From an uncultured Erythrobacter sp. (GTDB taxonomy: Bacteria > Pseudomonadota > Alphaproteobacteria > Sphingomonadales > Sphingomonadaceae): DNA of 64,000 nucleotides. The notes beneath the pieces were generated by a model. It made no database searches. It was not told the DNA's origin and saw nothing but the letters and a program-made list of their open reading frames with translations. The DNA lies in assembly GCA_947498065.1 (NCBI GenBank), contig CANMIS010000001.1, forward strand, positions 744,001 through 808,000, written 5' to 3'. The position numbers and the translations under genes are program-made. This document shows positions 1-64,000 of this stretch, one piece after another (the first letter of the stretch is position 1; every line of letters begins with the position of its first letter).

Positions 1-3000
1 CGCGATCCGGCAAATTGCCCGCGCACCGCTACATTGGCGATATCAGTGCCGGACAGCGCGCTTTGCACCCGCAGATTGTCGCTCGCGACGCGGCCATTGA
101 AGACCGGATTGGAGAGCGTGCCGGTGACTTTGGAGGACACGGTCGCAGGTCCGGTCAGATCAAAGGTCTCAATCCCGATCAGGCGCCAAACACCCTCAGC
201 CGGGCCGTTGTAATTCAAATCCGCAGCCAAGCGCCCGCGCCGCAGCCGGTCCATCAAAGCGCCATTCAACGGCACCCCAGTAATGTCCGCTTTGACCCGG
301 CCAAGCCGGTTGCCTTCTTCGCGCAGAACCGCGCCGCCGCTCAACCCGCTTGGCGTCAGATCGAGCACCGCGAGCACATCGACCGGACGAGACGATAGGA
401 CGAGGCCGGAACGGGTGAAGTTCTTGATCTCCACCTTGGCATTGGCGCTCGGCGGCGCGCTGCCCGTTTGGCGGTAATCGACCAGGCCAGAGATCACGCC
501 GCCAAAGCCAAGGTCGGCGATGGCAAGATCGGCCAGTGAGAGCGGCATGTCGGCCAGCTTCGCCTGCACGGCGGTCTCCGCCCCGCCCAGCGCGCCCTCG
601 ACAATGGCATAGCCGCGGCCAAAGCCGACCTGCGTTGGGGCAAGGCGCCAGCCCTCCTGCCCCTCAGTCTGGGTCAGGACAGCGCGGCGCGGCATCGTAA
701 TGTCGCGGCTTGCAAATTCTCCCCGAGCCAAGAGCGCGAGGCGGCGCGGCGCAATATCGCCATCAAATTTGAGCGCAAAGCGGTCGCTGCGCCGTCCGGC
801 AATCGAGGCGGTCGCTTTGCCTGTGCCGTTGGTCACATCGGCCTTGCCCGCGAAGCGCCCGATGAACAGCGCGCCATATTCCAGGCCAGAACCTGAAATG
901 TCGGCGTTGATGCGGCTGGAGCCTTCGGTGAAGGCGCCGCTCGCGCTGATATCTGCGCTGGCCAGCGCCAGAGTGGTCGTCCCGCCAAAGCGCGCGGCGC
1001 GAACCGTTACATCGGCATCGAACGCCTGAGCCGTCCCTTCCGGTGCTAGCGCAATTGTCCCACCGATGCCGCCGCCGCTGAGCGCGAGATTTCCGCGCAG
1101 GCCGCGCTCTTCGAGTGCGAGCGCGCCGGTCACATCAGTGCGCCAAATTTTGAGGCTTGAGATGTCGATCCGCGCCGGACCATCGCCGGGTAAGGCAAGT
1201 CCCAGTGCGCCCTTGAACGGGCCAAGCAGAGAGCCGCCTTCAGTATCAATCGCAAAACCATTATCATTGGGTGCAATCGCAACGCGGACATCGGCAAGGC
1301 CAGCTGCGGGCAGGGGGTCAGCGAAAACCAAAGTCGCGCGGGGTCCCTCGACGCCGAAGGCTCCATCAATCGTGAAATCACCGTAGTCCGCGTGCCGTCC
1401 AGAACCGACTAAGCTGGTCGTGCCATCGACGACCCGGCCATCTGCCGCCAAAGACAGTTTCGCACTCTCCGCCTCCAGCGCGGTGAAGGAGAATGGCGAA
1501 TTGCCGCCGACCGACAGGCCGCCGCGCAGTTTTATTGGGCCGCCTGCGACATTGGCGACCGTCTCATTAGAGATGCTGGAAAGCTCGCCTGCAAAGTTTG
1601 CTCGCAGGCTCCAGGGGATGTTCGCGCCCAGTTTCAGCAGGATTTTTGCGGTCGCATTGGCGCTGCCGATATCGGGCAGGTCAAATCCGCGCGCGCTGAC
1701 CGGCCCGGCCAGCGCATACACGCCCGCCGACGTATCGCCCCTGAGCGTGAGATTGGCCCCGAGCGTGTCAAAGGCGAGGCGCAGATTGTCGCTGGTGAGG
1801 CGCCCCTCGCGCCAATCGAGCCCGCCGCGCAAAATGCCGCTGGTCAGCTTTGGATCGAGCGCGGCGATGCCGGTCGTCACTGCGCCGCTGGTCGCATCGA
1901 GTGGCAGCGACCAACCGGCCCCATCATAGCGCGCCGTGCCGGATTGGATGATATTGGCGACCTCGGTTTCACCAGAGACAAGCGTGCCGATCTGCAAGGA
2001 ATGCTCGGCGACAAGTTCGCGGAATGGGCCATTCAAAGTCGCAGAAAGCCTTGTGTTCTCCAGCGACACGGCTGATCCAAGCAGCGCTGGATCGCGCAGC
2101 AAAGCATTGATCCCAAAGTCATCAAAGCGGTTGTCAGCCAGATCAACCGCGCCTTCACCCCGCGCAAACAATGCGCGCGTGGCGGCAGCGAATTTGCCGT
2201 CAAAGGTGCTGGCCTCCAGCGTTCCGACCAGCGACAGGGAGACTGCATCGCCCAATGCCCGCGCCGCAATGCCCGTGCCCTCAATCGGAGGAGAAACCTG
2301 TCCCAGCAGGCTGTATTCGCCCGCGCGATTTGTGATCTGAAAGCCTGCCACGCGCGCCGCATTGTCGTCGCCCGTCTCCTCTACCAGCAGGTGGCCAAGC
2401 CATTTCTCCCACGTCCCCTCGCCATCGATGCGCGCGCGGTAGCCGCGATCAAGCCCCGCCATTTGCGCGATCACACCCGCGGCTGGCGCGGCGTAGTCGA
2501 GCTTTATGTCGAACTCATCGCCATCGGGCATGGCGTTCAGCAGCAGCGCAATGCGGTCTTCGCTGCCCAATGTTCCTTCCAGATCAACGAACACTCGGCC
2601 TGAGCGAATGTCAGCCTCCGCCGTCAGATTGACTTGCTGAGTATCCTCACCGGCAATGCCAGGAGCAAGCGTGAGACTGTCGATGGTCAGCTCATCAACG
2701 CGAATGTCGAAGTCGGGCAAGATCGGCGCGTCCAGGTCGCCGGGAAGCAGCTCTGGCAATCGGGTTAGCGTGCCGCGCCGCGCGCTAAGCTCTCGAATAT
2801 CAAGGCCGCTAGTGAGCCAAGCGAGCGGGTTCCAATTGAGATCGACCTCCGGGATCGTCAAAAACTCTCCGACAGGATCAAACACGGTCACATCGTGCAG
2901 CGTGGCCTGGCCGTAAATATCCCCCTCGATCCGCCCGACCTCAAAGCGCAGCCCAGATGCGGGCGCGACCTGAGCGATCTGGTCAGTCACAAAGCGCTTG

Positions 3001-3146
3001 CCGATGGGCGTGCTCAGGAATGCAGCCGCCAGAACGAGTGGCAAGAGGATGATAGCCAGCGCCCAGCCAAGCCGCTTAGCCCAGCGCCGTTTGCGCTTCA
3101 CCGGCGGGCTGTCCGCCTGCTCTTCGATTGCGGCTTCGTCGCTCAT
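1..3146 (-). CDS. tamB: Translocation and assembly module protein TamB (C-terminus outside window)
   Basis: The inner-membrane partner of TamA, a very long periplasm-spanning protein that helps deliver or insert proteins (and probably phospholipids) at the outer membrane. About 1,048 codons lie in the window without a stop, and the conserved C-terminal TamB/DUF490 domain lies beyond the left edge. It starts with an acidic and then Lys/Arg-rich cytoplasmic segment followed by one hydrophobic anchor near residues 30-50, then the STPIGKRFVTDQI segment typical of TamB N-termini. The rest is repetitive, low in Cys and rich in Gly, Ala, Leu and Asp, as expected for the long beta-groove. Its ATG shares one base with the stop of tamA (TGATG), so the two are translationally coupled. 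No frameshift is visible. Confidence 0.87.
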   Translation of the reverse strand, partial: MSDEAAIEEQADSPPVKRKRRWAKRLGWALAIILLPLVLAAAFLSTPIGKRFVTDQIAQVAPASGLRFEVGRIEGDIYGQATLHDVTVFDPVGEFLTIPEVDLNWNPLAWLTSGLDIRELSARRGTLTRLPELLPGDLDAPILPDFDIRVDELTIDSLTLAPGIAGEDTQQVNLTAEADIRSGRVFVDLEGTLGSEDRIALLLNAMPDGDEFDIKLDYAAPAAGVIAQMAGLDRGYRARIDGEGTWEKWLGHLLVEETGDDNAARVAGFQITNRAGEYSLLGQVSPPIEGTGIAARALGDAVSLSLVGTLEASTFDGKFAAATRALFARGEGAVDLADNRFDDFGINALLRDPALLGSAVSLENTRLSATLNGPFRELVAEHSLQIGTLVSGETEVANIIQSGTARYDGAGWSLPLDATSGAVTTGIAALDPKLTSGILRGGLDWREGRLTSDNLRLAFDTLGANLTLRGDTSAGVYALAGPVSARGFDLPDIGSANATAKILLKLGANIPWSLRANFAGELSSISNETVANVAGGPIKLRGGLSVGGNSPFSFTALEAESAKLSLAADGRVVDGTTSLVGSGRHADYGDFTIDGAFGVEGPRATLVFADPLPAAGLADVRVAIAPNDNGFAIDTEGGSLLGPFKGALGLALPGDGPARIDISSLKIWRTDVTGALALEERGLRGNLALSGGGIGGTIALAPEGTAQAFDADVTVRAARFGGTTTLALASADISASGAFTEGSSRINADISGSGLEYGALFIGRFAGKADVTNGTGKATASIAGRRSDRFALKFDGDIAPRRLALLARGEFASRDITMPRRAVLTQTEGQEGWRLAPTQVGFGRGYAIVEGALGGAETAVQAKLADMPLSLADLAIADLGFGGVISGLVDYRQTGSAPPSANAKVEIKNFTRSGLVLSSRPVDVLAVLDLTPSGLSGGAVLREEGNRLGRVKADITGVPLNGALMDRLRRGRLAADLNYNGPAEGVWRLIGIETFDLTGPATVSSKVTGTLSNPVFNGRVASDNLRVQSALSGTDIANVAVRGQFAGS

Positions 3147-5395
3147 CAGAAGGCCTGTCCCAGGCTGACATAGACGACGACCGGGCTGTCGAACTCATTG
3201 GGGTTGAGCGGCACGCCAACATCGACGCGGATCGGGCCGAACCCGGTTTTGTAACGCACACCCACACCCGCACCGACACGGATCAGGCCAAAGTCCGGCG
3301 TGTTGTCGACCGACACCGAGCCCGCATCGATGAAGGGCACGACTTCAACCGCGCCGTCGAAAAGGCCGGTTTCAATCCGCGCTTCCAGCGAGAATTCGAC
3401 CAGAGAGCGCCCACCAGTGGCCTCTCCCGTTTCGGGATTGCGCGGCCCGATGGCTTGAAAACCATAGCCGCGCACCGAACCGCCGCCGCCCGCATAGAGC
3501 CGCCGCGATGGCGCAATCGCATCCACGCCCGCGCCCTGAATAGTCGCGAATTTCGCCCGGCTGGCGAGCACGGTGGAGCCAATTGATTGGTAATATGTCG
3601 CGTCCGCTTCGCTGCGGAAATAGAAGCTGGTTGCACCCCGCGATTGCGAGACCTCGGGCGCGAGGAAACCGGTGAGCCGGTAGCCGCTGGTCGGGTCGAG
3701 CAGATCGTCGCTGGCATCAATGGTGGCGCGGCCAAACAGACCGCCAATAACAAAGTCCTGACGCGGGGATTCCGCACCATCAACGCCTTGGTTGCGCTCA
3801 TCGGAATAGAGCAGCTCGCCGCCCAGCGCCCAGCTGAATGGCTTTTGGAACAGCAGGTTGGACAGACGCTCAAACGTGCCGCGCAGGCCAATCGTGCGCG
3901 CATCCACCGCCTCGGTTTCGATATCGCTGGCATAGGCATCCAGCGTCAAAACCTGGTCGCGCGCGCGAAAATTGCTGCGCTTAAGGCTAAGGCTGGCGAG
4001 CCGCTCACGCGTGCCAAGAATACCGCGCACATTCAGCGCGCCCTCTGGCGGGAAGAGATTGCGGTGCTCCCACCCGGCTTCAACCTTCAGACCGTCCTCA
4101 GAGCCAAAACCAATCGCGCCGGAAATCGTGCGCAGCTTGGCCTTCTCAACCCCCACGTCGAGCGCGACCACGCCGGGCTCGTCGCCGCTTGGCGGGGCGA
4201 CTTCTCTGGGGGTGACGGTGACGGTCGAGACCAATCCCGTCGCGGTGACCGCGCGGCGCAGGTCAAATTCCAGACTGCGCTGATAGGTGTCGCCCGGCTC
4301 AAAGCGAGCAATCCGCGACAGGTGCTTGCCAGATAGGAACTCCGGCTGGCTGCTGGTGACTTCGCCAAAGACATATTTGCCGCCTGGCTCAACCGGCAGC
4401 GTCAAGTCACCCTCACGCCGAGTGTGATCAATCAGCAGTTCCGGCTCATCAATCTCAGCAAAGGGATAGCCGCGTTCTCCGAGAGCCGTATCCAGTATAA
4501 TTTGCTGCTCAATAATCCGGTCGGCGTACAGCGGATCGCCCGACTGGATTGCAAAGGCATTGCGCAAATCGACGTAGTCGAGCGCGCCGGAAAGAGCGCC
4601 GAGGTCAATCTCGCCAAAGGAATAGCGCGGGCCGGGCAGAATATCGAAGCGGGCCCGCGGCTGGGCGCTGGCGGTGTCTTCGCCGGGGCGAACGCCGGAC
4701 AGCTGGCGGATCACCTGGCCATCGTAATAGCCATAATTGCGCAATGTGCGCTGGAGCAGGTCTTGATCGGCCCGCGCGCGCGCCGCCAATTGCGCGATGC
4801 TGGCCTCGCTGCCGCTCAAAGTTTCCACGGTGGAAAGTGCTTCAAATCGGGCGAGAAAAGCCGCGCGCTCCGGGAAGCCCTCTGCATCGGCGGGAAAACC
4901 GAGCTCCAATTCGTCCGATATATCGAATCGGGCAAGTTCTGGCAGGTCGATGAGATCGGGCGCATCGATCTCCGCCAGCGCCTCAACCTCTGGATCAGGA
5001 GAGAGCGGTTCGGGCACCGCGATTGTCAGGGTTTCGAGCTCTTCGGCGATTGGGTCCGACGCATCTGCAAGATCAGCGACAGGATCATCCGTGAGCTCAA
5101 AGCTCTCGACTGGCGTCGCAGCGGGGCCCGCGCCCTGCGTCGCCCAGCCCTCCGCATTCTCCACCGCGCTATCTGGGATCAGATCTTCGAGTGAACGCGG
5201 CGGCGGCGGAGCGGCAGGTGCTGGAGTTGTTGGCGTTTCACTTGGGCTCTCTTGAGGCGCCGCGCCCTCGGCACCACCCTCGGCGGCGGGCTGATTTTCG
5301 GCCGGTTGCGCCAGATCAGGCGAGGCATCCTGCGCATAGGCATACGGGCCGTGCACAGCGCAGCCCATCGCCGCAGCGAGCCATATGCATCGCAA
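3146..5395 (-). CDS. tamA: Outer-membrane assembly factor TamA (BamA/Omp85 family)
   Basis: Outer-membrane Omp85-family barrel that works with TamB. After a signal peptide ending near AYAQD there is an unusually long acidic Pro/Ala/Glu-rich linker of roughly 200 residues, then POTRA-like repeats (motifs such as RNYGYYDGQV and GERGYPFAEI), then the surface-antigen barrel, which contains the RLYAGGGGSVRGYGFQ segment typical of Omp85 barrels and ends in Phe (GQAF). The start is uncertain: the frame stays open to an ATG at 5545 inside bpt, but that extension is Lys/Arg-rich shadow sequence. The TTG at 5395 gives a proper signal peptide ten bases after the bpt stop; ATG 5368 is the alternative. 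It forms an apparent operon with bpt and tamB. The long acidic insert before the POTRA region is unusual compared with enterobacterial TamA. Confidence 0.87.
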   Translation of the reverse strand: MRCIWLAAAMGCAVHGPYAYAQDASPDLAQPAENQPAAEGGAEGAAPQESPSETPTTPAPAAPPPPRSLEDLIPDSAVENAEGWATQGAGPAATPVESFELTDDPVADLADASDPIAEELETLTIAVPEPLSPDPEVEALAEIDAPDLIDLPELARFDISDELELGFPADAEGFPERAAFLARFEALSTVETLSGSEASIAQLAARARADQDLLQRTLRNYGYYDGQVIRQLSGVRPGEDTASAQPRARFDILPGPRYSFGEIDLGALSGALDYVDLRNAFAIQSGDPLYADRIIEQQIILDTALGERGYPFAEIDEPELLIDHTRREGDLTLPVEPGGKYVFGEVTSSQPEFLSGKHLSRIARFEPGDTYQRSLEFDLRRAVTATGLVSTVTVTPREVAPPSGDEPGVVALDVGVEKAKLRTISGAIGFGSEDGLKVEAGWEHRNLFPPEGALNVRGILGTRERLASLSLKRSNFRARDQVLTLDAYASDIETEAVDARTIGLRGTFERLSNLLFQKPFSWALGGELLYSDERNQGVDGAESPRQDFVIGGLFGRATIDASDDLLDPTSGYRLTGFLAPEVSQSRGATSFYFRSEADATYYQSIGSTVLASRAKFATIQGAGVDAIAPSRRLYAGGGGSVRGYGFQAIGPRNPETGEATGGRSLVEFSLEARIETGLFDGAVEVVPFIDAGSVSVDNTPDFGLIRVGAGVGVRYKTGFGPIRVDVGVPLNPNEFDSPVVVYVSLGQAF

Positions 5396-5405
5396 TGTCA
5401 GGATA

Positions 5406-6251
5406 TTATGTCGCTGGGAATTTGACCGGTTGGCCGTCTTTACCGCGCGCGCCTTTGATCGGCTCGTCAAGCGAGTTTTTGGGCGCGGTGGCCTCAGCAA
5501 TAAGCTCGCTTTGCTCTTCATCGGACATACGTTGCCAGCCTTCACGGGTCAGCCGTTCGAGCGGGCGATAGCGCACCTTATATTGCATCCGCGGCGATCC
5601 CTCGACCCAATAGCCGAGATAGACGTAGGGAAGCCCTTGCTCCGCAGCGCGCACTATGTGGTCGAGAATGATAAAATTGCCAAGCCCCGCGCGCGCTTCA
5701 TGATCGGGATCATAAAAGCTGTAAATCATCGAAAGTCCGTCGCCTTGGCGATCGGTCAGGCAGGCACCGACCAAACGGCCCGGCTCGCCATTTTCGCTCG
5801 GCTCGCGGTATTCGACAACATAACTAGTCACCGGCGTGTGCTCGACCATGTCGGCATAATCGAGCTCGTCCATCGCCGCCATACCGCCATCGGGGTGGCG
5901 CGCGCTGAGATATTTCGCCAGCAGCTCAAATTGTTCATCGGTCGCCCATGGGCGGCATTCTGTAACAACGAGGTCTTTGTTGCGCTTCATCAGCCGCTTT
6001 TGCGTGCTGGAAGGTTTGAACTCGTCCGAGACTACGCGGACAGAAACGCATGCTTGGCAATCAATGCAACTGGGCCGGTAAGCCACAGTCTGACTGCGGC
6101 GAAAACCAATGCGGCCAAGCGCTTCGTTCAGCTGATCCGCATGCCCGCCCTTAAGCTCTGTAAAGACTTTGCGCTCGCTCTTACCCGGCAAATAAGGGCA
6201 AGGCGCAGGGCTGGTAACAAAGAAACGAGGAAAGCGGATCGGAGCCGTCAC
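5406..6251 (-). CDS. bpt: Aspartate/glutamate leucyl-tRNA-protein transferase Bpt
   Basis: Cytosolic N-degron enzyme that transfers Leu (or Arg in related families) from aminoacyl-tRNA to protein N-termini starting with Asp or Glu, marking them for ClpAP. The 281 residues match the bacterial Bpt family length. The N-terminal cysteine signatures are present: CPYLPG near residue 18 and [12 protein letters not shown] near residues 59-70, followed by the C-terminal acetyltransferase-like fold with the YLGYWV segment. It precedes tamA by about ten bases, so it is probably the first gene of a bpt-tamA-tamB transcript. Assignment to Bpt rather than Ate rests on overall family resemblance. Confidence 0.9.
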
Positions 6252-6490
6252 GGGTTTGCCTTGAGTCCTTGTGCAAAGGGTGAATCAGGGGGTTGGGCGT
6301 TAAGACATTCTTATGCCTGTTTGGTCGCCGCAGTAAAAGTATCTTAACCACAAATCAGGGTTAATAAAGGCTTACTTTGCACATTTTGCCGCAGGAATGG
6401 CGCAATTGCGTGGGGCAGGAATTGGGATTGACACCGATCCGGATACAGTTTGTTTGCTAGGGGTTAACGCGTAGCCGGGTGGAAAGCAGC

Positions 6491-7756
6491 TTACGCGAGC
6501 TCAGCCACGGTCACTTTGTAATCCGCCTCGCGCAGGGCCGCGACCAAGGCATTGAGCTGATCCGCGTCGCGCGCCTCGCACTCAATATCGGTGATCAAAC
6601 CCTTCGCGGGCAGCGTCGTAAAGATGCGCTGGTGATAAATCTCGATGATGTTCACATTGTGCGCATCGAACAGCCGCATGACTTTAAACAAAGCGCCCGG
6701 CCGATCCTGCAAAGTCACCCGCAGACGCGCGAGCCGCCCTTGCCGTGCGAGATCGCGCAGCAGCACATTGGCGAGCAAGCGGGTGTCGATATTGCCGCCG
6801 CACAGCACCATACCGATAGATTTTCCGGCGAAGCGTTCCGGGTGCTGGAGCACCGCCGCTAGGCCTGCCGCCCCCGCGCCTTCTACAACTGTCTTCTCGA
6901 TTTGCAGCAGCAAAGCGACCGCTTTTTCGAGCGCCGGCTCATCAACCAGCAGGATGTCATCAACGCGCTCGGCGATCACCTTGCTGGTGAATTCGCCCGG
7001 CTGTTTGACCGCAATGCCTTCCGCCAGAGTGTCACCGCCGCAGATCCGGTCTTCGCCTTTGATCCGGGCATACATGCTGGGGAACAGGCTGGCCTGAACG
7101 CCGACAATCTCAATGTCTGGATTGAGCGCGCGCGCGACCGTCGACATGCCGGAGATCAGACCGCCGCCGCCAATCGGGGTGACCAGACAATCAAGGTCCG
7201 ACTTTTGCTCCAGCATTTCCAACGCGACCGTGCCTTGGCCAGCGGCCACATGCGGATCGTCAAATGGATGCACAAATGTGAGCCCCATTTCCTGCTCCAG
7301 CTTGCGCGCATGAGCGTTCGCATCGTCAAAGGTCTCGCCTTCGAGAACGACATTACCGCCAACGCTCTCGGTCTGCATCACCTTCACGGTGGGCGTGGTG
7401 CGCGGCATCACAATCGTGACCGGCACGCCCAGCCGGGTGCCGTGATAGGACAGACCCTGGCTGTGATTGCCTGCAGAGGCTGCGATCACACCGCGAGCGC
7501 GCTGTTCATCGGTCAGTTGCAGCAGTGCGTTGAGCGCGCCGCGCTCTTTGTAAGCAGCGGTGAACTGAAGGTTTTCAAACTTCAGCCAAATCTCCGCCCC
7601 GGTAATCTGCGACAGAGTAATCGAGTGCATCATCGGCGTTTTCACAACCGCGCCATCAATGCGCGCAGCCGCGGCGCGGACATGATCAAGGGTCAGGTCA
7701 GCAAGGCCGCGAGATGCGGGGGCTGATGCGGCGGCAGAGGCAGATTGTGCTGTCAT
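6491..7756 (-). CDS. ilvA: Threonine ammonia-lyase (threonine dehydratase) with C-terminal ACT domain
   Basis: PLP enzyme converting threonine to 2-oxobutanoate and ammonia, the entry step of isoleucine synthesis or of threonine catabolism. The fold-type II PLP domain covers roughly residues 20-330: the Schiff-base lysine is Lys70 in the segment ENLQFTAAYKERGA, and the glycine-rich phosphate loop is IGGGGLISG. An ACT domain at about 335-421 (RLRVTLQDRPGALFKV) suggests allosteric control by amino acids. This is the medium-length, single-ACT form rather than the long IlvA with two C-terminal lobes. I chose ATG 7756; the frame is open to 7834, but that would run into the control region shared with the divergent gene at 7856. 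Confidence 0.9.
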   Translation of the reverse strand: MTAQSASAAASAPASRGLADLTLDHVRAAAARIDGAVVKTPMMHSITLSQITGAEIWLKFENLQFTAAYKERGALNALLQLTDEQRARGVIAASAGNHSQGLSYHGTRLGVPVTIVMPRTTPTVKVMQTESVGGNVVLEGETFDDANAHARKLEQEMGLTFVHPFDDPHVAAGQGTVALEMLEQKSDLDCLVTPIGGGGLISGMSTVARALNPDIEIVGVQASLFPSMYARIKGEDRICGGDTLAEGIAVKQPGEFTSKVIAERVDDILLVDEPALEKAVALLLQIEKTVVEGAGAAGLAAVLQHPERFAGKSIGMVLCGGNIDTRLLANVLLRDLARQGRLARLRVTLQDRPGALFKVMRLFDAHNVNIIEIYHQRIFTTLPAKGLITDIECEARDADQLNALVAALREADYKVTVAELA

Positions 7757-7855
7757 AGTGCCGGGGCGAGTAAGCCTTTGCGATGCGAAGGGCAAACCCA
7801 ATTGCGTGATCTGCTTTATTGGCAGGTGCGGCAATTGCCATTACTGCCTCGTCTC

Positions 7856-8773
7856 ATGAGCAAAACCCAAGTGAATTCAGACCTGACAATCGCCTTTATC
7901 GGGCTCGGCGTGATGGGCGGCCCAATGACCGGGCATCTCGCGCGCGCAGGTTACAAAGTCAGAGCCTACAACCGCTCACCGGAGCGGGCGGCGAAATGGC
8001 AGAGCGCTTTTACCAAGGACAGCCTCGACGTCGCTTTCGCCGCAACGCCTGCCGAGGCGGCAAGCGGCGCGAACATGGTATTTACTTGCGTTGGCAATGA
8101 TGAAGACCTCGCCAGCGTGACCTTTGGCGAGACTGGGGTTCTAGACGCGATGGCCAAAGGCGCTTTGCTGGTTGATCACACGACCGTGTCGGCTGACATG
8201 GCGCGGCGACTGGCAGCTGCGTGTGCGGAAAGAGACGTGGAATGCGTCGATGCCCCTGTTTCTGGGGGGCAAGCAGGCGCTGAAAACGGCCAGCTCGCCA
8301 TCATGTGCGGCGGCAGCGAAGAGGCGCTGGCCCGCGCTGCGCCGGTGATGGACTGCTACGCCAAATCGATCGTCCATGTCGGCGAGGTCGGCGCGGGGCA
8401 AACCGCCAAGATGGTCAATCAAATGTGCATCGCAGGCGTGCTCGCTGGCCTGTCTGAGGCTGTGCGGCTGGCCGAGGCTGCTGGGCTCGATATGGACAAG
8501 ACCTATCAAGCGATCTCCGGCGGCGCGGCGCAAAGCTGGCAAATGGACAATCGCTGGGCCAGCATGGCAGCCGACAGCTTCGACTTCGGCTTTGCCATCG
8601 ATTGGATGCGCAAAGATTTGGGCTATGCCCTCGATGAAGCAAACCGCCTGGGGCTGTCATCACCCGTGACAGCGCTGGTCGATCAATTCTATGCCGAAGT
8701 GCAAGCGAAGGGCGGCGGACGCCGCGATACCAGCGCGCTCATCACCCGGCTGCCGCAAGCCAAGAAGGACTAA
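7856..8773 (+). CDS. NAD(P)-dependent beta-hydroxyacid dehydrogenase (3-hydroxyisobutyrate dehydrogenase family)
   Basis: Cytosolic oxidoreductase of the 3-hydroxyisobutyrate / tartronate-semialdehyde dehydrogenase superfamily. The Rossmann motif GLGVMGGPM lies at residues 16-24, the substrate-binding signature DAPVSGGQAGAENG near 125-138, and the catalytic lysine in the GAGQTAKMVNQ segment near residue 180, followed by the all-helical C-terminal domain. The length of 305 residues is slightly above the family norm of about 290-300. It is divergent from ilvA across about 100 bases and ten bases upstream of the amidohydrolase gene, so co-transcription with the latter is likely. Exact substrate (3-hydroxyisobutyrate, 2-hydroxy-3-oxopropionate or a related semialdehyde) cannot be read from sequence. 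Confidence 0.85.
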   Translation: MSKTQVNSDLTIAFIGLGVMGGPMTGHLARAGYKVRAYNRSPERAAKWQSAFTKDSLDVAFAATPAEAASGANMVFTCVGNDEDLASVTFGETGVLDAMAKGALLVDHTTVSADMARRLAAACAERDVECVDAPVSGGQAGAENGQLAIMCGGSEEALARAAPVMDCYAKSIVHVGEVGAGQTAKMVNQMCIAGVLAGLSEAVRLAEAAGLDMDKTYQAISGGAAQSWQMDNRWASMAADSFDFGFAIDWMRKDLGYALDEANRLGLSSPVTALVDQFYAEVQAKGGGRRDTSALITRLPQAKKD

Positions 8774-8782
8774 GACAGAGAT

Positions 8783-10447
8783 ATGATCCGCAAATTCACC
8801 GCCGCGCTTGGCGCCGCCACAGCTATTCTCGCGCTTAGTGCCAGCCCCGCTGCGGCGGACACTCTGGTCTACAACGTCGACGGCATCACCATTGGCGAGG
8901 ATGGCGAGCTGAAGCGCTTTGTCGGATTGGTGTTCGACGATGAAGGCAAAATCACCGATCTGGTCGAGCGCGGCGAGGAACGCCCGAGCGACATCGATTT
9001 TGGCGTGGACGGCGAAGGCCGGGTGATGCTGCCCGGTTTGATCGATGCGCACTTGCACGTGATGGGCGTTGGCTTTGGCGCGCTGACGCTGGATCTGTCG
9101 CAAACCACCTCGCTGGAAGACGCGCTGGAAAGAATCGCAGAGTTTGCCGCCGAAAACCCTGGGCGGCCATGGATCCTCGGGCGCGGCTGGAACCAAGAGA
9201 AATGGGGTCTTGGCCGCTTCCCAACCGCTGAAGAATTGGACGCAGTCGTGTCTGACCGCCCCGTCTGGCTGAGCCGAGTGGACGGCCATGCGAGCTGGGC
9301 CAATACCAAGGCGATGGAAGCCGCCGGCGTCACAGCCACCTCGCAATCGCCAAGTGGCGGGCGGATCATCCGCAAGTCCGGCAGCCAAGAACCAGCGGGC
9401 GTCTTCGTGGATGCGGCAGAAAGTCTGGTGAATGCAGTTGTGCCACCTCCCCGCCCGGAAGACCGCGATCTGGCGCTGCGCAAGGCGCAGGAGATTTTGT
9501 TCGCGAACGGTGTGACCGCTGCCGCTGACATGGGCACCTCGATTGAAGATTGGCAGACCTACCGGCGCGCGGGCGACAATGGCACGCTCAAGATGCGGAT
9601 CATGTCTTACGCCCGCGATATTGAGACCATGTCGCTGATCGGCGGCCCCGGCCCGACGCCGTGGCTCTATGATGACCGTCTGCGGATGGGCGGGATTAAG
9701 CTCTATCTCGACGGCGCTTTGGGCTCACGCGGGGCGACCTTGAAGGAACCCTATGCCGATGAGCCGGGCACGCGCGGGCTGCCGCTGCTGTCGCAGGCGC
9801 AATTGCGCAATTTGATGAGCCGCGCCGCCCTCGATAACTTCCAGCCCGCCGTCCATGCGATTGGCGATGCGGCGAACTCCGATGTGCTGGCCGCGATTGA
9901 AGAGCTCAATTCAAGCTACACTGGTGATCGGCGCTGGCGGATCGAACATGCTCAGATCGCCGATCCGGCAGACCTGCCGACCTTTGGTAAGTTTGGGATC
10001 ATCGCCTCGATGCAGCCGCTGCACCAAACCTCTGACCGCTTGATGGCAGAGGCGCGGCTGGGGCCAGACCGCCTCGGCGGTGCCTATGCCTGGCGCAGCG
10101 TCTTGAACGTGGGCGGCCGACTGGCCTTTGGCTCTGACGCCCCGGTCGAGCCTGCTGATGCGTTCGCTGGCATTGCCGTCGCAATCAGCCGCACGGATGC
10201 GAATGGTGAGCCGTTCGGCGGATGGCGCGCACAAGAAACCGTCAGCCGCGAGCAAGCGCTGCGCGCCTTCACGGCGGATGCTGCCTATGCCGGATTTGCC
10301 GATGGCCGGTTTGGCCGCTTGATACCCGGTGAGCGCGCCGACTTCTTGCTGGTCGACCGTGATCCAATGCTGGCATCACCTGCGGATATCCGCACAACGC
10401 AGATCAGCGAAGTGTGGGTTGGCGGCGAGCAAGTCGTCGCGCGCTAA
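8783..10447 (+). CDS. Exported amidohydrolase, YtcJ-like (amidohydrolase family 3)
   Basis: Metal-dependent hydrolase with a TIM-barrel amidohydrolase fold and a predicted signal peptide (residues 1-25, cleavage after SPAAA), so it probably acts in the periplasm. The metal-binding HxH is His90 and His92 in the segment LIDAHLHVMG, and later metal ligands are expected in VHAIGD and RIEHAQ; the terminal active-site segment is FGSDAPVEP. Length (554 residues) and layout match the YtcJ-like subgroup of cyclic-amide or formamide hydrolases, most of which have unknown substrates. It follows the dehydrogenase by ten bases. A perfect hairpin lies just after the stop. Confidence 0.85.
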   Translation: MIRKFTAALGAATAILALSASPAAADTLVYNVDGITIGEDGELKRFVGLVFDDEGKITDLVERGEERPSDIDFGVDGEGRVMLPGLIDAHLHVMGVGFGALTLDLSQTTSLEDALERIAEFAAENPGRPWILGRGWNQEKWGLGRFPTAEELDAVVSDRPVWLSRVDGHASWANTKAMEAAGVTATSQSPSGGRIIRKSGSQEPAGVFVDAAESLVNAVVPPPRPEDRDLALRKAQEILFANGVTAAADMGTSIEDWQTYRRAGDNGTLKMRIMSYARDIETMSLIGGPGPTPWLYDDRLRMGGIKLYLDGALGSRGATLKEPYADEPGTRGLPLLSQAQLRNLMSRAALDNFQPAVHAIGDAANSDVLAAIEELNSSYTGDRRWRIEHAQIADPADLPTFGKFGIIASMQPLHQTSDRLMAEARLGPDRLGGAYAWRSVLNVGGRLAFGSDAPVEPADAFAGIAVAISRTDANGEPFGGWRAQETVSREQALRAFTADAAYAGFADGRFGRLIPGERADFLLVDRDPMLASPADIRTTQISEVWVGGEQVVAR

Positions 10448-10856
10448 GCCCACGCGAACTCTGCGTGGCTGCGCGCCGCGCATCACAAGGCCATTGTCCA
10501 ATTGATCACAAAGTGAATTGTTCGCAGCGGTTGGAACCGCTGCTTTGCACAAATTACTAGGCGGTCTTGCGTATGGTCAATTCGATCAGCGCGGGTGATT
10601 AAGACGGCAAGAACCGATTCGGGTTTCGTGCATTGTCTTAAGGGTGGCGTGGTGAGCAGTTGCAGCATTTTTCGCAATTCAAAGTGCTGCAAAAATGCAT
10701 CAGATTGCAGGCTGTTTCTCTATGTTATTGATAAAAAGGGATTTTAAGAACCGAAATGGTGGCGCTTCGATGAAGATTAGGGTTGCCATGAACTATTAGA
10801 TCGCCTAATTAACCAATGAATTCTGAGTTTAATAAGAATCAATCAGGAGAATATTG
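10448..10856. other. Intergenic region of about 410 bases with two hairpins
   Basis: No convincing gene. Two perfect inverted repeats are visible: a 6-bp stem at 10450-10455 / 10463-10468 directly after the amidohydrolase stop, and a 9-bp stem at 10524-10532 / 10535-10543 followed by only a short T run (TTT), a weak terminator at best. The right-hand half, from about 10680, is AT-rich and must hold the promoter and leader of the small gene at 10857; I cannot identify clear -35/-10 boxes. A 69-codon minus-strand frame at 10483-10692 lacks any coding character. Confidence 0.5.
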
Positions 10857-11078
10857 ATGAAATTCCGTACGCTTGCCGCTGCAACCGCAGCAGTTTCGCT
10901 CGCAGCAACCCCGGCTATCGCAGAAGCCGCATTTGACCGTTCGGCTGCTCCAGTCGAAGGCGAAAGCGAAATCGGCGGCGGCTCTTCAGGCATCATCATC
11001 GCCCTTCTGGCTGCTGCTGCTGTCATCGGTGGCATCATCATCGCTGCAGACGGCGACGACGATCCCGTCAGCGCCTAA
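10857..11078 (+). CDS. Small exported protein with C-terminal transmembrane helix, function unknown
   Basis: A 73-residue protein. Residues 1-24 form a signal peptide (basic start MKFRTL, Ala-rich core, ending in AIAEA). A short acidic, Gly/Ser-rich linker follows (EGESEIGGGSSG), then one hydrophobic helix of about 20 residues (GIIIALLAAAAVIGGIIIAA) and an acidic tail (DGDDDP). A strong Shine-Dalgarno AGGAGA at 10845-10850 sits six bases before ATG, and an exceptionally strong terminator follows within 30 bases, so this is a single-gene transcript that may be abundant. It resembles small helix-anchored proteins seen in sphingomonads but I cannot assign a named family. Not a Flp pilin: it lacks the Flp cleavage motif. 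Confidence 0.75.
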   Translation: MKFRTLAAATAAVSLAATPAIAEAAFDRSAAPVEGESEIGGGSSGIIIALLAAAAVIGGIIIAADGDDDPVSA

Positions 11079-11104
11079 CAGGCGAAACAACATCAATACG
11101 AATT

Positions 11105-11133
11105 ACGGGGTCCTTCGGGGCCCCGTTTTTTTT
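11105..11133 (+). terminator. Strong intrinsic terminator with TTCG tetraloop
   Basis: Perfect 9-bp stem (11105-11113 / 11118-11126, one G-T pair) closed by a TTCG tetraloop and followed by eight T residues. It ends the transcript of the small gene at 10857. Confidence 0.95.
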
Positions 11134-11283
11134 GGTCTTTTGAAATGGTCTGTTGTTGAAGCGATCCTCGGGTCGAAGCATGTGGCAACGACCGGCAAGT
11201 AGATTGAACCCTAGCCCTTCTGTGTGATGATGCCCGAAACACTCTAGTCGCACTTTAGGCCCCAGGGCCTCGCGAATATCGCC

Positions 11284-12153
11284 TTAGCTGAAACCCTCAT
11301 CATCTGACCCGGGAGTAGCGGCAGCCACGTCTTCGGCGCCCACAACACTTCCCTCGTCCGGCGCATCCGCATCGTCGCTATCGGCATCCTCGTCCGTGCC
11401 CTGCCCGCGCTCTTGTAGGCGCATCAGCACCAGCGAGCCCTCGAACAGAAGCAGCAGAGGCACAGCCAGGATCACCTGAGAGCCAGGGTCTGGCGGCGTC
11501 ACAATCGCGGCAAGTGCCACCACGCCAACAATCACATAGCGGCGAGCGGCAACGAACTGCGCCCGCGTGACGATACCTGCGCGGTTCAGCAGCAACAGCA
11601 AGACCGGCAGCAGGAAACTCACCCCAAAGGCTAAAATGAACTGCATAACCAGGCTGAGATAGTCGCCAGCAGTAGGCAGAGCCTCGATCGTGAGCCCGCC
11701 AGCTTCGCCCTCAAAGGTCAAAAACCAACGAAACGCGGTTGGCATAACTATAAAATAGGCAAGCGAACCGCCCGCTAAGAACAGCACCGGCGTCGCGAGA
11801 AGAAACGGCAGGAATGCCTTCTTCTCTTTCGCGTAGAGGCCCGGCGCGATGAAGGCCCAGAGCTGGTTCGCGATCACTGGGAAGCTGATGAAGAACCCGG
11901 CAAATAGAGCAACCTTCAACTCGACGAAGAACACCTCGTATAGCTTGGTGAAGATCAACTGACCCTCGCCCTCCGGAAACGCGTCTTTCAAAGGCTGGAT
12001 CAAGAAGCCTAGTATCTGGTCCGCAAAGTAAAAGCAGACACAAAAAGCCAGCATCAGTGCAATGACTGAACGCACGAGGCGGCTGCGCAGCTCGATCAAA
12101 TGATCAAGCAGCGGCGCCTGCGTCTCGTCGATATCTCTTATTCCCAGAGCCAT
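11284..12153 (-). CDS. tatC: Twin-arginine translocase subunit TatC
   Basis: Polytopic inner-membrane receptor for twin-arginine signal peptides. The N-terminal region carries the family signature (APLLDHLIELRSRLVRS), followed by six predicted transmembrane helices, with the conserved periplasmic and cytoplasmic loops FTKLYEVFFVELKVAL and SFPVIANQLWAFIAPGLY. Residues beyond about 245 form a long acidic Asp/Glu/Ala tail, commonly seen in alphaproteobacteria. It is the last gene of the tatA-tatB-tatC set on the minus strand, nine bases after tatB. Confidence 0.96.
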   Translation of the reverse strand: MALGIRDIDETQAPLLDHLIELRSRLVRSVIALMLAFCVCFYFADQILGFLIQPLKDAFPEGEGQLIFTKLYEVFFVELKVALFAGFFISFPVIANQLWAFIAPGLYAKEKKAFLPFLLATPVLFLAGGSLAYFIVMPTAFRWFLTFEGEAGGLTIEALPTAGDYLSLVMQFILAFGVSFLLPVLLLLLNRAGIVTRAQFVAARRYVIVGVVALAAIVTPPDPGSQVILAVPLLLLFEGSLVLMRLQERGQGTDEDADSDDADAPDEGSVVGAEDVAAATPGSDDEGFS

Positions 12154-12162
12154 GGCCGATTT

Positions 12163-12774
12163 CTAGCCCTCGCTCTTCGGCGATGGCTTTGGCTTCGCTT
12201 TGCCGCGCGGCTTGGTTTTTGCCTTGGATTTGGGCGCGCTTTCTGAAGCCGCCTCGGCCTGTGCTGCCTTCTTGGTCTTTGGCTTGACTTTGGCCTTGGG
12301 GCGCGCAGCAAGCGGCAGTTCCGGCTCTTTTGCCGCAGTTTCGGCTGCATCATCCGCTTTCTTCGCCGCCTTGTCCGCTGACATGCTGCTGGCGCTTACC
12401 TTACGCTTTGCGGGCGCTTTCGCTTCCGCCGTGGCTGGCTCAGGCGCAGAGGGCTTTGCCACCTCAGCGGCCTGGGCCTTTGGCGCGGCGGGTGGAGGTC
12501 CGGTCATCACCGGCTCACCAACGGCCGTCTTTGCCGAACCCGACTGACGCTTCATGATCTCTTCGTTTTGCGCCTGCCACTTCTTTTCCATGTCCTCGAG
12601 CTCAGCCTCGCGCACCATCGCGTCGATGCCCGTGCGAAAATGCGAGGAAACCTTGCGGACCTGACCGATCCAGCGCCCAGCCGTGCGCATCGCCAAAGGC
12701 AGGTCCTTTGGCCCGATCACGATCACCGCGACAATCACGATGACGAGCAATTCTGCGGCGCCTAAATCGAACAT
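12163..12774 (-). CDS. tatB: Sec-independent translocase protein TatB
   Basis: Inner-membrane partner of TatC in the Tat substrate receptor. It has a short periplasmic N-terminus (MFDLGAAELL), one transmembrane helix containing the characteristic Glu and the hinge GPKDLP, then an amphipathic helix at about residues 22-60. The C-terminal half (from about residue 80) is low-complexity Ala/Lys/Pro sequence ending in Lys-rich repeats, giving 203 residues, a typical alphaproteobacterial TatB length. It lies between tatA and tatC on the same strand. Confidence 0.93.
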   Translation of the reverse strand: MFDLGAAELLVIVIVAVIVIGPKDLPLAMRTAGRWIGQVRKVSSHFRTGIDAMVREAELEDMEKKWQAQNEEIMKRQSGSAKTAVGEPVMTGPPPAAPKAQAAEVAKPSAPEPATAEAKAPAKRKVSASSMSADKAAKKADDAAETAAKEPELPLAARPKAKVKPKTKKAAQAEAASESAPKSKAKTKPRGKAKPKPSPKSEG

Positions 12775-12814
12775 ATTTGGCTGGTCCGGCGCATTGCCGC
12801 TCTCTGTTCAGAGG

Positions 12815-13066
12815 TTACTTGGAGGCGTCTTTCTGCTCTGCAGACGTGGTCTCGCTCGCCGCGGCGCTCTTGTCTGCCGGCGGTTCAATTTGCCCGGCTG
12901 GCTCCGATGGCTTGGCGGTCGGCGCGTCCATATCTTCGCTCATGCCTTTTTTGAAGCTGGAGATGCCTTTGCCGAAATCGCCCATCATTTCTGAAATACG
13001 GCCTCGCCCAAAGAGGATGAGGACCACAACGGCGACGATGGCGATTTGCCAGACACTAAAACCCAT
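12815..13066 (-). CDS. tatA: Twin-arginine translocase subunit TatA
   Basis: Pore-forming Tat subunit of 83 residues. The transmembrane helix (about residues 4-20) is followed by the FGRGRI hinge and the amphipathic helix with the conserved [11 protein letters not shown] segment, which distinguishes TatA from TatB. The tail is acidic and Pro/Ala-rich. It is first of the three tat genes and lies about 70 bases downstream of scpB on the same strand. Confidence 0.95.
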
Positions 13067-13134
13067 GGGGGAATGACTTTCTCTGCTTAACTTGAGACGC
13101 CAATATAGGCGCGATGGCGGCGCTGCGCCAGTCG

Positions 13135-13815
13135 CTAATCCAATGTAGGCGTCGGAGAGCCGAGATCAGGGTCAGTTGAGACGGCGCCTTCCTCAGTGTC
13201 AGGGCTGTCCAGAGCCTCCGCTTCCGCACCGTCCGAATCGCCGGTGTCCGGGCTCATCGCCTCTTCCAACGCATCATCAACGGGGTCGAGCAGGCCAGCG
13301 GCTTTCAGCTCATCAATGCCCGGCAAATCGCGGCGCGAGCTCAACCCGAAGTGATCGAGAAACTCTGGCGTCGTCGCATAAATAACCGGGCGTCCCGGCA
13401 CATCGCGGCGGCCAGCCAGTCTGATCCAGCCCGCCTCCATCAGAACATCGAGCGTGCCCTTGGCGGTCTGAACCCCGCGAATGGATTCGATATCGGCGCG
13501 GCTGACCGGCTCGTGATAGGCGATAATGGCCAGCACTTCGGTCGCAGCGCGGCTGAGGCGGCGAACCTGCTCGCGCTCTCGGCGCAGCAAATGCGCAAGA
13601 TCCGGCGCCGTCTCAAAATGCCAACGTTTGCCGCGCTCCACCAGATGGACACCGCGCTTGTCGTAATACTCGCTCAGCTCTTTTAGGCCATCGCGCACAT
13701 CGGAACTACTCATCCCGCCCAGATGGGTGCTGAGCGCCTCAATGCTCATCGGCTCTTCAGAGGCAAACAGTGTCGCCTCGACGCTGCGTGCGATCTCGCT
13801 TGGTCCCTCGCTCAC
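13135..13815 (-). CDS. scpB: Segregation and condensation protein B
   Basis: Kleisin-interacting element of the SMC-ScpAB condensin. Two winged-helix domains are visible over residues 10-170, with the family hallmark [25 protein letters not shown] and the [23 protein letters not shown] segment; an acidic tail follows. The start is a GTG at 13815 that overlaps the scpA stop by four bases (GTGA). An upstream in-frame extension to 13995 is Arg/Ala-rich shadow sequence inside scpA and is rejected. Translational coupling to scpA fits their stoichiometric partnership. Confidence 0.92.
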
Positions 13816-14675
13816 TGCGCGCTCACTTTCTCTCGCAGCCGGCGAATGCGCAAGGCGCCGTAGGCCTCTTCCTGAGACAGCTCTGCCCGGCCCAGCCGCG
13901 CGAGCTCTAGCGCAGCGACAAAGCTGGATGCGAGCGCAGACTTGCGCAGTTTTGGTTCGGCGTGCGGCGGCAGGAAGTCCCGGATTTCCATCCAATCCAG
14001 CGTGACGCCCAGCATCGAAGAGACCCTCTCCAGCGCGCTGTCGAGTGTCATGACCGGACGATCAGAGACGTGATAAATGCGCGGCGCAGTGCGCGCCTTC
14101 ACCTGGCCATAGGCCTGGATCAGCGAGAAACTGTCGCACTTCCATTGCGTCTTGCGATCAATTCGTAGGCCCTCTGGCGCGCCGCGCGTGAAGATGTCGC
14201 GTCCAATCCGGTCGCGCCCCATCAACCTGGCTGCTGCCTCGCGCATTGCGCCGAGGCGCTGAAGCCGCAATTGCAGACGCATCGCGAGCTCTTCCGGGCT
14301 TGGGTCTTCCTGCTCATCCTTGGGCAGAAGCAGCGCAGATTTGAGATAGGCCAGCCATGCCGCCATCACGAGGTAGTCGGCGGCCAGCTCCAGCCGCATG
14401 GCCTCAGCCTCTTCAACATAGGTGAGGTATTGGTCGACCAGCGCGAGGATCGAGATTTGCCGAAGGTCAACTTTCTGCCGGCGCGCGAGGTCCAGCAGGA
14501 GGTCGAGCGGGCCCTCCCAACCATCGAGCTCCAGATAGAGCGCCTTTTCGCGCTCGCTCTTTTCAGACGCCGCGCCGTCGGGATCGCCCCAATGCGCTTC
14601 GCCCGCGCTGTTCACGCTGCCCGGTTCCGGCTTTTCGCCGCTGCCGCCCTCTAGCATGAAGCCATCTGAGCTCAT
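13812..14675 (-). CDS. scpA: Segregation and condensation protein A (kleisin)
   Basis: Kleisin subunit that bridges SMC heads. After a variable N-terminus of about 45 residues comes the conserved LDGWEGPLDLLLDLARRQKVDL segment that defines ScpA, then LVDQYLTYVEEAEAMRLELAADYLVMAAWLAYLKS (continuing family core), and a C-terminal winged helix. The ATG overlaps the nagZ stop by four bases (ATGA), and its own stop overlaps scpB, so nagZ-scpA-scpB are translated as a chain. Confidence 0.93.
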   Translation of the reverse strand: MSSDGFMLEGGSGEKPEPGSVNSAGEAHWGDPDGAASEKSEREKALYLELDGWEGPLDLLLDLARRQKVDLRQISILALVDQYLTYVEEAEAMRLELAADYLVMAAWLAYLKSALLLPKDEQEDPSPEELAMRLQLRLQRLGAMREAAARLMGRDRIGRDIFTRGAPEGLRIDRKTQWKCDSFSLIQAYGQVKARTAPRIYHVSDRPVMTLDSALERVSSMLGVTLDWMEIRDFLPPHAEPKLRKSALASSFVAALELARLGRAELSQEEAYGALRIRRLREKVSAQ

Positions 14676-15691
14676 GCCGCCGCCTCCGCAATGTTCAGCA
14701 GAGCATCGCGCTTGGCGAGCAAGTCCGCCGCCTCGCCCAGATCATCGCGGACTTGAGTGCTTTCCAGCGCGCGGTCGAGCCGCGCCGCAGTTGCTTCGGA
14801 CATGGTGGGCAGAGCCTCCACAATGCCGCGCATATCGTCCATCTTGCCCCAGCAATTGAGGATAATGTCGCAGCCCGCAGCATGCGCCTTGGCCGAGCGC
14901 TCTGGGATGGTTCCCTCGAGCGCTTCCATATCGATATCATCGGTCAGCAGCAGGCCGTCAAAGCCAATGGCGCCGCGAATAATTTCGGCAATCACCTTGG
15001 ATGACAAAGTCGCCGGATTGTCCGCATCCCATGCCGTGAACAGCAAATGGCCAGTCATGCCCATCGGAGCGGAGGCAAGCGTGTGAAACGGGGCAATGTC
15101 ATGCTCCAATTCCTCTGCGCTGGCGGTGACTGTCGGCATTTCCTTATGCGTGTCGGCCATGGAGCGGCCATGGCCTGGCATATGCTTGATACAGCCAGTC
15201 ACTCCGCCGCGCGCCAGCCCATCTAGAATCGCGCGGCCGATTGCGGCCACTTGCACCGGATCACTGCCGAGGGCGCGGTCGCCGATCACATCATGTGCAT
15301 TGGGCTGACGAACATCGAGCGGCGGATGGAAATCCACCGTGATGCCCATCGCTGATAGCTCGAGCGCCATCGCATGAGCATTGGCCCGCGCGGCTTCGAT
15401 CGCGCTGGCTGGCGCAATTTGATACAGCCGGTCGAACGCCTCACCAGCGGGATAGGGTGCCCATTCTGGCGGACGCAGTCGAGCTACCCGGCCGCCCTCT
15501 TGATCGATCGAAATCAGCAGACGGTCGCGGCCGTGCAGGCTGCGCAGATCATCGGTCAGCGCACGCAGTTGCTCAGCATTTTCGCAATTTCGGCCAAACA
15601 GAATGTAGCCAGCCGGATCGGCCTCCTTAAAGAAGGCGCGTTCCTCCTCGGTTAGCGCAGGGCCAGAAAGTCCAAAGATGGCCGGTGTCAT
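14672..15691 (-). CDS. nagZ: Beta-N-acetylhexosaminidase NagZ
   Basis: Glycoside hydrolase family 3 enzyme that removes N-acetylglucosamine from anhydromuropeptides during peptidoglycan recycling in the cytoplasm. Family landmarks are DQEGGRVARL near residues 63-72, the mobile acid-base loop KHMPGHGRSMADTH near 165-178 and the nucleophile aspartate in the LLLTDDIDMEAL segment. No signal peptide is present, as expected for NagZ. Length is 339 residues. It follows the SPOR-domain gene by about 80 bases and overlaps scpA by four bases. Confidence 0.93.
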   Translation of the reverse strand: MTPAIFGLSGPALTEEERAFFKEADPAGYILFGRNCENAEQLRALTDDLRSLHGRDRLLISIDQEGGRVARLRPPEWAPYPAGEAFDRLYQIAPASAIEAARANAHAMALELSAMGITVDFHPPLDVRQPNAHDVIGDRALGSDPVQVAAIGRAILDGLARGGVTGCIKHMPGHGRSMADTHKEMPTVTASAEELEHDIAPFHTLASAPMGMTGHLLFTAWDADNPATLSSKVIAEIIRGAIGFDGLLLTDDIDMEALEGTIPERSAKAHAAGCDIILNCWGKMDDMRGIVEALPTMSEATAARLDRALESTQVRDDLGEAADLLAKRDALLNIAEAAA

Positions 15692-15772
15692 TGGCGAAAC
15701 CTTGCAGGCGCACCCGGTTCAATCAAGCGCGGTAACCCTGATCCGTGGGGAAAAGTGGCTGGGCCTCTCGCC

Positions 15773-16489
15773 TCAACGCTTCACCTGGCAGGCAACGCCG
15801 TCCGCCTTGAGATCGGTGCAGAGCTTTTGCGCAGCGGCAAGATTGCTCGTCACCGCTTGCAGCCGGTAGACCGTGCCGATGTCCGCCTCGCCCTTTTGGA
15901 CGCGGTGACGCACACCGTTTAGAACGCTGGTCTGACGCGTCAGCGTGACCCAGCCAGCCTCGGCCTTTGCCCGGCTGCCATAGGCGCCAACTTGCACGCC
16001 GACGCCGCTGCTCGCGGCCGGCTTGTCCTCGGTGCTGCGGGTCGCGATGGCTGGGCCAGAGCTGGCCGAACTACTGCTTGATGTCGTGCCAGCCGCATCA
16101 GAGCCGCCCGCACCGGCGCCATTTTCAGAGCCTGAACCCGCCGTTTCGCCAGCATCGGCAACCACGCCGTCACGGCTTTGGCCTTCGCCAACCGCCGGGG
16201 CGACATTGCCCGTGCCTGCGAATTCCTTGCCGCCAGGATCATCCGGGCGTTCTTTATAGGGGCCTTCTGGCGCGACGATTGTGCTGCCATCGGCGACTAA
16301 TTCCTGATCGCCCGTCTTGTTGGTGACGAACCACACCGCTCCGATCACACCAACCAATAGGACCAGCAGGATCGCGGCAAAGCCAATGATCCGCGCGGTA
16401 TCCACACCGCCATCATCATCTTCTTCATCGGATTCCAGCCACGGCAGGCTTTCTTCTTCTGACAAGTCGAGTTCGGCTGCATCGCTCAT
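15773..16489 (-). CDS. SPOR-domain inner-membrane protein
   Basis: Bitopic membrane protein of 238 residues. An acidic cytoplasmic N-terminus (Asp/Glu-rich, residues 1-30) precedes one transmembrane helix at about 33-55; a low-complexity Ser/Gly/Ala linker fills the periplasmic middle, and a C-terminal SPOR domain (from about residue 162, GVGVQVGAYGSRAKAEAGW) would bind denuded septal peptidoglycan. The position between argS and nagZ is typical of Sphingomonadales. The role in cell division is inferred from the domain. Confidence 0.88.
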   Translation of the reverse strand: MSDAAELDLSEEESLPWLESDEEDDDGGVDTARIIGFAAILLVLLVGVIGAVWFVTNKTGDQELVADGSTIVAPEGPYKERPDDPGGKEFAGTGNVAPAVGEGQSRDGVVADAGETAGSGSENGAGAGGSDAAGTTSSSSSASSGPAIATRSTEDKPAASSGVGVQVGAYGSRAKAEAGWVTLTRQTSVLNGVRHRVQKGEADIGTVYRLQAVTSNLAAAQKLCTDLKADGVACQVKR

Positions 16490-16547
16490 AATTGTCGCCC
16501 GCAGACATCACCGCCTGCGGCCCCTTCCATTAAAAGCCTCTCGGCTC

Positions 16548-18296
16548 TCACATAGATTCCACCGCCTCAACGCCGAGCACGCCGAGACCATTACGGATCA
16601 CTTGCCCGATTGCATCAGCAAGGAAAAGCCGTGCGCCTGTTAAACCAGCATCTTGTTCCAAGATGAAGCGCTTTTGCGGCGAATCATTGCCGAGGTTCCA
16701 GAAAGTGTGAAGCTCTGAAGCCAAATCATAAAGATAAAAGGCGATCCTATGCGGCTCGCGCGCCTTCGCAGCGGCCTCAATCTCGCGCGGGAATTGCGCA
16801 GCGAAACGGATCAGAGCCAGCTCTTCATCGCCCAATTGCGCCAAATTCTCACCCGATGGCGCAAGGCCAGCCTCAGCCGCCTTACGCAAGGTCGAGCGGA
16901 TCCGCGCGTGGGCATATTGGACGTAAAAAACCGGATTGTCCTTGCTCGCCTCGACAACCTTGGCGAAATCGAACTCCATCTGCGCTTCAGGCTTGCGGGT
17001 CAGCATGGTAAAACGCACCACATCCTTGCCCACTTCGCCCGCCACATCGGCCAGCGTCACAAAGGTGCCAGAGCGTTTCGACATCTTTACCGGCTCGCCG
17101 CCGCGCAGCAGCTGAACCATTTGAACCAGTTTCACGTCGAACGGGGTTGGTTTGCCCTGACCCTCACCCAACGCCGCAACTGCGGCCTTGATCCGCTTGA
17201 CCGTGCCAGCGTGATCCGCGCCCCAGATGTTGATCATCGCATCGGCGGTTTGCGCCTTTTGCATATGATAGGCGAGATCGGCACCAAAATAGGTCCAGGA
17301 CCCAGAGGATTTCTTGATCGGACGGTCCTGATCATCGCCAAACTTGGTTGAACGGAACAGCGGCAGCTCCACCGGCTCCCAATCTTCCGGCGGGGCCTTG
17401 CCCTTGGGGGCTTCAAGCACGCCATCATAGACCAAATCATGCTCGCGCAGCCATGCTTCGGCTGCGTCGGGCTTGCCCTCGCGGTGCAGCTGAGCCTCTG
17501 AGGCGAACACATCGTGATGAATGCCCAGCACCGCGAGATCAGCCTTAATCAGCTCCATCATGGCATCAACCGATTGCTCGCGGAACAGCGCCAGCCATTC
17601 GCTTTCATCGGCACCCGCATAGGCATCGCCGTGCTCTTTCGCGAGCGCCGCACCGAGCGGTTTAAGATAATCGCCGGGATAGAGCCCTTCTGGGATCGCG
17701 CCGATATCCTCGCCCAGCGCCTCGCGGTAACGAAGATGCGCAGAGCGGGCGAGCACGTCGACCTGGCCGCCCGCATCATTGATGTAATATTCGCGCACCA
17801 CCGAATGGCCGGCAAATTCGAGCAGGCTGGCGAGCGCATCGCCCACCACCGCGCCCCGGCAATGGCCCATATGCATCGGGCCGGTCGGGTTCGCGGAGAC
17901 ATATTCGACGTTCACCGTCGTGCCCGTACCCATGTCGGAGCGGCCATAGGCGTCAGCCTTCGCAGCAATCGCCGCAAGTTCAGCAAGCCATGCGGCAGGA
18001 TCGAGCCGCAGGTTTATAAAACCAGGCCCTGCAATCTCTGCGCTGTTGATTTGCGGATCGGCCTCAAGCTTGGCAGCGATTTGCTCAGCCAAGGCGCGCG
18101 GATTGGTCTTCGCCTGCTTCGCCAGCACCATGGCGGCATTGGTCGCGAGATCGCCGTGGCTCGGATCGCGCGGCGGCTCCAACGTAACGTTGGCGAAATT
18201 GATGCCCTCAGGCAACACGCCGTCTGCTTCCAAAGCCTGAAGCGCGCTGTGGGTCTTAGCCGCAAAGGCGGCGTAGAGTGTTGGTTGATCAGTCAT
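16548..18296 (-). CDS. argS: Arginyl-tRNA synthetase
   Basis: Class I aminoacyl-tRNA synthetase charging tRNA-Arg. The N-terminal additional domain (about 1-100) is followed by the Rossmann domain with the HIGH-type motif HMGH at residues 142-145 and, near residue 390, the KMSKRSG signature. The C-terminal alpha-helical DALR anticodon-binding domain contains [10 protein letters not shown]. Length is 582 residues, normal for the family. It heads the argS-SPOR-nagZ-scpAB-tat run on the minus strand. A perfect long inverted repeat lies about 70 bases upstream of its start. Confidence 0.96.
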
Positions 18297-18366
18297 AGTG
18301 CTTTCATTTCGGCTGCGCCGTTAGCGGAATTATGCGCTGGCGGAAAGTTATCGATTGGATGCCGGA

Positions 18367-18444
18367 GCCACCCGCGCCCTCCACCCTTCCACCCGGAGCC
18401 TACCGGGATACCATCCGGGTGGAAGGGTGGAGGGCGCGGGTGGC
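18367..18444. repeat. Perfect 31-bp inverted repeat with 16-base spacer
   Basis: Left arm 18367-18397 and right arm 18414-18444 are exact reverse complements over 31 bases; the spacer is 18398-18413. The arms are GC-rich and purine/pyrimidine biased (runs such as CCCTCCACCCTTCC opposite GGAAGGGTGGAGGG). There is no T tract on either side. It lies between the stop of the lipoprotein gene and the start of argS, both on the minus strand. It could act as an mRNA hairpin or be a copy of a dispersed palindromic element; I see no second copy in this window. Confidence 0.93.
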
Positions 18445-18503
18445 GTGGAGCCGACTAGCTAGAAGCGCGAGGAAATCGCACACCGGATGGTGTGCGGAAC
18501 GAC

Positions 18504-19154
18504 TTAACGCGTGGCGTTATAGGCCAGCTGCTGTTCGGTCAGTTGAAAGCCGACCAGCATTTCAAAGCTGGTACGCTGGATTGCCGCGCGCACTTCTGGT
18601 GCGGACAGCGGGTCAAGCGCGGCGTCAACATCGCCAGGTCGTCGCTTGCGGGTGATCCGCTCGCGAATATCCTCGGGCAAGGTCGCAGCGGCGCGGTCAA
18701 TGTAAGAGGAGGCGGTTCCGCTGGCCTGAGCACGCTCTTGCCCGTCGGCGAAGCTAATCGTCACTTCGCCAACCCGCTTGGACACGACGGCACTGCCGCC
18801 CTGCAATACAGTGACGAAGTAAGGCACGGTGACGCTGCGCGCGCCGCGAACGTCGGTGCGGCGGGCCAGCACGTCAAAGGTCGCTTGACTATAAACCTTC
18901 TCGCCGCTCTCATCACAGGTGTGACGCAGATTGGTGATCGTTGCGGTCATATCCAGATTGGCCGCCGTCTGATCGCCAGCCGCGCGGAAAGCGGTGATAT
19001 CGCCGGTGTAGTCAGGAATGCCGACCGATGGGCAGGATGTCAGGACGGCGGTGATGCCAACCCCTTGATCAACCACCAACTCGCCTTCGCGGGCACAGCC
19101 AGCAAGGGCAGCAACAAGAGCTAGAGCAGGCAAAATCGGCTTGCGAAACGTCAT
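18504..19154 (-). CDS. Predicted lipoprotein of unknown function
   Basis: Exported protein of 216 residues with a lipoprotein signal peptide: basic start MTFRKP, hydrophobic core, and lipobox LAGC with the modified cysteine at residue 20. The mature part shows alternating hydrophobic positions suggestive of beta structure (for example VPYFVTVLQGGSAVVSKRVGEV) and ends in a helical stretch. Two further cysteines (in TSCPSVG and RHTCDESG) might form a disulfide. The family is not recognised. It is divergent from ispH across about 115 bases. Confidence 0.75.
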   Translation of the reverse strand: MTFRKPILPALALVAALAGCAREGELVVDQGVGITAVLTSCPSVGIPDYTGDITAFRAAGDQTAANLDMTATITNLRHTCDESGEKVYSQATFDVLARRTDVRGARSVTVPYFVTVLQGGSAVVSKRVGEVTISFADGQERAQASGTASSYIDRAAATLPEDIRERITRKRRPGDVDAALDPLSAPEVRAAIQRTSFEMLVGFQLTEQQLAYNATR

Positions 19155-19271
19155 GAACTGGGTCGTCCTCGATTAATCGATCCAATGCGCGCGCAGCGTT
19201 TGGCCGCGCACCACAAAAACTGAAGTATCACGCCCTAGCGGCGGACGTCGCAAAGCGCTAGAGGGGGCGAT

Positions 19272-20273
19272 ATGAATGCTCCCTTTCCCAATTCCGACAA
19301 TGGCAGCTCGCCTGCCTCTGGCGGCGGACCAGCCGACCAGACCCCGCTAACCTTGCTGATTGCGGCCCCGCGCGGCTTTTGCGCAGGCGTGGACCGGGCG
19401 ATTGAGATCGTCGAAAAATCGATCGAACGCTATGGCGCGCCGGTCTATGTGCGGCACGAAATCGTCCACAACAAATACGTCGTGAACTCGCTGAAGGCGC
19501 AAGGCGCGATCTTCGTTGAGGAATTGGACGAGGTGCCAGATGACGCGCCGGTAGTGTTCAGCGCACACGGCGTGCCGAAATCGGTTCCAGCCGAAGCGCA
19601 GCGTCGCAATATGATCTATGTCGATGCGACCTGCCCGCTGGTCTCGAAAGTTCACCGGCAGGCTGAGCGGCAGCTCGAGAAGAAGCGCCACATCATCTTT
19701 ATCGGCCATGAGGGCCATCCTGAAGTGATCGGGACGATGGGCCAGGTTGACGAAGGCCAGATGACCCTGGTCGAGACCGTGGAAGACGTCGACAAGCTGC
19801 CGTTTGAGACTGATGACGAGCTCGCATATCTCACGCAAACGACCTTGTCGGTTGATGACACAGCCGAAGTGATCGCGGCGCTCGAATGGCGCTATCCCAA
19901 TATTCGCGGGCCGAAGGCGGAGGACATTTGCTATGCGACCTCCAACCGTCAGGCAGCCGTCAAACAGATCGCCAAGCAATGCGATCTGCTGCTCGTAATC
20001 GGCGCGCCAAACTCGTCCAATTCGCTGCGCCTGGTCGAAGTCGCAGAGCGGCTGGGTACGCCCGGCAAATTGATCCAACGCAGCAATGAGATCGACCCGG
20101 CATGGCTCGACGGCGTGGAGACGCTGGGCGTCACCGCCGGGGCATCTGCGCCAGAGATCCTGGTGCGCGAAGTGGTTGCCAAAATCACGGAACTGCGCCC
20201 GGTCAACGAACAGACAATCACGGCGGCAGAAGAGAAGATGGTCTTCAAACTGCCGCGCGAATTGACCGAATAA
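19272..20273 (+). CDS. ispH: 4-hydroxy-3-methylbut-2-enyl diphosphate reductase
   Basis: Iron-sulfur enzyme of the last step of the MEP isoprenoid pathway, reducing HMBPP to IPP and DMAPP. Cluster cysteines are Cys37 in APRGFCAGV, one in [11 protein letters not shown], and one in [11 protein letters not shown]; the substrate-binding motifs SAHGVP, GHEGHPE and the SSNS segment are all present. The first 25 residues are a Ser/Gly/Pro-rich extension not found in E. coli. A GGGGGCG stretch precedes the ATG. It is followed after 21 bases by thrB on the same strand. Confidence 0.95.
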
Positions 20274-20294
20274 ACCGGCGAAGCGCGAGGGCGA

Positions 20295-21272
20295 ATGGCG
20301 GTCTACACGCATCTTGGCGCTGAGGAATTGGCACAGCTGATCGCGCATTACGATGTTGGCGATCTGGTTTCGGCCAAGGGTATTGCCGAGGGCGTCTCAA
20401 ATTCGAACTGGCTGATTGAGACGACAGGCAGCGGCGCGGCGGATTCGCCCACCCGCTTTATCCTCACCATGTATGAGCGGCGCATTGAGCTTAGCGACCT
20501 GCCCTATTTCCTGGGGCTGCTCGATCATCTGTCGGCTGGTGGATGCCCGGTGCCGCGCACCATTCACGACGAGACAGGCGCAGCATTCCGCATGCTGGAT
20601 GGTAAAGCGATCGCGCTGATCGAGTTTCTGCCCGGTGTGTCTCCGACGCAGCCAACCGCAGCTCAGGCGCGGGCCGTGGGCGGTGCGCTGGCGCAAATGC
20701 ATCTCGCATCGTCTAATTTTGAGCTAACCCGCGCAAACACAATGGGCTTTGCGGACAATCTCGCGGTGCTGGAAAAATGCGGTGAGGCGGGCCTTGCGAG
20801 CATCGATCCGGCGCTTCCCGAGATCCTTGACCCGGCGAAAGCAGCTGCCGCGCTCGATTTGTCCGCCCTTCCCGTCTCCAATATTCACGCCGACCTGTTC
20901 CCGGACAATGTCCTGATGCTGGGCGATGAAGTCTCCGGCATGATTGATTTCTACTTCGCTTGCCGGGGCACGATGGCTTTGGACCTCGCCACTACGCACG
21001 CCGCATGGTGCTTCGATCCTTCCGGCGCTCACTATAATGCCGAGCTCGGCGACGCATTGGTCGCAGGATATGAGGCGGTTCGCCCGCTTGAGGTCGCCGA
21101 GCGCGAGCTGTTGCCCGAAATCGCCAAAGGTGCGTGCCTCAGATTTGTCGCAAGCCGGGCCGAGGATTGGCTCGATACGCCGGATGACGCATTGGTCACA
21201 CGCAAGGACCCATTGCAATTCGTCTCACGATGGCACTTTTACGACGAAGCGGGCCTAGGTATATTTGCGTAA
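20295..21272 (+). CDS. thrB: Homoserine kinase, APH-fold type
   Basis: Phosphorylates homoserine for threonine synthesis. This is the aminoglycoside-phosphotransferase-fold form typical of alphaproteobacteria and pseudomonads, not the GHMP form of E. coli. Seen are the N-terminal segment [11 protein letters not shown], the catalytic loop [12 protein letters not shown] near residue 200, and the metal-binding [10 protein letters not shown] segment. Length is 325 residues. It sits 21 bases after ispH and just ahead of rnhA, a common order in sphingomonads. Confidence 0.9.
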
Positions 21273-21300
21273 GCTAACTATTCGGGCAATGGTGGATGGT

Positions 21301-21768
21301 ATGAAACACGTCGAGATTTTCACTGACGGTGCCTGCAAGGGCAACCCTGGCCCTGGCGGCTGGGGCGCGCTGCTGCGTATGGGCCGTCATGAAAAGGAAT
21401 TGTCGGGCGGAGAGCGCGACACGACGAACAATCGTATGGAGCTGATGGCGGCCATCAAAGGCCTGTCCGCCCTGATCGAGCCATGCACCGTCGATCTTTA
21501 TTCAGACAGCAAATATGTGCTCGACGGGATGACCAAATGGGTCGCCGGTTGGCAAAAGCGCGGCTGGGTCAACGCCAGCAAGAAGCCGGTTCGCAATGCC
21601 GATCTGTGGCATGAGCTGATCGATGTCTCGGCCAAGCATCAGGTCGAATGGCACTGGGTCAAAGGGCACAGCGGCCATCCAGAGAACGATCGCGTCGACA
21701 AGCTCGCCAGCGATGAAGCAGACCGCGCGGCATCCGCCAGCGACGAAGAAGAGAGCGAAAACGCCTGA
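21301..21768 (+). CDS. rnhA: Ribonuclease HI
   Basis: Cleaves the RNA strand of RNA-DNA hybrids. All catalytic carboxylates are in place: Asp in the start segment [17 protein letters not shown], Glu in the NNRMELMA segment, Asp in DLYSDSKYV, and Asp in the C-terminal NDRVDKLA, with the [10 protein letters not shown] loop carrying the active-site His. Length is 155 residues. I chose ATG 21301 because a GGTGG stretch lies five bases upstream; ATG 21289 is an in-frame alternative adding four residues. It is probably co-transcribed with ispH and thrB. Confidence 0.94.
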
Positions 21769-21819
21769 TTGACGCGGGGTGCGCTGATGCGCGCTTTGAC
21801 CTCAATCTGCTAATCTCAA

Positions 21820-21852
21820 AACAAAAGCGGCGCACCATTCCGGCACGCCGCT
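21820..21852 (-). terminator. Intrinsic terminator downstream of the YegP-like gene
   Basis: Read on the minus strand, a 7-bp stem AGCGGCG / CGCCGCT (21846-21852 and 21826-21832) with a further three pairs after one mismatch is followed by a TTTTGTT tract. It lies between the convergent rnhA and the small gene at 21905. Confidence 0.75.
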
Positions 21853-21904
21853 CTTATATCAAAAAGTGCAGCAGCGGCGGCGATGCGCCAGCCGCTAGCA
21901 CGCC

Positions 21905-22081
21905 TTAGGTGTTGTCTTCGGTCGGCGCGCCTGGGCCGTTTTTCTTGATCGAATCGATCGCGTTTTGCGCGCTCGACTTGCTCGAATAGCCCTGGGTCGA
22001 GAACATCACTTCTGAATTGTAGCTAAAGCGCACGCGGAACTCGCCGGCTTTGTCTTTGTAGATCTCAAATTTGTGCGACAT
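21905..22081 (-). CDS. Small YegP-like (DUF1508) protein
   Basis: A 58-residue protein that is easy to miss because of its length. The start MSHKFEIYKDKAGEFRVRF and the later GYSSKSSAQNAIDSIKKN match the single-repeat DUF1508/YegP fold, a small beta-sheet unit of uncertain function. A GGGAG Shine-Dalgarno lies about nine bases before the ATG, and a terminator follows the stop on the same strand. No start shift is needed and codon use resembles the neighbours. Confidence 0.85.
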   Translation of the reverse strand: MSHKFEIYKDKAGEFRVRFSYNSEVMFSTQGYSSKSSAQNAIDSIKKNGPGAPTEDNT

Positions 22082-22147
22082 TGTATTGTCTCCCTTCGTT
22101 ATGAATTTGTCTGCGATTCGGGAGCTTACAGATCAAAACGGGGTTGG

Positions 22148-23266
22148 CTAGGCGTCGGTTGTAACAAAACGTTGCGGCGCATAGCGCGCGCGCTCAATCC
22201 CGCTCGTCATTGCATCTGCGCTCAGCCCCAAGAGCTCTTGCGCCGCGAGGCGCGCGGCGGCGGGCGCGGTTTGAATGCCAAAGCCGCCTTGCCCAGCAAA
22301 CCAGTAGAAACCAGGGACCTCTGCGTCATAGCCATAGACCGGCAGCCGGTCGGGCGCGAAACTGCGCAGACCGGCCCAGCGCCGCTCAACGTGCTCAATT
22401 TTCCAGTCGACCACAGCTTCAAAGCGCTCAATCGCGCGGGCGACATCAATTTCCTCTGGCGCAGCATCGCACGGCTCGCTCGGTATCTCGTCATGTGGGC
22501 TGAGCCACAATCGCCCATTGTCCGGCTTGAAATAGAACCCGCCATTGATGTCGAGCACCAGCGGCAAATCGTCCGGGGCCTGCGGCGATACGCGCAATTG
22601 CGCAACTGTGCGGCGCATCGGCGCGATGCCTAGTGGTTTGACACCCCCAGCGACTGCAAGCGCATCGGCCCATGCCCCAGCAGCATTGACCACGCGCTCT
22701 GCTCCGTAGGTCTCGCCCGATTCGAGGGTGACCGCCCATAGGCCGGTGTCGGGATAGCGTTTCAGCTTTGCCACTCGCGCACGGCAGACTAGATCAACGC
22801 TGCACTGGCGCATGATCTTGAGATAATGCTGATGCAGGCCCGCCACATCGATGTCCGCGCAGGCGGGTTCCCAGAAAGCATGACGCCATTCGTCTCGAAC
22901 CTGAGGGACTTTGGCAGCGATCTGTTCGCGGGTGAGCCGCTCGATCGTGACGCCTGTATCCGCGAATGTATGTTCAAATTCGCCAAGCGCCGCCAAATCT
23001 TGATCGCGGGCCAAATGCACCGCGCCGCGCGGGGTCAGAAAACCGCCATCACGCAGATATTGCCCCGATGCGAGGGTAAGCGGCACGACGCCCGGCCCGC
23101 CGTAGCACTCATCCCAGAAGGCCGCGGACCGGCCAGTTGCGTGGTATCCGGGTGCGTCCTCAGCCTCTAGGACCAGTACTTTGGCGTGGGCGGACAGCTC
23201 GGCAGCAAGACTAGCGCCCGCTATTCCGGCTCCGACAACCGCAAAGTCATAAATTCCATCAGGCAT
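22148..23266 (-). CDS. FAD-dependent oxidoreductase, glycine/D-amino-acid oxidase family
   Basis: Flavoenzyme of the DAO superfamily (372 residues). The dinucleotide-binding motif VVGAGIAGASLAAEL is at residues 10-24, and the second FAD contact RVVNAAGAWAD near residue 190. The C-terminal substrate domain ends with FYWFAGQGGFGIQTAPAAA, the usual FAD-closing segment. The substrate cannot be named; the family includes D-amino acid, sarcosine and D-arginine dehydrogenases. The gene shares one base (TGATG) with the stop of the upstream alpha/beta hydrolase, so they are translationally coupled. Confidence 0.85.
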   Translation of the reverse strand: MPDGIYDFAVVGAGIAGASLAAELSAHAKVLVLEAEDAPGYHATGRSAAFWDECYGGPGVVPLTLASGQYLRDGGFLTPRGAVHLARDQDLAALGEFEHTFADTGVTIERLTREQIAAKVPQVRDEWRHAFWEPACADIDVAGLHQHYLKIMRQCSVDLVCRARVAKLKRYPDTGLWAVTLESGETYGAERVVNAAGAWADALAVAGGVKPLGIAPMRRTVAQLRVSPQAPDDLPLVLDINGGFYFKPDNGRLWLSPHDEIPSEPCDAAPEEIDVARAIERFEAVVDWKIEHVERRWAGLRSFAPDRLPVYGYDAEVPGFYWFAGQGGFGIQTAPAAARLAAQELLGLSADAMTSGIERARYAPQRFVTTDA

Positions 23267-24225
23267 CAGCTGGCGGGCTTCGGCGCAGTCCTATCGAGAA
23301 ACTCGGTAACCGCGTCCATTGCGCGGTCGCGCACTGCATCAACCTCGCGCAGGATTTCATGGCGAGCCTCGTCGCCAAAGGCGCACAGCTCTCCCTTGGC
23401 AAGGCGCTCCACCGCACGGACGCAGTCTGCATGGCTCACGAGCTTGTCTTCACTGGTCGACAGGATGAGCACTGGTACGTCGACCGATTCCATCGCGCCG
23501 GGCGCCTCGAGAACTCTGGTCGAAGCATAGGCACGCTCAACCCAGCCCCAACTGCCCGGCCCCATCACCAGCTCTGGGCGATGCTCGCGCCACCACAGCT
23601 CATCGTCATAGCGATCATCATCATGGGTCAGCAATGTGCGGCGGCGCGCAGGCATCTCGCCCGGTTTCTCACTCCACTTCCACGCTTGCCGGGTGGGTTC
23701 GCCAACGACATTCATCAGCTTTGCCGCCCCATGGAGCACCGCCAGCGGCAACGGCGGCCCTGCCATACCGAGCATGGGCGCACTTAAAACAACGGCCTCA
23801 GGCTGAACGCGGCGCTCAATCAGCGCGCGCATAACGACGTGCCCGCCCATTGAATGTCCCGCGAGCACATGCGGCCCTGGCGTCTCAGCGACCCAATCCG
23901 ACCAGAAATGCGCCAGATCATCAACCCAAGTCGCAAAATCATCAATATGCCCAGTGACAGGATCGTCTCCGAGTCGCCCAGAACCCGCCTGCCCGCGCCA
24001 ATCCGCCGCAGTTACGCGCCAGCCATCGCGGTGCCATTCGTCCAGGCTCTCAAGGTATTTTTCGTAATTGTCACCGCGTCCCGGAAAAAACAGGATGGAC
24101 CCGCGCGGGCTCACACCACCGGCGCCAGAGGTCTGCCAATCAATCCGGCGCAATTCATGGCCGTCTTGCGCGCGCCAAATGCTCTCGCTGGCAGCAGAGG
24201 GAATAGCCCGGCGATCCATAATCAC
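23266..24225 (-). CDS. Alpha/beta hydrolase, monoacylglycerol-lipase or lysophospholipase type
   Basis: Serine hydrolase of 319 residues without a signal peptide. Visible are the oxyanion strand ILFFPGRGDNYEKY, the nucleophile elbow GHSMGG near residue 132, an acid in the segment STSEDKLVS, and the final His in DEARHEI. The segment order matches the PldB/monoacylglycerol lipase group. Its stop overlaps the start of the FAD oxidoreductase by one base. It is divergent from the Tad pilus operon across 150 bases. Confidence 0.85.
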   Translation of the reverse strand: MIMDRRAIPSAASESIWRAQDGHELRRIDWQTSGAGGVSPRGSILFFPGRGDNYEKYLESLDEWHRDGWRVTAADWRGQAGSGRLGDDPVTGHIDDFATWVDDLAHFWSDWVAETPGPHVLAGHSMGGHVVMRALIERRVQPEAVVLSAPMLGMAGPPLPLAVLHGAAKLMNVVGEPTRQAWKWSEKPGEMPARRRTLLTHDDDRYDDELWWREHRPELVMGPGSWGWVERAYASTRVLEAPGAMESVDVPVLILSTSEDKLVSHADCVRAVERLAKGELCAFGDEARHEILREVDAVRDRAMDAVTEFLDRTAPKPAS

Positions 24226-24375
24226 AGGCTTCCGCGGATGGCTCTGCGCGTGGGATCTGCAGACGTCACTAATTTCATCCCTTCGGGCTTGGTTACTATT
24301 TGGTAAGCCATAATCTGTAGCAACACCCTCAGAAGGACCGACCAGACGATCTGGCCGTCAACCTTTGGGGGCCAA

Positions 24376-24894
24376 ATGTTTAGTGAAACCATCCAATACG
24401 GACTGCTGATTGCCTTGGCAATTGCGCTGTTGTTTGCCGCATTTACGGACATGCGGAGCCGCAGGATCGCCAATTGGTTGAACCTGGCGATCGTCCTTGG
24501 CGCGCCGGTTTTCTGGTGGGCCAGCGGCATGTCTTTGCTGCCCGAAGGACCCACAATTTTCGATCCGACCAGCGTGGTTTTGCAGATCGGTATCGCACTC
24601 ATCACATTTTTTGCCATGGCACTTTTGTTCGCGCTCAAAATGATGGGCGGCGGCGATGTGAAGCTCTTGGCGGCGCTTGCGCTGTGGATCGAGCCCAGCG
24701 CTTTCATGCAATTGCTGATCATCATGGCGCTCGCTGGCGGCGCGCTGACGATCGTGATGGCATCCTATCATTTCATGCGTCAGCAAAAAGAACGCATCGC
24801 AATTCCATACGGCGTGGCCATCGCGGCCGGCGGCCTGTGGGTCATTTATCCGAAGATTTTCTCCAGCGCAGCAATGGCTGCGAACTTGGGGTGA
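24376..24894 (+). CDS. cpaA: Prepilin peptidase CpaA/TadV (A24 family)
   Basis: Aspartic inner-membrane protease that processes Flp prepilins. It is 172 residues with five to six hydrophobic helices. The two catalytic aspartates are those in AAFTDMRSRRIANW (near residue 25) and in the GGGDVKLLAAL segment (near residue 95), both intact. It lacks the N-terminal methylation domain of PilD, as usual for TadV. It is the first gene of the pilus operon, with cpaB following after 87 bases. Confidence 0.92.
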   Translation: MFSETIQYGLLIALAIALLFAAFTDMRSRRIANWLNLAIVLGAPVFWWASGMSLLPEGPTIFDPTSVVLQIGIALITFFAMALLFALKMMGGGDVKLLAALALWIEPSAFMQLLIIMALAGGALTIVMASYHFMRQQKERIAIPYGVAIAAGGLWVIYPKIFSSAAMAANLG

Positions 24895-24981
24895 ACCCGA
24901 TTTTAACCAATCCGCGCTTACAAGGCGCAAATCTACCCGCCCGTGAATTCATCTGGGCCATTACAAGGGGGCTATAAAGCC

Positions 24982-26079
24982 ATGGACAGGAAGAAGCTTG
25001 TTTTGCTCATCGGAGCGCTGATCATCGCGGTCGGCACTGCCTTTGCTGCACGCAGCATGTTCGCAGGGGGCGCTGCCCCAGAAGCTGAGGCGGCTGCTGT
25101 GCCAGTCGGTCCTAAAGTCTTGGTTGCGCAGCGTGCGCTTCCAACCGGCACCATCATCACCGCCGATGCGCTGAGCTATCAGCAATGGCCGGAAGAGCTG
25201 GTGCAGGATGCCTACTTCATTGATGGCGAATCAGACATCACTCAATTGCTCGGCACAGTCGTGCGTCACCCGGTCACCGCTGGTGAACCAGTGACCCAAG
25301 GCTCGCTGGTAAGCCCTGGCGATCGCGGCTTCCTCGCTGCGGCGCTTGGCCCAGGCATGCGCGCTGTTACAGTGCCAGTTTCAGCTAAGACCGGTGTTGC
25401 GGGCTTTGTGTTTCCGGGCGACCGTGTTGACCTTGTCCTGACCCAAACGGTCGAAGGCGAAGGCCTGCCATTGAAGGCCGCTGAAACTGTTTTACGCAAC
25501 CTGCGCGTTCTTGCGACTGACCAAAGAACTTCGCAGACAACTAACGAAGCTGGCAATACCGTTGTTCGTGCGTTCCGTACAGTCACTATCGAAGTGACAC
25601 CGAAGATCGCCGAAAAGGTTGCTGTCGCCCAGACTCTTGGCACGCTCACCTTGGTTCTGCGTTCTATCGCAGATAACCAAACTGAACTCGAGCGCGCGAT
25701 CGCTTCTGGTGATGTAAAAATTCCAGAAGATGCGACGCCTGAAGAGGAAGAGCGGCTCCTTCAGTCGGCCATGAACCGGCCAAACGATCGGGGCACAACT
25801 TTCTCAACCGGCGGTGACGTTTCTCGCTTCCAGCGCAAGTCAGTTCCCGCCACCGGCAAGGCCAAAGTTACGCCAGCCGCACCCGGTGTGGCAGCGAACA
25901 TCAACGGTGCGCCAATCAATCGCGGCCCTGCTGTTCGCGTAACTCGCGGCAAGCAAACCACTGAAGTTCCAGTGGGCGGCGCGCGAGGAGCAGCCACTTC
26001 CTTCCGGCGAACCCAGGCAGAAGATGTACGTGAGGCTGGGCAGACAGCACCTGCCGCAGGCGCATTGCTGATCCGCTGA
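24982..26079 (+). CDS. cpaB: Flp pilus assembly protein CpaB/RcpC
   Basis: Periplasmic component anchored by an N-terminal hydrophobic segment (residues 4-20, KLVLLIGALIIAVGTAF). A SAF/clamp-like domain follows at about 40-110 (VLVAQRALPTGTIITADALS), then the RcpC beta-domain (FVFPGDRVDLVLTQ) at about 115-225. The last 130 residues are basic and Pro/Thr/Ala-rich. It is thought to guide pilus assembly at the secretin. I chose ATG 24982; a GTG at 24943 is in frame but poorly placed. The AAGGGGG with CTATAAA upstream recurs before cpaC. Confidence 0.9.
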   Translation: MDRKKLVLLIGALIIAVGTAFAARSMFAGGAAPEAEAAAVPVGPKVLVAQRALPTGTIITADALSYQQWPEELVQDAYFIDGESDITQLLGTVVRHPVTAGEPVTQGSLVSPGDRGFLAAALGPGMRAVTVPVSAKTGVAGFVFPGDRVDLVLTQTVEGEGLPLKAAETVLRNLRVLATDQRTSQTTNEAGNTVVRAFRTVTIEVTPKIAEKVAVAQTLGTLTLVLRSIADNQTELERAIASGDVKIPEDATPEEEERLLQSAMNRPNDRGTTFSTGGDVSRFQRKSVPATGKAKVTPAAPGVAANINGAPINRGPAVRVTRGKQTTEVPVGGARGAATSFRRTQAEDVREAGQTAPAAGALLIR

Positions 26080-26159
26080 AGGAACAGAAAATGACAAACC
26101 AGATCAAAAGATTGGATGCCGTCCAGACGGCAACAGGGAAACCATCAAGGGGCTATAAA

Positions 26160-27803
26160 ATGAAACGCCTGTCTACTGCAAAAATGCTGCTGGCCAGCAT
26201 TGCCGCATTGCCGCTTATCGCGGCTCCGGCAAACATTGCCACCGCTCAGCAAGTGAACAGCCCGGATCAGGACGTCGTCCTATCCATCGGCAGCGGCCAA
26301 TTGGTCACCATTCCTGGCGCAATGACGGATGTCTTCATCGCCAACGAAGCGATCGCCGATGTGCAAGTCAAATCTCAGCGTCAGCTGTATGTATTTGGCC
26401 GCTCTGGTGGTGAAACCACGATTTACGCCAGCAATGCGTCTGGCAATGTGATCTGGTCTGCCAATATTCGCGTCGGCTCAAACATTGGCAGCATTGATCA
26501 AATGCTGGCTCTGGCGATGCCGCAAGCCAAAATAGGCGTTGCCACCATGGGCACCAACACGGTGCTTCTGACCGGTACAGTGGCTGCTCCGGAAGATGCG
26601 GCCGAAGCTGAACGCTTGGTCCAAGCTTTTGTTGGCGACGGCGCAAATGTGATCAGCCGCCTGAAAACGGCAACACCGCTGCAGGTAAACCTGCAAGTGA
26701 CTTTTGCAGAAGTCAGTCGCTCACTCACGCGTGATATCAGCGGCAATCTGTCGACCTTCGATTTTAGCACCGGAGGTTTCCGGGGAGCAATCGGCAACGG
26801 GCGTACGCTGGGAACCGGCAATTTCCGTCTCGACGGACCGATTGCGGTTGGTAATGGCGTTCAAAATCCAGGTGTCATTGTTCCTGTGCTGGATGCCCTT
26901 GGCAATCCAGTGTTGGATAACAACGGAGCGATCGTTACCCAGACCATCCAGGGTCCAGGCATCAACTCAAATGGCGGCACTACCATTGGTGGTCTTGGTC
27001 GCTTGTTCGGGCTTGACGCGCTAGGCGCCCTCGATTTGGCCGAACAAATTGGACTGGTAACGACTTTGTCCAGACCTAACCTGACAGCCCTGTCTGGTGA
27101 AACAGCGAGCTTCCTCGCTGGCGGCGAATTCCCGATCCCAATCAGTGAAGGCTTGGGCACTGTCTCGGTAGAGTATCGCAATTTCGGTGTGAGCCTTGCC
27201 TATACTCCTACTGTTCTGGCCAATGGCCGAATTTCTCTGCGGGTACGGCCTGAAGTTTCCGAACTCTCGAGCCAAGGCGCGGTTACGCTCAACGGCTTCC
27301 AAATCCCGGCCCTCACCATTCGCCGGACAGAAACCACTGTCGAGCTCGGGTCTGGTCAGAGCTTCATGATCGCTGGCCTGATGAGCAACAATTCGCAGAA
27401 TACGATCGATAAGGCGCCAGGTGTTGGTGATATTCCAATCCTTGGCAACCTCTTCCGTTCGCGGGCCTATCGTAAGGGCGAAACCGAATTGGTAATCGTT
27501 GTAACTCCGTATCTGGTGAAACCAGTGAACGCGAGTGACATCAAATTGCCAACTGACGGGTTCCGAGCTGCAAGCGAGATCGAACAATTGCTTGGCTATC
27601 AGGAGAGCGCAGGCAAAAGCGGGGCAGCTCGTCCTGGACCGACTGCGGCAGGTGACGAGAATGCACCGGAGCCGTCGGTCAGTGCAGCAGATCCTGCAGC
27701 AATCGTCCCAGGCTCAAGTCGCAAGGACGAACGCCGCACTCAGAAAAAAGACCGGAAAAAAGACCGTCAGGCTGACGCCGCGGCACCCGGTTTTAGCCTC
27801 TAA
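26160..27803 (+). CDS. cpaC: Tad pilus secretin CpaC/RcpA
   Basis: Outer-membrane secretin through which the Flp pilus passes. A signal peptide (residues 1-30) is followed by the pilus/BON-like N-domains (DVVLSIGSGQLVTIPGAMTD; VLLTGTVAAPEDAAEAERLV) and the secretin domain from about 250, with the segments LTALSGETASFLAGGEFPIP and VELGSGQSFMIAGLM. The C-terminal 60 residues are Lys-rich and low complexity. ATG 26160 has AAGGGG seven bases upstream; ATG 26091, in frame, also has a plausible AAGGA and would add 23 residues, so the true start needs N-terminal data. Confidence 0.92.
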   Translation: MKRLSTAKMLLASIAALPLIAAPANIATAQQVNSPDQDVVLSIGSGQLVTIPGAMTDVFIANEAIADVQVKSQRQLYVFGRSGGETTIYASNASGNVIWSANIRVGSNIGSIDQMLALAMPQAKIGVATMGTNTVLLTGTVAAPEDAAEAERLVQAFVGDGANVISRLKTATPLQVNLQVTFAEVSRSLTRDISGNLSTFDFSTGGFRGAIGNGRTLGTGNFRLDGPIAVGNGVQNPGVIVPVLDALGNPVLDNNGAIVTQTIQGPGINSNGGTTIGGLGRLFGLDALGALDLAEQIGLVTTLSRPNLTALSGETASFLAGGEFPIPISEGLGTVSVEYRNFGVSLAYTPTVLANGRISLRVRPEVSELSSQGAVTLNGFQIPALTIRRTETTVELGSGQSFMIAGLMSNNSQNTIDKAPGVGDIPILGNLFRSRAYRKGETELVIVVTPYLVKPVNASDIKLPTDGFRAASEIEQLLGYQESAGKSGAARPGPTAAGDENAPEPSVSAADPAAIVPGSSRKDERRTQKKDRKKDRQADAAAPGFSL

Positions 27804-27826
27804 TCGAAGTGAGAAAGGTAAGAATT

Positions 27827-28483
27827 ATGCCCAAAGCAACTCACAATAAGCTGGCCAAACTGCCTGCCATTGCCATTGCCCTCTCACTTGGAACATTGCT
27901 CGCTGGATGCGGCGGTGTGCCAACTGAACGAGGCCTCTACAGCACCAAACAGCCAGTGGTTGAGCGGACGAACTATACGCTCGACGTGCAAACCAATCGT
28001 TCGGGCTTGCCAATCTCTGAGCAGCAACGCGTTGATGGTTGGTTCGACACTATGGAATTGGCATACGGTGATCGGATTTCGATCGACGACCCTACCAATA
28101 ATCCAGCGCTGAAGACTGCCGTAAGCGACCTTGCCGGCCGATATGGCCTGCTCGTCAGCGAAACCGCGCCGACGACAGCCGGTTTCCTCAATCCGGGCCA
28201 AGCCCGCATTGTGGTCACCCGTTCGAATGCGTCTGTGCCAGGTTGCCCTGATTGGTCAGCCAAGTCTGACACGAACTACAATAATGCAACCAGCCCTGGC
28301 TATGGTTGCGCGGTCAATAGCAATCTTGCTGCAATGGTCGCGGATCCGCAGGATTTGCTCGAAGGCAAGAAAGGCACTGGTGAATCCGTTGTCGCCAGCG
28401 GCACCAAAGCCATCGACACATTCCGCCAGACTGCACCATCCGGTGCAGGCGGTCTGCCAGCAGCTTCAACCGGAGGAAACTGA
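27827..28483 (+). CDS. cpaD: Tad pilus lipoprotein CpaD
   Basis: Periplasmic or outer-membrane lipoprotein of the Tad apparatus, usually needed for secretin stability. The signal peptide carries the lipobox LLAGC with Cys near residue 28. The middle contains the CpaD hallmarks LPISEQQRVDGWF and, later, RIVVTRSNASVPGCPDWS with the GYGCAVNSNLAAMVADPQDL segment. Length is 218 residues. ATG 27827 was taken over the in-frame GTG at 27809. It lies between cpaC and cpaE with gaps of 23 and 3 bases. Confidence 0.9.
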   Translation: MPKATHNKLAKLPAIAIALSLGTLLAGCGGVPTERGLYSTKQPVVERTNYTLDVQTNRSGLPISEQQRVDGWFDTMELAYGDRISIDDPTNNPALKTAVSDLAGRYGLLVSETAPTTAGFLNPGQARIVVTRSNASVPGCPDWSAKSDTNYNNATSPGYGCAVNSNLAAMVADPQDLLEGKKGTGESVVASGTKAIDTFRQTAPSGAGGLPAASTGGN

Positions 28484-28486
28484 TCC

Positions 28487-29767
28487 ATGAACGCGCCTTG
28501 GAATTCCGGACTACCCGGCAATCGCGATCCATTTGCAGCCTATATCTGCGATGACAACGCACTCGACGTTCTGCGTCCAGTCGTCATCGAAATGGGCTGG
28601 CAGCCAGAGAAGTGCAACAAAGGCGGCCTGCGCAATGCGATCCAATCGCTGTCAGTAAGCGCCAGCCCTGCAATCCTGCTTGTTGATCTTTCTGAAAGCG
28701 GTGATCCGCTGAACGACATCAACGCTCTCGCAGAGGTTTGCGAACCTGGCACGGTTGTTATCGCTGTCGGTCAAGTCAATGACGTACGTTTGTACCGTGA
28801 CCTGCTTGCCAGCGGCATTCATGATTATCTGCTGAAGCCGCTTTCGGCCCAGCAAATTCACGACTCGCTGAACCAAGCACTCACCGTCTTCACTTCGCCC
28901 AAAGGCGGCGAAGCGGAGCAAGTGCAACGTCACATTTCGACCGCAGTGGTCGGAACACGCGGCGGTGTTGGAGCGTCTACGCTGGCGACCTCGCTCGCTT
29001 GGCTGTTCAGTGATGAGCACAATGCGCCCACCGCGCTGCTCGATCTCGACGTGCATTTCGGAACCGGCGCGCTTGCACTTGATCTGGAGCCAGGCCGCGG
29101 TCTGACTGATGCGATCGACAATCCAAGCCGGATTGACGGGCTCTTTATCGAGCGCGCCATGATCCGTGCGAACGATAATCTGTCGATTCTGTCTGCAGAG
29201 GCACCGATCAACCAGCCATTGATGACCGATGGTGCGGCATTCCTACAATTGGAGGAAGAATTCCGCCAGGCGTTCGAAATGACCGTGATTGATCTGCCGC
29301 GCAACATGCTGATCAACTTCCCGCACCTTCTGAGCGAAGTTAACCTCGTGCTGGTCACCTGTGAGCTGACATTGGCGTCTGCGCGCGACACCATTCGCGT
29401 TCTGTCTTGGCTGAAAACCAATGCTGCGCACGCCCATCCAATGGTCGTTGCCAACAAGGTTCAAAACGCCACCGCTGAGATCAGCAAAGCCGATTTTGAA
29501 GCCTCAATTGAACGTAAAATTGATTTCGTAATTCCATACGACATCAAAGCCGCGTCCAATGCTGCGAAGCTTGGCCAAGTGTTCGTTGATGCCAACCGTT
29601 CAAGCAAATCCACTGCTGTCATCAAGCAGATTGGTGAGCGGATCATGGGCGCCGACGAAGACGATTTGGAAGCGTTGACAGAAGAGAAGAAGTCGCTTTT
29701 GGGCGGATTTGATCTGAAGTCGCTGCTGTCGAAGAAAGACAAATCAGAGGCCGAACCGGCTGAATAA
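28487..29767 (+). CDS. cpaE: Pilus localisation ATPase CpaE/TadZ
   Basis: ParA/MinD-like ATPase that positions the Tad machine at the pole. Residues 1-135 are a receiver-like domain without a strict phosphoacceptor pattern; residues 145-370 form the ATPase. The Walker A is the deviant type usual for TadZ (VVGTRGGVGASTLAT), so the signature lysine is missing, and a Walker B-like DLDVHFGTGAL follows. The C-terminal tail is Lys/Asp-rich. A GGAGG Shine-Dalgarno lies before ATG 28487. In related operons the motor ATPase gene cpaF would come next, but here only a 98-base gap follows. Confidence 0.92.
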   Translation: MNAPWNSGLPGNRDPFAAYICDDNALDVLRPVVIEMGWQPEKCNKGGLRNAIQSLSVSASPAILLVDLSESGDPLNDINALAEVCEPGTVVIAVGQVNDVRLYRDLLASGIHDYLLKPLSAQQIHDSLNQALTVFTSPKGGEAEQVQRHISTAVVGTRGGVGASTLATSLAWLFSDEHNAPTALLDLDVHFGTGALALDLEPGRGLTDAIDNPSRIDGLFIERAMIRANDNLSILSAEAPINQPLMTDGAAFLQLEEEFRQAFEMTVIDLPRNMLINFPHLLSEVNLVLVTCELTLASARDTIRVLSWLKTNAAHAHPMVVANKVQNATAEISKADFEASIERKIDFVIPYDIKAASNAAKLGQVFVDANRSSKSTAVIKQIGERIMGADEDDLEALTEEKKSLLGGFDLKSLLSKKDKSEAEPAE

Positions 29768-29775
29768 CACGCGCT

Positions 29776-29815
29776 AGGGGAGCCGCTCGCACCGAATATC
29801 GGTGCAGCGCCCCCT
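29776..29815 (+). other. Hairpin in the cpaE-tadB gap
   Basis: Imperfect long hairpin: inner 7-bp stem (29789-29795 / 29799-29805, loop ATA), next stem 29784-29787 / 29806-29809 (4 bp, bulge C), outer stem 29776-29780 / 29811-29815 (5 bp). No T tract follows at once. It lies exactly where cpaF would be expected; it may modulate expression between cpaE and tadB. Confidence 0.65.
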
Positions 29816-29865
29816 TCGCTTGCTGATCGGTCACGCCTAAACAAGGAAAGGCGGGAAGGGAAAGC

Positions 29866-30837
29866 ATGGATATCTTGCAAATCCTGCTCATCACGATAGT
29901 GATTTTTGCAGTCCTCGTAGGCGGCTACGTCCTCGCGACTGGTCCAAACTCGGGCAAGGCTCAGAAACGACGCCTTGAAGCCTTGAGGTATCGCCATTCG
30001 CAAAGCACCGACGCCAAAGTCGATGCGCAGCTGAAAAAGGCAATCGCGGCTCGAAAGCCCAAGGCTCAAAAGGTCGCTGGCGCGAGTTCACGCTCCGAAG
30101 CGCTGGCAATTCGGCTCGACCGAACCGGCAAGCCTTGGACATTGTCGCAATATGTTTATGCGTCACTGGGCCTAGCCTTGGTGATTGCGGTGTTGGTTTA
30201 CATTAAGTCTGGAGCGTTTTTGCTTTCGCTTGGCGTCGGCTTGCTCATGGGCGCTGGCATTCCTCACTTGGTCGTGAATTTCATGATCGGTAAGCGAACC
30301 GCACAGTTCAACGCGAAATTTCCAGACGGTATTGAGTTGCTGGTCCGGGGCCTGCGTTCCGGCCTGCCGGTGACTGAGACTTTGGGTGTTGTTGCCCAAG
30401 AAGTCGAAGGCCCTGTGGGCGTCGAGTTCAAAGGCATCACCGAACGCATCCGCATCGGCCGGACCATGGAGGAATCACTCCAGGAAACCGCTGACCGGCT
30501 TGGCATTCCTGAGTTCAACTTCTTCTGCATCACGCTGGCCATTCAGCGCGAGACAGGTGGTAACTTGGCCGAAACATTGTCCAACCTGGCTGATGTTTTG
30601 CGCAAGCGCTCTCAAATGAAGCTTAAGATCAAGGCAATGAGCTCTGAATCGAAAGCTTCTGCTTACATCGTTGGCTCGCTGCCATTCATCGTCTTCGCGA
30701 TGATCTGGTGGATCAACCCAGGCTATCTAGGCGGCTTCTTTAGCGAAGACCGACTGATCATTGCCGGACTTGGCGGCCTGACTTGGATGTCGATCGGTGT
30801 ATTTATCATGGCCAAAATGGTCAGCTTTGAAATCTAA
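29866..30837 (+). CDS. tadB: Tad secretion inner-membrane protein TadB
   Basis: Inner-membrane platform protein of the type II secretion F (GspF) superfamily. It has an N-terminal transmembrane segment (residues 3-25), a cytoplasmic region, a helix pair near 95-140, the conserved FPDGIELLVRGLRSGLPVTETL segment (continuing the T2SSF domain) and two C-terminal helices. Length is 323 residues. An AAGGGAAAG stretch precedes the start. Together with TadC it would normally form the seat for the CpaF ATPase. Confidence 0.92.
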   Translation: MDILQILLITIVIFAVLVGGYVLATGPNSGKAQKRRLEALRYRHSQSTDAKVDAQLKKAIAARKPKAQKVAGASSRSEALAIRLDRTGKPWTLSQYVYASLGLALVIAVLVYIKSGAFLLSLGVGLLMGAGIPHLVVNFMIGKRTAQFNAKFPDGIELLVRGLRSGLPVTETLGVVAQEVEGPVGVEFKGITERIRIGRTMEESLQETADRLGIPEFNFFCITLAIQRETGGNLAETLSNLADVLRKRSQMKLKIKAMSSESKASAYIVGSLPFIVFAMIWWINPGYLGGFFSEDRLIIAGLGGLTWMSIGVFIMAKMVSFEI

Positions 30838-30854
30838 GTGAGGGACGAGATATT

Positions 30855-31850
30855 ATGATTAACACTCAACCCGGCCCCACACTGCTTGGTTTCGACGTTA
30901 TCGTCGTCGGTACGATCCTGGCTGGCCTTGCTGCCTTTGCTGTGATCATGGCGATCTACGCGGCCGTGACGATCAAAGACCCGATGGCCAAGCGCGTCAA
31001 AGCGCTCGAAGAGCGCCGCGACGAGCTCAAAGCTGGCATTGTCACTGGCAATACCAAGAAGCGCGCCAGCCTGGTCCGCAAGACCGAGGGTACTGACAGG
31101 GTCAAAGAGCGCCTCGACAGTATGAAAATCCTGCAGGATAGCCAACTTGAGGATATCCAGCAGAAATTGGCTTACGCGGGCTACCGCAACAAAGAGCTCG
31201 CGGTGTATGTCATCATGGCGCGAGCAATCTTGCCAATCGTGGTTGGGGCCATCGCCTTCACCGTGATTTATTGGCTAGACTTCTTCCCGGATTGGGGCTC
31301 GTTCAAGCGTAGCGGCGCCCTAGCTGTGTCGGTATTCGGTGCCTACAAAGCGCCTGAACTCTTCTTGTCCAACAAGGCAAGCAAGCGGACGCTGGAAATC
31401 CAGCGCGGCCTGCCAGACGCGCTCGATCTGCTCGTCATTTGCGCAGAAGCTGGTCTTACCGTCGATGCTGCATTTAACCGCGTTGCTAAGGAATTGGGCC
31501 GCGCTTATCCGGAACTGGGCGATGAATTTGCCCTCACCGCGATTGAGCTGTCATTCCTAAACGAGCGGAAGCAAGCGTTCGACAATCTGGCTTACCGGGT
31601 CAATCTCGACGCTGTTAAAGGCGTGGTGACCACCATGGTTCAGACCGAACGCTATGGTACGCCGTTGGCCTCGGCTTTGCGTGTTCTCTCCGCAGAATTC
31701 CGCAACGAGCGGATGATGCGCGCTGAGGAAAAGGCAGCGCGTCTGCCTGCGATCATGACCGTACCGTTGATCTTGTTCATTCTGCCGGTGCTGTTCATCG
31801 TTATCCTTGGTCCAGCAGCTTGCTCGATCTCGGACGCACTCATTAAGTAA
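30855..31850 (+). CDS. tadC: Tad secretion inner-membrane protein TadC
   Basis: Second T2SSF-type platform protein (331 residues). An N-terminal transmembrane helix (about 15-40), a helix pair near 115-160, the core RGLPDALDLLVICAEAGLTVDAAF, ELGDEFALTAIELSFLNERKQAF, and a C-terminal hydrophobic helix (PLILFILPVLFIVILGPA) are all visible. It starts 17 bases after tadB and is the last gene of the operon; a strong terminator follows about 60 bases later. Confidence 0.92.
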   Translation: MINTQPGPTLLGFDVIVVGTILAGLAAFAVIMAIYAAVTIKDPMAKRVKALEERRDELKAGIVTGNTKKRASLVRKTEGTDRVKERLDSMKILQDSQLEDIQQKLAYAGYRNKELAVYVIMARAILPIVVGAIAFTVIYWLDFFPDWGSFKRSGALAVSVFGAYKAPELFLSNKASKRTLEIQRGLPDALDLLVICAEAGLTVDAAFNRVAKELGRAYPELGDEFALTAIELSFLNERKQAFDNLAYRVNLDAVKGVVTTMVQTERYGTPLASALRVLSAEFRNERMMRAEEKAARLPAIMTVPLILFILPVLFIVILGPAACSISDALIK

Positions 31851-31913
31851 AAGAGTTCGATACCACTCAACGCGCCGCTTGGCATGGAGCAAGCTCAAAC
31901 GGCGCACAGACGA

Positions 31914-31943
31914 AAGGCCCGGCTATTGCAGCCGGGCCTTTTT
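31914..31943 (+). terminator. Intrinsic terminator of the Tad operon
   Basis: Perfect 11-bp stem (31914-31924 / 31930-31940) with a 5-base loop and a T run at 31939-31943. It closes the plus-strand Tad operon before the convergent MarR gene. Confidence 0.93.
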
Positions 31944-31981
31944 GTTTGGAGTTCGAATTTAAAGACTGGTTTGCAGCCGCC

Positions 31982-32551
31982 TCAGTCTGCTTCGCCGCCC
32001 TCGCCCAGAAATCCGGCGCGCTCGCGCATCCGGTGCAGCAGCTCGCGAAACTTCATCTGCTCATCAATGGTGAAATCGGCAAACAGTTCGCTCTCTGTCG
32101 CTTGTGCCAAAGGCATAACCTCGCGGTGGATAGCCCGGCCATCCTCAGTCAGCTCGAGCAGGTGTGAGCGTCCATCGCGCGCATTGGGAGCCCGGGCGAT
32201 AAGCCCGCGTTCTTCGAGAACCTTGCAAGCCCGGTTAACCGCAACCTTATCCATCAAGGTCGCCTCGGTCAGCGCCCTTTGCGTAAGGCGGCCCGTCCCA
32301 TCCTTGGCATCGCCAAGCACAGCCATCACCCGCCATTCCAGGATCTTAAGGCCAAAGCGTTTGCGATAGCGCTCCGCGATCAGGCTGCTCACAGCATTGG
32401 ACGCAATTGAAAGCTGATAGGGCAGAAAGTCCGCCAGCTGTCCTGGCATTGTCGAGGGAGCGCCGGTCTGCACCGCGCCCGCTGCCTTTTGTTCGCCCCC
32501 TGCTTGGCTCACCCCTGCGCTCCGATTCTTACCTGCGACCTGATCATTCAC
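31982..32551 (-). CDS. MarR-family transcriptional regulator
   Basis: A 189-residue winged-helix repressor. Residues 1-45 are a Gln/Ala/Gly-rich extension; the MarR domain covers about 50-170, with the helix-turn-helix LTQRALTEATLMDKVAVNRACKVLEERGLI and the wing NARDGRSHLLELTEDG. It is convergent with tadC and lies 56 bases downstream of a minus-strand crotonase gene, so regulation of acyl-CoA or aromatic-acid metabolism is a reasonable guess, but no target site is identified. Confidence 0.9.
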   Translation of the reverse strand: MNDQVAGKNRSAGVSQAGGEQKAAGAVQTGAPSTMPGQLADFLPYQLSIASNAVSSLIAERYRKRFGLKILEWRVMAVLGDAKDGTGRLTQRALTEATLMDKVAVNRACKVLEERGLIARAPNARDGRSHLLELTEDGRAIHREVMPLAQATESELFADFTIDEQMKFRELLHRMRERAGFLGEGGEAD

Positions 32552-32607
32552 GGCATTGGTTTCTCATGAAACCAGCCGTGAATGCAAGCTTGGCCGTTAA
32601 GCAGACG

Positions 32608-33480
32608 CTATTCGTAGGTTACCTCATCCCACCATGGGTAGAAATCCGGCATGTCTTCGGTGACTTTGCCGGGATACATGGCCTTGCGCTTTTCAAGGAA
32701 GCTGGCGATCCCCTCTTTCGCGTCCTTGCCGCGCGACAGCCGGTAGATTGCGCGGCTATCGATCTTATGCGCCTCCATCGGATGGTCTGCACTGGCGAGC
32801 CGGTACATCATCGCCCGGGTCATCGCGACCGAGACGGCAGAGGTGTTCTCAGCAATCTCGCTGGCCAGCTCTCGGGCCGCATGCTGCAAATCGGAGGGCG
32901 CGTGAACAGAGCGCACGAGCCCCCCTTCTTTAGCTTCCGTCGCATCAAACACCCGGCCAGAATAGCACCATTCAAGCGCTTGGCTGATCCCGACAATCCG
33001 CGGCAAGAACCAGCTGGAGGCCGCCTCTGGCACGATGCCTCGACGTGCAAAGACAAAGCCATAGCGCGCGGTGTCGCTTGCGAGCCGAATATCCATCGCC
33101 AGCTGCATGGTCGCACCCACACCCACGGCCACCCCATTGCAGGCCGAGATTAGCGGCTTGGTGCTTTCGTAAAGGCGTAAGGTCAGCAATCCGCCGCCAT
33201 CGCGCACGCGCTCGTCAGACAGGTCATCGACCTCGTTCGGGTCAGAGAACACGTGCCCTCCCCCTTCCGGCGTCAGGTCAGCGCCTGCGCAAAACGCCTT
33301 CTCGCCGCTGCCGGTAAAGATCACCGCGCGCACTGCATCGTCCGCGTCGATATCATCCATTGCCGCGATGATCTCCGCCCCCATGGTGCGGGTGTAGGCG
33401 TTCATCTTCTCGGGGCGATTGAGGGTGATGGTCGCGATGCCATCAGCCTTGTCGACGAGTATCTGCGTGTAGTCGGTCAT
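32608..33480 (-). CDS. Crotonase-family protein (enoyl-CoA hydratase-like)
   Basis: A 290-residue crotonase-fold enzyme acting on a CoA thioester. The oxyanion-hole segments are GEKAFCAGADLTPEG near residue 60 and ACNGVAVGVGATMQLAMDI near 115. By comparison with rat mitochondrial hydratase the position of catalytic Glu144 is not Glu here (segment YGFVFARRGIVPEAASSW), while the equivalent of Glu164 (ALEW) is present, so classical hydratase activity is doubtful. This RRG-VPEA-SSWFLPR type is a common uncharacterised crotonase subgroup. ATG 33480 begins the conserved MTDYTQILVD; an extension to 33540 was rejected. Confidence 0.87.
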   Translation of the reverse strand: MTDYTQILVDKADGIATITLNRPEKMNAYTRTMGAEIIAAMDDIDADDAVRAVIFTGSGEKAFCAGADLTPEGGGHVFSDPNEVDDLSDERVRDGGGLLTLRLYESTKPLISACNGVAVGVGATMQLAMDIRLASDTARYGFVFARRGIVPEAASSWFLPRIVGISQALEWCYSGRVFDATEAKEGGLVRSVHAPSDLQHAARELASEIAENTSAVSVAMTRAMMYRLASADHPMEAHKIDSRAIYRLSRGKDAKEGIASFLEKRKAMYPGKVTEDMPDFYPWWDEVTYE

Positions 33481-33670
33481 GTATTTGGGTTCTCCAGCTC
33501 TCATTGATGACAACTGGCATATCCAGCGGCCTAACAGCAATGCTCAATATCGCCGCGCCGGCCAGAGCCATCACAAATTCCCGCGACTAGGTCGAAGCTC
33601 GGAGGGGCTATCCCTAATCTCCGTTAACCATGCTGGCATAGGTCTGCATGGCGATATCAATGGAGACCGA

Positions 33671-35161
33671 ATGATGAGTGCGCAAACCAACGCGGAGCCC
33701 GAAGCGCCGCTCGCCTTGACCCTCGACGAATTGCTGGACCTGCTGATGAGCATCCTGTCCGATGGTCTCGATCATCCGGAGGTTTGGGACGAAATGCCGG
33801 ATTTCCTGAGGCTCTTCCCCGATATGGTTAGCCATATCGACAGCAGAGTAGCGCAGGAGCCGGATGCAACGGCGCAGGCGCTCCTCATCATGTTGCAAAG
33901 CATCGCACTGGCGACTGCGGGGGAATTCGAGCGCGCCTTTGCGCTGGCTGAGCCATTGGCAATCAAGAATAGCCAATCTGCTTTGGTCCAAGGGGTCTTG
34001 TTCCGCCTTAAAGGCCTGCGAGAGCCTGACAATCTGACCTATGATCTCGCCGGCAAATTTTGCGCGGTCCCATTCCGGCAAGTGGATGTGCTGGAAAACT
34101 CAACCCACCTGTGCTGCGCCAGTTGGCTCCATGCATCGGTGGGGGATATGCGCACAAGCGATTGGTGGCAGGTTTGGAACTCACCAACAGCGCAGAAAAT
34201 CCGCGCGAGCATTCACGATGGGACCTATCGCTATTGTAACAAATCGGCATGTTCTTCGATCGCTGGCAACACCCTGGCCCAGTCCGGCGACGCGGCTCAG
34301 GAATCGCCCAAATGGGCACGGATCATAGCCGCAAAACAAACCACCATCGAAGAAGGACCAGAGACGGTCAATCTGGCCTATGATCGCACCTGCAACCTTG
34401 CCTGCCCGAGTTGCCGGAGCGAAAAATACGCCGCCGATTCCAAAACTCGGGCAACCTATGACGAGATGCAGCGCAAGAATATCCTGCCTCTGCTGAAAGA
34501 CGCGAAGACCGTGTTCGTCACCGGATCGGGCGATCCATTTGCGAGCAAGAATTTCCGCAATTTGATGAAACAGCTGACCAAGGAAGACTATCCCGAGCTC
34601 GGCTTTCAAATCATGACCAACGCCATGTTGCTGACGCCCAAGCAATGGGCGGAATTTCCGACGCTGCATGGCCGCACACGCCTCCTCAAAGTCAGCATCG
34701 ATGCGGCAACAGGGCTTACGCATGAGCGGCTGAGGCTGGGATCGATCTGGCCGATTATGCTTGAAAACATGGTCTTTGCAGGCGAGCTGACCGCGCGCGG
34801 AGAGATCGACTGCTTTAAGCTCGTTTTCGTCGTCCAGCGGGACAATTACCTTGAAATGGGCGACGCGGTGGACCTCGCCAAACAAGTCGGCGCTCAGCAC
34901 ATCTATTTTGCCAGGATCACCAATTGGGGCACGTTCACCCCGGCTCAATTTGAGCAGAAGTCCGTGTTCATGCCCTCGCACCCCGAATACGCTCAGTTTA
35001 TCGAGCATATGCAGGATGATCGCCTACGCGATCCGATCGTGGAGCTGGGCGATCTGGGCGAATTCATCGCGGACAAGCACGCTGCACCAGAGTTGATGGC
35101 ACGGTGGGCCAGTTCTGATTTAGGACGGCCCGCTACGCCTCAGCCTGCCAGCTCTTCCTAA
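33671..35161 (+). CDS. Radical SAM protein with N-terminal SPASM/twitch-like cysteine region
   Basis: A 496-residue protein of unknown substrate. Residues 1-125 are helical and may mediate binding. Residues 129-200 contain five cysteines (131, 148, 149, 189, 194) in an order resembling a SPASM or twitch auxiliary iron-sulfur domain, including the W-N--T-KIRASIHDGTY segment. The radical SAM core starts near 233, with the cluster motif CNLACPSC at residues 241-248, which would bind a [4Fe-4S] cluster and S-adenosylmethionine. The auxiliary cysteines precede the core, the reverse of the usual SPASM order but known for twitch-domain radical SAM proteins. ATG 33671 and 33674 are both possible starts after GGAG. 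Its stop overlaps the convergent hydrolase by four bases. Confidence 0.88.
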   Translation: MMSAQTNAEPEAPLALTLDELLDLLMSILSDGLDHPEVWDEMPDFLRLFPDMVSHIDSRVAQEPDATAQALLIMLQSIALATAGEFERAFALAEPLAIKNSQSALVQGVLFRLKGLREPDNLTYDLAGKFCAVPFRQVDVLENSTHLCCASWLHASVGDMRTSDWWQVWNSPTAQKIRASIHDGTYRYCNKSACSSIAGNTLAQSGDAAQESPKWARIIAAKQTTIEEGPETVNLAYDRTCNLACPSCRSEKYAADSKTRATYDEMQRKNILPLLKDAKTVFVTGSGDPFASKNFRNLMKQLTKEDYPELGFQIMTNAMLLTPKQWAEFPTLHGRTRLLKVSIDAATGLTHERLRLGSIWPIMLENMVFAGELTARGEIDCFKLVFVVQRDNYLEMGDAVDLAKQVGAQHIYFARITNWGTFTPAQFEQKSVFMPSHPEYAQFIEHMQDDRLRDPIVELGDLGEFIADKHAAPELMARWASSDLGRPATPQPASSS

Positions 35162-36090
35162 TCCTCGGCGACATCACCATGGATGAGCCAGTGACGGATA
35201 ATCGGATAGACCAAACCTGGATCTTGAAGTTCGGGAAAATGCCCCAGCTGGTCGAAGGAGCGGATGACAACGCCGGGCGCGAGGGACCTGATCGCATCCC
35301 TATTCTCAACCGGGTGCGATCCGTCTGTCTCGCCCCATAGCGCCAGGGCCGGCTGGGTGATTGGCGCCAGTACAAGGTCTGGGCGCAGATAGGTTTGAAA
35401 GGCGCTCGCAAGTGACCAAAGAGCCCCATGATCGAGCGCCTCTTTGGAGCATTGGCAGAAGCGTTCTTCATGGTCCTTTCGGCCTAGCGCCAAACGGAAC
35501 CAAACAGGCATGCGCTGCTTGGCGAGCTTGCGCATGGCAAGCTGCCCCAAAAACGGCTTTGCCAAGACGTTTTTTGGATCACGCGCGGCTTTCCACCGAT
35601 CGAAGCGCGCCACATCTGTGGTTTGGATAAGCACCACGGAAGAGACGAGTTCTGGCCGCCGGTGAGCCAGATCGAGCGCAGCCAGGCCCGCACCGCACGA
35701 AAACGCCAAGGTGCACTGATGACCAGCGACTTGTTCGATGAAGGCGGCGACCACATCGTTCGTCTCAGTGAAGCCAAATCGAAACGAGCGTTTGCTTGGC
35801 GAGAAGCCCATGCCGGGCAATTCAAAGACGATCACGCGGAAGTCCTTGCTCGCCCGGTCCAGCAGCTCGTCATATTGTTCCAAGGAGACGGGCGGATCGA
35901 CGGAGAATATAAGGGTCGGAGCGCCCATGGGGCCCTTTACGTCGCGATAGCGAAACACGACCTTGTTCGTCTCGAAGAACCGAATGTCCTGCCTCGATGT
36001 GGCAGCCCAACCCGACCGGAATTTTGCAGCATGCTTCGCGTTGAAGTGCGCATCATTCCAAAGGGCAAATTTCTGCATCAACCCGCTCAT
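35158..36090 (-). CDS. Alpha/beta hydrolase
   Basis: A 310-residue hydrolase of the alpha/beta fold. The nucleophile elbow reads AFSCGAG near residue 130, a variant of GxSxG with Ala in the first position; the acid is expected in LWGETDGSHP and the His in QLGHFPELQDP. No signal peptide is seen. Substrate unknown. Its start overlaps the stop of the upstream membrane-protein gene by four bases (ATGA), indicating coupling. Confidence 0.8.
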   Translation of the reverse strand: MSGLMQKFALWNDAHFNAKHAAKFRSGWAATSRQDIRFFETNKVVFRYRDVKGPMGAPTLIFSVDPPVSLEQYDELLDRASKDFRVIVFELPGMGFSPSKRSFRFGFTETNDVVAAFIEQVAGHQCTLAFSCGAGLAALDLAHRRPELVSSVVLIQTTDVARFDRWKAARDPKNVLAKPFLGQLAMRKLAKQRMPVWFRLALGRKDHEERFCQCSKEALDHGALWSLASAFQTYLRPDLVLAPITQPALALWGETDGSHPVENRDAIRSLAPGVVIRSFDQLGHFPELQDPGLVYPIIRHWLIHGDVAED

Positions 36091-36512
36091 TGCTCAAGTC
36101 CCCTACGGCCGTCGCGCAGGAGCATCACGCCCGTGAACGCAAGAAAGATCGCGATGCCCACATGCCGAAAAACGATCGTATCGCTCGCACCAGCTTGGGC
36201 AGTCAGCCAAGCGTCTCCGATGGGCAGGATCAGAGCGATGAGGGCGATAATCCCTAGCAAGCGAAAGTGCTTGGTTGCAGCCAAGACGACTGCGAGCGCG
36301 GCAATCAAAGTCGTTCTCAAGGCGTAGACTGTGACGAAACCGGCCTGTTGTTCAACGTCGATCGGCAGTCCCATGTAGGCGGAAAATGCTTGCGGATCAG
36401 CAAAGGCTCGAATGGCGCTCAATCCTTGGGCAAATGCCATGATCATTGCGCACCAAAATCCAACGTATCGCCATGGCCGCTGAGTTGCGGCGCTCTCTAG
36501 TTCAGTCTTCAT
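36087..36512 (-). CDS. Small four-helix membrane protein, DUF4345-like
   Basis: A 141-residue inner-membrane protein with about four hydrophobic helices (starting YVGFWCAMIMAFAQGLSA and later TTLIAALAVVLAATK, IIALIALILPIGDAW, FRHVGIAIFLAFTGVML). This pattern resembles DUF4345/DUF4267-type proteins; function unknown. ATG 36512 was chosen because an upstream start at 36563 would leave almost no promoter space before the divergent LysR gene. It is the first gene of a two-gene unit with the alpha/beta hydrolase. Confidence 0.72.
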   Translation of the reverse strand: MKTELESAATQRPWRYVGFWCAMIMAFAQGLSAIRAFADPQAFSAYMGLPIDVEQQAGFVTVYALRTTLIAALAVVLAATKHFRLLGIIALIALILPIGDAWLTAQAGASDTIVFRHVGIAIFLAFTGVMLLRDGRRGLEQ

Positions 36513-36561
36513 GGCGAGCGAGGATGCACCCGCTTCAAAACTTGGTCTATTGCACAAACGC

Positions 36562-36579
36562 AATTTAGTATTCTAAATT
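36562..36579. promoter_or_regulatory. Candidate LysR operator
   Basis: Perfect 7-bp inverted repeat AATTTAG-TATT-CTAAATT in the gap between the divergent membrane-protein gene and lysR, matching the AT-rich dyad size of LysR sites (T-N11-A is present inside). It ends seven bases before the lysR start, which suits autorepression. Confidence 0.5.
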
Positions 36580-36585
36580 CAGAAC

Positions 36586-37458
36586 ATGAATGAACCTGAT
36601 TGGGAAGCGCTAAGAGCCTTTCATCTCGTCGCCGAAGCCGGATCTTTTACCAAGGCGGCAGAACGCCTAGGCTGCGCAGTCAGCACAGTCATGCGGCGGA
36701 TTGACGGGCTGGAACAGACCCTCGGGCTCAACCTGCTGCACCGCGCGCAAGCCGGCGCTGTTCCCACAGATGTGGGCAAGACAATATTGGAATCGATCGA
36801 TCAGGCTTCGCAATCGCTTGGTCAGATCACCCGTCAGGCCCGGCAATTCCACCACTTTCGAGACCGGCAAACGGTCCGCATTTCTGCCACCGAAACGGCA
36901 ATCAACGACATTCTTATCCCAGAGATATCAAAGCTGAGGCCCAAGTTCCCAAACCTTCTCTTGGAGTTTGAATCGTCCAATGCCCTTGCCAGCCTTGAGT
37001 TCGGAGAGACAGACATTGCCGTTCGCCTTGCCAAACCTCATCAGCTGGAATTGGTAACCAGGAAGCTGACGCCGATCAGGATGGCCGTCTTCGTCAGCGC
37101 AGCGCAATTGGCCGAGCGTGACTTGCCTGATGTGCAATTGCGCGAGGAGCCGGTTGTTTGGATCGATAGCGGACTGGGCGATATCGCTGAAAACAGGCTG
37201 ATTGATCAGCTTGGGATTGGTGAGAACATGGCGCTGCGGGCGACCAGCGTTCGGGCCCTGGCGCTCGCTTGCGTTCACGGCGAAGGATTGGCCCTGCTAC
37301 CCGCCTATATGGGACGCGATCTGGGGCTCATTGAAGTGCCCCATATCTCTATCCCAAACCGCGAGGTATGGCTTGTTTCCCATCCCGAAACGAAGCGCGA
37401 TCCGGTATTGCGCGCCGTGAGGCAATGGATTGTGAAGTGCTTTGAGGCAATCGCGTAG
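36586..37458 (+). CDS. LysR-family transcriptional regulator
   Basis: A 290-residue LTTR. The N-terminal winged helix (residues 6-65) reads LRAFHLVAEAGSFTKAAERLG and continues with RRIDGLEQTLGLNLLHR; the effector-binding domain follows from about 90. The segment VRISATETAINDILIPEISKLR begins the inducer domain. It is divergent from the membrane-protein/hydrolase pair, the usual LysR target arrangement. Effector unknown. Confidence 0.92.
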   Translation: MNEPDWEALRAFHLVAEAGSFTKAAERLGCAVSTVMRRIDGLEQTLGLNLLHRAQAGAVPTDVGKTILESIDQASQSLGQITRQARQFHHFRDRQTVRISATETAINDILIPEISKLRPKFPNLLLEFESSNALASLEFGETDIAVRLAKPHQLELVTRKLTPIRMAVFVSAAQLAERDLPDVQLREEPVVWIDSGLGDIAENRLIDQLGIGENMALRATSVRALALACVHGEGLALLPAYMGRDLGLIEVPHISIPNREVWLVSHPETKRDPVLRAVRQWIVKCFEAIA

Positions 37459-37522
37459 TGCGCGCTGGACCCTATAGCGCGGCAAAGCGCTGGAACAACC
37501 CAATCCATTAAACCAACAAAAA

Positions 37523-37555
37523 CGCCGCCCGTACGCTTGGTACGAGCGGCGCTTT
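37523..37555. terminator. Bidirectional intrinsic terminator between lysR and the SDR gene
   Basis: Stem 37524-37534 / 37540-37550 with one internal C-A mismatch and a 5-base loop, flanked by A-rich sequence on the left and a TTT-GTT stretch on the right. It separates two convergent genes. Confidence 0.72.
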
Positions 37556-37578
37556 GTTGTGCTTTGGGATTGATCAGA

Positions 37579-38364
37579 TCAACGCGGTGCCATGCGGATG
37601 CCGCCGTCGAGGCGCACGTCTTCACCGTTGAAATAGCCGGTTTCGATCATGGTCATGGCGAGCTTCGCATATTCCTCTGGCATACCCAGACGTTTTGGGA
37701 ATGGCACAGATGCGGCCAGCGCTTCCTTCACCTGCGGCGGGGCAGCGTTCATCAGCGGGGTTTCAAAGATGCCCGGCAGAATGGTGTTCACCCGAATGCC
37801 TTCGCGCATCAGATCGCGAGCGATTGGCAAAGTCATACCGACAACGCCGCCCTTTGATGCGGAGTAAGCCGCCTGGCCGATTTGACCGTCTTCAGCCGCA
37901 ACAGAAGCGGTGTTGACCATCGCGCCGCGCGCGCCGTCTTCATTAATCGGATCTAGTGACATCATGCCAGCCGCCGATTTGGCGATGCAGCGGAATGTGC
38001 CGATCAGGTTCACCTGAATAACGAAGTCAAATGCAGAAACGGGGAAGTGCTTGATCTCACCGGTTTGCTTGTCGCGGCTGGCGGTTTTGATCGCATTGCC
38101 GATGCCAGCGCAGTTCACGAGGATCCGCTCTTGGCCGTGGGCTTCGCGGGCCTTGGCAAAGCCTGCATCGACGTCTTCGTCGCTGGTCACATTGACCTTG
38201 CAGAACACGCCGCCGATCTCGGCCGCCATGGCCTCGCCCTTCTCTTCGTTCATGTCGAAGATGGCGACTTTGGCACCCTTGGCCGCGAGTGCGCGCGCCG
38301 TTGCCGCGCCAAGGCCGGATGCGCCGCCCGTGACGACGGCTGGGGTGTTGGCTGATACTTCCAT
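37579..38364 (-). CDS. Short-chain dehydrogenase, 3-hydroxyacyl-CoA dehydrogenase type 2-like
   Basis: A 261-residue NAD-dependent SDR closely resembling HSD17B10-type 3-hydroxyacyl-CoA dehydrogenases. The cofactor motif is TGGASGLG at residues 12-19, followed by NCAGIG, the catalytic Tyr and Lys in AAYSASKGG, and the C-terminal PFPKRLGMPEEYAKL segment. AGGAGAG precedes ATG 38364. A longer frame to 38421 adds PFDELRANG, which is translated REP-like repeat sequence rather than protein. It is downstream of the thiolase on the same strand, so the two may supply consecutive beta-oxidation steps. Confidence 0.9.
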   Translation of the reverse strand: MEVSANTPAVVTGGASGLGAATARALAAKGAKVAIFDMNEEKGEAMAAEIGGVFCKVNVTSDEDVDAGFAKAREAHGQERILVNCAGIGNAIKTASRDKQTGEIKHFPVSAFDFVIQVNLIGTFRCIAKSAAGMMSLDPINEDGARGAMVNTASVAAEDGQIGQAAYSASKGGVVGMTLPIARDLMREGIRVNTILPGIFETPLMNAAPPQVKEALAASVPFPKRLGMPEEYAKLAMTMIETGYFNGEDVRLDGGIRMAPR

Positions 38365-38395
38365 TATACTCTCCTGATATTCAAAAATTCCGTTT

Positions 38396-38473
38396 GCCCT
38401 GAGCTCGTCGAAGGGCTGCACTTCTTTTGGAACCCCTCACCCGAAGAAAGATAGGGCTTCGACAAGCTCAGCC
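38396..38473. repeat. REP-like inverted pair (CTTCGACAAGCTCAG type)
   Basis: Two inversely oriented copies of a 15-base core (TTCGAC-AGCTCAG with G or A at the gap) at 38396-38416 and 38454-38473, 37 bases apart. The core recurs in many proteobacterial genomes from memory and is the source of the spurious peptide PFD-LRANG. The pair sits between the thiolase stop and the SDR start, in the intercistronic space of a likely operon. Confidence 0.75.
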
Positions 38474-38503
38474 TGGCCGGGTTTGGGACCAAATCTCTAA
38501 AGC

Positions 38504-39676
38504 TTACAGGCTTTCAACGATGGTGACATTGGCGACGCCGCCGCCTTCGCACATCGTTTGCAGGCCATATTTCTTGCCATGACGTTTCAGCCCATGGACG
38601 AGCGTTGCCATCAATTTTGTGCCCGACGCGCCGAGCGGGTGACCCAGCGCAATCGCGCCGCCATGCACGTTCAGCTTTTCCGGATCAGCATCCGTGTGCT
38701 TCAGCCATGCCATCGGCACGGGAGCAAAAGCTTCGTTGACCTCGTAAAGATCAATGTCATCGATCTTCAGGCCAGCACGCTCCAGCGCGCGGTCGGTCGC
38801 AAACAGCGGCTCTTCCAGCATGATCACCGGGTCGCCCGCCGTCACGGTCAGGTTGTGAATGCGCGCCATCGGCGTGAGGTTGTGGCGCTTCAATGCCTCT
38901 TCGCTCACCACCAGAACCGCAGAGGATCCGTCGCAAATCTGGCTGGCAGAGGCGGCAGTGATCCGTCCCTCAGGCGCGAGCAGTTTCACGCCCGCAATCC
39001 CTTCAAGCGTCGCGTCAAAGCGGATGCCCTCATCCACCGTGTGCATCGCATCGCCTTCCGGCATTTCGATCGCAATCGGCACGATCTCGTCTTTAAACGC
39101 GCCCGCCTCAGTCGCTGCGATCGCACGCTTGTGGCTCTCGAGCGCGAACGCGTCGATCTGATCCTTTGAGAAGTCGTGCTTTTGCGCGATCATTTCTGCG
39201 CCCATGAACTGGCTGAACTGCACGTTCGGATACTTCTCTTGCACGCCGGGCGACATGTAATTGCCCAGCCCTTCTTTCATATGAAGTGTCATGTTCGAGC
39301 CCATCGGCACGCGGGTCATGCTTTCAACGCCGCTGGCGATGACCACGTCCTGCGTCCCGCTCATCACGGCCTGCGCTGCAAACTGTATCGCTTGCTGGGA
39401 AGAGCCGCATTGGCGGTCAATCGACACAGCTGGGGTGGATTGCGGGAGCAGCTTCGACGCAAGCACAGCCATCCGGCCAACCTGCCCGGCTTGCTCACCA
39501 GCCTGGCTGACACAGCCGCTGACCACATCGTCAATCGCCGTGGGATCAATGCCGCTGCGCTCAACAATCGCATCAAGCGAATGGGCCAGCAAATCGACCG
39601 GGTGAATGCCAGCAAGCCTGCCGCCTCGGCGCCCTCCAGCTGTGCGAACGGCGTCAACGATATAAGCGGTGGTCAT
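38504..39676 (-). CDS. Acetyl-CoA acetyltransferase (thiolase)
   Basis: A 390-residue thiolase, degrading 3-ketoacyl-CoA or condensing two acetyl-CoA. All active-site residues are present: Cys90 in the SIDRQCGSSQQA segment, NEAFAPVPMAW, the His in GGAIALGHPLGASG near residue 345, and the second Cys in the MCEGGGVAN segment near 375. The sequence is closer to the acyl-CoA acetyltransferase group used in fatty-acid breakdown than to PhaA, but this is not certain. It is followed by the SDR dehydrogenase. Confidence 0.92.
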   Translation of the reverse strand: MTTAYIVDAVRTAGGRRGGRLAGIHPVDLLAHSLDAIVERSGIDPTAIDDVVSGCVSQAGEQAGQVGRMAVLASKLLPQSTPAVSIDRQCGSSQQAIQFAAQAVMSGTQDVVIASGVESMTRVPMGSNMTLHMKEGLGNYMSPGVQEKYPNVQFSQFMGAEMIAQKHDFSKDQIDAFALESHKRAIAATEAGAFKDEIVPIAIEMPEGDAMHTVDEGIRFDATLEGIAGVKLLAPEGRITAASASQICDGSSAVLVVSEEALKRHNLTPMARIHNLTVTAGDPVIMLEEPLFATDRALERAGLKIDDIDLYEVNEAFAPVPMAWLKHTDADPEKLNVHGGAIALGHPLGASGTKLMATLVHGLKRHGKKYGLQTMCEGGGVANVTIVESL

Positions 39677-39760
39677 AGCGGCAATGTCCTCTCAGGGCGA
39701 TGTGCGGGCGGCCTTCTTGTCAGGCCTGCTCCAAGTTATGGCCAAGGAGGTAAGGTCCGC

Positions 39761-39775
39761 TTACGTAAACGTCAA
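39761..39775 (-). promoter_or_regulatory. Candidate operator upstream of the thiolase
   Basis: The minus-strand sequence TTGACGTTTACGTAA lies about 85 bases upstream of the thiolase start. It holds the palindrome TTACGTAA and an ACGT-TT-ACGT repeat and resembles MerR-type regulator sites of acyl-CoA and branched-chain catabolism. The resemblance is from memory. Confidence 0.35.
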
Positions 39776-39837
39776 CTGGGATTCTGGAACGGGCTGTTGC
39801 ACTACCAGCCGATGCCGCGAATGGTGCTCCCAATTCG

Positions 39838-40374
39838 TCAGTTGAGACGCCGCACTCGCATCGCGCGCTTGCCATTAACTTTAGCCTTGAAGCTTCCAAG
39901 CGCAGCCTGTTTGATCACAATCGTGTCGCCAGCCTTATAACGCTGAAACCCGGAAATAGATTCGGTCTGTAGCCAGCGCGCGCCATCTTCGAGCTCGAAG
40001 ATATACATCCCGTTGCTTCGCTTCTGCGCGCTCGCCAAGGTTGCTGTGATCTCGTTGACGCGCTCTTTGTCATCATCACCGCTAAATAGTCCGATTTTTG
40101 GAAGCCTAAGACCGAACAGACCACGCTTGGTCTTCTCAACCTGCTCCCGGTCCGCGATAACGAGTTCGCGCGATGCCTGAGCCTCGTAGACGCGGCCAAC
40201 CTCGCGATCAAAACATGCCAAGCGCGCCTCAGGGTCTTCCACCTCACGGCATTGAAACATCTGATCGATAACAGCCGGCGTATCTACGCCATCCTCGGGA
40301 TCCTCCTGCGCCTGAGCGGAAGTTCCGACGAGCATTGCCGCTCCGAAGGCCAAGAAGATAAAGTGGGTGCGCAT
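39838..40374 (-). CDS. Exported protein of unknown function
   Basis: A 178-residue protein with a clear signal peptide (residues 1-22, MRTHFIFLAFGAAML, cleavage after SAQA). The mature part has two cysteines in a C-x16-C arrangement (FQCREVEDPEARLACFDREV), typical of exported proteins whose name in databases refers to the conserved REV-ARLACFD motif, followed by a beta-rich C-terminal half (YKAGDTIVIKQAALGSF). AAGGAAG precedes ATG 40374. It is not adjacent to a partner gene. Confidence 0.75.
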   Translation of the reverse strand: MRTHFIFLAFGAAMLVGTSAQAQEDPEDGVDTPAVIDQMFQCREVEDPEARLACFDREVGRVYEAQASRELVIADREQVEKTKRGLFGLRLPKIGLFSGDDDKERVNEITATLASAQKRSNGMYIFELEDGARWLQTESISGFQRYKAGDTIVIKQAALGSFKAKVNGKRAMRVRRLN

Positions 40375-40771
40375 TGAGCTTCCTTTCAGCATCACAATTG
40401 TCACAGGAGCTCCAAAAGGCAAACAGCTAAGTGTTACCCAGCTGATGAGGAACGCTGCAAAACCCCCGTTAAACGGCTGATTTTAGTGGTTAACAGTGCG
40501 ATCAAACCGGTGTTGCAAAGCTGCTACACCGGGATTTCAATTTCGTGAAAGCCAACTCTGACGCTTCCCATAGGCGTTCAAAGGCTCTTAGGCCGAGCCT
40601 AGGGATTGGCGGGTCTGAGACTTTTGAGCACAGCTCATGATGTTTCTATTGCGCTTTTGCCGTTAAATTGGATGCGGTTTTGACGCTGACACTAAGGTCG
40701 GCATCCGGGATCGCATCTTGACATATGCAGGCCAGTTTTTGGCAGGTATTATCATAAGGGTATGAAACCAT
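40375..40771. other. Intergenic region of about 400 bases ahead of TonB receptor 1
   Basis: No gene supported. The last 20 bases form the leader conserved with TonB receptor 2 (ATCATAAGGG-TATGAAACC). A TTGACA at about 40718 is visible but no well-spaced -10 box follows it. No riboswitch-like conserved motif was recognised. Confidence 0.45.
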
Positions 40772-43700
40772 ATGAAGATTTCCAATCAACTCCGACTGAG
40801 CGCGGGCTCTTTCGCAGTAGGCTTGGCACTCGCATCGGCTCCGGCCTTTGCGCAAGACGCCGACGTCAGTAGCGATGGAGACGCAGTAGCCGAAGAGGAA
40901 AACCAAATCCTCGTTACTGGTTCGCGCTTGAACGTTAACCCGAACCTCGAAGGCGCCAACCCGGTTGTTTCCGTCACAGCGGAACAAATCCAGGGTCAAG
41001 GTACAGTCCGGATCGAGGACTTTGTAAACCAACTGCCGCAGGTTTTCGCTGGTCAAGCCGGTGAAGTTTCGAACGGCGCATCTGGTACCGCTACACTGAA
41101 CCTTCGTGGTCTCGGTTCGCAGCGTACGCTCGTCCTCATCGACGGTCGCCGCCTGCCATACGGTTCGTCTGCGATTTCGTCTGCTAACCTCGACGTCATC
41201 CCAACTCAGCTGATTGAGCGCGTTGACGTTCTAACCGGTGGTAGCTCGGCCGTTTACGGTTCGGACGCTGTTGGCGGTGTTGCTAACTTCATCCTCAAGA
41301 AGGATTTTGAAGGCGTTGAAATCGACGTTCAAGGCGGCTTCCAGCAAACTGGTAACGGTTCTGAGTTTTTCTCAAACGTTCTTCAGTCGTTCGGTGGTTC
41401 GACACCTGGTCCGGTAACGGATGGTGCAGAATATTCGATCACTGGTATCCTCGGCACCAACACAGCTGATGGCCGCGGTAACGTGACCATTTATGCCAAC
41501 TATGAGCGCCGCGAGCAGGTCATCCAGTCCAACCGTGATTTCTCGGCTTGTACCCTCGACACCAGCTCAAACCCAGCTGTCAGCTTTGAAGGCGTCGGTT
41601 GTTTTGGTTCGGCTAACTTCCGCCTCTTCGGCGGCCCTGGTGGCTTTACCTTCCAAGAAGCAGACGGCACAATCGTTGACTTCGCTGGTTCACCTGATCA
41701 GCGCTTCAACTTTGGTGAGTTCAACTTCTTCCAGCGTCCTTCAGAGCGTTTTACAATCTACGCCAAGGGTAACTATGAGATCAGCGACAACCTCGAGTTC
41801 TTCGCCGACCTCTCTTACGTAGATAACGTATCTGACGCTCAGATCGCCCAAACCGCATCTTTCGGTATCGGCGCCTACTCGATCAACTGTGACAACCCGT
41901 TCATTCAGAACACACCGGGTCAGCAGTTGACTGACATCTTCGGTTGTGACGCAGCTGCTATCGCGGCTGGTACTGATGTATCTGGTATCACAGCGTCTCA
42001 CCGTAACGTCGAAGGCGGTCCGCGTAACTCACGGCTTGAAAACACCACCTTCCGCATGGTCGCTGGCCTGCGCGGTGATTTCGGCGACAACATCTGGTCT
42101 TACGAAGTGTTTGGTCAGTACGCTGAAACAAGTGACGTTTCTGTTTCGTCAAACGACTTTATCGTTGCGAACCTGCAGCAGGCGTTCTTCGCCGTCGATG
42201 ATGGCACCGGCAATGTTGTTTGCCGCGACCCATCAGGTGGCTGTGTTCCTTACAACCCGTTCCAGCGTAACGCTGATGGCACCACTGCCATCACGCAAGA
42301 GCAAACCGACTTCCTTCAGGGCGTTGGCATTGTTCTTGGTGAAACAACTCAGCTTGTAGCTGGTGGTTTCGTCCAGGCTGACCTTGGCGAGTACGGCTTC
42401 AGTTCACCGTTCAGCGATAACGGCATCGGCTTCTTGCTCGGTGTTGAGTATCGTGAAGACACATTGACCTCGATCCCTGATGAAATCAGTCAGGTTCCAG
42501 GCGGTGGTTTCACCGGCGTTGGCGGCGCCAACTTCCCTGTTGATGGTTCTGTGCAAGTCTATGAGATCTTCACCGAGGTGCAGGTTCCATTGGTAACTGA
42601 CCGTCCGTTCTTCGAGGAACTTACCCTGGAAGGTTCGTATCGTTATTCTGATTACACCAACAGCGGTAACGGCACGTCAAGCTCGGTTTCTACTGACACC
42701 TTCGGTATCGAAGGCGTTTGGGTGCCGGTTTCTGACCTTAAGCTGCGTGCACAGTTCCAGCGTTCGGTGCGTGCACCAAACGTGATCGAATTGTTCTCTG
42801 CGGTAAACACAGGTCTTCCGAACCTCAACTCAGCAGGTGTCAATGCTAACGGGGACTCATTGTTTGACCCTTGTGCATCGGATGCTCCGATCGCAACGTT
42901 CGAGCAGTGTGCTAACACTGGCGTAACTGCTGCTCAGTTTGGCACCATCCTCGATGTGATCTCTGGTCAAACCCAGTCGATTACGGGTGGTGAACCAACT
43001 CTCACTCCAGAGAGCTCAGACACAGTCACCTTTGGTGTCGTGTTTGAACCAAGCTTTGTACCAGGCCTGCTTCTGTCAGTTGACTATTTCGACGTCACTG
43101 TTGAGGACACGATCTTCGCAATTCCAGCACAGATCATTCTCGATAACTGCCTCGAAACTGGCAACCCTGCTGCATGTACCCTTATTAATCGCGGTGCAGG
43201 CGGGACCTTGGCATCATCTGGTATTCCGGGTGAAGGCTTCAACCAAATCAACCGTAACATTGCTGAACTCAGCACATCGGGCTTTGACATCCAAGCGAGC
43301 TACTCGCTGGATATCGACAGCATCGGTAGCGTTGGCATCAATTACGTTGGCACCATTCTTGATGCATATGACCTGGAACCACTTCCAGGCACCATCATCG
43401 AGTGTTCAGGCACCCTGAACAACGGTTGTCCAGCGCCGATTACGCCAGAGTATCGTCACCGTTTGGTTGTTGATTTGCAAACGCTTGCAGGTGTCGATTT
43501 GAACCTCGCTTGGCGCCACTTCAGCGGCACCACTAACGAGGTGGTCGAAGCAAACCCAGTGGTCGATGACAATCTGCCAGCGGTGAACTACCTCGACTTC
43601 TCGTTCTTCTATGACGTGAACGATGTGGTCTCACTGCGCGGCGGTGTACTCAACTTCACCAACGAACAACCACCTGTGTCGGCCTCTTCAGGTCCACCGC

Positions 43701-43777
43701 TCGGTAACGGTAACACGTTCCCGACCATCTATGACACTGGTCGTCAGTTCTTCGCAGGGATCAACTTCAAGTTCTGA
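40772..43777 (+). CDS. TonB-dependent receptor 1
   Basis: A 1,001-residue outer-membrane transporter driven by TonB. A signal peptide (residues 1-27, MKISNQLRLSAGSFAV, ending AFAQD) is followed by a TonB-box-like ILVTGSRL and the plug (about 50-180) with LNLRGLGSQRTLVLIDGRR and the VYGSDAVGGVANFILKKDF segment. The 22-strand barrel ends in FFAGINFKF. Paired cysteines occur in long extracellular loops. Its synonymous codons (GGT, CGT, GTT) differ from neighbouring genes, as in highly expressed genes. The substrate is unknown. Confidence 0.93.
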   Translation: MKISNQLRLSAGSFAVGLALASAPAFAQDADVSSDGDAVAEEENQILVTGSRLNVNPNLEGANPVVSVTAEQIQGQGTVRIEDFVNQLPQVFAGQAGEVSNGASGTATLNLRGLGSQRTLVLIDGRRLPYGSSAISSANLDVIPTQLIERVDVLTGGSSAVYGSDAVGGVANFILKKDFEGVEIDVQGGFQQTGNGSEFFSNVLQSFGGSTPGPVTDGAEYSITGILGTNTADGRGNVTIYANYERREQVIQSNRDFSACTLDTSSNPAVSFEGVGCFGSANFRLFGGPGGFTFQEADGTIVDFAGSPDQRFNFGEFNFFQRPSERFTIYAKGNYEISDNLEFFADLSYVDNVSDAQIAQTASFGIGAYSINCDNPFIQNTPGQQLTDIFGCDAAAIAAGTDVSGITASHRNVEGGPRNSRLENTTFRMVAGLRGDFGDNIWSYEVFGQYAETSDVSVSSNDFIVANLQQAFFAVDDGTGNVVCRDPSGGCVPYNPFQRNADGTTAITQEQTDFLQGVGIVLGETTQLVAGGFVQADLGEYGFSSPFSDNGIGFLLGVEYREDTLTSIPDEISQVPGGGFTGVGGANFPVDGSVQVYEIFTEVQVPLVTDRPFFEELTLEGSYRYSDYTNSGNGTSSSVSTDTFGIEGVWVPVSDLKLRAQFQRSVRAPNVIELFSAVNTGLPNLNSAGVNANGDSLFDPCASDAPIATFEQCANTGVTAAQFGTILDVISGQTQSITGGEPTLTPESSDTVTFGVVFEPSFVPGLLLSVDYFDVTVEDTIFAIPAQIILDNCLETGNPAACTLINRGAGGTLASSGIPGEGFNQINRNIAELSTSGFDIQASYSLDIDSIGSVGINYVGTILDAYDLEPLPGTIIECSGTLNNGCPAPITPEYRHRLVVDLQTLAGVDLNLAWRHFSGTTNEVVEANPVVDDNLPAVNYLDFSFFYDVNDVVSLRGGVLNFTNEQPPVSASSGPPLGNGNTFPTIYDTGRQFFAGINFKF

Positions 43778-44251
43778 TCCAGGCGAGAGCCAACAAAAAG
43801 AGAGCCGCGGACTTCGGTCCGCGGCTTTTTTGTTTCTACTAGGCAGCTGTGACGAGTGTCATCCGGCAGATCGATTGGTCAGATAGGCTTTCTCGGGCGC
43901 TACCAAGATACACTTATTTTCGGCGAGGCCTGCTGCAAGAAAATTGCGCATGGCGATCACTAACGAATGGTCCGGAGCACATGTTGCAAATCTGATACAC
44001 CTCGCGTTCATTTTCAAAGCGCGTCATGTAAGACTTCACATTCATCCCCAGAGCGGTCTTTACTCTCCTCAGGAATAGCTTGCGTGGATTTTTGGCGTTG
44101 CAGCGCCAATTTTTCGGTTGGCTAGTGCCTTATCGAATAGGAAGATTTGAACGCGAAGGCACACAATGCCGAAGCGTTCCTGGTCTTCTTAACGGATGCA
44201 AATCGTCGCATTCACAAAAGATTTGGACCAATCATAGGGGTATGAAACCAA
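43778..44251. other. Intergenic region of about 475 bases between TonB receptors
   Basis: Holds the receptor 1 terminator at 43803-43831, a terminator-like hairpin at 44092-44114 (6-bp stem TTGGCG / CGCCAA followed by TTTTT), and the leader shared with receptor 1 (ends at 44251). The remainder shows no coding character. Confidence 0.55.
43803..43831 (+). terminator. Strong intrinsic terminator of TonB receptor 1
   Basis: Perfect 10-bp stem (43803-43812 / 43817-43826) with a TTCG tetraloop and a six-T tract. Confidence 0.95.
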
Positions 44252-47200
44252 ATGAAAATTTCGACACAACTCCGGCTTAGCGCCGGCTCCCTCGCCGTCG
44301 GGCTCGCGCTCGCATCGGTGCCGGGACTGGCACAGGACGCTGAGGTTCAGGACACTGAAACCGCAGAAGACGTTGCCGAATCAGCTGAAGAGCCATCAGG
44401 TACAATTATCGTATCTGGTTCGCGTATCGCGCGCCCTAACCTGGACTCAACCGTTCCGGTTACTTCCGTTTCTGCAGATGAAATCATCGACGGCGCAGAC
44501 ATCAGCTTGGGCGATGCTCTGAACGATCTGCCTTCGCTCCGCTCGACATTCTCGCAAGCCAACTCAAACCGTTTTATCGGTACATCTGGCTTGAACCTGC
44601 TTGACCTCCGTGGTCTCGGCACAAACCGGACCCTGGTTTTGATCAACGGCCGCCGCCAAGTTGGTGCGCTTCCAGGCGACTTCCGCATCGACGTTAACAC
44701 CATCCCGTTCGAACTGCTCGAGCGCGTGGACGTGGTAACCGGCGGTAACTCGGCGATCTATGGTTCAGAAGCTGTTGCCGGTGTTGTAAACTTCATCCTA
44801 CGTGAAGATTACGAAGGCATTTCCGTCACTGGTCAAAGCTCGATCACTGGCCGCGGTGACCGCGATCAACAGTTCCTCGCTGTAACAGCAGGTACCAACT
44901 TCGCTGACGGCCGCGGTAACATCGCCGTTTCCGGCGAATACGCACGCGCCGACGCACTGTTTAACAGTCAGCGCGATTTCCAAACGGGCGCCTTCTCTGG
45001 TCGTCGCCAGTTCAACCGCACATCTGTGGGCGTAGGTCCAAACACCTTCACCTTCTTCAATGGCGGAATTCGCAACGGTAACATCTCGGATGGTACGAAC
45101 ATCCTGGGTCTGTCGTGTAATACGACCACTCCGGCCCTTGAAGCAGCGACTTGTGCTACCGACCGCAACGGCGACGTCTTTAGCCCAGCTGGTGCGCGTG
45201 AAGAAGCGCTCTACGTCTTCAACTCAGCTGGTCGCCTTGTCCGCAACCAACCTGACCTCGACTTCCGCCGCGCTGGCAGCAACAACACCCTTGGCGGTGT
45301 TGGCTCCACTTTGCGTAATACCGGTCAGCTTGCACCGGGCCTTGATCGCTACACAGTGAACGCATTGGCTCGTTACGAGTTCTCACCTGCGTTTGAAGTG
45401 TTCCTCGAAGCGAAATACCAGTCGCTGGAAGCTCTTCAAGAAGGTCAGCCGACCTTCCGCTTCTTCGATGAAGTTATCACCTTCGACAACGCGTTCCTGA
45501 ACCCAGCAGACGCGGCTTTCATTCAAAACACACTGCAACCAGCCTTCACCGGCGGCACTGGGTTCTTCTACTCGCGCTTCAACGTCGACCTTGGCGGTCG
45601 TTCGGAGATCAACGAGCGTGAAATGTACCGCATCGCTGGCGGTGTACGCGGCGATTACAACGATGATTGGTACTATGAGATTGCTGCGTCTTACAGCCGT
45701 CTTGATACGTTCCTGACATCACGCAACCAAATCATCGAACAAAACTTCAGCAATGCTGTTGATGCTGTGTTTGATGGTGCTGGCAATATCGCATGCCGCA
45801 TCAACACCGATGCGGACACCACAAACGATGACGCGGCTTGTGTTCCACTGAACATTTTCGGTTCAGGCAGCCCAAGCCAAGCAGCGATCGACTATGTTGC
45901 CTTCGACTCCACTCGTGACGAGAACGCAGAACAATTCGTTATCACTGCGTTCACCAGCGGCGACCTGTCTAGCTTGTTTGAGCTGCCAGGTGGTCCAATC
46001 GCATTTTCTGTTGGTGCAGAATATCGTGAAGAGAGCTCATTCTCTGACTTCGATGATCTGACCCAATCGGGTGCGACGTTCCTGAACATCATCCCAACCT
46101 TCGATCCACCAAAATTCACTGAGAAGAGTGTATTCGGCGAAGTCCGTATCCCGCTCTTGGCGGACATTCCGTTCATCAATGAGTTTACGATCGAAGGTGC
46201 TGCGCGTTATTCTGATTACAATACCGCGGCCGACAAGATCTTCACTTGGAACGCTGGTGCCGTTTGGTCGCCTATCGAAGATCTCCGCATTCGCGGTAAC
46301 TTCTCGAAGTCGATCCGGGTTCCAAACCCAAGCGATCTGTTCTCGCCTCCGTCACAGAACTTCGCGTTCCTGGCTGACCCATGCGACACTCAGAACATCA
46401 ACACCGCGGGTCCAAACCGTGTTGCTAACTGTACCGCGATTGGTCTCCCACCAGGTGCTAACTTCGTGAACGTTGATGCTCGGGCTGCTTCACTTCCATT
46501 CCTGACGGGCGGTAACCCGCTCCTCGCGGAAGAAGAATCAGAAAGCTACACGATTGGCATGGTCTATGAACCTGAGTTTGTACCAGGCTTCGCAATGACG
46601 ATCGATTACTACAACATCAACATCACGAACGTGATTGCTGCTGTTGGCGCTCAGCAAGTACTCGATAACTGCTTCGACGCTGATCCGGGCAACTTCCCGA
46701 ACAACGCGTTCTGCCCATCGATCAACCCACGTGATCCAGCGACGAACTTCTTCGCTGATCCAGTGCTGGTTGGTGGCTCTTTCAACTTCGCTGCTCTCGA
46801 AACCGAGGGCATCGATATGGACTTCCGCTACAGCACAACGTTCGAGAACGACAATCGCCTGTCGCTGCGTCTGCTTGGTACTTATGTTCTGCGCAACGTA
46901 TCATTCCTCGACATTGCCAATCCGGATGTTCCAGACCGTATTCAAAGCGAATTGGGTGATCCAACCTTCGCTGCGAACTTCTCGGTCGACTATGCATTCA
47001 GCGATTTCTCAATCAACTACGACCTTCGTTATGTTGGCCGTCAGCTGATCCAGGAATTCGAAGATGAGTTCGCGTTCAACGGCAACCCACCAAACAACCC
47101 ACTTTCTCGTGGTCAACGCTACTACGGTGACGTTTTCTACCAAGATGTTCGGGTTGAATGGGATGTCGAAGAGAAGGCCACATTCTTCGCTGGTGTCGAC

Positions 47201-47314
47201 AACCTGCTTGATGAACTTCCACCGCTTGGCTTGACCGGCGCTGGCGGCGGCTCAGGCGTGTTCGATAACTTTGGTCGTACGTTCTACGCAGGCTTCCGCC
47301 TCGACCTCGACTAA
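44252..47314 (+). CDS. TonB-dependent receptor 2 (paralogue of receptor 1)
   Basis: A 1,020-residue receptor with the same layout: signal peptide (MKISTQLRLSAGSLAV, ending GLAQD), IIVSGSRIARPN TonB-box region, plug with LDLRGLGTNRTLVLINGRR and IYGSEAVAGVVNFILREDYEG, and a barrel that ends in TFYAGFRLDLD. Several extracellular loops carry Cys pairs and acidic Asn/Asp stretches (for example NTDADTTNDDAAC). Receptor 1 and 2 share leader and signal peptide, so they probably arose by duplication with their 5' region. Codon use again suggests high expression. Confidence 0.93.
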   Translation: MKISTQLRLSAGSLAVGLALASVPGLAQDAEVQDTETAEDVAESAEEPSGTIIVSGSRIARPNLDSTVPVTSVSADEIIDGADISLGDALNDLPSLRSTFSQANSNRFIGTSGLNLLDLRGLGTNRTLVLINGRRQVGALPGDFRIDVNTIPFELLERVDVVTGGNSAIYGSEAVAGVVNFILREDYEGISVTGQSSITGRGDRDQQFLAVTAGTNFADGRGNIAVSGEYARADALFNSQRDFQTGAFSGRRQFNRTSVGVGPNTFTFFNGGIRNGNISDGTNILGLSCNTTTPALEAATCATDRNGDVFSPAGAREEALYVFNSAGRLVRNQPDLDFRRAGSNNTLGGVGSTLRNTGQLAPGLDRYTVNALARYEFSPAFEVFLEAKYQSLEALQEGQPTFRFFDEVITFDNAFLNPADAAFIQNTLQPAFTGGTGFFYSRFNVDLGGRSEINEREMYRIAGGVRGDYNDDWYYEIAASYSRLDTFLTSRNQIIEQNFSNAVDAVFDGAGNIACRINTDADTTNDDAACVPLNIFGSGSPSQAAIDYVAFDSTRDENAEQFVITAFTSGDLSSLFELPGGPIAFSVGAEYREESSFSDFDDLTQSGATFLNIIPTFDPPKFTEKSVFGEVRIPLLADIPFINEFTIEGAARYSDYNTAADKIFTWNAGAVWSPIEDLRIRGNFSKSIRVPNPSDLFSPPSQNFAFLADPCDTQNINTAGPNRVANCTAIGLPPGANFVNVDARAASLPFLTGGNPLLAEEESESYTIGMVYEPEFVPGFAMTIDYYNINITNVIAAVGAQQVLDNCFDADPGNFPNNAFCPSINPRDPATNFFADPVLVGGSFNFAALETEGIDMDFRYSTTFENDNRLSLRLLGTYVLRNVSFLDIANPDVPDRIQSELGDPTFAANFSVDYAFSDFSINYDLRYVGRQLIQEFEDEFAFNGNPPNNPLSRGQRYYGDVFYQDVRVEWDVEEKATFFAGVDNLLDELPPLGLTGAGGGSGVFDNFGRTFYAGFRLDLD

Positions 47315-47334
47315 GTAAAACCAAGCACGAAAAG

Positions 47335-47363
47335 AAAGGGCCCCGGGAAACCGGGGCCCTTTT
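47335..47363 (+). terminator. Strong intrinsic terminator of TonB receptor 2
   Basis: A 12-bp stem (47335-47346 / 47351-47362) closed by a GAAA tetraloop and followed by a short T run. Confidence 0.92.
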
Positions 47364-47476
47364 GCTATTTGGGGCGATGATGTTGGTGCTTGTCGAGGGC
47401 GCCTTTAGAATTCGGCTTCAGCGGACAACTCCAGATCGCGTCCGAGTCTGCTCGCCAGAGCGCCCCGAACTGCCTC

Positions 47477-50056
47477 CTAGCTCTCAACATCCATCTTCAG
47501 CTCACCGTCGCCTTCGTCGATCTTCACCGTGGAGCCATCGGGCACGCCGCCTTCCAGCAGCTTCTCTGCCAGCGGATCCTGCAAATAACGCTGCACCGCG
47601 CGTTTTAGTGGCCGTGCGCCGTAGACGGGGTCATAGCCCACCCGGCCCAGCCAGCGCAGCGCCGCTTCGGTCAGGTCGAGCTCAATCTTGCGGTCCTTCA
47701 GCAGCTTTTGCACGCGCTTCACCTGGATCGCGACGATCGGTGCCATGTGCTCCATCGCCAGGCGGTGGAACAGGATGATCTCATCTAGGCGGTTGAGGAA
47801 TTCTGGGCGGAAATGCCCGCGCACCACATCCATCACCTCATTCTCGACATCGGCGACCTTGCCGTCATCAGGTAGGTTGGAGAGGAATTGACTGCCAAGG
47901 TTTGAGGTCAGGATGATCAGCGTGTTCGCAAAATCGACCACGCGGCCCTGTCCATCGGTCAGGCGGCCATCGTCGAGCACTTGCAGCAGCACGTTAAAGA
48001 CGTCGGTGTGGGCTTTCTCGACCTCGTCGAACAGCACCACCTGATAGGGCCTGCGCCGCACCGCCTCGGTCAGCACCCCGCCTTCATCATAGCCGACATA
48101 GCCGGGAGGCGCGCCGATCAGCCGAGCGACGGAATGCTTCTCCATAAATTCACTCATATCAATGCGGACCAGCGCTTGGTCATCATCGAACAGGAATTCA
48201 GCCAGCGCCTTGGTAAGCTCGGTCTTGCCGACGCCGGTTGGGCCGAGGAACAGGAATGAACCAAGCGGGCGGCCCGGGTCTTGCAGGCCAGCGCGCGCGC
48301 GGCGCACAGCCTTGGAGACGGCGACAATCGCATCGGACTGGCCGATCACGCGCTTGCCGATGATCTCTTCCATCTGCAGCAGCTTATCGCGCTCGCCCTC
48401 CATCATCCGCTCCATCGGGATGCCGGTCCAGCGGGCAACGACGCCTGCGATGTCCTCTTCGGTCACCTCTTCGCGCAGCAGCGCGTCTTCATTGAGGTCT
48501 TCGGCCTCTTCCAGGCGCTTTTCCAGCTCCGGGATCTTGCCGTAAGAAAGCTCACCTGCCTTGGCGAGGTCGCCAACCCGCTGGGCCTGCTCTAGTTCCA
48601 GACGGGCTGCATCGAGTTCTTCCTTGATCTTGCCCTCGGCCTGGATCTTGTCGCGCTCATTCTGCCAGCGTGTGGTGAGCTCAGCGCTTTCCTGCTCCAG
48701 ATTGGCCAGCTCTTCACGCAGAGCGACTAGGCGGTCTTTGGAATTGGCGTCGCCTTCTTTTTCAAGCGCGCTTTCCTCGATCTTGAGCTGAATGATCCGG
48801 CGATCAAGCTCGTCGATCTCCTCCGGCTTGCTCTCCACCTCCATGCGGATGCGGCTCGCGGCCTCATCCATCAGGTCGATCGCCTTGTCGGGCAGGAAAC
48901 GGTTCTGGATATAGCGGTTCGACAGCTGCGCCGAGGCAACCAGAGCGCCATCGGTGATCCGCACGCCGTGGTGCAGCTCATATTTCTCTTTCAGCCCGCG
49001 CAGGATGCTGATCGTGTCCTCAACGCTTGGCTCATCGATATAGACCATCTGAAAGCGCCGCTGCAGCGCCGGGTCTTTCTCGACGTATTTTTGATACTCA
49101 TCAAGCGTAGTCGCACCGATACAGTGCAGCTCACCGCGCGATAGGGCCGGTTTTAAGAGGTTTGAGGCATCCATGCTGCCTTCGCTCGCCCCTGCGCCGA
49201 TCAGAGTGTGCATTTCGTCAATGAACAGGATGATCTGGCCATCGGCGTTCTTCACTTCATCGAGCACGGATTTCAGCCGCTCCTCAAACTCTCCGCGATA
49301 TTTCGCGCCCGCAATCAGCGAGCCCATATCGAGCGACATCAGCGTACGGCCCTTCAGACTGTCAGGCACATCACCATTGGCAATGCGCAGCGCGAGGCCT
49401 TCTGCAATCGCGGTCTTACCCGTGCCGGGCTCGCCAATCAGCGCAGGGTTGTTCTTTGTCCGCCGCGCCAGGATCTGGATCGTTCGGCGAATTTCTTCGT
49501 CCCGTCCGATCACTGGATCAAGTTTGCCGTCGCGCGCCGCCTGCGTCAGATCGCGGGCGAATTTCTCCATTGCGTCGTAAGAGCTTTCCGCATTCGCGCT
49601 GTCGGCTTTGCGTCCGCCGCGCAGCTGATCAATGGCGGAATTGAGGCTCTGCGGGGTTACGCTAGCCGCTTTCATCGCCTCGCCAGCGGCGCCCGGTGCG
49701 AGTGACAGAGCGACCAGCAGCATTTCGACCGTCACATAGCTATCGCCAGCCTTCTCCGCGATCTGCTCCGCATTATCGAGCACGCGGACAGTGTCATTGT
49801 CCAGGCCCGGGGTCTGCTGAGCGCCGCCGCCGGTCACAACTGGGATCTTGCCCAGCCCTTCGTCGACCTTGCTGACCGCCAGGCCAGCCTCGCCGCCGGC
49901 GCGCTGGATCAATCCGGCCGCCATGCCTTCTTCGTCTTCGAGCAGCGCCTTCAGCAAGTGCAGCGGCGTAATTCGCTGGTGGTTCATGCGGATCGCAACA
50001 GTCTGCGCGCTTTGCAAAAAGCCCTTGGCCCGGTCGGTGAATTTTTCGAGATTCAT
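47477..50056 (-). CDS. clpB: ATP-dependent chaperone ClpB
   Basis: Hsp100 disaggregase that reactivates aggregated proteins together with DnaK. It has an N-domain (1-145), first AAA domain with Walker A GEPGTGKT at 208-215 and the Walker [11 protein letters not shown], the long M-domain coiled coil (about 405-520) and the second AAA domain with GPTGVGKT near 605 and a final D2 small domain. Length is 859 residues, typical for ClpB. I chose ATG 50056, preceded by GAGGGG; the frame extends to 50089. A heat-shock-type promoter lies upstream. Confidence 0.97.
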
Positions 50057-50107
50057 AAAAGACCCCTCATTCAAAATGGCTACCCTCAAAAGAGGTGTGT
50101 TACTCGC

Positions 50108-50135
50108 ATATAGGGGTTAGCCTAATTGTTGCGAG
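50108..50135 (-). promoter_or_regulatory. Heat-shock (sigma-32 type) promoter candidate for clpB
   Basis: On the minus strand CTCG (50132-50135), a 17-base spacer and CCTATAT (50108-50114) match the alphaproteobacterial RpoH pattern CTTG-N17/18-CYTATNT with one mismatch, about 50 bases upstream of the clpB start. Confidence 0.6.
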
Positions 50136-50183
50136 GGGGGCAGCGGAAATTTCAGCCGATTTCAGACGCCGGCCAGCGGCAAA

Positions 50184-51629
50184 TCAGGAGGCTGAAATGC
50201 CCTCAAGACCGGGCACCATGATCGTGCGAACCCCGCCAAAATCCTCGCGCACGACGATCACGCCCTGCTTTTCCAGATGATCGAGCAAGCGCCGGATACG
50301 GCCAGGAGAGCTGGTGCCATAGGCGCGCGCCAGCGCATCCTCATCGACCTCGGTTTCGCCCGCATGGGCGGCGCTGGCAATGACCAGCCACGGGGCGAGC
50401 AAGTCTTCCTCAACCTGCCCTGCCAGTTGCAGGATACGCGCGCGGGTCACTTCGTCCAGATCATCCAACCGCGCGCCTGCGATTGCGAAATCGCGGCGGA
50501 ACACCTGCATATCAGGCATGGGGCCGATAATCCGCTCTCGGCGGCAGCGGGCGAGGAATGATTGATATTGTGAGCTGGCCGATTGAAACGCTGCGTCCTC
50601 AGACCCTGCGAGCTCTTTGATGATCGCCGCGATCCGCTCCTGAACATCGGTCTGCGGCGCAGCGTCCGCTGCGCCTGCGGGCGCTTCCTCTCTGCGGGCA
50701 ATGCTCTGCTCGACCGCCTCAATCGGCGGAGCGGGCGGTGGAGGCGGCGCCGGATTGGCTTTGGCAGCCTCTGCGGCCAGATCCTGCGTCAGCAGCGCCT
50801 CCATATCGGCGGGCCCCTGCGCAGGCATTGGCATCAATCCGCCGACATCGTCTTTCTTGCCTGATCTCACCGGACCGATCTTTACCGCGACCGGACGCCG
50901 GCTGATCGCGGGGCCGAGCGCCAGGAAATAGCCGCGCTCCAGTTCGCGAATGCGCTCGGCCTGTCTGCGCTCCATGCCAAGCAGATCGGCGGCGCGCACC
51001 ATGTCGATATCGAGGAAGGTCCGCCCCATCAGAAAGTTGGAGGCTTCCGCCGCGACGTTTTTCGCCAGCTTCGCCAGACGCTGCGTCGCCACTACGCCAG
51101 CGAGGCCGCGTTTGCGCCCGCGGCACATCAAATTGGTCATCGCGCCCAAAGTCATCCGGCGCGTATCCTCGGCGATCTCCCCCGCGACTGAGGGCGCAAA
51201 CATCTGCGCCTCGTCCACGACCACCAAAGCAGGAAACCAATGTTCGCGCGGGGCATCGAACAGGGCGGCGATGAATTGCGCGGCGCAGCGGATTTGCTGC
51301 TCAACCTCCAGCCCTTCTAAAGCCAGAACGACGCTGGCGCGATGTTCGCGAATGCGGCGGGCCAGCGCCTCGATCTCGCCAGCAGAATAGGCTGCGGCAT
51401 CGATCACGATGTGGCCAAACTCTTCGGCCAAAGACGTAAAGTCGCCCTCAGGATCGATCACGACCTGCTGCACCATTTGCGAGCTTTCCTCGAGCAAGCG
51501 GCGCAGCAAATGCGACTTTCCGCTGCCCGAATTGCCCTGAACCAGCAGGCGGGTCGCAAGCAATTCTTCTATATCGAACTGCACCGGCGTGCCGGAGGCT
51601 TCGTGGCCGATGGTGATCTGAGCTTTCAC
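50184..51629 (-). CDS. HerA-like ATPase (DUF87 family)
   Basis: A 481-residue P-loop ATPase of the HerA/FtsK superfamily. Walker A is GNSGSGKSH near residues 32-40, Walker B LVVVDEAQMFAP near 135, and there is a further conserved RGRKRGLAGVVATQRLAKL stretch with a sensor-like Gln-Arg. A proline-rich linker (about 295-315) leads to a C-terminal half with winged-helix-like features (SPGRIRRLLDHLEKQGVIV). No NurA or SIR2 partner lies nearby. The start is a GTG at 51629; no ATG is available, and a TTG at 51659 is possible. DNA translocation is inferred from the family. Confidence 0.82.
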   Translation of the reverse strand: MKAQITIGHEASGTPVQFDIEELLATRLLVQGNSGSGKSHLLRRLLEESSQMVQQVVIDPEGDFTSLAEEFGHIVIDAAAYSAGEIEALARRIREHRASVVLALEGLEVEQQIRCAAQFIAALFDAPREHWFPALVVVDEAQMFAPSVAGEIAEDTRRMTLGAMTNLMCRGRKRGLAGVVATQRLAKLAKNVAAEASNFLMGRTFLDIDMVRAADLLGMERRQAERIRELERGYFLALGPAISRRPVAVKIGPVRSGKKDDVGGLMPMPAQGPADMEALLTQDLAAEAAKANPAPPPPPAPPIEAVEQSIARREEAPAGAADAAPQTDVQERIAAIIKELAGSEDAAFQSASSQYQSFLARCRRERIIGPMPDMQVFRRDFAIAGARLDDLDEVTRARILQLAGQVEEDLLAPWLVIASAAHAGETEVDEDALARAYGTSSPGRIRRLLDHLEKQGVIVVREDFGGVRTIMVPGLEGISAS

Positions 51630-51761
51630 AAAAACCTGCGTAGCGAGCCGAATCCGCAAAGCGGAAGGGCCAGCGCCCTCCTAATCCCCAATCCCCTTCG
51701 CACGCGGTGCCCCTTCACCAGCGCAGAATTGCGCGCTAGCAAGGCATTAAGAGGAGAGTTT

Positions 51762-53996
51762 ATGCGTAAATGGATTGCGCGGGCCGGGTTTACCGTGCTC
51801 GCACTGGCTTTTGTCGTCGTGGTCGGTCTGATGACGTGGGAGCCGTTTTTTGCCTACACCGCTGAGGCTCCGGACAAGAAGCAATACAGCGCCGAGATCA
51901 TTCGCGATGAATTTGGCGTGCCCAAGATTTACGGCAAGACCGATGCCGATGTCGCCTATGGTGTGGCGATTGCCCAGGCGGAAGATGACTTCTTCACGCT
52001 GCAGGATGTCGCGGCAATGTCACGCGGGCGCTACGGCGCGATTGCCGGCGAGGAAGGTGCGCAGTTCGACTTTGCGTATCACCTGCTCGATGCGCGCGGC
52101 ACGGCGGACCGGCATTATGACGCCCTGCCAGCGGACACTCGCGCGCTGTTTGATGCCTATGCCACCGGTCTCAACCAATATGCGGCGGAGAATCCGGACG
52201 AGTTGAAACTTGCAAACCTCTTCCCGATGAACGGCAAAGATGTGGCCGCCGGATTTGCCCTGCGCCAGCCGTTTTTCTTTGGGCTAAGCAATGTGATCGG
52301 ACCGCTGGTGGCAGGCGATGAGCTGCGCCGAGAGTTTGGCCCGGATATTCCGGGCTTCCCGCGCGCTGTCCTCCCAAGCAATGATGCGCCTGGAGAAGCT
52401 GCGGATGAGAGCGAACAAGCCTCTTACCGCCCGCACCCCTTGCTCGCCGCGGGCGATGATGCGGGATTGCTGGGGTCGAACGCCTTTGCCGTAACGCCGG
52501 AAAAATCGGGCGGGCCGACGACGCTGATTTCCAATTCGCACCAGCCGCTGCGCGGCGGGGTCGCGTGGTACGAGCTGACAGTCGAGAGCGAGGAAGGCTG
52601 GCATTTCACTGGGGCAAACTTTCCCGGATCCCCCTTCCCCTTCCTCGGTCACAACCGCCACCTAGGCTGGACCAATACGGTCAACCGCCCGGATATGACG
52701 GATGTCTATGAGCTAACCTTGGATGAGAGCGGCACGCGCTATGAGCTCGACGGCGAATGGCGCGATCTGGAAAGCAAGACCGTGACGCTGCCGGTGAAGC
52801 TCGGCCCGATCACCCTGCCAGTGCGCCGCACCGTGCATCGCAGCGTCCACGGGCCGGTCATCATCAATGACAAGGGTGCGTTCGCGATCCGTTACGGCGC
52901 AATGGACAGCCTCGATCAGCTCGATGCCTATTACCGCCTCAACAAGGCGTCGAACCTGGAGGAATGGCAGACGCAGATGGCGCGGATGGACATTCCCAGC
53001 ACCAATTTCATCTATGCCGATAAGGCGGGCAACATCGCTTACGTCTACAATGCGGCGATCCCGGACCGGCCACAGCTGGAAGAGGTGCAGGCCAATTGGC
53101 GCGGCGTGCTGCCCGGCAATCGCAGCGACCTGATCTGGGAGGGAGCGGTCAGCTATGAAGAGCTGCCTAAGCTGATCAATCCGGCGAGCGGGTGGCTCTA
53201 TAACTCGAACAACGAGCCCTTCACGGCGGCGGGCGCTGGCAGCGACCTCGACCCGGCGGATTTCTCACCCGTGCTCGGCATTGAGCGCAAGCAGACCAAT
53301 CGCTCTCGCCGCGCGTGGATGCTCTTGTCTGAGGCGGGCGTGCTGGACCGCGCAAACCTGGAACGGATCAAATATGACGTGACCTATGAGCGCGCGGGCT
53401 ATGTCGCGGATTTGTGGGATGCCGTCGAGGCGCTTGATCCAGCGGGCGACGCTGATCTCGCCGAGGCGCGCGATCTGCTGCTCAGCTGGGACTTCACTGC
53501 TGACAGTGAGGGGCCAGCCGATGCACTCGCCCTGCTGATGATCCGGGAATATATGTCGGCGGAATATCAGAACAAAAACGACGCGCCCGACCCGCGCGAA
53601 TTCCTGCTGGAGAAGCGCGCGCATCTAATGGAGCATTTTGGGCGGATCGATCCGCCCATGTCAGAGCTGCTGCGGCTGCGCCAAGGCGATGTTGACCTGC
53701 CGCTCGATGGCGGGTCCGACACTCTGCGCGCCTCCACCACCTGGCAAGTTGATGAGGACGGCCGATTGTCGCTGGTTCACGGCGACAGCTTTATCCAATG
53801 GGTTGAGTGGCCGACCGATGGCGCGCGAGTATCCTCCCGCTCGATCCAACCGTTTGGCGCGGCCATTTCCCGGCCAGACAGCCCGCATTACACCGATCAG
53901 ATGCAATTGTTCGTCGATCACCAGTTGAAGCCAGTCTATTTCTGGCGCGACGACGTGATCGCCAACGCCGCGCGGCGATATACCGTTAGCAATTGA
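51762..53996 (+). CDS. Ntn-hydrolase acylase (penicillin/acyl-homoserine-lactone acylase family)
   Basis: A 744-residue S45-family acylase. An N-terminal hydrophobic signal or anchor (residues 8-30) is followed by the alpha chain. The expected autocatalytic cleavage is before Ser239 in LLGSNAFAVTPEKSGG, the N-terminal nucleophile of the beta chain. The beta chain contains NSHQPLRGGVAWYEL, SPFPFLGHNRHLGWT and NFIYADKAGNIAYVYNAAIP. The family cleaves amides such as penicillin G, AHLs and aculeacin; the substrate here cannot be told. A GAGGAG Shine-Dalgarno precedes ATG 51762. Confidence 0.9.
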   Translation: MRKWIARAGFTVLALAFVVVVGLMTWEPFFAYTAEAPDKKQYSAEIIRDEFGVPKIYGKTDADVAYGVAIAQAEDDFFTLQDVAAMSRGRYGAIAGEEGAQFDFAYHLLDARGTADRHYDALPADTRALFDAYATGLNQYAAENPDELKLANLFPMNGKDVAAGFALRQPFFFGLSNVIGPLVAGDELRREFGPDIPGFPRAVLPSNDAPGEAADESEQASYRPHPLLAAGDDAGLLGSNAFAVTPEKSGGPTTLISNSHQPLRGGVAWYELTVESEEGWHFTGANFPGSPFPFLGHNRHLGWTNTVNRPDMTDVYELTLDESGTRYELDGEWRDLESKTVTLPVKLGPITLPVRRTVHRSVHGPVIINDKGAFAIRYGAMDSLDQLDAYYRLNKASNLEEWQTQMARMDIPSTNFIYADKAGNIAYVYNAAIPDRPQLEEVQANWRGVLPGNRSDLIWEGAVSYEELPKLINPASGWLYNSNNEPFTAAGAGSDLDPADFSPVLGIERKQTNRSRRAWMLLSEAGVLDRANLERIKYDVTYERAGYVADLWDAVEALDPAGDADLAEARDLLLSWDFTADSEGPADALALLMIREYMSAEYQNKNDAPDPREFLLEKRAHLMEHFGRIDPPMSELLRLRQGDVDLPLDGGSDTLRASTTWQVDEDGRLSLVHGDSFIQWVEWPTDGARVSSRSIQPFGAAISRPDSPHYTDQMQLFVDHQLKPVYFWRDDVIANAARRYTVSN

Positions 53997-54084
53997 GCGC
54001 AATCATGCTTATTTGCTGACTATTCAAAACGATCAGGCCCAAACCATCCGGCCAATTTCAAGCACAGCTTCTTTGGGGACTATT

Positions 54085-56928
54085 ATGCTTTCGCGTTTCA
54101 CCACCACATTTACCGCCGTCGGTCTCGCGCTTGCCGCGACCGCAGCGACGCCTGCTCTCGCGGATGATCACGCCGCAGCCTCTGAGGCGACCAGCGACCT
54201 TAGCGATCTGGTTTCCCAGGTTGCCATTCCGTTTCAGGAATTTGAGCTTGAAAACGGGCTGACCGTGATCGTTCACGAAGACCGCAAAGCGCCAGTGGTT
54301 GGCGTTGCTGTGTGGTACAATGTTGGCTCCAAGGATGAGCCGAAGGGTCAGACCGGCTTTGCCCACCTGTTTGAGCACCTGATGTTCAACGGCTCTGAAA
54401 ACGCACCGAACGACTATTTCCAATATCTGCAGGAAATGGGCGCGACCGATTACAACGGCACGACCAATTTCGACCGCACCAACTATTTCCAAACCGTGCC
54501 CCGCCCCGCGCTCGAACGCGCGCTGTGGCTGGAAAGCGACCGCATGGGCTATCTTCTCGGCGCGGTGACGCAGGCGAAGCTCGATAACCAGCGCGGCGTT
54601 GTGCAAAACGAGAAGCGTCAGGGCGATAACCAGCCCGGCGGCCTCGTGTTCTATGAAATCCTCGACAAGATGTTCCCAGAGGGTCACCCCTACAGCCATT
54701 CTGTAATCGGCTCGATGGCTGATCTGGATGCGGCCAGCATGGACGACGTGCGCAATTGGTTCCGCGACAAATATGGCCCCAACAATGCGACCCTCGTGCT
54801 GGCTGGCGATATTTCCGCCGCTGAAGCGCGCCCCATGGTCGAGAAATGGTTCGGCCCGATCGCGCGCGGTCCGGTCAACGATCCAGCTGAGGCCGATGTG
54901 CCAATGCTGGAGGAAGACGTGCGCACCGTCATGAAGGACAAGGTCGCCGCGACCAGCGTCAGCAAATATTGGGCGGTCCCCGGGATTACTTCTGACGAGC
55001 TCACCGCGCTGAATGTCGGCGCCAGCGTGTTTGGCGGATTGTCTTCCAGCCGCCTCGATGAAATCCTCGTGCGCGAAGAGCAATTGGCCGTCGGCGTATC
55101 TGCGGGTAATTTCGATTTCCAACGTGTCGGCATCCTCACCGTCAGTGCCACTTTGCGCCCGGGCGTTGAGCTCGCCACGCTGGAAGCACGCCTTGATGAG
55201 CTGATCGCGGAGTATATCGCCGAAGGTCCGAACGAAGACGAAGTCCGCCGCGCAGCAACCAGCTCTTTGGCCGGCACCATTCGCGGGCTTGAGCAGGTTG
55301 GCGGGTTTGGCGGCAAGGCCGTTACCCTCGCTCGCGGCGAAGTGCTCGCCAGCGATCCGGCGTTCTATCGCAACCAGCTGGAGGTTCTCGCCACGCTGAC
55401 CCCTGCCGATGTTAAGGCGGCGATGCAGCGTTGGATGACCCGCCCTGCCCTTACCCTGGTGCTAGAGCCGGGTGAGCGCGACGCGACCTATGAAGAGGCT
55501 GCCTCTGTAGAAGCTGCTGAAGCTCCAACAGAAGAAGCGCCAGCTGATGACACTTTGACCGTTTCGGTTGAGCGCCCAGCGCCGCCGATCGACACCGTGG
55601 CAGAGCTCGACTTTCCCGATGTACAGCGCGCGACCTTGGCCAATGGCATGCAGGTCACCTACGCAAAGCGTGACGCAGTCCCTGCGACCTATGTCACCTT
55701 GTCCTTCAATGCCGGTGGTTCTTCTGACCCAGCAGGCAAAGACGGGCTTGCTGGCCTGACGCTTGGCCTGTTTGACGAAGGCACAGCAGCAATGTCCTCG
55801 CAAGACATCGCAGAGGCGCGGGAGCGTCTAGGCGTCAACATCTCCAGCAACACCAGCGCAGATCGCTCCACCTTCCAGCTTTCCGCGCTTTCAGCAAACC
55901 TCACCCCGTCGCTCGACCTGATGTCGAAGATCATCCGCGAACCAGCGTTTGAGGTGAGCGAGCTGGAGCGTGTCCGCGCTCAAGCCATCACCGGTATCAA
56001 GCAGCAGATGAACTCGCCGCAAGGCGTGGCCGTGCGCGCGATTGGGCCGGAAGTGTTCGGCGCCGACAATCCATACGGCAACACCAGCACGGTTGAGAGC
56101 GTTAGCGCGATTACCCGCGATGATCTGGTCGCGTTCAAGGACAGCTGGATCCGCCCGGACAATGGCGAAGTCTTCGTCATCTCCGATCGTCCGCTGGATG
56201 AGATCGTCACCTCGCTCAACGCCGTGTTTGGCGACTGGACCGCTCCGGCGGCTGCCAAAGGCGCCAAAAACTTTGGCGATGTCGCCGAGGCCGAAGGCAA
56301 TCGCATCATCCTGATCAACCGTCCGAACTCACCGCAAAGCTTCATCCTGGGGGCTCAGCTGACCCCGCTGGATGCAAGTGATCCGGCCTATGTCGACTTC
56401 ACCAATGCCAATAACTCACTGGGCGGCAATTTCCTCGCTCGGCTGAATATGAACCTGCGGGAGACCAAGGGTTGGAGCTATGGCGTGCGCGGCGGAGCGC
56501 AGGCGCGTGAGAACGCGGTTGTCTATCAAATCTCTGGCGGCGTTCAGGCCGATCGCACGGGCGATTCGGTGGCGGAGATGATCCGCGAGACCACTGAATT
56601 CCTCACCGCCAGCGGCGTGACCGACGAAGAGCTGGCGCGCAATGTCGCCGCCGAAGTCGGCGAGCTGCCGGGCCGATTTGAAACCTCTGGCGCGGTTCTG
56701 CGCGCATTGCAGACCAATGCCCAGTTTGGCCGCCCGGACAATTACTATGAGACACTGGTAGAGCGCTATCGCGGCCAGACGAAAGAAAGCCTGGATGCCG
56801 CCGCACGCGCCGCGATCAGTGCTGACAAATTCGTTTGGGTTGTGGTTGGCGATGCGAGCGTCGTTCAAAGTCAGCTGGAACAGCTCGGGATGCCTGTAGA
56901 GGTGCGCGAGCTGCCTTCCGCCGAATAA
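54085..56928 (+). CDS. M16 family zinc metalloprotease, two-lobed
   Basis: A 947-residue insulinase/pitrilysin-type protease with a signal peptide (residues 1-26, ends ALADD), hence periplasmic. The inverted zinc motif HLFEH is at residues 94-98, and a downstream Glu completes the site. The chain contains two M16 halves: the active N-terminal one (about 45-480) and an inactive C-terminal one (from about 520, starting LANGMQVTYAKRDAVPATYV), linked by an acidic segment. This is the double-length PqqL/bacterial processing protease type. It lies 88 bases downstream of the acylase. Confidence 0.92.
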   Translation: MLSRFTTTFTAVGLALAATAATPALADDHAAASEATSDLSDLVSQVAIPFQEFELENGLTVIVHEDRKAPVVGVAVWYNVGSKDEPKGQTGFAHLFEHLMFNGSENAPNDYFQYLQEMGATDYNGTTNFDRTNYFQTVPRPALERALWLESDRMGYLLGAVTQAKLDNQRGVVQNEKRQGDNQPGGLVFYEILDKMFPEGHPYSHSVIGSMADLDAASMDDVRNWFRDKYGPNNATLVLAGDISAAEARPMVEKWFGPIARGPVNDPAEADVPMLEEDVRTVMKDKVAATSVSKYWAVPGITSDELTALNVGASVFGGLSSSRLDEILVREEQLAVGVSAGNFDFQRVGILTVSATLRPGVELATLEARLDELIAEYIAEGPNEDEVRRAATSSLAGTIRGLEQVGGFGGKAVTLARGEVLASDPAFYRNQLEVLATLTPADVKAAMQRWMTRPALTLVLEPGERDATYEEAASVEAAEAPTEEAPADDTLTVSVERPAPPIDTVAELDFPDVQRATLANGMQVTYAKRDAVPATYVTLSFNAGGSSDPAGKDGLAGLTLGLFDEGTAAMSSQDIAEARERLGVNISSNTSADRSTFQLSALSANLTPSLDLMSKIIREPAFEVSELERVRAQAITGIKQQMNSPQGVAVRAIGPEVFGADNPYGNTSTVESVSAITRDDLVAFKDSWIRPDNGEVFVISDRPLDEIVTSLNAVFGDWTAPAAAKGAKNFGDVAEAEGNRIILINRPNSPQSFILGAQLTPLDASDPAYVDFTNANNSLGGNFLARLNMNLRETKGWSYGVRGGAQARENAVVYQISGGVQADRTGDSVAEMIRETTEFLTASGVTDEELARNVAAEVGELPGRFETSGAVLRALQTNAQFGRPDNYYETLVERYRGQTKESLDAAARAAISADKFVWVVVGDASVVQSQLEQLGMPVEVRELPSAE

Positions 56929-56942
56929 TCGCATGAGGTTAT

Positions 56943-56980
56943 GTTCAGCCACTACGCCGCTCTGGCGATAGTGGTTGAAC
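56943..56980. other. Imperfect hairpin downstream of the M16 gene
   Basis: Stem 56943-56947 / 56976-56980, then 56949-56954 / 56969-56974, then 56956-56958 / 56964-56966, with single-base bulges between and a 5-base loop. No T tract, so not a classical terminator. Confidence 0.55.
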
Positions 56981-57055
56981 ACTACTGACACGCGTGTAAA
57001 TGAGGATGCCAGAGTTTCTGAGCACCCCGCTCAGTCAAGACCAACGGAGAATATT

Positions 57056-57358
57056 ATGTCACTTTCAGGTAGCTATACCACCACCGTCAAAAGCCCAATG
57101 GGCGACCAAGCCGGCACGTTCACCATCGTCGACAATGGCGACGGCACCTTCAGCGGCAACATGGCCGGCGGCATGGGATCGATGGATGTCGAAAACGGCA
57201 AGGTCGACGGCAACACGCTGACCTGGGAAATGAACATGACTGTTCCAATGCCAATGAAGCTTGAGTGCGAAGCCACCATCGAAGGCGACACACTGGCTGG
57301 CAACGTGAATGCAGGCGCTTTCGGCGCAATGCCAGTGACCGGCACCAAAGCTGCCTAA
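57056..57358 (+). CDS. Small beta-rich protein of unknown function
   Basis: A 100-residue protein without signal peptide. Alternating short beta segments, rich in Gly, Asn and Met (for example GTFSGNMAGGMGSMDVENGK and MNMTVPMPMKLECEATI), suggest a small lipocalin-like or beta-barrel fold. It lies between the M16 protease and the cyclooxygenase-like gene, has GGAGA before ATG 57056 and is closed by its own terminator. The family was not recognised; a role with the neighbouring dioxygenase is speculation. Confidence 0.75.
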   Translation: MSLSGSYTTTVKSPMGDQAGTFTIVDNGDGTFSGNMAGGMGSMDVENGKVDGNTLTWEMNMTVPMPMKLECEATIEGDTLAGNVNAGAFGAMPVTGTKAA

Positions 57359-57386
57359 GCCACTCGCATCATAGCGAATACAAGGG

Positions 57387-57414
57387 GTCGTCGGAGCAAT
57401 CCGGCGGCTCTTTT
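57387..57414 (+). terminator. Intrinsic terminator of the small protein gene
   Basis: An 8-bp stem with two G-T pairs (57387-57394 / 57401-57408), 6-base loop, followed by TCTTTTGTTTT. Confidence 0.78.
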
Positions 57415-57540
57415 GTTTTGGGCGATTGATCTGCGAAGGGGCCGCGCAAAAATTGTCGGATATCGACAATCTTGTCCGCCCGTGATGCGCTACACCCTCC
57501 ACCAGGGCGGCGATGCCGCAAGCAGGAAGGTCAGGCGTTC

Positions 57541-59139
57541 ATGCTTATCAAGTTCGCATATCGTATCGCAGCGATCTTAGCGAGAATCTCGCCAGGGATC
57601 GCGCGCTGGATCAATGGCTTTGCAATTGGCCGCTTGGTCAAGAAAACGCGCAGCCGCCCGCACCCCTGGAGCACGCTGAGCGAGCATGTCAGCTGGCGCG
57701 GCCTAACCGACCGCAGCTATAGCGCGCGGCACCTGCCCGCCACAACTATTCCTGATCTGCCCGACAGCGCGCGGGTCGCCGATCTGTTCCGCGTACCCGA
57801 TGGTGAGGAACAGCGGCTGTGCCCCAAATCCACCTGCCTGTTTCCGGCCTTCGCGCAATATCTCACCGATGGCTTCATCCGCACGATGATTTCCAACAAT
57901 TTCGCCACGGGCGAGAGCTTTGAAGACCGCGCGCGCAACACCTCCAACCATGAGATTGACCTGTGCCCGCTCTATGGCCGCACGCAGTTGCAGGTTCACG
58001 CTCTGCGCACCCTCTCCGAAGAGCCGGGCAAGCGCGGCAAATTGAAATCCGAGATCGTGAACGGCGAGGAATATCCGCTGCGCCTTTTCCAGCCTGGCGG
58101 AATGGCGTTCAACCCAGAGTTCGTCGGCGAGGATGGAGAGCCGCTGCTCGATACGCCGCTGGGCATTGACCACACCACGCCGGAAATGCGCGAGACCCTG
58201 TTCGCGGTCGGCGGTGACCGCGCCAATGCCGCGCCGCAAGTGACGATGCTCAACACGCTGTTCCTGCGCGAGCACAACCGGCTCGCCAATGTGATTGCCA
58301 GCAGCCATCCTGACTGGAATGATGGCCGGGTGTTTGACGCCGCGCGCGCTTGCAACACCGTCATCTTCATCAAGATCGTGGTTGAGGAATATATCAATCA
58401 CATCAACTCGACCCCGCTAATGCTAAAGGCCGATCCCTCCGCCGCGTGGAAGGCAGAATGGAACAAGCCAAACTGGATCAGCGCCGAGTTCAGCCTGCTT
58501 TACCGCTGGCATTCGCTGATCCCGCAGACGATGGTCTGGGCGGGAGAGACACTGCCCGGCGGCGCTCTGCGGCTCAACAATGCCGCGGTGCTGGAACATG
58601 GGCTCGCAAGCGCCTTTGCCGATATCAGCGCCAATCAAGCGACCGAGCTTGGCCTGCACAACACCGCGACATTCCTGGTCGATGTGGAGGAAAGCGCGGT
58701 TAAACAAGCGCGGCACAATGATATCGCGCCCTTCACCCGTTATCAGGCGGCCTTTGGCGAGGAGCCTGCGCGCAGTTTTGCCGATATCACACCAGACCGC
58801 GCGCTGCAGAGCGAGCTGGAAAGCCTATATGGCAGCGTCGACCGGCTGGAGTTTTACACCGGACTGTTTGCTCAGCCGCGCACCAAAGACGGCCCGCTGC
58901 CATCGCTGCTGCAAACTATGGTGGCAGTGGATGCGTTCTCACAGGCGCTCACCAACCCGCTGCTCTCAGAGCACATCTGGGGTGATCCAGCGGTCCAGCG
59001 CGATACCTTCACCCCGCAAGGCATCGAGGCGATTGAGGCAACCTCAACCCTGCGCGACGTCCTGATCCGCAATGCAGAAGGCCTAGGTGACCGCTTCGTC
59101 GGAATGACCCGCGAAGGTTGGAGACGTGGGGAGGAGTGA
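57541..59139 (+). CDS. Cyclooxygenase-like heme peroxidase (fatty-acid dioxygenase candidate)
   Basis: A 532-residue member of the animal heme peroxidase/cyclooxygenase superfamily, by memory closest to prostaglandin H synthase (PGHS). Residues 5-40 are hydrophobic/amphipathic and match the PGHS membrane-binding helices in position. Arg63 (SYSARHLP) corresponds to carboxylate-binding Arg120, Gln106 to Gln203, Tyr321 to the tyrosyl-radical Tyr385 and His324 to the proximal heme ligand His388 (LYRWH; PGHS LYHWH). Matching blocks include LFLREHNRLANV and KIVVEEYINHI. The distal His207 position is Asp110, so peroxidase function may be altered. Likely reaction: oxygenation of an unsaturated fatty acid. 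The ATG 57541 was chosen; an upstream in-frame codon at 57472 is less suitable. Confidence 0.85.
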   Translation: MLIKFAYRIAAILARISPGIARWINGFAIGRLVKKTRSRPHPWSTLSEHVSWRGLTDRSYSARHLPATTIPDLPDSARVADLFRVPDGEEQRLCPKSTCLFPAFAQYLTDGFIRTMISNNFATGESFEDRARNTSNHEIDLCPLYGRTQLQVHALRTLSEEPGKRGKLKSEIVNGEEYPLRLFQPGGMAFNPEFVGEDGEPLLDTPLGIDHTTPEMRETLFAVGGDRANAAPQVTMLNTLFLREHNRLANVIASSHPDWNDGRVFDAARACNTVIFIKIVVEEYINHINSTPLMLKADPSAAWKAEWNKPNWISAEFSLLYRWHSLIPQTMVWAGETLPGGALRLNNAAVLEHGLASAFADISANQATELGLHNTATFLVDVEESAVKQARHNDIAPFTRYQAAFGEEPARSFADITPDRALQSELESLYGSVDRLEFYTGLFAQPRTKDGPLPSLLQTMVAVDAFSQALTNPLLSEHIWGDPAVQRDTFTPQGIEAIEATSTLRDVLIRNAEGLGDRFVGMTREGWRRGEE

Positions 59140-59167
59140 GACGCACAGCCACAGCCACAACCACAAA

Positions 59168-59208
59168 AAGGGCCGCCAGAACTCTTGCTCTGGCAGCCCT
59201 TGATTTTT
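59168..59208. terminator. Bidirectional terminator between the cyclooxygenase-like gene and the gene at 59225
   Basis: Stem 59168-59180 / 59189-59201 with one C-A mismatch and an 8-base loop, A-rich on the left (AAAAA) and T-rich on the right (GATTTTT). It lies between convergent genes. Confidence 0.85.
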
Positions 59209-59224
59209 CTTTGGATGGGAGACC

Positions 59225-60103
59225 TCATCCTCCGGCAGCAGCTTCAGCTGCAGGCTCTTCAACGATCGTCTCTGGAGCATTCAAGATAAGCGGTTGTCCC
59301 TGCGTCCATCCCTCGGGGATCATCCGATTGACCAACCGACCATAGTGATTGCCAAAAAACGCCGCGTCATCATACTGGACCGGAGTGAAATCAAATTTGC
59401 CAATCACGCTTGGCGCAGTCTCACCAGCTTTGGGTTCTTCGAGTTTCATCGTGTCCGTCACGAGTCCGCGTGCAGTCAGGTCTTCTGCGGTTTGTAATCC
59501 AGCATAGTCAGACCAGTAAGACAGACCATTCTCGGTCACGACGTAGGTTTCACCCATATTGTATGCCCGGCCAGCTTCGACGGTGAAGCGCTTAGAACCC
59601 CAGCAAAAACAAGTCGATGATGTTCCGCCGATCACATAGGTCCCTGGCTTAATCGCGACGAGATAATGGCGAAAATCCTCATCCTCAAAAACGAACCGCT
59701 TCGGTCCGATGTAGAAAGCCTTGGCCATCAATCGTGCGACGTCTTTCTTTGACTCACCTTTGCCCGCAAAGTCATTGGCAGCCACATCAAATGGCGCAAT
59801 CTGGATGCTCGGCCACAGCGGCTTTTTGAGGGGCTCCTTTTCCTCAGTTTGCTCCACATCAACCTTACCGATCAGCACGCCGAGGCCGATTTTTGCATCG
59901 ACTTTCCATTTGTGTGTCGAGTGTTTCGCAAGCCGAAACCAAAGGAGGGCCTGCGTGGATGGAGCTGCCTCGGGAACTTTCGCCGGCTTATAGATCGTAG
60001 CGCGTTCCTGTGCATGAAGCGCTGTGGAGGTGAGTGTCATCGCACATATTGCAAACGACAGTGCCGCGATTCGGCAGAAGCTGCGCTGGGTAAAACGCAT
60101 CAT
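59225..60103 (-). CDS. Exported protein of unknown function (DUF2846-like segment)
   Basis: A 292-residue protein with a signal peptide (residues 1-31, ends ALHAQ). The mature part includes a stretch resembling the DUF2846 domain (VAIKPGTYVIGGTSST ... FTVEAGRAYNMGE) with CxC near residue 170. The C-terminus is Ala/Glu/Gly-rich. Function not recognised. Its ATG overlaps the stop of the upstream gene by four bases (ATGA), so the pair is translationally coupled. Confidence 0.75.
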   Translation of the reverse strand: MMRFTQRSFCRIAALSFAICAMTLTSTALHAQERATIYKPAKVPEAAPSTQALLWFRLAKHSTHKWKVDAKIGLGVLIGKVDVEQTEEKEPLKKPLWPSIQIAPFDVAANDFAGKGESKKDVARLMAKAFYIGPKRFVFEDEDFRHYLVAIKPGTYVIGGTSSTCFCWGSKRFTVEAGRAYNMGETYVVTENGLSYWSDYAGLQTAEDLTARGLVTDTMKLEEPKAGETAPSVIGKFDFTPVQYDDAAFFGNHYGRLVNRMIPEGWTQGQPLILNAPETIVEEPAAEAAAGG

Positions 60104-60546
60104 GGGTCGGCCCTCCGCTCGGTGGTGACGGGTTCAGCAGCGCGTGCAGCAACCCTTCCCTGCGCCTCGTCCCAGCCGCCGTCCCAAAGCGTATCCATCT
60201 CTTCTTCGGTTAGACCAAAGCGAGTGTATCCCTTCATCGACATGCATTTACGCATAACCGCTCTGAACATTTGCCGGCGTTGGCTAGAGCGTTGAATACC
60301 GCCCAGGAAACCAGAAACTCCGGATTGGATCAAACCAGGAGTGTAGACATTGTGCCCACGCGGAGGCTGAACTCGCGCACCGTACTCTCCGCAAAAAGTG
60401 TAATCTGCAATGAAGACTTCCTCAGCAACACCTTCCTTATGGAAGAAGAACCACTTGTAGTCATTCTTGCCCGGATCATCCTCGGCCAGTGCTGGTGAAG
60501 TAAGAAGTCCAGCGCAAGCAATGCCCCAAACAATTTTTCTGAACAT
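60100..60546 (-). CDS. Exported protein of unknown function with C-x-M---GY motif
   Basis: A 148-residue protein with a signal peptide (MFRKIVWGIACAGLL, ending ALAED). Visible are FCGEYGARVQPPRGHNVYTPG, a Gly-rich segment (SGVSGFLGGIQ) and a Cys-containing RKCMSMKGYTRFGLTEEE block that resembles C-terminal motifs of small envelope proteins. ATG 60546 was chosen over the in-frame 60588 because it begins a proper signal peptide and has GGGGAA upstream. It is the first gene of a coupled pair with the gene at 59225. Confidence 0.72.
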   Translation of the reverse strand: MFRKIVWGIACAGLLTSPALAEDDPGKNDYKWFFFHKEGVAEEVFIADYTFCGEYGARVQPPRGHNVYTPGLIQSGVSGFLGGIQRSSQRRQMFRAVMRKCMSMKGYTRFGLTEEEMDTLWDGGWDEAQGRVAARAAEPVTTERRADP

Positions 60547-60802
60547 AGTGAAAGTTCCCCATTTCCCGCCCGCGATTCTAGCAATCACGTTCTGAATGAC
60601 AAGAACCGCGTTTGGGATGTAAGACTACGCTAACTCAAATTATAGTTGAGGCTTTGGTGAACACGCCGGGAACAACAAGCGTCGCCTCAATCGCACCTAT
60701 CCCAACCCGGCTCATCTGCTGATCAAGGCTCAGCCCAACATACTATCTAAACCCCGCCCGTTCGACTAGGCTCACAGCTCAGCCCAGACCGGAGTGTCCA
60801 GC

Positions 60803-61213
60803 ATGAAGCAGCTTATTTATCGCTCGCAGCCCTTCGGTTTTGACAATGCGATGTTGGCGGGCATTCTGATGCAGGCTCGGCGCAATAATCCGCGCGATGG
60901 CATAACCGGCGCGCTGATTTGTCGTCAGGACCTCTACATTCAACTGATCGAGGGACCGGAGGCCGAGATTGATGCGCTTTACGCGAAGATCAGTGAGGAC
61001 GACCGGCATTGCGATGTGAGATTGGCGCTCAGTGATACGGTAAGCGAGCGGATTTTTCCTGAATGGGAAATGCTCGACGATGAAATGCCATCGCTGACCT
61101 GGACGCGTGATGAGATCACGAACGGAGCAATTGAGCAGGCAACGCCCAATATGCTGCGTTCGGTCTTTCAGACAATCGCTGACAATGCGCGCAGCCGCGA
61201 AGCTGCGCGCTGA
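60803..61213 (+). CDS. BLUF-domain blue-light sensor
   Basis: A 136-residue single-domain photoreceptor that binds FAD. The key BLUF residues are present: Tyr6 (IYRS), Asn29 (RRNNPRDGITGAL), Gln47 (YIQLIEGP) and a Trp in FPEWEML. No output domain follows, so it must act through a partner or by oligomerisation. GGAGTG lies before ATG 60803; a GTG at 60794 would add three residues. It is convergent with gatB, nine bases apart. Confidence 0.92.
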   Translation: MKQLIYRSQPFGFDNAMLAGILMQARRNNPRDGITGALICRQDLYIQLIEGPEAEIDALYAKISEDDRHCDVRLALSDTVSERIFPEWEMLDDEMPSLTWTRDEITNGAIEQATPNMLRSVFQTIADNARSREAAR

Positions 61214-61222
61214 TTTGCCAGC

Positions 61223-62719
61223 TTAGCTCAGCTTATCCTTCAAAATCTGGTTCACCACGCCGGGATTGGCTTTGCCCTGCATCGCCTTCATGGTTTGTCC
61301 CACGAAGAAGCCGAACAGCTTGTCCTTGCCGCCCTTATATTGCTCAACCTTGTCCGCATTATTCGCGAGGATCTCGTCGATCGCCGCTTCAATCGCGCCG
61401 GTATCGCTGACCTGTTTCAGGCCTTCGGTATCGGCAATTTCTGTCGGCTCGCGCCCAGTTTTCAGAACGATTTCATAGATCTCTTTCGCCTGACCGCCGC
61501 TGATCTCGCCCGCATCCTGCATTTTCAGGATCGCGGCCTGAGCCTCTGCGGTTGCGTGTTCAGGATTGGCCTCATCGCCCAGCATTTTCATCACGCCCGG
61601 CGCCACGGATAGCGTCCAGTTCGCAACTTGGGTGGCGACCTTTGCCTCTGGCTTGCCAATCGCGCCTGCGACCGCGCCCAGCAGCGTTTCAAAGCGCGCA
61701 AATGTCTCCACCTCAGCGGACAGCTCGCGCGCATTATACGGAGTTAAGCCAAGCTCATCGGTATAGCGCGTGCGCTTCGCATCGGGCAGTTCCGGCAGGC
61801 TGGCGCGGCATTCCTCGAGGAAGGAATCCTCCAGCTCTACCGGCAGCAGGTCGGGATCGGGGAAGTAGCGATAATCATGCGCGTCTTCCTTGCTCCGCAT
61901 GGTCCGCGTGGTGCCGGCGGCAACGTCGAACAGGCGGGTTTCCTGATCGACTGTGCCGCCGCCTTCGATCACATCGACCTGACGGCTGGCCTCATATTCG
62001 ATGACCTGCATGACAAAGCGGACGGAGTTCACGTTCTTCGTTTCCGTGCGCGTGCCCAGCGGATCGCCCGGCTTGCGTACAGACACGTTCACATCGGCTC
62101 GCATGGAGCCTTCCTCCATATTGCCATCACAGCTGCCGACATAGCGCAGGATGCTGCGCAATTTGCGCACATAGGCGCCGGCTTCTGCGGGGCTGCGCAT
62201 ATCGGCCTTGGAAACGATTTCCATCAGGGCAACGCCGCTGCGGTTGAGATCGACATAGGACATGGTCGGGTGCTGATCATGCATCAGCTTGCCCGCGTCT
62301 TGCTCCACGTGGATGCGCTCAATCCCGATGACTTTGTCCTCAGGAATGCCCGCCTTCTCATCGGCTTCGACCAGCAGTTCGCCCTCGCCCACAATCGGGT
62401 GGTACAGCTGAGAGATCTGATAGCCTTGCGGCAGATCGGCATAGAAGTAATTCTTGCGGTCAAAGCGTGACCATTTGTTGATCTCAGCCTTGATCGCCAT
62501 GCCAGTGCGCACAGCCTGACGGATGCATTCGGCATTCGGCACAGGCAGCATGCCGGGCATGGCCGCATCGACCAGCGACACCTGCGTGTTCGGCTCTGCG
62601 CCAAATTCGGTCGAGGCCCCTGAAAAGAGCTTGGAATTGCTCGTGACCTGCGCGTGCACTTCGAGGCCGATTACGACCTCCCATTCGCCCGTTGCGCCCT
62701 GAATGCGGTAGTTACTCAT
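61223..62719 (-). CDS. gatB: Aspartyl/glutamyl-tRNA amidotransferase subunit B
   Basis: GatB activates Glu-tRNA-Gln (or Asp-tRNA-Asn) for transamidation with GatA and GatC; neither partner is in the window. The N-terminal kinase-like cradle has the signature VIGLEVHAQ near residue 17 and [17 protein letters not shown] near 90; the helical tail domain (YqeY-like) ends in [12 protein letters not shown]. Length 498 residues. GGAGG precedes ATG 62719, which shares one base with the stop of the upstream FkbM gene. Confidence 0.95.
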
Positions 62720-63576
62720 CAATCCTCCGATGGCTCGTCAGCGGGCAATTGCGCCGATGACGAGTGCAAGAAAACCAGATTGCTCAAGCCGGGATAGCGG
62801 CTGAATTCTTCTGCTTTGCGATAGCCGAGCTCCTCTAGCAATGCCATTGCTTTTGCGCGATGGCTTTCCTCGATTTCGGCGAAAATTGGCGGGGTGCAGC
62901 GCGCGAGGGTTTCGGCAAGGCCGCTGAGCACGGCAAGTTCGTGCCCTTCGGCGTCGATCTTGATGAAATCCACCTGCGTTTCTGCAAGCACTTTGTCGCC
63001 GCGTACCAAGGTAATTCCCTGCGCCTCGTCGGCGTCTTTGGCCGCATGATCAATCCGCGCCGCGCCCAGATTATTGGTCGTGAAGGCCAGCTGCGCCGCG
63101 CCATCCTGATCTGACAGGCCAAGGGGGTGAATCGTGGTTTTGTCGGCGATTCCATTGAGCGCCAGATTGACCTCGAGCAAAGCCTGCGCCTCTGGGTTTG
63201 GCTCAAACGCGATAATGCGTTCCGCGCCAAGGGCTGTGCCTGCGAACACCGCGTGATTGCCGACATTTGCGCCGACATCGACATAGGTTCCGCCGCTGAA
63301 ATAGCGGGCGATGATGGCGAGTTCTTCCGGCTCGTAAAAGCGCCCGCGCACGTGCTCTTTCTGGATCAGGTCCCGTTCATTGCTGACGAAGAAGCGCGCG
63401 GTGTGCTCGCCGTGGGTGACCGGCGTGATGACCCCGCGCAGCTCGCCTGCGGATTGCTTGCCCCAACCGAGCGAGAACCCGGCATAGCCTCCGGTGCGCG
63501 CATTGGTCATCGGGCGAATGGTGAGGCCGCGCCTGCTCGCGGCGCCGCGCGCCTTGGCCAGCAGCTTGCGGATCAT
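62719..63576 (-). CDS. FkbM-family methyltransferase
   Basis: A 285-residue SAM-dependent methyltransferase of the FkbM (Methyltransf_21) type. The SAM-binding motif is [16 protein letters not shown] near residue 97, followed by [15 protein letters not shown] and [17 protein letters not shown]. Such enzymes O-methylate sugars or amino acids in polysaccharides. It overlaps the glycosyltransferase upstream by four bases (ATGA), fitting a surface-polysaccharide role. Confidence 0.88.
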
Positions 63577-64000
63577 GATGCGGCGTCCTCAATCAAGTGC
63601 TTCATCGCTTTTGCCCAAACGCTCCAATCCAGGCGTTCCTCACTATCACGCAAAGCCGCCGCCGACAGCGCCTGATAACGCGCGGGGTCATTAGAGAGCG
63701 CTGCGATAGTGTCGGCAAAATCCTCTGCGCCCGCATCTTGCGGCAATAGCAGCCCGGTTTCGCCGTGCTTCACCACCGTTTCCACCCCGCCTGTGGCATA
63801 GGAGACGGAGGGCAGAGCCATTGCAGCAGCCTCCGCAAACACCATGCCCAGCGCCTCTGCGCGGGTCGGCAGGACAAAGAGATGCGCGCCCGCGAACAGC
63901 GCCTCCAGCTGAGCGGCCTGCGCAGGATTGCCTTTGTCGAGCCGACCGTGGAAGCGGACATTGTCTGGCACTGGCCCGCGCGCGGCAGAGGCCTCCACTC
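63573..64000 (-). CDS. Glycosyltransferase, GT-B fold (N-terminus outside window)
   Basis: C-terminal fragment of a glycosyltransferase; the reading frame continues beyond the right edge and the first Met seen here is probably internal. Seen is the GT4-type E-x7-E motif in TRAEALGMVFAEAAA, followed by GGVETVVKHGETGLL and a C-terminal helix ending HLIEDAAS. The sugar and acceptor are unknown. It is coupled to the FkbM methyltransferase and gatB. Confidence 0.85.
   Translation of the reverse strand, partial: VEASAARGPVPDNVRFHGRLDKGNPAQAAQLEALFAGAHLFVLPTRAEALGMVFAEAAAMALPSVSYATGGVETVVKHGETGLLLPQDAGAEDFADTIAALSNDPARYQALSAAALRDSEERLDWSVWAKAMKHLIEDAAS

Follow-up and report, generated by a model that had tools for sequence, protein, structure and literature searches.

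The founding paper on the linoleate 10S-dioxygenase (10S-DOX) of Nostoc is said to be that of Brash et al. in 2014. As described in the accessible sections of a 2026 review (PMC13049297), the Nostoc punctiforme enzyme consists of 542 residues, shares approximately 31% identity with the catalytic domain of cyclooxygenase (COX) with an rmsd of 1.2, and possesses three COX-like membrane helices, B–D. It reads FTDSF where COX reads FTHQF and contains DAFxQA in its terminal motif, with Asp at the position of COX His207 and Ala at that of Ser530. In assays, it converts oleic and linoleic acids to 10S-hydroperoxides, does not use 18:3n-6, and oxidizes 20:2n-6 at a reduced rate. The same sections report that DOXs have a conserved Arg at COX Val291, and that fungal 8R-DOX retains a distal His and has nothing corresponding to the membrane helices of COX. 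The product of the Nostoc enzyme is cleaved by a catalase-like protein, according to the available text of PMC9579011, and putative bacterial cyclooxygenases were already mentioned in the available part of an earlier review (PMC4420034). The distal His of α-dioxygenases (H157 in rice) is only partly conserved across that wide family (PMC8720084). Our literature search, for which most subscription papers were out of reach and which is thus no proof, turned up no study of any alphaproteobacterial member, from a sphingomonad or otherwise.

The window analyzed here is a 64,000-nucleotide stretch of DNA from an uncultured Erythrobacter sp. It contains a 532-residue open reading frame on the + strand, running from the ATG at 57541 to a stop codon ending at 59139, with AGGAAGG approximately 10 bases 5′ of the ATG. 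In a Pfam search with E values up to 1, the protein matched PF03098 (An_peroxidase, E = 1.5e-36), and it had no match in NCBIfam. The host genome has no other PF03098 match. The closest solved structures by sequence were, by a wide margin, the prostaglandin endoperoxide synthases PGHS-1/2, and the family profile matched PGHS-2 (4.8e-99), peroxinectin A (2.8e-29), and α-dioxygenase (2.3e-27). COX was also nearest to the predicted fold, a full-length COX fold, with 26% identity over 477 aligned residues. These observations place the protein in the COX/dioxygenase clade, as a first-pass annotation had proposed; it is neither a plant-type α-dioxygenase nor an ordinary peroxidase. Based on homology, predicted fold, residue conservation, and neighboring genes, we consider it probable that the protein belongs to the bacterial 10S-dioxygenase type, as a heme fatty-acid dioxygenase that associates with the membrane (monotopic). 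The following features were assigned:

57541..59139, + strand: predicted COX-like heme fatty-acid dioxygenase gene of bacterial 10S-DOX type, 532 residues (Pfam, closest solved structures, family profile, structural alignment)
57541..57639, + strand: residues 1–33, two predicted N-terminal helices (2–16 and 18–33) over part of the COX membrane-binding domain (predicted model, structural alignment, amphipathicity of 2–16)
57631..57636, + strand: Arg31-Leu32, with Leu32 in the COX Arg120 column and Arg31 as the adjoining basic residue, R or K in 59/92 (profile alignment, conservation)
57727..57729, + strand: Arg63, equivalent to COX Arg150 (SYYTR) and not Arg120, in 92/92 distinct sequences (profile alignment, conservation)
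57856..57870, + strand: Gln106 to Asp110, with Gln106 equivalent to COX Gln203 and Asp110 in place of the distal heme His207 (profile alignment, conservation)
58219..58221, + strand: Arg227, aligned with COX Val291 and conserved as Arg in 90/92 (profile alignment, conservation; the conserved Arg of DOXs in the available part of PMC13049297)
58390..58392, + strand: Tyr284, equivalent to COX Tyr348 (profile alignment)
58501..58512, + strand: Tyr321 to His324, which include the catalytic Tyr (COX Tyr385) and the proximal His of the heme (COX His388) (profile alignment, conservation)
58930..58947, + strand: Asp464 to Ala469, DAFSQA, the DAFxQA terminal substrate-site motif of Nostoc 10S-DOX, with Ala465 at COX Ser530 (profile alignment; motif from Table 2 of PMC13049297, available in part)

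Residues were mapped by aligning the family profile to human COX-2, with the numbering set so that Tyr321 corresponds to Tyr385. The first-pass annotation had credited the protein with the full set of PGHS landmarks, and part of that set was recovered: the alignment bore out Tyr321 and His324 as the catalytic tyrosine and proximal histidine, Gln106 corresponds to Gln203, and Trp323 and Tyr439 correspond to COX Trp387 and Tyr504. The other part is missing. Thr291 occupies the Tyr355 position, Ala465 replaces Ser530, the Arg120 column holds no arginine, the EGF domain is absent, and the COX segment FAQHFTH reads FAQYLTD, in which the distal histidine is gone. In the aligned sequence, this lost histidine is the most telling landmark of the protein, and it had been overlooked. 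The earlier pairing of Arg63 with PGHS Arg120 was ruled out by the profile alignment, which matches Arg63 with COX Arg150. Arg37 (81/92) and Arg39 were also weighed as Arg120 equivalents; the alignment puts this column at Leu32. A hand count from Pro18, which we take to pair with COX Pro106, and from Trp52 (COX Trp139) agreed with the Leu32 column to within a residue or two. Position 31 is Arg in 50/92 sequences and Lys in 9 more. The alignment has gaps near the Arg120 column, and a neighboring Arg may serve as the carboxylate anchor.

Conservation was assessed on 98 aligned rows, comprising 92 distinct sequences over residues 39–510 (window included) and 82 clusters at 90% identity. Arg39, Arg63, Gln106, Thr109, Tyr284, Tyr321, His324, Asp464, and Ala465 were invariant in the 92 distinct sequences, Arg227 was nearly so, and the COX Tyr504 position was Y in 64, F in 15, and H in 11. 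Asp110 was likewise found in 92/92, an invariance that is partly due to selection, since one of the two patterns used to fetch the 80 genome-contig homologues (of 390 relatives; start codons picked by script) contains the Asp. Among 23 further sequences (window included) found without the Asp-containing pattern, the Asp was present in 23/23; these are 18 rows (13 loci from Pfam searches including the window, and 5 from tblastn) and 5 sequences from class and phylum profile searches. The 18 rows derive from 22 BLAST-matched frames, four of which, L002–L005, were excluded; these are other PF03098 proteins whose matches are local. Alignment A1 holds 17 of the 18 rows, L008 being left out, and alignment A2 holds 57 rows (55 of the 80 genome loci, L006, and the window protein).

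The structural alignments with COX, for which the first and last aligned residues were reported, pair residue 1 of the model with COX residues 88–91, and therefore the two N-terminal helices superpose on a portion of the COX membrane-binding domain; the first part of that four-helix domain is absent. Helix 2–16 is strongly amphipathic, ranking 3 of 518 fifteen-residue windows, and the helical moment of helix 18–33 is not above that of shuffles. Few 19-residue stretches of the protein are more hydrophobic than residues 2–20, yet these reach only 1.22 on the Kyte-Doolittle scale, below the usual value for a membrane-spanning helix. The first 40 residues include nine basic and no acidic ones. The basic N-terminus and amphipathic first helix fit, and suggest, attachment to one membrane leaflet, although the second helix shows no such moment. 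The first-pass annotation was right that there are N-terminal helices at the place of those of COX. Its view that a membrane portion is unusual for bacterial relatives does not hold, given that at least 34 residues precede the invariant Arg39 in 76 of the 80 genome-contig homologues, and that the Nostoc enzyme has three helices in the available text of PMC13049297, versus two in our model. The third helix may be merged or missing in the window protein.

The comparison with the Nostoc enzyme (NpDOX, UniProt B2J5P4) rests on published motifs. Because the comparable residue features agree, apart from the Tyr504, TPy, and Ile483 positions, the window enzyme is, by its sequence, a further member of an already known bacterial 10S-dioxygenase kind, one member of which has been assayed. 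In the proposed mechanism, a peroxide would oxidize the heme held by the proximal His324, with Asp110 and Arg227 standing in for the distal histidine; both chloroperoxidase and a mutant of myoglobin activate peroxide with a distal carboxylate. The resulting ferryl heme would oxidize Tyr321 to a radical. A C18 unsaturated fatty acid would enter from the membrane past the N-terminal helices and lose an allylic hydrogen to the Tyr321 radical, and the addition of O2 would generate a hydroperoxide whose position, by analogy with the Nostoc enzyme, is probably C10 or close to it. Alphaproteobacteria are usually poor in linoleic acid, so the natural substrate is not plainly linoleic acid. The window genome contains six fatty-acid desaturase-like matches, in which fatty-acid, sphingolipid, and carotenoid types are pooled, so that they give no firm pointer to substrates. 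The oxylipin-making activity anticipated in the first-pass annotation remains the best guess; prostaglandin synthesis is not indicated.

The product itself could differ. An enzyme with the same fold and mechanism might oxygenate elsewhere, for example at another carbon of cis-vaccenate or a C16–C17 monoene, and would then not be a 10S enzyme. This reading overlaps with the 10S-type one, the product being the sole difference, and we regard it as a serious possibility at somewhat below even chances. The pocket is unlike that of Nostoc, with NSTP for TPy at 289–292 and Val461 for Ile483, based on the motifs in the available part of PMC13049297. Asn289 sits at COX Ser353, which the same text terms critical for position and stereospecificity, and this position varies among the homologues (S 48, N 22, A 17, and T 11 of 98 aligned rows). 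The retention of DAFxQA and the central Tyr argues against a different regiochemistry. The missing distal His could alternatively mark a member that lost its oxygenating function and merely binds heme or lipid; this is improbable, considering the conservation of Tyr321, His324, Tyr284, and Asp110 described above, the 98% and 95% identity at which two uncultured Erythrobacter genomes carry the protein, and the same Asp in the assayed Nostoc enzyme (available text of PMC13049297). A true bacterial prostaglandin endoperoxide synthase, binding a C20 polyene via an Arg120-like residue, making PGG2, and reducing it at the peroxidase site, is hardly credible: PGHS-1/2 are the closest solved relatives by sequence and fold, and the equivalents of Tyr385, Tyr348, Tyr504 (Tyr439), and His388 are kept, but the distal His207, Ser530, and Tyr355 are lost and the Arg120 column is Leu. 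We know of no arachidonate source for this host, which also counts against it. In the available part of PMC13049297, moreover, the Nostoc relative with the same His207 and Ser530 substitutions skips 18:3n-6 and is slow on 20:2n-6. The key residues mark the window protein as a predicted enzyme of the known bacterial type that oxygenates ordinary C18 fatty acids, and not as a bacterial prostaglandin synthase.

For the favored 10S-type dioxygenase, we searched the neighboring genes for partners. Five neighbors in the window were tested by Pfam: one is a penicillin amidase, another an M16 peptidase, the other three (a small upstream protein and two downstream genes on the opposite strand) had no Pfam match, and none of the five had a match indicating a catalase-related lyase, a partner that characterizes the Nostoc pathway rather than the dioxygenase itself. 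In the window genome, one catalase-related homologue used as the query (no positive control) returned nothing at E values up to 1, and PF00199 had no match (controls match in 5/14). A partner-P450 query gave a best value of only 0.048 there; three P450 genes above the Pfam cut-off lie on another contig. The small upstream protein (56975-57358, + strand) is also present in five Erythrobacter loci (L036–L040), approximately 0.2 to 2 kb from the dioxygenase. Among the 45 largest clusters listed, only general Erythrobacter synteny, and no conserved neighbor across the sphingomonad loci, was observed. A 139-residue frame at 60794-61213 (+ strand) resembles, on inspection by eye, a BLUF blue-light sensor domain.

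Other lineages showed pairings. In annotated plasmids of Paracoccus (L032) and Methylobacterium (L034), a catalase-family gene adjoins the dioxygenase; in Ruegeria (L035), the adjoining gene is annotated as hypothetical and resembles catalase-related proteins; and the Acaryochloris dioxygenase (L033) has neither a catalase-family nor a P450 neighbor. On a Rhizobium etli plasmid (L031, 6622-9524), a divergent P450 gene immediately precedes the dioxygenase at a distance of 21 bases, and P450 frames occupy the same place in L113, L098, and L106, with 0 to 177 bases between the frames. At these four loci, two separate genes parallel what fungi carry as a DOX-P450 fusion. BLAST searches of the 80 genome loci, extending up to 8 kb into the flanks (far less at some loci, where the contig ends) and using four single partner sequences as queries, which distant partners can escape, detected catalase-related frames at 12 loci (L094 by 37 residues only) and P450 frames at three; five of the 12 have the catalase-related frame 1.2 to 1.9 kb away on the opposite strand. 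A catalase-related part and the dioxygenase share a single frame in L097 (6810-9470, Methylorubrum rhodesianum) and L100 (1526-4312, a Caulobacteraceae assembly). Catalase-related genes fused to or near the homologues thus repeat the pairing of the Nostoc dioxygenase with its catalase-like protein. The partners are very divergent (L034 catalase-related protein versus solved catalases, 0.001; L031 P450 versus bacterial P450s, 1.6e-12). In such lineages, a catalase-related protein or P450 may take over the hydroperoxide.

In a single COX-2-rooted FastTree run on the 98 bacterial rows, the window protein fell within a 35-tip clade (support 0.85) and its inner clade of 30 (0.98). No partner was detected at any of the 24 loci of this clade (24/35) covered by the 80-locus search. 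Within the host's taxonomic family, PF03098 matches 49 of 298 genomes. Of 30 PF03098 loci taken from the best matches, 13 (window included) match the window protein over most of its length, which sets a lower bound for the family. Matches to profile A2 above 400 bits were found in 3/385 class genomes and 4/398 phylum genomes, both counts taking in the genome of the window. Judged from these sequence searches, the distribution of the dioxygenase is patchy across Proteobacteria. Four loci from related genomes (L003, L013, L015, and L017) contain very long open frames of 1542 to 3459 residues with PF03098 domains, which resemble the long bacterial peroxicins in the available part of PMC4420034.

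Tentatively, and with more doubt than assurance, we propose that the window enzyme and its proteobacterial relatives perform COX-type tyrosyl-radical dioxygenation with the invariant distal Asp and near-invariant Arg, a different peroxide-activating site in the COX fold, and that in the window clade the enzyme works with no dedicated hydroperoxide-processing partner, the released hydroperoxides, formed from monounsaturated fatty acids of the bacterium's membrane, serving in signaling or defense. A COX-clade fatty-acid dioxygenase is now placed in a marine sphingomonad, within a family scattered over Proteobacteria. The three arrangements (catalase-related partner, P450 partner, and none found) provide a handle on the assembly of bacterial oxylipin pathways and, together with the changed distal heme site, keep some interest in an already known family.

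Compared with the fungal DOX-P450 fusions (LDS, Ppo), the window protein is likewise a predicted COX-like dioxygenase of C18 acids; unlike them, it has no C-terminal P450 domain, the Pfam search of the 532 residues giving PF03098 alone. With the plant and cyanobacterial α-dioxygenases it shares the superfamily, catalytic Tyr, and proximal His, whereas the distal position (H157 in the rice enzyme) is Asp110. It resembles animal COX-1/COX-2 in its predicted fold, the place of its N-terminal helices, and the equivalents of Gln203, Tyr348, Tyr385, Tyr504, and His388, and differs in lacking the EGF domain, distal His, Ser530, Tyr355, and an Arg in the Arg120 column. The nearest cyanobacterial homologue compared, that of Acaryochloris, shares 35% identity and reads DALTHV instead of DAFxQA. 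Unlike NpDOX, the window protein has Tyr439 instead of Phe at COX Tyr504, NSTP instead of TPy in the central motif, and Val461 instead of Ile483, and its genome gave no catalase-related partner in the searches run. Like NpDOX, it combines a similar size (532 versus 542 residues), a COX-like fold, and N-terminal helices that may be of the membrane type (two predicted, versus three in NpDOX) with Asp at His207, the Tyr385, Tyr348, and His388 equivalents, DAFxQA, and Ala at Ser530, together with the Arg at Val291 that is found in DOXs.
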